Origin: Erysipelotrichaceae bacterium | Lineage (GTDB): Bacteria > Bacillota_I > Bacilli_A > Erysipelotrichales > Erysipelotrichaceae | DNA length: 27,436 nucleotides | Reading direction: 5' to 3' | Assembly (NCBI GenBank): GCA_017511325.1 | Contig: JAFWKS010000249.1 | Coordinates: 1 to 27,436 of the forward strand | Shown here: positions 1 through 27,436 of the stretch, one piece after another | How positions within the stretch are numbered: position 1 is the first letter of the stretch | Layout of the letters: each line of letters starts with the position of its first letter | Made by a program: the position numbers and the translations under genes | The notes under the pieces: model-generated | The model's database searches: none | Told to the model about the DNA's origin: nothing | The model's input: the letters and a program-made list of their open reading frames with translations, nothing else

Positions 1-1328
1 ACGAGAAGAATACTTACCTGAAGGTGTTCTTAAGGCAATATTGCCTTGAAAACAACAGTTCGATAAACACTCAGAAATGGACGCTCATAAGAGCCATGGA
101 CAACACTTACTACTACCTGGCTATGAGGATGGGGAAATATATCATCGGCGCAGTCAGCGACGCAAGACTCTATCAGGTCGATTTTCCTTATGAAGAGTTC
201 GAATACAAGACGATCAGCACTTATCTTCTTGATGAAGATGATCTGTTTTTCATAAATGGCAATGATGATCTTTATAAAGACATCGACAGGACAAAAAACG
301 AAGCATATTTTGTCGGCAAACATGTGATAGTTCCATCTTGGCAGCAAAACGCCAAGGCTAAAACGGTGTTCATCAATCAGACCGAAAGCATCTTCAATAC
401 CTTCAGGACGGCCTCATATTTTATGATCGCCGACAGCGCGATCTGTGTCGGGCTGGTCTTCATCATGTACTATAACATCCGCAAAAGGGTCAACAGACCG
501 ATCAGAGCTCTGGTCAAGGCCAACAAGAATCTTTCCGACGGCAATTTCGACTATAAGCTCGATACGGGCAGTGCGGGTTCTGATGAGTTTGAAGAGCTCT
601 ATAGAAGCTATAACGAGATGTCGGAAAAGATCGAGCATCTGACGATCGAACAGTATGATGCGGAGATAAAAAGACAGCAGAATCAGCTGAAGATGCTTAG
701 AGCGCAGGTCAAGCCGCATACCTTCCTCAACGCGATCAACACCATCAACAACATGACCTATACCGGTAAAGCTGAAGACATCAGAAAATATATTTCCGCC
801 TTTGCCTCGTTTACCAGATACATGATGTACAAAGCCAAAGACTGGACGACGGTCGAAGATGAGGTCAAGAATATCGAAAGCTATACCCGGATGCAGCAGA
901 TCCGTTTTCCGGAAAGTATCGAAGTCATATATGATATCGATCAGGAGATCTACTCAGAACAGATACCTTATCTGATCCTGTTCTCACTGGTCGAGAATTC
1001 CTTCAAGCATGCCATGACCCTGACCGATAAAGCCTATATCACGATCAAGGGCGAGTACTATGAGGAAGAAAACTTCAAGGGCTTCAGGCTGATCGAAGAA
1101 GACAATGGACCGGGCTTCTCCAAGGAAGCTTTAGAAAAGATCGAGACTGCCGAAGCGGATGACCCATTCACCAAGGAACACCTTGGTCTTACCAATGTGC
1201 GTTACTCTTTGAACCTTATATATAAAAGAGATGATCTTCTGCGCATTTCCAACAGGGAAGAGGGCGGAGCTCATATCGAATTACTGATCCCTGACCAGGA
1301 GGTGGACGATGAAACTTTTAGTATGTGA
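1..1328 (+). CDS. YesM-like sensor histidine kinase, 5' end outside window
   Basis: Membrane sensor kinase that should phosphorylate the response regulator encoded next to it. The frame is open to the left edge, and only one membrane segment is visible (about residues 131-150, counted from the GTG at 24), so the first membrane segment and part of the sensor domain lie upstream. A HAMP-like linker follows (about 151-205). The His_kinase box reads QVKPHTFLNAINTI with the phospho-acceptor His at 232; YesM proteins usually have the form QINPHFLYN, so this is a variant H-box. The ATPase part has an N-box (LVENSFKH, Asn325), a G1 box (EDNGPGF, about 359-365) and a G2-like HLGLTNVR (about 386-393). 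The gene overlaps the regulator gene by 20 bases, implying translational coupling. The family is certain; the ligand is not visible. Confidence 0.93.
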   Translation, partial: EKNTYLKVFLRQYCLENNSSINTQKWTLIRAMDNTYYYLAMRMGKYIIGAVSDARLYQVDFPYEEFEYKTISTYLLDEDDLFFINGNDDLYKDIDRTKNEAYFVGKHVIVPSWQQNAKAKTVFINQTESIFNTFRTASYFMIADSAICVGLVFIMYYNIRKRVNRPIRALVKANKNLSDGNFDYKLDTGSAGSDEFEELYRSYNEMSEKIEHLTIEQYDAEIKRQQNQLKMLRAQVKPHTFLNAINTINNMTYTGKAEDIRKYISAFASFTRYMMYKAKDWTTVEDEVKNIESYTRMQQIRFPESIEVIYDIDQEIYSEQIPYLILFSLVENSFKHAMTLTDKAYITIKGEYYEEENFKGFRLIEEDNGPGFSKEALEKIETAEADDPFTKEHLGLTNVRYSLNLIYKRDDLLRISNREEGGAHIELLIPDQEVDDETFSM

Positions 1329-2889
1329 TGATGATATTTCAACGATCGATGTAATACAGAGCCAGCTCGACTGCAAGATGCTGGGGATCTCCACGATCCT
1401 AAGAGCCTATAACGGCAAGATGGCGATGGAGATCATCGACAAGGAAGAACCGGAGCTCATACTGTGCGATATCGATATGCCTATCGCCAACGGTATGGAT
1501 GTCATGGAATATGCCTATGGCAAAAACAAGGACATAGAATTTTCGTTCTTGACCTGTTATGAGAAATTTGAATATGCGCAAAGAGCGATCCAGTATGGCG
1601 TGACCAGTTATCTGACCAAACCTTTTGATCTGGAAGAAGTCAAGATCTGCATCCAGCGCATGATCGCCAATGTGAAGAAAAAGAAGATGAGCAATCCGCC
1701 GGTAATACAGAGCCAGTATGATTCGCTCATGTCTTCGGTCTTAAGGCAGGCCAGTGATGGTGTCCTCGGGACCAACAAAGAGATTGTGGAAGCAGGATTA
1801 AGGATCAATGGCATCGATTTCCACGCTGACAGCAAGTGGCGCATCGTCTTTACCTGCTGCGATATGACCGACGCGATCAGAAAGACCTGGAACAAGGACC
1901 TTCTGATATTTACCTCAGCCAGGCTTCATGATGAAGCGATCCTCGGCTATATCGGTTCAGCTTATACCGTCGTCAATTCTGATGATCGATTCCTATGGAA
2001 CTTCTGTTTCGTGAAGGGGACGCTTAGCAACGAAGAACTTGAAAGCCGATGCAGGAAACTGATCGACTTCTATGAGAACTACATGTCGATGTCACCGGTC
2101 GCTTTGATCTCCGATCCTTTTGCGTTCTATGAAGCCAGCGATGTCGTCTGTGAACTCTATGAACAGATGAGGAAGATCAGATACTTTTCCGGAAAGATCT
2201 TCTTTGAGAATGAAGAGATCAATTATGAGACACCAAAGAACGTCATGCTTAATGAGAACCAGATCCTGTGGTATCTCAAAAAGAAGGACGAAGCAGGATA
2301 TCAGGAATATATCAATTCAATCATCGATAATTCCGATGGAACTTATGAAAAGCTCGATCAGATAAGGAAAGAACTGATCAACATCTTCGTCACACATTTC
2401 AGGGACAACGGCATCTCTTCCAACCAGATCTTCATGAATCCGGAGATCATGGCTTTGGATGAGAAGGCTGTGAATTCAAACAATGCGATGAAGGAATATG
2501 CGGACGCCTTGTTCAGTATCCAGCGAAGCAAACTTCAGGATGTCATCGATTCCGAAGATATCATCGGCAAAGCCAGAAAATACATCGAGGAGAATTTCAG
2601 AGAAAATATCGACCGCAACGATGTGGCAGCTGTCACTTTCGTCACGCCGAACTATCTGTCCAAACTCTTCAAAAACAAGATGAATATGAATCTGCGTGAA
2701 TATATCAATCAGCTCAGGATCGAAGAAGCCAAGCGACTTCTGATCTCGACTTCAATGTCGATCTCTGAGATCGCCTCATATGTCGGCTATTACAATATCT
2801 CCTACTTCTCTACCGTCTTCCATAAACTGGTGGGAGTGAGCCCTTTTGACTGGCGCAATGAGAAAGGCGTAGAAGATGACGCTGCTTGA
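1309..2889 (+). CDS. YesN-like response regulator, REC plus AraC-type DNA-binding domain
   Basis: Transcription activator partner of the upstream kinase, probably controlling the importer operon that follows. The receiver domain (residues 1-120) has the acidic cluster Asp7-Asp9, phospho-acceptor Asp54 in LILCDIDMP, Thr82 and Lys104 in YLTKPF. A long middle region (about 130-410) without a domain I recognise leads to two helix-turn-helix units at about 415-520, including the typical SISEIASYVGYYNISYFS segment and the GVSPFDWR ending. Length 526 residues is normal for the YesN type. The start is fixed by AGGAGGTG at 1297-1304, four bases before the ATG, inside the end of the kinase gene. Its own last 14 bases overlap the next gene. 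Confidence 0.95.
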   Translation: MKLLVCDDDISTIDVIQSQLDCKMLGISTILRAYNGKMAMEIIDKEEPELILCDIDMPIANGMDVMEYAYGKNKDIEFSFLTCYEKFEYAQRAIQYGVTSYLTKPFDLEEVKICIQRMIANVKKKKMSNPPVIQSQYDSLMSSVLRQASDGVLGTNKEIVEAGLRINGIDFHADSKWRIVFTCCDMTDAIRKTWNKDLLIFTSARLHDEAILGYIGSAYTVVNSDDRFLWNFCFVKGTLSNEELESRCRKLIDFYENYMSMSPVALISDPFAFYEASDVVCELYEQMRKIRYFSGKIFFENEEINYETPKNVMLNENQILWYLKKKDEAGYQEYINSIIDNSDGTYEKLDQIRKELINIFVTHFRDNGISSNQIFMNPEIMALDEKAVNSNNAMKEYADALFSIQRSKLQDVIDSEDIIGKARKYIEENFRENIDRNDVAAVTFVTPNYLSKLFKNKMNMNLREYINQLRIEEAKRLLISTSMSISEIASYVGYYNISYFSTVFHKLVGVSPFDWRNEKGVEDDAA

Positions 2890-3553
2890 AAGGATAAACA
2901 AAGACAAGAAACAGCTGGCTGAACTTCCTGATCTGAAAAGCAGGTTCACCTTCATCTGGGATTACTATAAGATAGCGATCATCGCCATCTTGAGCATCCT
3001 GGCACTCTTTTTGATCCTGCTTATCAGCAACATCGGCCGCAAGGACGCTTCCATGTATGTGGTCCTGCTTAATAATGATTCGACACTGGTGGAATGCGAC
3101 AGCACGATCTTTGATGAAGAACTGAAGAAGACTTCGCTTGATCTGAAAGGCAAGAGCGTCGATGTCAACGACAAGCTTTCGGTCGGTAGAAAGGGAAGCG
3201 AAGCAGAGGACATCGAGACGATGCAGATACTGACAGCTCTTTTTACGATCAGCGACCTTGATCTGTATGTGGCTGACAAAGAGTATTTTGACTATTTCCT
3301 GGAAGACGGAGGATATGCCGACCTTTCTTTACTGATCGATCAGAAGCTGCTGGACAAATATAAAGATGACCTTTATTACCGGGATGATCCTAGTGGTCAA
3401 AGGATCTTGTGCGGCATCGTGCTGCACAAAGATTCCATTATCCACAAGGCCGGCTACTACCATGATGATGTGATCATGGGAGTGGTATCCAACGCCAATA
3501 ATTTTGATGTTGCCATAGAATTTATCAGACAGATGCTGAGTGATAGAAATTGA
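2876..3553 (+). CDS. single-pass membrane protein of unknown function, two-component operon
   Basis: 225 residues. A cytoplasmic N-terminus of about 30 residues carries the phrase FIWDYYKIAIIA, followed by one hydrophobic segment (about 31-52) and an extracytoplasmic domain of about 170 residues with no catalytic motif I can name. The part reading DLDLYVADKEYFDYFLEDGGYADLS resembles the way solute-binding-like domains in Bacillota membrane proteins read, but this is an impression, not a domain match. The gene overlaps the response regulator gene by 14 bases, so it is co-translated with the sensor system. It sits where yesO, the binding protein, lies in the Bacillus yesMNOPQ order. It could be an accessory sensor, a permease-associated factor or an unrelated anchor protein. 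Confidence 0.8.
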   Translation: MTLLERINKDKKQLAELPDLKSRFTFIWDYYKIAIIAILSILALFLILLISNIGRKDASMYVVLLNNDSTLVECDSTIFDEELKKTSLDLKGKSVDVNDKLSVGRKGSEAEDIETMQILTALFTISDLDLYVADKEYFDYFLEDGGYADLSLLIDQKLLDKYKDDLYYRDDPSGQRILCGIVLHKDSIIHKAGYYHDDVIMGVVSNANNFDVAIEFIRQMLSDRN

Positions 3554-3577
3554 TAAACGCTGTGTACTTTTTTTAAT
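3550..3577 (+). promoter_or_regulatory. possible promoter of the importer operon
   Basis: TTGATA at 3550-3555, overlapping the stop codon of the preceding gene, and TTTAAT at 3572-3577 with a 16-base spacer. The 88-base gap before the first permease has two T-rich runs but no hairpin I could pair, so the preceding genes may read through. The match is weak. Confidence 0.25.
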
Positions 3578-3641
3578 GTTAGGCTTTTTTATTATGTTTA
3601 AGATGAAATTATGGATGATTATATAGTAAAGGAGTTTAGCT

Positions 3642-4607
3642 ATGTCAAATGAAAATACTAAACGATCTGAATTTGATGACGTCCTGAAAGAGCAGAAGAA
3701 GCTGCAGAGAAAGGAAGCGTTCAAGAATGACTTTCCTTTATATCTGATGATGCTTCCGGGTATGCTTTACCTCATCGCCAACAACTATCTGCCGATGTTT
3801 GGTATCCTTCTGGCTTTCAAGAGGATCAACTATACAGTTGGTATCTTAAAGAGCCCGTGGGTAAGATTTGCGAACTTTGAGTATCTGTTCAAAACTAAGG
3901 ATGCTTTCATCATGATCAGAAATACACTCGCATATAATGCGGTGTGGATCGTTTTGGATCTGTTTTTAGCTGTGTTCATCGCTCTGTGCATGAATGAGAT
4001 AGCTCAAAGGAAGATCGCCAAGATCATTCAGCCGATCATCTGTTTCCCTTCGATGGTCTCGGCTGTTATCCTGTCCTTCCTGGTCTATGCTTTCTTAAGC
4101 CACAGCTACGGATATCTCAATGCCACCATCTTCAAGGATAATCCGATCGCCTGGTACAACATGCCGCAATACTGGCCGTTTATTCTGACGATCGTACATA
4201 TCTGGCAATCCGCCGGACAAAGCTCAGTCATCTATATGGCCAGCATCGGTGGTATCGACAAGAGCCTGTATGAATCCGCAAGGATAGATGGTGCTACCAA
4301 GCTTGAACAGATCAAATATATAACTTTGCCGTTGCTTAAACCGATGATCACGATGATGCTATTGCTGTCAATTGGCAGAATCTTCAACTCTGACTTCGGT
4401 CTGTTCTATCAGGTACCGTTAGGCAACGGCATGCTCTACAGCACGACGCAGACGATCGATACTTTCGTTTACAGAGCCCTGATGATTTCCAACAACGTCG
4501 GTCAGTCTTCAGCTGCCAGCGTTTTCCAGGCCGTTATCGGCTTTATACTGGTACTGATCTCTAACCTGCTGGTAAGAAAGATCAACCCGGAGAACTCACT
4601 GTTCTAG
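3642..4607 (+). CDS. carbohydrate ABC importer permease, LplB/YesP type
   Basis: First of two membrane subunits of a sugar importer of the CUT1 type. About six hydrophobic segments lie between residue 28 and the end. The ATPase-contact EAA loop reads YESARIDGATKLEQIKYITL, followed by PLLKPM, close to the family consensus EAA-DGA-ITLP. Length 321 residues is usual. A good AAAGGAG at 3628-3634 sets the ATG start. Nine bases separate it from the second permease. The substrate cannot be read from the permease; LplB and YesP relatives carry oligosaccharides, often of complex glycans. The ATPase encoded later in the same operon is the natural partner. Confidence 0.93.
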   Translation: MSNENTKRSEFDDVLKEQKKLQRKEAFKNDFPLYLMMLPGMLYLIANNYLPMFGILLAFKRINYTVGILKSPWVRFANFEYLFKTKDAFIMIRNTLAYNAVWIVLDLFLAVFIALCMNEIAQRKIAKIIQPIICFPSMVSAVILSFLVYAFLSHSYGYLNATIFKDNPIAWYNMPQYWPFILTIVHIWQSAGQSSVIYMASIGGIDKSLYESARIDGATKLEQIKYITLPLLKPMITMMLLLSIGRIFNSDFGLFYQVPLGNGMLYSTTQTIDTFVYRALMISNNVGQSSAASVFQAVIGFILVLISNLLVRKINPENSLF

Positions 4608-4616
4608 GAGGAAGAT

Positions 4617-5531
4617 ATGGCTAACAAGAAGAATAAAATCACTTTAATGAGAGGTGAAAGAGAGTTCCACTATATCGCATTGATCATCATGGTCCTGATG
4701 ATGCTGTTCTGCATCGTTCCGCTGATCCTGATGCTGACGGTATCTTTGTCATCTGAAACTTCTCTGATCCATGGTTATCGTTTCATACCGGATGAGTGGT
4801 CACTTGATGCCTATTCATTCATGTGGGCAAAAAGAGCTACGATCTTCCGTGCCTATGGTCTGACGATCGTCGTCACTGTCGTCGGAACGATCGCCAGCCT
4901 GATTATGACTTCGATGTTTGCTTATCCTCTTTCAAGAAAGGATTTCAAACCGCGTAACGTCTTCGCATTCATCCTGTTCTTTACGATGCTGTTCAATGGC
5001 GGCATGACCGCTTCCTATATCGTCTGGACAAGACTGTTCCACATCAAGGATACGATCTGGGCTTATCTTTTGCCTGGTGCTTTGATGAACGGCATGAACG
5101 TCCTGTTGGTCAGAAACTACTTCAATGCGAATATCCCGTATTCGATCATTGAAGCAGCCAGAATGGACGGCGCCAAGGACTGGACGATCTATTCCAAGAT
5201 CATGGTCCCGCTCTCTAAGCCGATCATGACGACTATCGGTCTGTTCTCAGCTTTAGGTTACTGGAACAACTGGACAGCCGGTATCTATTACATAAACAAT
5301 CCTAAACTCTATACTATCCAGGTCTATCTGAAGAAACTGATGGATTCCATCCAGTTCCTTAAGACGACAGACCTTTCAAACGAAGCAACACTGCTGGCTT
5401 CAAGAAACCTGCCGACTGAATCGGCACGTATGGCAGTCGCTATCATTGCTTTGATACCTGTATTGGCGGTCTACCCATTCATTCAGAAGGAACTGATCAA
5501 GGGTATGGTCGTTGGCGGCGTCAAAGGTTAA
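4617..5531 (+). CDS. carbohydrate ABC importer permease, LplC/YesQ type
   Basis: Second membrane subunit, pairing with the permease just upstream. It has about six membrane segments and an EAA loop IIEAARMDGAKDWTIYSKI followed by MVPLSKP. Length 304 residues is normal for this family. AGGAGG at 4606-4611 overlaps the stop codon of the first permease, which points to coupled translation and equal amounts. In LplB/LplC systems a large lipid-anchored binding protein normally accompanies the pair; none is found before or after it here. Confidence 0.93.
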   Translation: MANKKNKITLMRGEREFHYIALIIMVLMMLFCIVPLILMLTVSLSSETSLIHGYRFIPDEWSLDAYSFMWAKRATIFRAYGLTIVVTVVGTIASLIMTSMFAYPLSRKDFKPRNVFAFILFFTMLFNGGMTASYIVWTRLFHIKDTIWAYLLPGALMNGMNVLLVRNYFNANIPYSIIEAARMDGAKDWTIYSKIMVPLSKPIMTTIGLFSALGYWNNWTAGIYYINNPKLYTIQVYLKKLMDSIQFLKTTDLSNEATLLASRNLPTESARMAVAIIALIPVLAVYPFIQKELIKGMVVGGVKG

Positions 5532-5544
5532 TAAGGAGCAAAAC

Positions 5545-7044
5545 ATGAATAATCGTAAACCATTTGAAACAGCTGCACCCGAACAAGTCGGTGTAAGCAG
5601 TTCTTTAATACTGGAATATATCGAGAATCTGGAGAAGTCACAGACTGAGATGCACGGTCTCATGATCATGCGCCATGGCAAGCTGATCACTCAAGGCTGG
5701 TGGGCACCATACGGACCAAATCTTCGTCACGGTCTGCAGTCTCATACCAAGACCTATGCAGCAACAGCTGTCGGTATCGCCTATACTGAAGGCCTTGTAA
5801 AACTCGACGAAAGGATCATTGATATCTTCCCTGATGAAGCACCTGAAGATCCAAGCGAGAATCTTAAACTCTTGACTGTCAGAGATGTACTGTGCATGGG
5901 CTGCGGCATGGATGAGATGCCTAGACCTTCAAAAGACTGGATCAGAGATTTCCTTCATACACCAGTCAATCATAAGCCCGGCACGACTTATATGTACAAC
6001 TCGACCGGTTCGACACTTCTTGGAGCGATCGTGCGCAAGAAGACCGGTTTAGGACTCCATGATTATCTGACACCAAGGCTCTTCAACAAGATCGGTATCG
6101 ATCCTGATAATCTGCGCTGGATGTGCATGCCTGATGGCATGGAAGTAGGCGGCGGTGGTCTATATGCCACGACTGAAGACAACTTCAGACTTATGAAACT
6201 CTACGCTGATGGCGGCGTCTGGGAAGGTGAGAGGATCCTGGCTGAAGATTACGTCAAGCTGGCTACGACCAACCAGAACGATTCAGCTACCGAATCGATA
6301 AACAACCCTGAAGCTTCAGACAACTTCCTGGGCTACGGTTTCCAGATCTGGATGTGCAAGCCGAATCGTGCTTACCGTGCTGATGGTGCCATGGGCCAGT
6401 TTACGATCATCCTGCCTGATCTGGATATGGAGATCGCGATCACGGAAACAGCTGTCGGAGCACACTGGGCTCAGTCAACATTGAATATCACCTGGGACTT
6501 TGTAGAGAAAATCAAAGATGATCAGGCTCTTCCTGAAGACAAGGAAGCATTAGATAGACTTAACAGAAAGCTCAGAAGACTCAATATCGGCAATCCTGAA
6601 TGCCAGCCGTTCTCACCGACTGTTGAAAAGATAAACGGCAGGAAGTATAAAGTTACCGGTGGCGATCTGACACCATTCGGCGCCAACTTCATGACCGGTC
6701 AGAAAGCTGACGGCATCGATACCTTCTCTTTGAATTTTGACAGCTATGGACTGGTATGGGATTTCATTACAAGATCCGGCAGAAGCGAAAAGATCAGATT
6801 CTCTACCAGTGGCACCCGTTTCAGCAATCTGCTGGGCAAGAAAGAAGATCTGACTCAGCTCTATCTGGGCGATGCTCACTGGAAAGATGACGATACGCTT
6901 GTCATGCACGGCCGCTGGGTCGAGACCTGCATTGAAGATACCTATACCATGAAGTTTGATGGCGACGAATTGACTATCGAGCCTGACAACAATTCAGCGT
7001 TCAAGTTCTTCAAACCGGAACCGATCGTGATTCAAAAGTTATAG
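5545..7044 (+). CDS. cytoplasmic serine hydrolase, class C beta-lactamase-like (S12 fold)
   Basis: Penicillin-binding-protein-like serine hydrolase of 499 residues; members act as esterases, peptidases or lactamases. The nucleophile motif SHTK is at 66-69, the YNS motif at 151-153, and a DGAMGQ segment followed by LPDLD corresponds to the third conserved region. A C-terminal domain of about 130 residues follows the hydrolase fold. There is no signal peptide or membrane segment, so it acts inside the cell. I chose ATG 5545 because AAGGAG at 5533-5538 sits six bases before it; a TTG 33 bases further upstream lies in the end of the permease gene and has no ribosome site. Its place in an importer operon suggests removal of an acyl group from an imported compound rather than drug resistance; this is inference. 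Confidence 0.87.
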   Translation: MNNRKPFETAAPEQVGVSSSLILEYIENLEKSQTEMHGLMIMRHGKLITQGWWAPYGPNLRHGLQSHTKTYAATAVGIAYTEGLVKLDERIIDIFPDEAPEDPSENLKLLTVRDVLCMGCGMDEMPRPSKDWIRDFLHTPVNHKPGTTYMYNSTGSTLLGAIVRKKTGLGLHDYLTPRLFNKIGIDPDNLRWMCMPDGMEVGGGGLYATTEDNFRLMKLYADGGVWEGERILAEDYVKLATTNQNDSATESINNPEASDNFLGYGFQIWMCKPNRAYRADGAMGQFTIILPDLDMEIAITETAVGAHWAQSTLNITWDFVEKIKDDQALPEDKEALDRLNRKLRRLNIGNPECQPFSPTVEKINGRKYKVTGGDLTPFGANFMTGQKADGIDTFSLNFDSYGLVWDFITRSGRSEKIRFSTSGTRFSNLLGKKEDLTQLYLGDAHWKDDDTLVMHGRWVETCIEDTYTMKFDGDELTIEPDNNSAFKFFKPEPIVIQKL

Positions 7045-7049
7045 AATAA

Positions 7050-7073
7050 AATGGTCCACGAAAGTGGACCATT
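7050..7073 (+). other. intercistronic perfect hairpin with GAAA tetraloop
   Basis: Arms AATGGTCCAC (7050-7059) and GTGGACCATT (7064-7073) pair over 10 bases without mismatch around a GAAA loop, which is of the stable GNRA class. It begins five bases after the stop codon of the hydrolase gene and ends five bases before AAAAAGGAG of the next gene. No T-tract follows (ATAAAAAGG), so it is not a standard terminator. It may protect or process the mRNA or set the level of downstream expression. Confidence 0.85.
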
Positions 7074-7092
7074 AATAAAAAGGAGACTACTT

Positions 7093-7938
7093 ATGGGCAA
7101 ACGTTTTGATGCGCTGTTATTCCCTGGCGGATACAAAAAAGCTTTTACTTTAAGCTATGACGATGGCGTTGAACAGGATAAAAGACTGATAGAACTTTTT
7201 GACAGATATCAGGTCAAGGGAACTTTCAATCTGGGCTATGGTGTTTTAGGTCATAGACCGCAGGGTCCTTTCAAGGCGGATAAAGTCGAAGCACATGAAG
7301 TAAAAGAGCTTTATAAAGATCACGAAGTCGGCGGACACGGCCTGTATCATTCTGATCTTTCTTCGCTCGGTGAACCGTACATGATGTATGAGATCATCGA
7401 AGACAAGAAACAGCTGGAAGATCTTGTGGAAAGGCCTTTAAAGATGTTTGCCTATCCGTTTGGCCTTTTCAACGAAAAGGTTAAAGAAGGATTGAAGATG
7501 GCCGGATATAAAGGTGCCAGAACTGTCAGATCGACCCATGGCTTCGATCTGCCTGAAGATCCTATGGAGTGGGACCCGACCTGCCATCATGGCGATAAGA
7601 AGCTCATGGAACTTCTTGAAGGATTCGTAAATACAAGCGCCAGGAAACCGCAGCTGTTCTATCTGTGGGGTCATTCATACGAATTCGATCGGGATGACAG
7701 CTGGAACATTATCGAAAAAGCACTTGAATACATCGACGCAAACAGAGAAGGGATCTGGTTTGCGAGCAACGGTCAGATCCTCGACTATCTGCAGGCATAC
7801 GACATGTTAGAATATAGTGTAGACGGATCGATGATCTATAATCCAAGCGTGATCGATGTTGAGATCGAAACATCATTTACAACAAGAGAGATACTGAAAA
7901 GCGGAACTATAACTAAGATCAAAGAAACATCACTATGA
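7093..7938 (+). CDS. polysaccharide deacetylase-like enzyme (NodB fold), cytoplasmic
   Basis: Carbohydrate esterase family 4-like deacetylase, 281 residues. Metal and base residues are visible: SYDDG with Asp23-Asp24, the HGLYH motif with His82 and His86, an FAYPFG segment (119-124) and LWGHSYEF with His194 near the end of the barrel. No signal peptide or anchor is present, unlike peptidoglycan or chitin deacetylases that work outside the cell. ATG 7093 is preceded by AAAAAGGAG at 7076-7084; an earlier in-frame ATG at 7051 lies inside a hairpin with no ribosome site and is rejected. The last four bases overlap the next gene (ATGA). With the importer genes around it, intracellular de-N-acetylation or de-O-acetylation of an imported sugar is the likely role. 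Confidence 0.88.
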   Translation: MGKRFDALLFPGGYKKAFTLSYDDGVEQDKRLIELFDRYQVKGTFNLGYGVLGHRPQGPFKADKVEAHEVKELYKDHEVGGHGLYHSDLSSLGEPYMMYEIIEDKKQLEDLVERPLKMFAYPFGLFNEKVKEGLKMAGYKGARTVRSTHGFDLPEDPMEWDPTCHHGDKKLMELLEGFVNTSARKPQLFYLWGHSYEFDRDDSWNIIEKALEYIDANREGIWFASNGQILDYLQAYDMLEYSVDGSMIYNPSVIDVEIETSFTTREILKSGTITKIKETSL

Positions 7939-8648
7939 ACTACAACAATCCTTTCATCAAGATGCTGGAAACGATCGCCAATATGCTTATAGCGACCTTT
8001 TTCTGGTTCATCTTTTCTTTGCCGGTGATCACGATCATTCCTTCAAGTGCCGCCTTGTATCACACGATCAACAAAGTGGTGTTCGGGCCAAAGAAAGGAA
8101 ACGGCGTCTTCAAAGATTTCTTTGATTCATATAAGCTCAATCTGATACCGGGCATCAAGCTTTCAATAATAACGATCATTGCCCTGCTTTTTGTGGCCGA
8201 AGGACTTTGGACCGGCTATCAGATCTATAAGCTCAGTATCTGGGGCATGCTGTATATGATCCTGGGATGTGTGATCTCACCTGTCGTCATTACGACGATC
8301 ATCTATATACCGCCGGTATTGTCGCGTTTCATCGCTCCGGTCTTGTCGATCATCAGGCTTTCGGTTTATTTTGCGATGAAAAAACCTCTAAGAAGCATAC
8401 TGTATTTCATCCTGCTGGTATTTATGGTCCTGGCGATCTATGCCTTCCCGCTGGCAGTAGTCATCGTACCGGCTGTCTATACAGACTTTGTCAGGACTTA
8501 TCTTGAAAAAGACTTCAATAAATTCATAGAAGAAAACGATCTTGAATCTTTGAAACTCGAGGAAGCAGAAGAAGAAGAGATGATCGAAGATGAGGGATCA
8601 GTTTCTGATCTGGAAGAGAAGTTTTCCAAGGAAAGGAAGAGAAAATGA
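7935..8648 (+). CDS. YesL/DUF624 family membrane protein
   Basis: Integral membrane protein of 237 residues with about five hydrophobic segments between residues 12 and 177 and a highly charged cytoplasmic tail (about 185-237, rich in Glu and Lys). The N-terminal pattern, with a membrane helix ending in FSLPVITIIPSSAALYH, is typical of the DUF624 family, which is found next to CUT1 sugar importers such as yesLMNOPQ in Bacillus. The biochemical role of the family is not established. It overlaps both neighbours by four bases (ATGA), so it is translated with the deacetylase and the ATPase, in keeping with a function in the import complex or its regulation. Confidence 0.85.
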   Translation: MNYNNPFIKMLETIANMLIATFFWFIFSLPVITIIPSSAALYHTINKVVFGPKKGNGVFKDFFDSYKLNLIPGIKLSIITIIALLFVAEGLWTGYQIYKLSIWGMLYMILGCVISPVVITTIIYIPPVLSRFIAPVLSIIRLSVYFAMKKPLRSILYFILLVFMVLAIYAFPLAVVIVPAVYTDFVRTYLEKDFNKFIEENDLESLKLEEAEEEEMIEDEGSVSDLEEKFSKERKRK

Positions 8649-9802
8649 GTATCATCAGACTCGATGATGTTTCAATGGTCTATCCTTTTCAGAAAGTGAC
8701 GGGGTTACTGGACAGGAAGAAAAAACAGAAACTGCTTGAGCAGCAAAAGGCCATGCCTTATACCTCGAATGAGGGTGTTGTAGCACTTCAGCATTTTTCC
8801 GCAACATTCAAACAGGGAGAATTCGTGGCCATCCTTGGACCATCGGGTTCAGGAAAGACCACTTTATTAAGGATAATTGCCGGGCTGGAAAGACCGCCAT
8901 TAGGTACAGTCTATTTCGATGATAAGGATCTTAATGAGATCGATATCGATGAAAGAGACATGGCCATGGTCTTTCAGAATTATTCCCTTTATCCCAACCA
9001 GACCGTCTATAAGAATATTGCCTTTCCTTTGGAAGTAAAACACGTTCCAAGAGAAGAAATCGAAAAAGAAGTAGATAAGATCGCCGCAATGATGGGACTT
9101 AAGGATAAGCTTGAAAAACTTCCTGAAGAACTATCCGGTGGCGAGAAACAAAGAGTAGCTATTGCCAGGGCAATGGTCAAGGATCCCAAGGTCCTGCTTC
9201 TGGATGAACCATTCTCCAACCTTGATCCGATCATGAGAAGACGTCTAAGAAACATGCTTAGAAAAGCTCATGAGAATTATGATACGACATTCATCTATGT
9301 GACTCATGATCAGTATGATGCGTTGTCTCTTGCGGAAAGGATCATCATCCTCAAGGATGGCATAACACAGATGGATGACAGTACAGCCAGTGTCTACAAT
9401 TATCCGATCAACAGATTCTGCGGCGAATTCCTGGGCTCACCGACCATGAACATCTTTGAAGATATCAAGGTCGAAAAAGACAACTCATATCATCTTTTTG
9501 AGAATAAATATCAGCTGACACCTTCCCAAAAGAAAAATCTGAAAAAGAAAGACAGGATCGATGTCGGCATCAGGGGCGTCAATATCAAAATTGAAAAGGA
9601 AGGTGTTGAAGCGGTTGTCGAGTATACCGAGATCATTGAAGCTGATCTGATCATCCATCTTATGATCGAAGATAAGAAATGCATCGTTGTAGAAAAGATG
9701 AACGATTCCGACAGCTTCCGCTATGTAAGAGGAGACAAGGTAAAGATAAGATTCGATCAGGAAAGCTTCCATCTGTTTGATGAAGATGGAAACAGGATCT
9801 GA
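8645..9802 (+). CDS. MalK/MsmX-type ABC importer ATPase
   Basis: Energising subunit for the two permeases of the same operon. Walker A GPSGSGKT is at 65-72, the Q-loop Gln at 111, signature LSGGE at 163-167, Walker B VLLLDEP at 183-189 and the switch His at 221; a regulatory OB/TOBE part fills about 245-385. Total length 385 is near the usual 370. The N-terminus is odd: Walker A begins about 29 residues later than in MalK because of a Lys/Gln-rich insertion (about 14-43, with DRKKKQKLLEQQK) after the first strand. Most LplBC systems use a shared ATPase encoded elsewhere; here it is local. An intrinsic terminator follows 17 bases after the stop. Confidence 0.95.
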   Translation: MSIIRLDDVSMVYPFQKVTGLLDRKKKQKLLEQQKAMPYTSNEGVVALQHFSATFKQGEFVAILGPSGSGKTTLLRIIAGLERPPLGTVYFDDKDLNEIDIDERDMAMVFQNYSLYPNQTVYKNIAFPLEVKHVPREEIEKEVDKIAAMMGLKDKLEKLPEELSGGEKQRVAIARAMVKDPKVLLLDEPFSNLDPIMRRRLRNMLRKAHENYDTTFIYVTHDQYDALSLAERIIILKDGITQMDDSTASVYNYPINRFCGEFLGSPTMNIFEDIKVEKDNSYHLFENKYQLTPSQKKNLKKKDRIDVGIRGVNIKIEKEGVEAVVEYTEIIEADLIIHLMIEDKKCIVVEKMNDSDSFRYVRGDKVKIRFDQESFHLFDEDGNRI

Positions 9803-9819
9803 AAGTACGATAAAAGAAG

Positions 9820-9841
9820 AAAGCACCAGCCGGTGCTTTTT
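9820..9841 (+). terminator. intrinsic terminator of the importer operon
   Basis: Arms AAAGCACC (9820-9827) and GGTGCTTT (9832-9839), 8 base pairs, loop AGCC, ending in TTTTT. The A-rich left flank could let it work on the minus strand too, where a possible small gene ends five bases away. Confidence 0.85.
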
Positions 9842-9845
9842 CATA

Positions 9846-9983
9846 TCAGGCCCTGATGATCAGGATGTTTAGTCCCAAAGCGTTCTGGCAGTTTACTTCC
9901 ATGGCACATTCATAGACCAGGTAGATCCCCAGACGCTGTGCAGGATCGAAAGGGATGCACTCATCCTTAAGGTAAAGGATCAT
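9846..9983 (-). CDS. possible 45-residue protein or gene remnant
   Basis: Minus-strand reading frame of 45 codons from ATG at 9983 to TGA at 9846, giving a peptide that begins MILYLKDECIPFDPAQRLGI and ends ALGLNILIIRA. The codon choices (ATC for Ile, CTG for Leu, many GATC strings) look like those of the true genes in this window, while the DNA just beyond the start turns AT-rich. An in-frame stop lies ten codons before the ATG, and I see no ribosome site. It may be the surviving end of a decayed gene or a small real protein. I do not recognise the sequence. The rest of this 323-base gap holds the promoter and operator of the next operon. Confidence 0.3.
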   Translation of the reverse strand: MILYLKDECIPFDPAQRLGIYLVYECAMEVNCQNALGLNILIIRA

Positions 9984-10085
9984 ATCATCGTTTTTGTGTA
10001 ATAGTCACGCACAATCCATAAAACTATATATTACATTTTGAAAACAATAATGGATTAAAGTGAAAGATTATTCAGAATAATAAAG

Positions 10086-10091
10086 TATAAT
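10086..10091 (+). promoter_or_regulatory. -10 element of the marR-exporter operon
   Basis: Perfect TATAAT. No good -35 hexamer is found at 16-18 bases upstream; the region is AT-rich. The operator palindrome begins five bases downstream, where RNA polymerase would start. Confidence 0.55.
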
Positions 10092-10096
10092 ATTTT

Positions 10097-10112
10097 TTGT
10101 AGCATGCTACAA
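10097..10112 (+). promoter_or_regulatory. 16-bp palindromic operator, likely MarR site
   Basis: TTGTAGCATGCTACAA equals its own reverse complement over all 16 bases. It lies between the -10 box and the ribosome site (AGAGGTG, 10112-10118) of the MarR gene, covering the probable transcription start. MarR dimers bind this kind of palindrome, so self-repression of the regulator and exporter genes is the natural reading. Confidence 0.75.
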
Positions 10113-10125
10113 GAGGTGTTTTATT

Positions 10126-10563
10126 ATGAGAGAAGATGATATAAGTCGTCTGATCAAACATATCAACTTCAAAGTCAAAGCCAAGGGCGATTCTGTGATG
10201 AAGAAAAGGGATCTGACCTTCTCACAGATGCAGGTATTGTTTGCCTTGGAAAAAAACGGCGGTTCCATGTCGCAGAAAGAACTGGAAGAAAAACTGGGAG
10301 TCGCCCACCCGACGGTCGTTGGGCTGGTAAAAAGACTTGAGAAGAACGATTATGTGAGATCGGTAGTGGATGAAAATGATAAACGAAAAAAGATAATCGT
10401 GGTCAGCAGAAACGCCAAGAGGTTCAAAGATGAGATGAATGAACAGTTTCATAAGATCTCACTCAGGATGTATGAAAAGCTGAGTGAGAGCGAAAAGGAA
10501 GAACTGTTCAGGATGCTGAGCGTTATCAATGACAGTTTATGCGTAGATGGTGAGGTGAAGTAA
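10126..10563 (+). CDS. MarR family transcriptional regulator
   Basis: Winged-helix repressor of 145 residues, the usual MarR length. The DNA-binding core runs from about residue 30 to 97: LTFSQMQVLFAL, the helix-turn-helix MSQKELEEKLGVAHPTVVGL, and the wing VDENDKRKKIIVV; helices at both ends form the dimer. A palindromic operator lies 14 bases upstream of the start codon. The stop codon directly abuts the start codon of the first exporter gene, so regulator and exporter share one transcript. Known relatives lose DNA binding on contact with a drug or metabolite and thereby induce efflux; the ligand is unknown here. Confidence 0.93.
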   Translation: MREDDISRLIKHINFKVKAKGDSVMKKRDLTFSQMQVLFALEKNGGSMSQKELEEKLGVAHPTVVGLVKRLEKNDYVRSVVDENDKRKKIIVVSRNAKRFKDEMNEQFHKISLRMYEKLSESEKEELFRMLSVINDSLCVDGEVK

Positions 10564-12300
10564 ATGTTTGAAGTATTGATACCAAGGATCGGTGAATTCA
10601 AGAAAGATACGATCAAAGCCCCGCTGTATATGATGGGGGAAGTGCTTTTGGAAGTGATCATTCCGACCGTCATGGCGGCTTTGATCGATAAGATGTATAC
10701 CGAAGATATGCTTGTAGTAATAAGATATGGAGCAATCCTGATCGTGCTGGCCATATTGTCTTTGATCTGCGGATCAAGAAGTGCCAAGGCGGCTGCGACT
10801 GCATCGACCGGTTTTGCGAAGAACCTGCGCCGGGACCTGTTCTATAAAGTCCAGGACTTTTCATTTGGTGATATCGACAAGTTCTCTTCTTCGTCACTCG
10901 TCACCCGTTTGACCAACGATGTATCACATCTGCAGATGGCTTTCCAGATGCTGATAAGAATGGCCGTCAGAGCACCGCTAATGGTCATCTTCTCCGTGAT
11001 CATGGCTGTCAGGATCAATGCCAGGATGGCGATGATCTTCTTTGCCTTGATCCCGGTCTTGATCATCGGTCTGATCCTGATCTTTAAAGTCTCGCATCCG
11101 ATCTTCAGAAGGATCTTCAAGAAATATGATGCGTTGAACAATTCAGTTCAGGAAAATGTTGCCGGAATAAGAGTTGTAAAGTCTTTTGTCAGGGAGGACT
11201 ATGAGATAAACAAATTCCATGAAGCTTCTGAAGATGTTCGAAGCAACTTCGTCAAGGCTGAAAGGATCATTGCCCTTAACTCGCCGCTGATGTCTACCTG
11301 CATGTATACTTCGATGCTGCTGATAAGCTTCCTTGGATCAAGAGTCATCATCAGTTCCAGAGCCACTCAGCTTACGACCGGGCAGCTCTCTTCTTTGACG
11401 AGCTATGGTGTACAGATATTGACCAGCCTGATGATGCTTTCGATGGTCTTCATGCAGATAATCTTTGCGACAGAAGCTGTAAACCGTATCGTTGAAGTAT
11501 TGAATTATGACAGTACCCTTGCATCACCGGAAAACGGGATCAAGGAAGTTAAGGATGGCAGTATCGTTTTTGATAATGTGACCTTCAGATATGGCGGCAA
11601 CAACAAGAACGCAGCGCTTTCTGACGTGAACCTCAATATAAGATCCGGTGAAACCGTAGGTATAATCGGTGGGACCGGATCTTCAAAGACAACACTGATC
11701 CAGCTCATCCCGCGTCTTTATGATGTGAGCGAGGGAAGAGTCCTGGTAGGCGGCGAAGATGTCAGAGATTATGACCTGGTTTCCTTAAGAGATGAAGTGG
11801 CAGTCGTCTTGCAGAAGAACATCCTGTTTACAGGAACGATCAAGGATAACCTCAGATGGGGCAACAAAGAAGCCACAGATGAAGAGATCGTAAGAGTCTG
11901 CAAGCTGGCTCAGGCCGATGATTTCATTGAACAGATGCCTGATAAATATGACACAATGCTTTCACAAGGTGGCACGAACGTATCCGGCGGACAGAAACAG
12001 AGACTGTGTATCGCCAGAGCTTTGCTTAAGAAACCAAAGATCCTCATCCTTGATGATTCGACCAGTGCCGTCGACACCAAGACTGATGCTTTGATCAGAA
12101 AAGCTTTTGACAGCGAGATACCTGACACGACCAAGATCATAATTGCCCAAAGAGTCGCTTCAGTTGAAAATGCCGACAAGATCCTGGTCATGGATGGCGG
12201 AAAGATCGTTGAGCAGGGCAGCCACGAAGAACTTATGAAACACAATGGGATCTACAAGGAGATCTATGATTCCCAGACAAAAATGAAGGAGGATGAATAA
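10564..12300 (+). CDS. ABC exporter half with degenerate ATP site (BmrC/TM287-like)
   Basis: Half-transporter of 578 residues: six membrane helices (about 20-310), then a nucleotide-binding domain. Walker A reads GGTGSSKT (369-376), with Ser in place of the usual Gly before Lys. The signature is VSGGQ (473-477). Walker B ends LDDST with Asp498 instead of the catalytic Glu, and the switch residue is Gln529 (AQR) instead of His. These replacements are the mark of the degenerate-site subunit of heterodimeric exporters such as BmrCD and TM287/288, so it should work only with the next gene product. Likely role is export of drugs or lipophilic compounds under MarR control. Its start directly follows the regulator's stop, with GAGGTGA as ribosome site. 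Confidence 0.93.
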   Translation: MFEVLIPRIGEFKKDTIKAPLYMMGEVLLEVIIPTVMAALIDKMYTEDMLVVIRYGAILIVLAILSLICGSRSAKAAATASTGFAKNLRRDLFYKVQDFSFGDIDKFSSSSLVTRLTNDVSHLQMAFQMLIRMAVRAPLMVIFSVIMAVRINARMAMIFFALIPVLIIGLILIFKVSHPIFRRIFKKYDALNNSVQENVAGIRVVKSFVREDYEINKFHEASEDVRSNFVKAERIIALNSPLMSTCMYTSMLLISFLGSRVIISSRATQLTTGQLSSLTSYGVQILTSLMMLSMVFMQIIFATEAVNRIVEVLNYDSTLASPENGIKEVKDGSIVFDNVTFRYGGNNKNAALSDVNLNIRSGETVGIIGGTGSSKTTLIQLIPRLYDVSEGRVLVGGEDVRDYDLVSLRDEVAVVLQKNILFTGTIKDNLRWGNKEATDEEIVRVCKLAQADDFIEQMPDKYDTMLSQGGTNVSGGQKQRLCIARALLKKPKILILDDSTSAVDTKTDALIRKAFDSEIPDTTKIIIAQRVASVENADKILVMDGGKIVEQGSHEELMKHNGIYKEIYDSQTKMKEDE

Positions 12301-12302
12301 TC

Positions 12303-14225
12303 ATGCCACCTAGATCACGAGTTATAACAAATAAGAAGATCGACCCGAAAAGTCTGGTCCGCTTGCTTAAATATACCTGGAAGCTCAACAGTGCAAAACT
12401 GATCCTGGTAGGAGTATGTCTTATCATCGCTTCCATATCATCGGTCATCGCTTCAACATTTCTGGCCAAGCTGATCGATACAGTCGTCATGCCGGGCATC
12501 GATCTGGGACTGGAAGCAGTATATTCTGATCTATTAAAGATCATTACGACGATGGTCTGCATCTATCTCATGGGAATACTAGCGACTGCTCTTAACGGTC
12601 AGCTGACAGCTGGCATCGGACAGGGGACGATCAAGGGCTTAAGAGACGAGATGTTTGAAAACATGGAGACTCTGCCGATCAGGTATTTTGATTCCCATCA
12701 GCACGGCGAGATCATGTCGACATATACCAACGACGTCGATACGATCAGACAGCTGGTCGGGCAGAGCATCCCGAACATGTTCCAGTCGCTCTTATCGATC
12801 ATCGCCATTTATTTTACGATGCTTCGTTACAGCATCTGGCTGGCTTTAGTCGTTGCCGCTGTCATCTTCCTTATGAGCAAGATCACCAGCAGATTCGGCG
12901 GACGCAGCGCCAAATACATGATGCAGCAGCAGAAATCGCTGGCTGATGAAGAAGGCTTCATCGAAGAGATGATGGAAGGCATGAAAGTCGTCAAGGTCTT
13001 CAATCACGAAGAAGAAGCCAAGAAGGACTTTGATGTCCTGAATCAGAAGCTCTTTGAAGATGCGCAGAATGCCAACCGCAACGCCAACGCCTTGATGCCG
13101 ATCCTGGCCAATATAGGAAACATCATGTATGTCCTGCTGGCGATCGTCGGCGGTCTCATGGTGTCATTAAAAGTTCCTAACTTCTCTTTAGGCGGAGCAC
13201 CGACCCTCACGATCGGTGTCATCGTATCCTTCCTCGGTCTTTCAAGACAACTGTCAGTAACGATCTCGCAGATCTCCATGCAGGTATCGATGGTCGCTCA
13301 GGCTTTGGCCGGTTCCGATCGTGTCTTCAAGCTGATCGATGAAAAATCAGAAGAAGATGAAGGCTACGTTACCCTGGTGAATGCCAGAAAAGATGAAAAC
13401 GGCAACATCGTTGAATCCGATAAATATACAGGACTCTGGGCCTGGAAACACTACCATGCGCAAAGTGATCACTCAACGACCTACGTTGAACTAAAAGGCG
13501 ATATCCAGATGGTCGATGTCGACTTTGCCTACAATCCGGACAAGCAGGTATTGTTCGATGTATCGCTCTATGCCCATCCGGGTCAGAAGATCGCCTTTGT
13601 CGGAGCTACCGGTGCCGGCAAGACGACGATCACCAATCTGATCAACAGATTCTATGACATACCTGATGGAAAGATCAGATATGACGGCATCAATATAAAC
13701 AAGATCAAGAAAGCTGATCTTAGAAGATCTTTAGGTATGGTCCTTCAGGATGTCAACCTGTTTACCGGTACAGTCATGGACAATATCCGCTATGGCAAGC
13801 TTGATGCTTCTGATGCGGAATGTATCGAAGCAGCGAAACTGGCCAATGCGCATGACTTTATCAGAAGACTGCCGGAAGGCTATGATACGATGCTGACAGG
13901 AAACGGTTCACAGCTCTCTCAGGGCCAAAGGCAGCTCATCTCGATCGCCAGGGCAGCTGTCGCCAATCCGCCGGTCATGATCCTCGATGAAGCTACTTCT
14001 TCGATCGATACCAGGACCGAAGCACTGGTCCAGAAAGGTATGGATAACCTGATGAAAGGAAGAACGGTCTTCGTCATCGCGCATAGACTTTCAACGGTCA
14101 GGAACTCTGATGCGATCATGGTTCTTGATCATGGAAGGATCATTGAAAGAGGTACTCATGATCAATTGATTGAGCAGAAAGGCACATACTATCAGCTGTA
14201 TACCGGAGCATTCGAGCTCGAATAG
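12303..14225 (+). CDS. ABC exporter half with consensus ATP site (BmrD/TM288-like)
   Basis: Partner half-transporter of 640 residues with six membrane helices (about 30-330) and a competent nucleotide-binding domain: Walker A GATGAGKT (434-441), Walker B VMILDE with Glu563, switch His594. Its signature is LSQGQ (538-542) rather than LSGGQ. That variant faces the degenerate Walker motifs of the partner, so the two sequences fit together as one normal and one impaired ATP site. A long linker (about 346-395, with an LWAWKHYH stretch) separates the membrane and ATPase parts, as in several larger members of the family. AAGGAGG at 12286-12292 lies within the end of the partner gene. A strong terminator follows. 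Confidence 0.94.
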   Translation: MPPRSRVITNKKIDPKSLVRLLKYTWKLNSAKLILVGVCLIIASISSVIASTFLAKLIDTVVMPGIDLGLEAVYSDLLKIITTMVCIYLMGILATALNGQLTAGIGQGTIKGLRDEMFENMETLPIRYFDSHQHGEIMSTYTNDVDTIRQLVGQSIPNMFQSLLSIIAIYFTMLRYSIWLALVVAAVIFLMSKITSRFGGRSAKYMMQQQKSLADEEGFIEEMMEGMKVVKVFNHEEEAKKDFDVLNQKLFEDAQNANRNANALMPILANIGNIMYVLLAIVGGLMVSLKVPNFSLGGAPTLTIGVIVSFLGLSRQLSVTISQISMQVSMVAQALAGSDRVFKLIDEKSEEDEGYVTLVNARKDENGNIVESDKYTGLWAWKHYHAQSDHSTTYVELKGDIQMVDVDFAYNPDKQVLFDVSLYAHPGQKIAFVGATGAGKTTITNLINRFYDIPDGKIRYDGININKIKKADLRRSLGMVLQDVNLFTGTVMDNIRYGKLDASDAECIEAAKLANAHDFIRRLPEGYDTMLTGNGSQLSQGQRQLISIARAAVANPPVMILDEATSSIDTRTEALVQKGMDNLMKGRTVFVIAHRLSTVRNSDAIMVLDHGRIIERGTHDQLIEQKGTYYQLYTGAFELE

Positions 14226-14236
14226 ATGATCAAGTT

Positions 14237-14269
14237 AAAGGAGTTTGTGTATAAAGACAAACTCCTTTT
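14237..14269 (+). terminator. intrinsic terminator of the exporter operon
   Basis: Arms AAAGGAGTTTGT (14237-14248) and ACAAACTCCTTT (14257-14268) give 12 base pairs around an 8-base loop, followed by a short T run. Confidence 0.85.
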
Positions 14270-14275
14270 AATATG

Positions 14276-14306
14276 TTTAAAAACACAGGTAAATTGATAG
14301 TAAAAT
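14276..14306 (+). promoter_or_regulatory. possible promoter of the etf-dehydrogenase operon
   Basis: TTAAAA (14277-14282) and TAAAAT (14301-14306) with an 18-base spacer. A small inverted repeat (GAGTT at 14318-14322, AACTC at 14328-14332) lies in the leader and might be a regulator site. Both are weak and AT-driven. Confidence 0.25.
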
Positions 14307-14365
14307 AAAACTAGCAGGAGTTATTGCAACTCATCATTTATAGGTAATATAAGAGGGAATTAACT

Positions 14366-15151
14366 ATGAATATCGTTGTCTGTATCAAACAGGTCCCCGG
14401 TTCCAACAACGTCAATGTCGATCCTGTAACAGGAACACTGATCAGAGACGGGGCAAATTCAAAAATGAATCCCTATGATCTCAATGCATTGGAACTGGGA
14501 CTCAAGCTCAAGGAAAAGAGTGAGGGCAGACTTTATGTCGTGTCCATGGGTCCTAACAGCGCTCTTGATGTCATCAGGGAAGCGATCTACATGGGAGCGG
14601 ATGGTGGAGTACTTATTTCCGATCGCAAATTCGGCGGGGCTGATGTCTTAGCCACATCCTATACTCTTTGCAGCGGCATCAGGACGATCGAAGACGTCGA
14701 TCTGATCATTACCGGCAAGCAGACGACCGATGGCGATACGGCTCAGGTAGGAAGCGAACTGGCAGAACACCTGGGTATCCCCCATGTCGCCAACATCAGG
14801 CTTGTGGAGCTGGAAGAAGGAAAACTCGTCTATACAGCCAATCAGGACAATCTGATCGTTCATGGCAAGATCGAACTTCCTTGTCTGATCTGCACCGACA
14901 GTGAGATCAATACGCCAAGGCTGCCTTCATTCAAGAGAAAACTGGAATACAAGGATTGTGCTGATCTGATCAAGATCGTCACTTTTGCGGATGTAGAAGA
15001 TCAGGACGAGACCCATTACGGACTCAAGGGTTCGCCTACGCAGGTCGAAAGGATCTTTGAACCGGAAAAGACAAAAGAGAAACAGATGATCACTGATGGC
15101 GATCTGAACCTTAAGACTTATGAGATATTAAAGGAACACAAGTTCATCTAG
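14366..15151 (+). CDS. electron transfer flavoprotein beta subunit (LctB-like)
   Basis: Small subunit of an electron transfer flavoprotein, 261 residues. It starts MNIVVCIKQVPGSN, has the nucleotide-binding region YVVSMGP (57-63), the GKQTTDGDTAQVG motif (117-129) and the beta-subunit region around LPSFKRKLEYK. In bifurcating Etfs this subunit carries the FAD that exchanges electrons with NAD(H). It is the first gene of a three-gene operon with EtfA and an FAD-binding dehydrogenase, the same order as lctB-lctC-lctD of Acetobacterium woodii, whose complex oxidises lactate with NAD+ while consuming reduced ferredoxin. A ribosome site AGAGGG precedes the ATG. Annotation as Etf beta is certain; the bifurcating type is inferred from context. 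Confidence 0.95.
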   Translation: MNIVVCIKQVPGSNNVNVDPVTGTLIRDGANSKMNPYDLNALELGLKLKEKSEGRLYVVSMGPNSALDVIREAIYMGADGGVLISDRKFGGADVLATSYTLCSGIRTIEDVDLIITGKQTTDGDTAQVGSELAEHLGIPHVANIRLVELEEGKLVYTANQDNLIVHGKIELPCLICTDSEINTPRLPSFKRKLEYKDCADLIKIVTFADVEDQDETHYGLKGSPTQVERIFEPEKTKEKQMITDGDLNLKTYEILKEHKFI

Positions 15152-15160
15152 AGGTGGGAT

Positions 15161-16357
15161 ATGGGTTTAAAGATAAATCATGAAAAAATAAATGAAGATA
15201 ATGCCAGGACTCTTGTTGAACTGTGTCCGTTCAAGGCCATTTCCTATAATGACGGCAAGCTTGATATCTCGGCAGCTTGTAGAGTATGCAAGATGTGTGT
15301 GAATAAGGGACCAGCAGGTGTCATAACCTTTGAAGAAGAAAAGGTCGAAGAGATAAACAAAGATGAATACAGAGGCATCTGTGTCTATGCCGACTATAAT
15401 TGCGGAAGCATTCATAACGTGACTTTTGAACTAATAGGCAAGGCCAGGCAGCTTGCGAAAGTCATCGATCATCCGGTCTATGCCTTGCTGATAGGAAAGG
15501 ATACCAAAGAAGCAGCAGATGAGCTGCTGTCCTATGGTGTCGATAAAGTCTTTGTCTATGAACATGAACAGCTGAAGAATTTCGATATCGAAAGATATGC
15601 GAACTGTTTTGCGGATTTCATCGAAAGGATCAAACCTTCCAGCATCCTGGTCGGTGCCACCAACATCGGCCGCTGTCTGGCTCCTAGAGTAGCCGCAAGA
15701 TTTCATACCGGTCTTACAGCTGACTGTACGAAGCTGGAGATGAAAGAGAATACTGATCTGGTCCAGATCAGACCAGCCTTCGGTGGCAACATCATGGCTC
15801 AGATCATCAACCCGAACCATCGTCCGCAGTTTGCGACGGTCAGATACAAGATCTTCGATGCCCCTGAGAAAATCAAAGAGATCCATGGTGAGATAGAAAT
15901 GGTCCCGATCAAGGATGAATGGCTCAAGAGTCATAATGAGATCCTGTGGATCGAAGAAAAGCCTAAGGAAGTAGATATCTCCGAAGCTGATGCGATCGTG
16001 GCGGTCGGCAGAGGCCTTAAATCAAAAGATGACCTCAAGATGATAAATGAGCTGGCAGAAGAGCTTGGTGCAGTAGTCGCCTGTTCCAGACCGATGGTCG
16101 AAGCCAATATCTTTGACACCAAACATCAGATCGGCTTAAGCGGCAAGACCGTCAAACCTAAACTGCTTATAACTTTAGGAATCTCAGGAGCGATCCAGTT
16201 TACGGCCGGCATGAACAATGCTGAATGCGTCATCGCCATCAACAGCGATAAGAATGCCCAGATCTTCGATGTTGCCAACTACGGTATCGTCGGCGATATG
16301 TATGAGATCGTGCCGAAGCTGATCAAAGAAATAAGGAAGGGGAAAGGCCATGTATAA
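15161..16357 (+). CDS. electron transfer flavoprotein alpha subunit with N-terminal [4Fe-4S] domain (LctC-like)
   Basis: Large Etf subunit, 398 residues. The C-terminal FAD domain is canonical ([20 protein letters not shown], then QFTAGM and [19 protein letters not shown]). Ahead of the normal Etf start there is an extra domain of about 60 residues with Cys22 in LCPFKAI and Cys40, Cys43 and Cys46 in CRVCKMC, exactly the four ligands for one [4Fe-4S] cluster in a half-ferredoxin arrangement. Such a domain is known from the alpha subunits of lactate dehydrogenase-Etf complexes and is a possible entry point for ferredoxin electrons. The ribosome site AGAGGTGG overlaps the stop of the beta gene, and the 3' end overlaps the dehydrogenase gene by eight bases. 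Confidence 0.95.
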
Positions 16358-17741
16358 GAAAATAGATGAGAAAGATGTCACTTACCTTAAGTCGCTCGTA
16401 CCTAAGGAAAGGATACTGGTCCATGATGAGATATCCGATGACTTTGCCCACGACGAACTAGGCGGCATTGAAGTCAAGCCGGAAGTTCTGATCTTTGTAA
16501 GGTCCACTGAAGAAGTCTCTAGGATCATGGCCTATGCCTATGAAAACAATATCCCGGTCGTAGCCAGAGGCTCAGGAACAGACCTCGTCGGTGCGGCGAT
16601 CGCTCTTCATGAAGGCATCATGATCTGTACCAAACAGATGAACAGGATCCTGGAACTCGATGAAAACAACCTCACGGTGACTGTAGAACCAGGCGTTCTT
16701 CTGATGGAACTACAGGCCTACGTTGAAGAAAGAGATCTCTTCTATCCGCCTGATCCGGGTGAGAAGTCAGCGACGATCGGCGGCAATATCTCGACCAATG
16801 CCGGCGGCATGAGAGCGGTCAAATATGGTGTGACCAGAGATTATGTCAGAGGACTTACCATCGTGCTTCCGGACGGTTCGATCGAACATCTGGGCGGCAA
16901 GGTCGTCAAGAACTCTTCAGGCTATGATCTGAAAGATCTGATCATCGGTTCGGAAGGAACACTATGTATAATTACCGAGGCAATACTTAAACTGCTTCCT
17001 AAACCTTCATATTCCGTTTCGATGCTGCTGCCATTCTTAACGATGGAGAAGGCGATCGAAGTCGTTCCGGAACTGATCAAATCCAAAGCTTCACTGACGG
17101 CGATCGAGTATATGTCCCTGGACACGATCATCTCAGCCGAGGAATTTTTGGGCAAGAAATTCCCGGATACCAATTATGAAGCCTATATCCTTCTGACCTT
17201 TGACGGCAACAGTATGGAAGAGATCGAGAAGGAATACACCAAGGTAGCTCAGCTGTGTCTTGATAAGGGAGCGGTCGATGGCTACTTTGTGGATACAGAT
17301 GAAAGGAAGAAATCCGTCTGGAATGCCAGAGGTGCTTTCCTTGAAGCGATCAAGGCTTCTACTGATCTGATGGATGAGTGTGATGTCGTCGTTCCTAAAT
17401 CCAAGGTAGCCGATTTTATCAAGTACACTCATGAAGTCGGACAGATCGTCGGCATAAGGATACCTTCCTTCGGTCATGCGGGCGATGGAAACCTGCACAT
17501 CTATCTGTGCAAGGATAAAATGCCTGTTGAAGAATGGGAAGAAAAGATAAAGAAAGGCTTTGACCTGTTATATGCCAAAGCCAGAGAATTCGGCGGTATG
17601 GTCTCAGGGGAACACGGGATCGGTTATGCCAAGAGAGAATATCTAAAGAAACAGGTCGGTGACAGGCAGATGCAACTCATGTCGAGCATCAAGAAAGTCT
17701 TTGATCCAAAGGAAATCCTCAATCCTGGCAAAGTGATCTAA
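16350..17741 (+). CDS. FAD-binding 2-hydroxyacid dehydrogenase (LctD/GlcD-like, probable lactate dehydrogenase)
   Basis: Flavoprotein of the PCMH/VAO class, 463 residues, that takes electrons from lactate, glycolate or a similar 2-hydroxyacid. The FAD domain shows [12 protein letters not shown] (72-83), [20 protein letters not shown] (133-152) and [19 protein letters not shown] (187-205). The C-terminal oxidase part has [12 protein letters not shown] and [14 protein letters not shown], which hold conserved catalytic and flavin-contacting residues, and the ending [12 protein letters not shown]. Eight-base overlap with EtfA shows tight coupling, so the physiological acceptor is the Etf. Lactate is the best guess from the gene order; glycolate and 2-hydroxyglutarate are alternatives. 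No lactate permease or racemase is adjacent. Confidence 0.92.
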
Positions 17742-17748
17742 ATGATTC

Positions 17749-17790
17749 AAAAAGATATATGGATCAGTAATGAAACATATATCTTTTTTT
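17749..17790 (+). terminator. intrinsic terminator of the etf-dehydrogenase operon
   Basis: Arms AAAAAGATATATG (17749-17761) and CATATATCTTTTT (17776-17788) pair over 13 bases around a 14-base loop, with the T run continuing to 17790. AT-rich but long. Confidence 0.8.
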
Positions 17791-17897
17791 ATATTCAGTT
17801 GCATACAAAAATAGATCAGATGAAAACGAAGATTTTTGATGGAAAGAAATAACTGTCTGAAAAAACAATTCTTAATATCAGAAGATAATCATATATA

Positions 17898-19130
17898 ATG
17901 GAAAAGATGATAGAGAAGTTTAAAAAGTATATTGAACCAAACAAGAAGATCAGAACGATAGGATTCCTCGTTCTGGCTTTACTGATCGTTACAGCAATCG
18001 TTTCTTTTGTGAAGGGATCAGCGAAACTTAATTCTGATCCGGGCAGACTGAAGTATCAGGGAAGCGTAGTCATGGAAAGAGATGATTCATATGAAGACTA
18101 TGATGAAGATTCCACGGTCTGTGATGTTGTATATGTGGACGGGGATGGCAAACTGATCATCACCTATCCTTATGAAAAGTATATAGAACTTGATCAGAAC
18201 AGTATCGAAGCTCATAAATATGAAACAGCAGACGGGACAATCCTTTACTTCGATCACAAAGACCCTGACAGGAATACGATCATAAACACCTATAAAGGGA
18301 TCATGGCCGAAAAGCTGATGCCGGTATTCAATCTGGGCAACGCCCTGCTGATACTGTCGCTGTCCTTACTGATAATGATCCTGTTCTCCGGCTTCTTCTC
18401 GCTATATGAAAAGTGCTGGTTCCTATCGATCATGTCTCTGGCAACGATCTTTGCGGTGATCTTTCCGGAAGAAAGTGCCAACGGCGTCAATGGCATCTGG
18501 ATCATGCTGCTGTATCTGCTGGATACCTTCCTGAATATCCTGTGTGAACTTTTGATATCCAAGCAGTCCAGATACAATTTCCTGGTCTCTGTGCTGGTTG
18601 AGATCACGGAGATCGTCATCTGCATCGTGCTGATGTACCGCTTTGCGACGATGGTCGTAACGCTGTTCTTCTGGCTGCCGATCGACATCCTGAGTTTCAT
18701 CAACTGGACAAAACACAAAGATGAAGTGGAAGATGAACTGACGATGGTCAGAAGACTTAAAGGCTATCAGGAAGTACTGATAATCCTGGGCATAATCTTA
18801 TGGACGATCGGAGTAGGTTATCTCATAAGCGGTCTTGATATAAATTCCGATTTCATCAGAAACAAGAACATCGAAACACTGATCATCTATCTTGATGCCT
18901 GTGCTTCGGCAGTCGGTATCGCCAACGGCTTATTCATCTTCTTCCGTTTGAGGGAACAGTGGATCGCCTGGTATATCTGTGCTTTGCTTGAAGCGATCAT
19001 CAATGTCCTGAGCGGTCAGTATGTCCTGCTGATACTGAAGCTTGGCTACTTTACAAACACGACTTATGGCTATATCAAATGGAGCAGATACATCCGCTCG
19101 CACAAAGAGGAAGCAGCTTCGGTATTCTGA
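17898..19130 (+). CDS. PnuC-like vitamin transporter with extra N-terminal ectodomain
   Basis: 410 residues. The C-terminal half (about 200-400) follows the PnuC pattern of nicotinamide riboside/mononucleotide carriers: LLYLLDTFLNILCELLISKQ, a helix ending in FLPID-like WLPIDILSFINW (259-270), then the second half YLDACASAVG, LREQWIAWYI (351-360) and TTYGYIKW (388-395). This fits the inverted-repeat helices of E. coli PnuC when read side by side. Ahead of it are a membrane helix (about 20-38), an acidic extracytoplasmic domain (about 40-135) and two more helices, absent from ordinary PnuC of about 240 residues. The start is uncertain: there is no clear ribosome site, and a second ATG lies nine bases on. 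It could carry another vitamin, as PnuX and PnuT relatives do. Confidence 0.75.
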   Translation: MEKMIEKFKKYIEPNKKIRTIGFLVLALLIVTAIVSFVKGSAKLNSDPGRLKYQGSVVMERDDSYEDYDEDSTVCDVVYVDGDGKLIITYPYEKYIELDQNSIEAHKYETADGTILYFDHKDPDRNTIINTYKGIMAEKLMPVFNLGNALLILSLSLLIMILFSGFFSLYEKCWFLSIMSLATIFAVIFPEESANGVNGIWIMLLYLLDTFLNILCELLISKQSRYNFLVSVLVEITEIVICIVLMYRFATMVVTLFFWLPIDILSFINWTKHKDEVEDELTMVRRLKGYQEVLIILGIILWTIGVGYLISGLDINSDFIRNKNIETLIIYLDACASAVGIANGLFIFFRLREQWIAWYICALLEAIINVLSGQYVLLILKLGYFTNTTYGYIKWSRYIRSHKEEAASVF

Positions 19131-19131
19131 T

Positions 19132-19161
19132 TTGATATAAATAAACAGTGTCTGGTAAAAT
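19132..19161 (+). promoter_or_regulatory. promoter of the efp gene
   Basis: TTGATA (19132-19137), 18-base spacer, TAAAAT (19156-19161) with an extended TGG directly before it. It begins two bases after the stop of the PnuC-like gene and gives a short leader to the efp ribosome site AAGGTGA (19181-19187). Confidence 0.6.
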
Positions 19162-19193
19162 ATATTCTGTAAAAAAGAAAAAGGTGAATAAAT

Positions 19194-19751
19194 ATGGCAA
19201 TTGAATCAGGCGATTTTAAAACAGGTTTAACATTGATTGTAGATGGCGATCCATGGGTAGTCTTAGACTTCCAGCATGTAAAGCCAGGTAAAGGTGCCGC
19301 TATCTTGCGTACCAAGATGAAGAATCTCAAGACCGGTGCTACACAGGAAAGAAACTTCAATGCTTCAACGAAATTTGAGGCTGCAAACATCGAAAAGAAG
19401 AAAGTCAACTTCTCTTACATGTCTGACAACACCTACTATTTCATGGATATGGAATCATATGAGACTTATGAGCTTTCTGAAGAACAGATGGACTTCAATA
19501 AGTATTTCATGATCGATAATCTGGAAGTATCTCTGATGATGTATGAAGGACAGGTATTGACAGTATCGCTTCCGGCAACAGTTGATCTTACTATCACGGA
19601 GACCAGCCCGGCTATCAAGGGTGCTCCTTCAACCCAGACTAAGGACGCTGTTACAGAAACAGGTCTGTCATTAAGAGTTCCGCAGTTCATTGAACAGGGT
19701 GAAAAGGTCTCTGTCAGCACTGCCGATGGCAAGTACTCAGGAAGAGCTTAA
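19194..19751 (+). CDS. efp: translation elongation factor P
   Basis: EF-P binds the ribosome between the P and E sites and rescues stalling at proline runs. 185 residues, the standard length, with three beta domains. The tip loop HVKPGKGAA places the normally modified lysine at 33. The C-terminal domain contains the family signature region around VDLTITETSPAIKG and ends VSTADGKYSGRA. No EpmA/EpmB-type modification gene is in the window. It has its own promoter and terminator and so appears to be a single-gene unit, in line with a housekeeping role. Confidence 0.97.
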   Translation: MAIESGDFKTGLTLIVDGDPWVVLDFQHVKPGKGAAILRTKMKNLKTGATQERNFNASTKFEAANIEKKKVNFSYMSDNTYYFMDMESYETYELSEEQMDFNKYFMIDNLEVSLMMYEGQVLTVSLPATVDLTITETSPAIKGAPSTQTKDAVTETGLSLRVPQFIEQGEKVSVSTADGKYSGRA

Positions 19752-19773
19752 AGAAAAACGTACAGAAGATCAC

Positions 19774-19811
19774 AAAGAGGGACTGCAGGATCATCATCAG
19801 TCCTTCTTTTT
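19774..19811 (+). terminator. intrinsic terminator of efp
   Basis: Arms AAAGAGGGACTG (19774-19785) and CAGTCCTTCTTT (19798-19809) pair over 12 bases with one G-U, 12-base loop, ending in TTTTT. Confidence 0.85.
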
Positions 19812-19842
19812 ATAGATAACGATATAAAAAGGGAACGTAAAA

Positions 19843-20064
19843 ATGTTGACAGAAAAAGAAAAAGAGATGCTTAATACTATGCCGGCAAAAAGAGACAGTG
19901 CATCATTAGCTGAATTCGATATCCAGGATGCATTGGATCTGATCAGCCTGCATGGAAAGAATATGACATCGACTGATGATTCGACTGTGCTGATCAGTCT
20001 CAATGAGATCGTAAATATCATCATCGATGCTTATTCACTGGGTTATACAAGAGGAAAAAAATAG
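19843..20064 (+). CDS. small protein of unknown function
   Basis: 73 residues, mostly charged and probably helical, without signal peptide or membrane helix. It starts MLTEKEKEMLNTMPAKRDSA and ends SLGYTRGKK. AAAGGG at 19828-19833, nine bases before the ATG, supports the start. The stop codon touches the start codon of the Sel1-repeat lipoprotein gene, so the two are co-translated. I do not recognise a family. Regular spacing of hydrophobic residues (LAEFDIQDALDLISL, LNEIVNIIIDAYSLGY) suggests a compact helical domain or an interaction partner. Confidence 0.75.
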   Translation: MLTEKEKEMLNTMPAKRDSASLAEFDIQDALDLISLHGKNMTSTDDSTVLISLNEIVNIIIDAYSLGYTRGKK

Positions 20065-21144
20065 ATGAAAAGACTGATAAGGATACTGTGTCTGATCGTG
20101 GTGGCTGCGACAGCCCTTTGTGCCTGCGGCAGTTACTCTAAAAATGAAGAAGAACCTCATATTGATGAGGATTTTGAACAGGGGATAAACTACTGGTATG
20201 GCATCAACGGTGCCAACTTCGATATGGAGAAAGCCCGCGCATGTTTCAAGACATCCCTGGAAAACGGCAACGACAAAGCTCTTTACTGGCTAGGAAACAT
20301 CAGACGCTATGATCAGGATAAAGATAGATTCTCAGAAGTACTTGATTACTATCAGAAATCTGCGGATGCAGAACACGGCTACGGTTACTATGGACTGGGA
20401 ACACTCTATGAAACAGGATATGGTGTTGAAAAGGATATCGAGAAAGCACTTGAGTGTTACCGGAAAGCGCTCGATCTCAACTGTGAAATGGGAGCTGTGG
20501 CGCTTGGCTATTTCTATTCCAATGGTTCGCATATGAACAATGATATTAAGACCGATGTGGAAAAGGCAAAAGATTATCTGTCTAAAGCGCTGAAGAGCAG
20601 AGATTTCGAAACCAGAAATATGGCCAGAGTATTGCTTGGCGATCTATGTCTTTACGCTGCGGATGCAGAAAGAAATGAAGCGGAAGCTGAGTCATACTAT
20701 GAAGAAGCTGCAGAGGAAGGCTACTATCTTGGATGCAGAAGGGTGGGAGACCTTTACCGTTATAACTTCAGATCTGATGACGGCAAGATCATAGAATACT
20801 ATGAAAAGGAAGCCGAGCACGGCTATGGATATTCTCTGGCGGAAATATACCTCAACGGTGTCAACAGTATAGCCCGGGATCCTGAAAAGGGCATAGCTTT
20901 ACTGAATGAGACGCTTGAAAAAGGTGATCACAGTGCTGCCATGTGCCTGTGCGGACTGGTATACGCAAACGCCAGCGGTACGGGTGTGGCCAAAAACAAG
21001 GAAGCAGCGATAGATCTGTGCTTCAAAGCGATCGACGCCTGCGGACCGTTTGATGACAGTGACAGTCCGGATGATCGTCTGCACAAGCCTTTGCCTTATG
21101 CCAGATATATACTGGATCATTATGGCGTAACATATGAAAATTAG
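20065..21144 (+). CDS. Sel1-repeat lipoprotein
   Basis: Exported lipid-anchored protein of 359 residues. The signal sequence MKRLIRILCLIVVAATALCA ends in a lipobox with Cys21 as the lipidated residue. The mature part consists of Sel1-like (TPR-related) helical pairs of about 36 residues, for example LGTLYETGYGVEKDIEKALE and similar units up to about residue 325, with typical LG-LY-G spacing and alternating EKA and YYxKA segments. Such repeats bind other proteins; no enzyme activity is expected. It is joined head to tail to the preceding small gene. The 127 bases that follow hold no convincing terminator, only a five-base CAGCG/CGCTG pair. Confidence 0.88.
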   Translation: MKRLIRILCLIVVAATALCACGSYSKNEEEPHIDEDFEQGINYWYGINGANFDMEKARACFKTSLENGNDKALYWLGNIRRYDQDKDRFSEVLDYYQKSADAEHGYGYYGLGTLYETGYGVEKDIEKALECYRKALDLNCEMGAVALGYFYSNGSHMNNDIKTDVEKAKDYLSKALKSRDFETRNMARVLLGDLCLYAADAERNEAEAESYYEEAAEEGYYLGCRRVGDLYRYNFRSDDGKIIEYYEKEAEHGYGYSLAEIYLNGVNSIARDPEKGIALLNETLEKGDHSAAMCLCGLVYANASGTGVAKNKEAAIDLCFKAIDACGPFDDSDSPDDRLHKPLPYARYILDHYGVTYEN

Positions 21145-21271
21145 ATCCTATTTCTTCTTCAAATCAGCACAAAAGCAGCGATAGATCAAAGAAAACCGCT
21201 GTAAAATTTATTTAAAAGGATGCGGCATCGATCCACAGACAATCAAGAATATTTAAGCAGGTGAAATGACA

Positions 21272-23425
21272 ATGAAAAACGAAAAAGAAGATACGGTAAC
21301 AAATAAGCAGAGAAAAAACACAGTGATGCAGCTGCAGGTCTCTCTGCCAAAGAAGATCATCATAACGATAGGCATCATGACTGCGCTGATCCTTTTTGTT
21401 TATCATTTCAATGTTCCTAATCCGAACATGATCCTGATCGCAGGGCTTGTTCTGTGTTCTGCATTATTCGGCTATGGCGGCGGAATCGTCGCAGCTTTGA
21501 TCATGTTTGGCTATACGCTGTTCTTTTTCTCCACAGACAACAGCTTTATAAACTTTACACCGCAGAATTTGCAGAAGGTCATCTTTTCAGTGATCGGGAT
21601 CGCTGCCGATATGCTTTTTGTCTGTTCTCTGAAAAAGGCCGAGATCCAGGAATTCAAAGAGGTCGATGAATTGACCGGCCAGCTGAATGTTCAGAAAGAA
21701 ACGCTTAGTTCTCTATTAGATCACATGCCTGCCCTGAGCTTTTACAAGGATGCGAAGTCCGGTAAGTATCTTGCCTGCAACTAGGCATTTGCTGAATACG
21801 CAAACAAAAAGACCCCGGCCGAAGTAGTTGGTCTTACGGATTATGAGATCTTCGATCCTTTGACGGCCAAACATTTTGACGATGATGACAAGAAAGCACT
21901 TTCGATGGAAGAGCCTTATACCTTTTTTGAAGATGTCCATGATGCGGTGGGAAATCAGAAACAGTTCCAGTCGACAAAACTGAAGTTTGTCGATGAGACC
22001 GGTCGTTTGTGCATCCTGGGCATGTGCATGGATGTCACAGAGACCATCAGCATCAGGAAAGAAAATGAACAGACCAGAGCTGCTTATCAGGAAGCGCTGA
22101 GTACAAGAGATGTCTATGAGAATGTCATCAATGCTTTGTCTGAAGATTATTTCGATATGTATTATGTGGACCTTGAGACAGATGAATACATTGAGTATGG
22201 TTCCAGGACCGAAAAAGGGCAATTCATGAACGGATTACGCGGAAGAGATTTCTTCAATGAGACAAAGAAAAACGCCCTGAACCTTGTCTAAGAAAAAGAT
22301 CAGCCGCAGTTTATTGAACAAATAGATAAGGAAAAACTGCTTGAAGAGATCGAAAAACGCGGATCCTGCAACTTTACTTATCGTCTTCTGATCGAAGGCG
22401 AGCCGGTATATGTCAACATGAGAGTCAAAAAGATCGAAAACCACATCGTTATCGGTGTCAGCAATATAGATCTGCAGATAAAAGAGAGAATGGCGGCAGC
22501 ACGTGATGCGGAAGAGAAAAAATCCTATCGACGTATCAATGCCTTGAACGGAAATCTCATCGTGCTTTACTTCGTGGATCCTGAAAACGGACAGTTTACA
22601 CAATACAGTGCTTCCAAAGAATTTGAAGATCTCGGCATCTCCAAGCAGGGAGCTGATTTCTTCGGCACCACTTATGAGAACAGTCTTAAAACGATCCATC
22701 CGGAAGATCAGGCTCTTTTCCATTCACAGGTAACCAAAGAGAATATCCTGGCGACGATCGAACGCGACGGAATATTCGCACTGGACTATCGTCTGATGAT
22801 CGGAGAACTTCCGACCTATGTAAGGCTGAAAGCGGCCAAGGTCGAAGAAGACGGCAAGACCGTGCTGATCATTGGCCTGCTGGACGAGGATGCGCAGATA
22901 CGGCAGGAGCAGGAATATGTCAAAAATCTCTCAGCAGCCAGAAAAATGGCGACTATTGATTCTTTGACAGGTGTCAAAAACAAGCACGCTTTCGTGCAAT
23001 GGGAAGAGAAGATAAACGAAGCGATCAGAAACGGCACGCAGGGACCTTTTGCGGTCGTGGTCTGTGATATAAACAATCTGAAAGCTGTCAATGATCTTTA
23101 TGGACATAAAGAAGGAGATGAATGCATCAGGAATGCCAGCGCCAAGATCTGCAGGGTCTTCGATCACAGCCCGGTATTCAGGATCGGCGGAGACGAGTTC
23201 GTCGTCATTCTGACGGACAGTGATTATTCAAAGCGGGCAGAACTCATGGAGGAGATCAACGAACTTCCAACAGATAAATCAAAGATCAGGATCGGCGAAA
23301 CTATTGCGGCCGGTATGGTCGAGTATGATAAAGACCTTCATTTTTCACTTCTAAGTGTATTTGATGAAGCTGACCGTGCCATGTATGAGCGTAAACGGGC
23401 TCTAAAAGATCTGTTCGCATCATAA
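21272..23425 (+). pseudogene. membrane PAS-GGDEF sensor diguanylate cyclase gene with two in-frame stops
   Basis: One reading frame of 717 codons broken only by TAG at 21782 (codon 171) and TAA at 22289 (codon 340), with no frameshift. The N-terminus has about four membrane helices (about 25-120) resembling the DUF4118-like module, then a short coiled coil. Three PAS-like domains follow (about 148-260, 283-410, 420-548) and a GGDEF domain (about 555-715). That domain retains DSLTGVKNKHAF, FAVVVCDINNLKAVND and the full GGDEF motif at codons 639-643, so the catalytic part looks intact. ATG 21272 is preceded by AGGTGA at 21259-21264. The first stop lies in PAS1 where NKAF-like text is usual; the second falls where the third PAS reads TIHPEDQ. 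Either a recently disabled gene, a strain variant, or stop readthrough. Confidence 0.85.
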
Positions 23426-23481
23426 AAAACAAAAGAAAACCGTATTGATTCAAAAAAGGATCAACGATTAATAAACAGAGA

Positions 23482-23504
23482 AAAAGACGGGTCACCCGTC
23501 TTTT
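23482..23504. terminator. bidirectional terminator between convergent genes
   Basis: Arms AAAAGACGGG (23482-23491) and CCCGTCTTTT (23495-23504), 10 perfect base pairs with a TCA loop. T-rich tails on both strands let it serve the GGDEF gene from one side and the three-gene minus-strand operon from the other. Confidence 0.85.
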
Positions 23505-23519
23505 CAGTTTTCTATTTAT

Positions 23520-24032
23520 TTATTCAGATTTTTCAGCTTCATTGTATCTGATGGTATAGAAAGTGTTGTTTTCTCCCATAGAGATATGAACGATGCCTTT
23601 GCTGGTATAGAAACGATACCATATCACTGTTCCGCCGTTTGCCTCAGCATAAGGTTCTTCACCAAAAGAACAGGCCTTATTGAAGTCGCGTTCAAGAAAA
23701 GAAAGACACTCATCAAAGGAAAGATCCTTCAGGTCTACATAGAGGATGACTTCTTGGAAGATCCTGCGTATATCATCTTTAGGATCAAAGAAGGCAGTTC
23801 CCTCTGCAAAAGAGCCATATATTTTGCCTTTGACAGCGACACTTAGATGATCGATGTACTTTTCATCAATACCGAGATCCTTGGCACTCTTGCCTATCCA
23901 GCCAAAAGTATCAAGCAGGTCTTCGACTTGATATTCTTGTTTTTCAATGATCTCTACATCGAGATCGCTGTCTGCTTTATTACAGGAAGTCATAATCATC
24001 ATTATCAGGATAAGAAGGATAGACCTTCTCAT
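23520..24032 (-). CDS. putative lipoprotein of unknown function
   Basis: 170 residues. A short signal sequence, MRRSILLILIMMIMTSCNKA, ends with a lipobox-like MTSC and Cys16 as the anchor. The mature part is a mixed alpha/beta domain with many acidic and aromatic residues and no motif I recognise (for example LSVAVKGKIYGSFAEGTAFF and TVIWYRFYTSKGIVHISMG). The start codon is two bases downstream of the stop of the preceding lipoprotein gene, so it is the last gene of a three-gene envelope operon. The ribosome site is weak, suggesting coupled translation. Confidence 0.8.
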   Translation of the reverse strand: MRRSILLILIMMIMTSCNKADSDLDVEIIEKQEYQVEDLLDTFGWIGKSAKDLGIDEKYIDHLSVAVKGKIYGSFAEGTAFFDPKDDIRRIFQEVILYVDLKDLSFDECLSFLERDFNKACSFGEEPYAEANGGTVIWYRFYTSKGIVHISMGENNTFYTIRYNEAEKSE

Positions 24033-24034
24033 CC

Positions 24035-25120
24035 CTATTCTTTCCAGAGCTTGAAGCGGTCACCGGCTCTTGACATGCACAGATCAGTCTTGAGCTCAAG
24101 TGTCTCGCCATCAACGGATTCGAAAATGATTTCTTTGACAGTATCGCAGCCGATTTCACCGTCTTTGCCGCAGTTGAAGCCCATCATCGAACTGCCATCA
24201 GTGACTTTGCATGCCCAGCCGTTCTGTTCAGGAGAGCAGTAACCGGTATATTTGCCCATGCCGGCGTAGACGTTCTCGTAGAACAGGAAAGAGAAGTCAG
24301 TAGCGATTGTGATAGTAGGCAGATAATCATCGTTGAGATCCGGGATCGATTCATGGACAAAAGTCTGAGTCTTGAAAGCAAAGCCATCATCCGGTTTTTC
24401 ATAACCGGCCGGGATCTTTCCGTCGGTGGTGAAGATATCACCTTTCTTAGAGCCGTCAAGATCATCGTTGAGGATCAAAGAATTCTCATCATTGATCAGG
24501 AAGACGAAGTTGTAGACCTTGTTGCCGCTGGCATCATTGAACGGATCGAAGTTGGAGAACATGTAGGCGTTTCCTTCCTTGCCCCAAAGACCGTTTACTT
24601 CGGTAATGCCGTTAGAACCTTTTTCGATCAGCGCAAATGACTTGTCATCATGGATCTCGATATAAGACTGATCGGACATAGGCTGCATGGCATTGTAGTA
24701 GATGACGTAATCAAAGTCTTCGATGCCATATGGCAGTATTTCCGTATTTGGTTTTTCCGTTGAAAAGACATCGGATGCATTGGCACCGGTCAGGCTGGTA
24801 TGAAGAATCAGATTGTTTTCATCTTTGATCTCAAACTTGAATTCGTTAGAATCAGCTTGCAGAGTCACAACGCCATCCTTAAGTGCCCAGGTGCCGTTAT
24901 ACTCGTTCATGCCTCCGACATAGTAGTCAGTCAGAACGAAGGATTCATCCTTTCCCAGCCAGAGCCTTGAGCGCTCGGTATAGACAAAGGAATCGGCTGT
25001 GTCGTAGAAAGTCTTGCCGGCAATATTTGCCGTTTCTTCCTTTTTGCCGCCTGTGCATCCGCTAAGAAGCATCAAAGCACAGAAGGTAGCCAGAATAATT
25101 TTTTTCATATCGTTCATCAT
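24035..25120 (-). CDS. lipoprotein with three repeated beta domains
   Basis: 361 residues. The signal sequence reads MKKIILATFCALMLLSGC, with lipobox LSGC. The mature part appears to be three copies of a domain of about 100 residues, each with a pattern of an opening F, a D-x-SF strand (KDESFVL, DDKSFAL, TDFSFLF), a GxY/VxGxW-like centre (MNEYNGTW, ITEVNGLW, MGKYTGYC) and a closing L-LxxxLxxxxxGDxF segment (LILHTSL, LILNDDL, LELKTDL followed by DVF, DIF, DRF). A lipocalin-like or META-like barrel is possible. The start is ambiguous among three ATGs (25120, 25117, 25108): GAGAGG directly abuts the first, so one of the later two may be used. Function unknown. Confidence 0.82.
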   Translation of the reverse strand: MMNDMKKIILATFCALMLLSGCTGGKKEETANIAGKTFYDTADSFVYTERSRLWLGKDESFVLTDYYVGGMNEYNGTWALKDGVVTLQADSNEFKFEIKDENNLILHTSLTGANASDVFSTEKPNTEILPYGIEDFDYVIYYNAMQPMSDQSYIEIHDDKSFALIEKGSNGITEVNGLWGKEGNAYMFSNFDPFNDASGNKVYNFVFLINDENSLILNDDLDGSKKGDIFTTDGKIPAGYEKPDDGFAFKTQTFVHESIPDLNDDYLPTITIATDFSFLFYENVYAGMGKYTGYCSPEQNGWACKVTDGSSMMGFNCGKDGEIGCDTVKEIIFESVDGETLELKTDLCMSRAGDRFKLWKE

Positions 25121-25127
25121 CCTCTCG

Positions 25128-25946
25128 TTAATATATGAGGCCCCATATCACTCCTGCGACAAACGTCAGACCGTTTGCGAGAGTTACATAGATAGGGATA
25201 AGCCATTTCGGTTTCTTTTTGATCGCGATCAGATAGACGATCAGCTCGATCAGCCAGACTATTCCTTCGCCAAGCGGGAACAGGATCAGCCATGCATAGC
25301 CGCCCATCGAGACATCCGCGATCGCCATGAACAGATTGAGCAGTATCTGAGTGATCAGGTTCGTTATTACGATCGTGATGATCTGCTTCTTTTCTCTATA
25401 GCCAAACAATAAGCCAAGCAGGACTTCAGCGATCGTGGTGATTATGGCCCTAAGCAGGAACTTGCCGATATTTGAAGCAGTCTGGTCGACTTCTTCGACC
25501 TTGAGCGAAGGACCGTATTCGACAATGAACCTTGCATCGAAAGCCTGTTTCTTGAAAGCATCAGAGACCTTGAGGCTTCCATCAGCGACATTGTATATGG
25601 CGATCTTGAATTCGCTTGGCGGATAGTAAGTCCAGGAGAATGTGTTGTTTTCTGAACATTCCTGCACATGGCTTAATGTCTTATATCCGTCCTTATCCTG
25701 ATAGTTCACGAAGGCTTCAGAGGCCGTTTTTGTTTCTTCATCGGCAACATTAATGTTTACTGCACTTATCCATTGATATGGGCCGAATTCCTCTTTTGTA
25801 AGCAGGGCAACATAATAATGATTCTTAGGTGCATTAACGATCTCAATGGTCAATGACGCCTTAGGACCCATGTCGGCTGATACAGGTGCAGCAAAAAATG
25901 ATAAAAAAGTGATACTGAGCAATAATAGTGTTAACAGTTTTTTCAT
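25128..25946 (-). CDS. membrane protein with exported domain, unknown function
   Basis: 272 residues. A signal peptide (about 1-24, ending PVSA) leads to an exported beta-rich domain (about 25-150) that opens with DMGPKASLTIEI. About four membrane helices follow between residues 155 and 272 (LLRAIITTIAEVLLGLLFG, then IVITNLITQILLNLFMAI, a helix around WLILFPLGEGIVWLIELIVY, and a final one). Proteins that begin DMGPKPS after their signal peptide followed by a small polytopic domain recur among Bacillota as far as I remember, but I know no function. It is first in the three-gene minus-strand operon; the next gene begins seven bases later. No clear ribosome site precedes the ATG. Confidence 0.8.
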   Translation of the reverse strand: MKKLLTLLLLSITFLSFFAAPVSADMGPKASLTIEIVNAPKNHYYVALLTKEEFGPYQWISAVNINVADEETKTASEAFVNYQDKDGYKTLSHVQECSENNTFSWTYYPPSEFKIAIYNVADGSLKVSDAFKKQAFDARFIVEYGPSLKVEEVDQTASNIGKFLLRAIITTIAEVLLGLLFGYREKKQIITIVITNLITQILLNLFMAIADVSMGGYAWLILFPLGEGIVWLIELIVYLIAIKKKPKWLIPIYVTLANGLTFVAGVIWGLIY

Positions 25947-25976
25947 GATCGTATTTAAATAAACTCTTCTATATTA

Positions 25977-26006
25977 ATAATAAAATATTCGCTCGATTTT
26001 TTTAAA
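25977..26006 (-). promoter_or_regulatory. possible promoter of the minus-strand envelope operon
   Basis: Minus-strand TTTAAA (26006-26001), 18-base spacer, TATTAT (25982-25977). The -35 box would be the same self-complementary hexamer used by the divergent promoter. AT-rich DNA makes chance likely. Confidence 0.3.
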
Positions 26007-26029
26007 GAATTAACGCAAATTAATATAAT
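26001..26029 (+). promoter_or_regulatory. promoter of the SDR gene
   Basis: TTTAAA (26001-26006), 17-base spacer, perfect TATAAT (26024-26029), shortly before the ribosome site AAAAAGGA. Only the -10 box is strong; the leader would be very short. Confidence 0.4.
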
Positions 26030-26043
26030 ATAAAAAGGAATAT

Positions 26044-26790
26044 ATGCATAAGACAGTATTGATCACAGGGGGAGCCGGAGGCATCGGTTCAGCGATCGCC
26101 CTTAAGCTGGCAGAAGAAAAATACAACATCGTGATAAATTACTTTAGCTCAGAAACTAAAGCTTTTGCGCTTTGCGAAAAGATCAGAAAAGAATATGGTG
26201 TAAACTGCCTGGCGATAAAGGCTGACGTTTCAAAGGAAGCGGAAGTTGATGAGATGATCACAAGGATCGAAAAAGAAATGGGACCGGTCGATATCCTGAT
26301 AAACAATGCGGCGATCGACCTGCCTAATCTCTATAACCTTAAGAATGCAGAAGAATTCAGAAGAGTTCTGGATGTGAATGTGGTGGGAGCATATAACTGC
26401 GCTGATCGTGTATACAGAAAGATGCTGGATAACAGATTCGGCCGAATAATCAACATCTCCTCGACCAACGGCATCAACACCTACTATCCAATGTGCTTTG
26501 ACTACGACGCCTCCAAGGCGGCACTTATTTCTTTGACTCACAACATGGCGATCCAATATGCGCCATACGTGAATGTCAATGCGATCGCCCCGGGCTTCAT
26601 CGGAACCGAAAAGGAACTGGAAGGATATGATGAAGAGTTCCTGAAACAGGAAACAGAAAAGATCCTGGTCAAAAGATATGGTGAACCTGAAGAGGTCGGC
26701 GAACTTGTGAGCTTTCTGATAAGTGACAAAGCAAACTATATAAACAACACCGTCATCAGGATCGATGGCGGTCAGCTCAACAGCAACTAA
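26044..26790 (+). CDS. short-chain dehydrogenase/reductase, FabG-like
   Basis: Classical SDR of 248 residues that oxidises or reduces a carbonyl/hydroxyl with NAD(P). The cofactor motif TGGAGGIG is at 8-15, NNAA at 87-90, the catalytic Ser in NISS (139-140), and Tyr154 and Lys158 in YDASK. The C-terminus has the usual PGFIGT and a closing IRIDGGQ. INYFSS after the second strand, without an acidic residue at its end, hints at NADPH. It resembles FabG-type reductases, but it stands alone without fatty-acid genes, so a role in sugar or secondary metabolism is equally possible. Its own promoter and terminator frame it as a single-gene unit. Confidence 0.9.
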   Translation: MHKTVLITGGAGGIGSAIALKLAEEKYNIVINYFSSETKAFALCEKIRKEYGVNCLAIKADVSKEAEVDEMITRIEKEMGPVDILINNAAIDLPNLYNLKNAEEFRRVLDVNVVGAYNCADRVYRKMLDNRFGRIINISSTNGINTYYPMCFDYDASKAALISLTHNMAIQYAPYVNVNAIAPGFIGTEKELEGYDEEFLKQETEKILVKRYGEPEEVGELVSFLISDKANYINNTVIRIDGGQLNSN

Positions 26791-26810
26791 AAAACGGCTC
26801 AGCCGTTTTT
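26790..26810. terminator. bidirectional terminator between convergent genes
   Basis: Arms AAAAACGGC (26790-26798) and GCCGTTTTT (26802-26810), nine perfect base pairs with a TCA loop. The left arm starts in the stop codon of the SDR gene. On the minus strand the loop is the TGA stop of the PLP-enzyme gene and the right arm encodes its last residues. Confidence 0.85.
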
Positions 26811-27436
26811 CTTTCTGACTTTGCTTAGTGCCAGCATGATTGACAGCTTGCCATACTCGTGCGACAAGCCGCCCTGCATGTAAAGTGTATATGGTTCAAT
26901 GACCGGAGCATCGGCACTAAGCTCAATGGTGCTTCCTTGAGTGAAAGCTCCACAGGCCATGACTTCATCAAAGGGATAGCCGGGCATCGGTGCCGGCAGT
27001 ACCTTGACAAAGGAATCGATCGGTGAAGATTCCTGAAGCCCTTGAGTGAATAGGACCAGCGAATCCTTATTCCCTAATTCGACTGTTTGAATAATATCGC
27101 TTCGATATTCACTGTATTTAGGAGAAACGTTTTTATAGCCAAGCTTCTCCAGCATGTATGCTGCATAGATGGCGGTCTTCAAAGCCTGTTTGACCGCATT
27201 AGGAGCCATGAAGATGCCTTTGAAGAACTGGTTGTTCAGATTGAAGTTGGCACCCTGCTGCTTGCCGATACCGGGAGCAGTGAGCCTGTCAGCGACCATC
27301 TCGATCAGATCGGCTCTTCCGGCTACATAACCGCCTGTTGAAGCGATGCCTCCGCCAAGATTCTTCATCAAGGAACCGACAACGATATCTGCTCCGACAT
27401 GTCCCGGTTCTTTTTCTTCGACCAGTTCGCCATAGC
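26799..27436 (-). CDS. methionine gamma-lyase-like PLP enzyme (aluminium resistance protein family), 5' end outside window
   Basis: C-terminal 211 residues of a fold-type I PLP enzyme; the frame stays open to the right edge, so the N-terminal half is missing. The segment GADIVVGSLMKNLGGGIAST holds the expected PLP-binding lysine and the glycine-rich stretch of the family often called aluminium resistance protein or methionine gamma-lyase family (about 410-430 residues in full). Later conserved text includes GYVAGRADLIE, APGIG, NQFFKGIFMAP and PAPMPGYPFDEVMACGAFTQG. A TTG or ATG within LMKNL could be mistaken for a start but lies inside the catalytic motif. Likely acts on a sulfur amino acid; the reaction is not proven for most members. 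Confidence 0.9.
   Translation of the reverse strand, partial: YGELVEEKEPGHVGADIVVGSLMKNLGGGIASTGGYVAGRADLIEMVADRLTAPGIGKQQGANFNLNNQFFKGIFMAPNAVKQALKTAIYAAYMLEKLGYKNVSPKYSEYRSDIIQTVELGNKDSLVLFTQGLQESSPIDSFVKVLPAPMPGYPFDEVMACGAFTQGSTIELSADAPVIEPYTLYMQGGLSHEYGKLSIMLALSKVRKKNG

Follow-up and report, generated by a model that had tools for sequence, protein, structure and literature searches.

Reading frame and domain organization of the interrupted gene

The window analyzed here, a stretch of 27,436 nucleotides of DNA from an uncultured Erysipelotrichaceae bacterium, carries on its plus strand a frame of 717 codons (21272-23422) with exactly two internal stops and no frameshift, which closes with a TAA at 23423. 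Base composition would predict around 43 stops in this frame as against the two present, and the other two plus-strand frames of the same stretch contain 42 and 43. The split by a TAG at 21782 and a TAA at 22289, without any frameshift, had already been described in the initial annotation, and the coordinates and frame were verified. The features of the locus are the following:

21272..21784, plus strand: piece 1, membrane region and initial residues of PAS_4, terminated by TAG; an alternative in-frame ATG lies at 21266
21359..21604, plus strand: DUF4118-like membrane region, residues 30-111, Pfam match below cut-off
21716..22045, plus strand: PAS_4, residues 149-258, Pfam match above cut-off, with stop 1 inside
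21782..21784, plus strand: in-frame stop 1, TAG, codon 171
21785..22291, plus strand: piece 2, remaining part of PAS_4 plus the second PAS-like unit's first half, terminated by TAA
22094..22495, plus strand: second PAS-like unit, residues 275-408 (boundaries set for the comparison), homologous to the third unit, with stop 2 inside
22289..22291, plus strand: in-frame stop 2, TAA, codon 340
22292..23425, plus strand: piece 3, remainder of the second unit followed by the third PAS-like unit and the GGDEF domain; first ATG at 22418 (335 aa)
22505..22915, plus strand: third PAS-like unit, residues 412-548 (as cut), weak PAS_3 match
22949..23401, plus strand: GGDEF domain, residues 560-710, Pfam PF00990, GGDEF motif at 23186-23200
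23482..23504, plus strand: terminator-like hairpin 3' of the gene, consensus match only

A fair ribosome-binding site precedes the start at 21272, pairing with the anti-SD core at -7.4 kcal/mol. Elsewhere in the window, a serine-hydrolase gene (PF00144, 5512-7044) opens at a TTG at 5512 with -4.0 kcal/mol, and its in-frame ATG at 5545 has a better site (-6.3 kcal/mol).

The order of domains is a DUF4118-like membrane region, PAS_4, two tandem PAS-like units and GGDEF. Piece 3 matches PF00990 with 96.3 bits (cut-off 23.8) and holds the GG[D/E]EF motif, in agreement with the complete GGDEF domain that had been noted beyond the stops. The same annotation counted three PAS domains, which stands for PAS_4 on its Pfam match; the other two are likely, given their mutual homology (34% identity, hhalign E around 3e-27, as tandem homologues) and the weak PAS_3 match, below cut-off, at residues 447-508, so that the label of three PAS-like domains appears justified for PAS_4 and probable for the remaining pair. 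The hhalign comparison gave no similarity of the second or third unit to the first (PAS_4), and Pfam detects only the second of the tandem pair (22094-22915), below cut-off; the pair is possibly an undescribed PAS subfamily. PAS_4 is interrupted by stop 1 after 22 residues and the second PAS-like unit by stop 2 near its middle, so both lie within sensor domains and neither between domains.

Unbroken relatives and age of the break

The nearest genome record (L001) is a contig of an uncultured Erysipelotrichaceae MAG, isolate RUG14856; RUG presumably stands for rumen genomes. Its gene order matches that of the window between the Sel1-repeat gene (20065) and the window's last gene, of the methionine gamma-lyase family, and its syntenic copy of the cyclase gene has no internal stop and aligns without gaps to the read-through frame over all 717 codons. 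DNA identity to L001 is 89% in the cyclase gene, and positions 1-5101 of the window are 87% identical to the sister MAG (G001, around 1.7 Mb); on these values the window would come from a sister species or a distant strain relative to L001. Between approximately 5.1 and 19.6 kb the window has no long match in G001 (the best is 76% over some 650 bases), a stretch that is either an accessory region or a gap in the MAG.

A protein catalogue was searched with the read-through product, scoring being limited to the 7996 candidates that shared most words. It contains an unbroken protein of 717 aa, P0002, that is 99% identical to that product, and ten further unbroken proteins (P0003-P0012) with 91-92% identity and at least 95% query coverage, among the best 120 of 1579 matches; the L001 copy was taken to be the same as P0004 and hence as no additional witness. 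A residue is present at codon 171 in 12 of 12 aligned relatives that reach it and at codon 340 in 13 of 13, and the L001 copy likewise has no stop at either site. Catalogue entries are open frames by construction and prove that unbroken copies exist, not their share; likewise, a full-length query favours full-length proteins, and the matches do not measure how frequent breaks are. Close relatives of about 1016 aa (P0014, P0016, P0017 and similar proteins) have a PF00072 receiver domain, placed after the GGDEF domain in P0014 as judged by eye.

Matches at E 1e-50 or better were found in 10 of 36 genomes of the genus (15 places, none with internal stops), and matches at E 1e-150 in 6 of 272 genomes of the family (8 places, none with stops, with at most four candidates scored per genome). 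The gene itself is thus patchily distributed, most of these genus and family matches being more distant kin. No near match to the gene was found in plasmids. Two IMG/VR stretches fit a pattern and neither encodes a relative, while matches in 106 phage records were all below 60% identity, none covering 80% of the query among the 20 listed; with such low identity and coverage there is no sign of a phage-borne gene.

The dN/dS values against L001, a check suggested for the three pieces in the initial annotation, are low in all of them: 0.113 in piece 1, 0.064 in piece 2 and 0.068 in piece 3, with 0.051 in the GGDEF domain. Twelve other genes of the window gave values from 0 to 0.186, where the 0 corresponds to elongation factor P, compared over 53 of 185 codons, and for one permease the comparison covered 161 of 304. 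The highest value among the 13 genes compared with L001 (0.186) is that of a minus-strand gene at 23520-24032, one of three on that strand (23520-25946) without a Pfam family above cut-off. Low values in every piece point to purifying selection on all three until recently, and hence to a young break; youth of the break would also be the reason why the sequence past both stops is still protein-like. The argument that decay should bring frameshifts as well carries little weight when a young allele has taken two hits.

Over 717 codons, five missense changes plus the two stops separate the window from P0002. By comparison with the relatives, one or two of the missense changes are derived on the window side (residue 105 and perhaps 669). 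Under neutral single-base change, the probability of at least two nonsense mutations is 0.004-0.016 among the three or four derived changes and 0.028-0.049 among all seven differences from P0002. This excess could be due to chance, to favoured loss or to an artefact at one stop, stop 2 being unconfirmed.

Reality of the stops and alternative readings

Three contigs are recorded for P0122, a protein identical to the 170-aa product that stop 1 terminates; the longest measures 27436 bases, as does the window. We read the contig column as carriers of that exact sequence, which is our own interpretation, and the three may derive from shared reads or a single data set; so read, their number would exclude a one-contig slip at stop 1. 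For stop 2, a query with the 335-aa downstream piece gave no 100% match among the 120 listed of 4614, the best being 92%, in a catalogue clustered at 90%, where a missing exact match is no evidence against the stop. A base-call error, DNA damage or strain mixing at one or both stops, with stop 2 as the likeliest site, would leave the strain with one stop or none. The unusual mix of nonsense and missense changes on the window side and the lack of an independent sighting of stop 2 in the catalogue search are in line with such an artefact, which nevertheless seems quite unlikely: stop 1 occurs together with the window-only residue 105 on three contigs, and the chance of two stops in this one gene of 25 is P 0.007 (0.048 for any one gene). 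We infer that both stops are real in a living strain.

Other broken alleles may exist. P0223 (residues 36-129; one contig, longest 8381 bases) and P0242 (residues 351-717; four contigs, longest 8381 bases) are identical to the unbroken P0011 in 93 of 94 and 364 of 371 residues, respectively, and would represent one interrupted gene on one contig of a sister lineage. P0086, with 405 aa and 98% identity to the window product, ends after residue 405 (longest contig 82069 bases) and may be a further truncated allele or a contig end. It was excluded as evidence, as were the fragments P0123-P0131 from more distant kin, contig ends and frameshifts being indistinguishable from stops in these entries. 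Two 156-aa proteins (P0198, P0211; up to 21 contigs), 66-67% identical in the membrane region and with an unrelated tail, are either an independent short protein or a further cyclase subject to recurrent truncation.

Translation of both stops, by readthrough or suppression, would yield the full-length cyclase. The reading frame is intact past both, and in PMC11327459 a band as large as the full-length protein was obtained from two interrupted diguanylate cyclase genes, with readthrough named as one possibility. The intact frame is already accounted for by a young break, however, and each of the two stop types closes further genes in the window: the TAG codons at 4605, 7042, 14223, 15149 and 20062 and the TAA codons at 12298, 17739 and 26788, listed in the initial annotation as grounds for considering a code change unlikely, were all confirmed as gene ends, and that judgement is upheld. 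The stops are also missing from relatives, with none conserved at the same sites in L001 or in the 8 strong places of the 6 of 272 family genomes. In the sister MAG, an incomplete assembly from a genome other than that of the window, 23 tRNA matches were obtained and 21 loci scanned, two of which contain the remaining two tRNAs; none of the 22 tRNA genes typed reads stops, one locus being untyped. The same MAG has a match to prfA (RF1) above cut-off and a second, weaker release-factor match below it, presumably prfB. A code change was rejected on these grounds, namely the genes ending in TAG and TAA and a sister MAG with prfA and no suppressor among the tRNAs typed, and readthrough is barely credible. 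Scans of the window for tRNAs and Rfam families at gathering threshold returned nothing. Around the gene there are only short imperfect repeats, with no switchable repeat or invertible element, which gives no support to repeat-driven phase variation.

We therefore favour, with a probability of roughly 80%, the view that an accessory membrane PAS/PAS/PAS-GGDEF diguanylate cyclase is present here as a strain-polymorphic copy that was inactivated very recently. Among the options contemplated in the initial annotation, recent inactivation with strain variation is the one retained, in view of P0002, L001, P0122 and P0223/P0242, while readthrough, phase switching by repeats and a one-contig error at stop 1 are set aside. 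As in other nonsense pseudogenes, an unbroken syntenic orthologue is present in close kin (L001) and the stops cut PAS_4 and the second PAS-like unit; it looks like a known kind of event, an ordinary and very recent strain-level gene loss. To judge from its domains, the unbroken protein would sense a signal via its membrane and PAS domains and produce c-di-GMP. Two nonsense changes would have split the gene, leaving the membrane and middle pieces without any whole PAS domain and separating the GGDEF piece from the membrane part, with the consequent loss of sensor-coupled synthesis. Such a loss is plausible and probably affordable because the sister MAG has many GGDEF genes (21 matches, none interrupted within the matched stretch), and we infer that it is neutral or mildly favoured.

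The locus offers a clean case of a gene just after its loss, with near-identical broken and unbroken alleles in public data, and a caution that an intact frame with stops should not be taken as recoding. The remaining interest lies in the apparent recurrence of the break and in the possible continued production of the GGDEF piece.

Fate of the GGDEF piece and comparison with known systems

The third PAS-like unit and the GGDEF domain could still be made from an internal start (the first ATG being at 22418) and synthesize c-di-GMP without the membrane sensor. In accordance with this, the GGDEF domain is intact, motif included, dN/dS is low in piece 3, and the catalogue has proteins starting near residue 351, two of them from the sister lineage (P0242, P0243) and another with 76% identity (P0244); the Shigella flexneri genes dgcE, dgcQ and dgcN are a precedent, according to PMC11327459. 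Nevertheless, among 18 in-frame start codons examined from the stops up to 22949, not one pairs with the anti-SD core better than -3.5 kcal/mol, compared with a background quartile of -3.3 and -7.4 for the gene's own start, which is mild evidence given that several accepted starts of the window, among them 7051, 7935 and 17898, are also weak. In addition, the first ATG lies 43 codons past stop 2, the low dN/dS mostly dates from before the break, and no rise of the reporter was seen with dgcM and pdeR in the Shigella report. We regard continued production of the piece as unlikely, and prefer recent inactivation.

Taking as candidates for a stand-alone PAS-GGDEF enzyme the catalogue pieces that start near residue 351 and piece 3 of the window, the interruption might be both repeated and adaptive: several Erysipelotrichaceae lineages would independently have shed the membrane region and the first PAS domain and kept the stand-alone enzyme, turning a regulated source of c-di-GMP into an unregulated one. 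This proposal is very doubtful.

Among known proteins, the closest are the unbroken membrane PAS-GGDEF proteins of Erysipelotrichaceae (P0002-P0012, L001 and the kin of about 1016 aa), which are orthologous, align without gaps in the case of L001 and share neighbours; the window copy differs in being interrupted twice. A literature search on diguanylate cyclases of Erysipelotrichaceae in the rumen found no paper. The other system for comparison is that of the S. flexneri diguanylate cyclase genes broken ahead of the GGDEF domain. As described in PMC11327459, dgcE, dgcQ and dgcN raised a c-di-GMP reporter in E. coli BL21, dgcM and pdeR caused no rise in that host, deletion of dgcE, and of dgcE together with dgcQ, lowered c-di-GMP, and bands of full-length size were obtained from two interrupted genes, readthrough being one possibility for the authors. 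That system belongs to another phylum and protein family, with one stop each for four genes versus two here, and three of the five interrupted genes tested there raised c-di-GMP; in the window gene the next Met comes 43 codons after stop 2. In common with dgcE, dgcN, dgcQ and dgcM, the window gene has a break ahead of an intact GGDEF domain, a close unbroken relative and other diguanylate cyclases in the genome, and just as the S. flexneri genes are unbroken in other species of the genus, unbroken kin exist here. If the GGDEF piece were active, the Shigella result on working diguanylate cyclase pseudogenes would be extended to gut Firmicutes.
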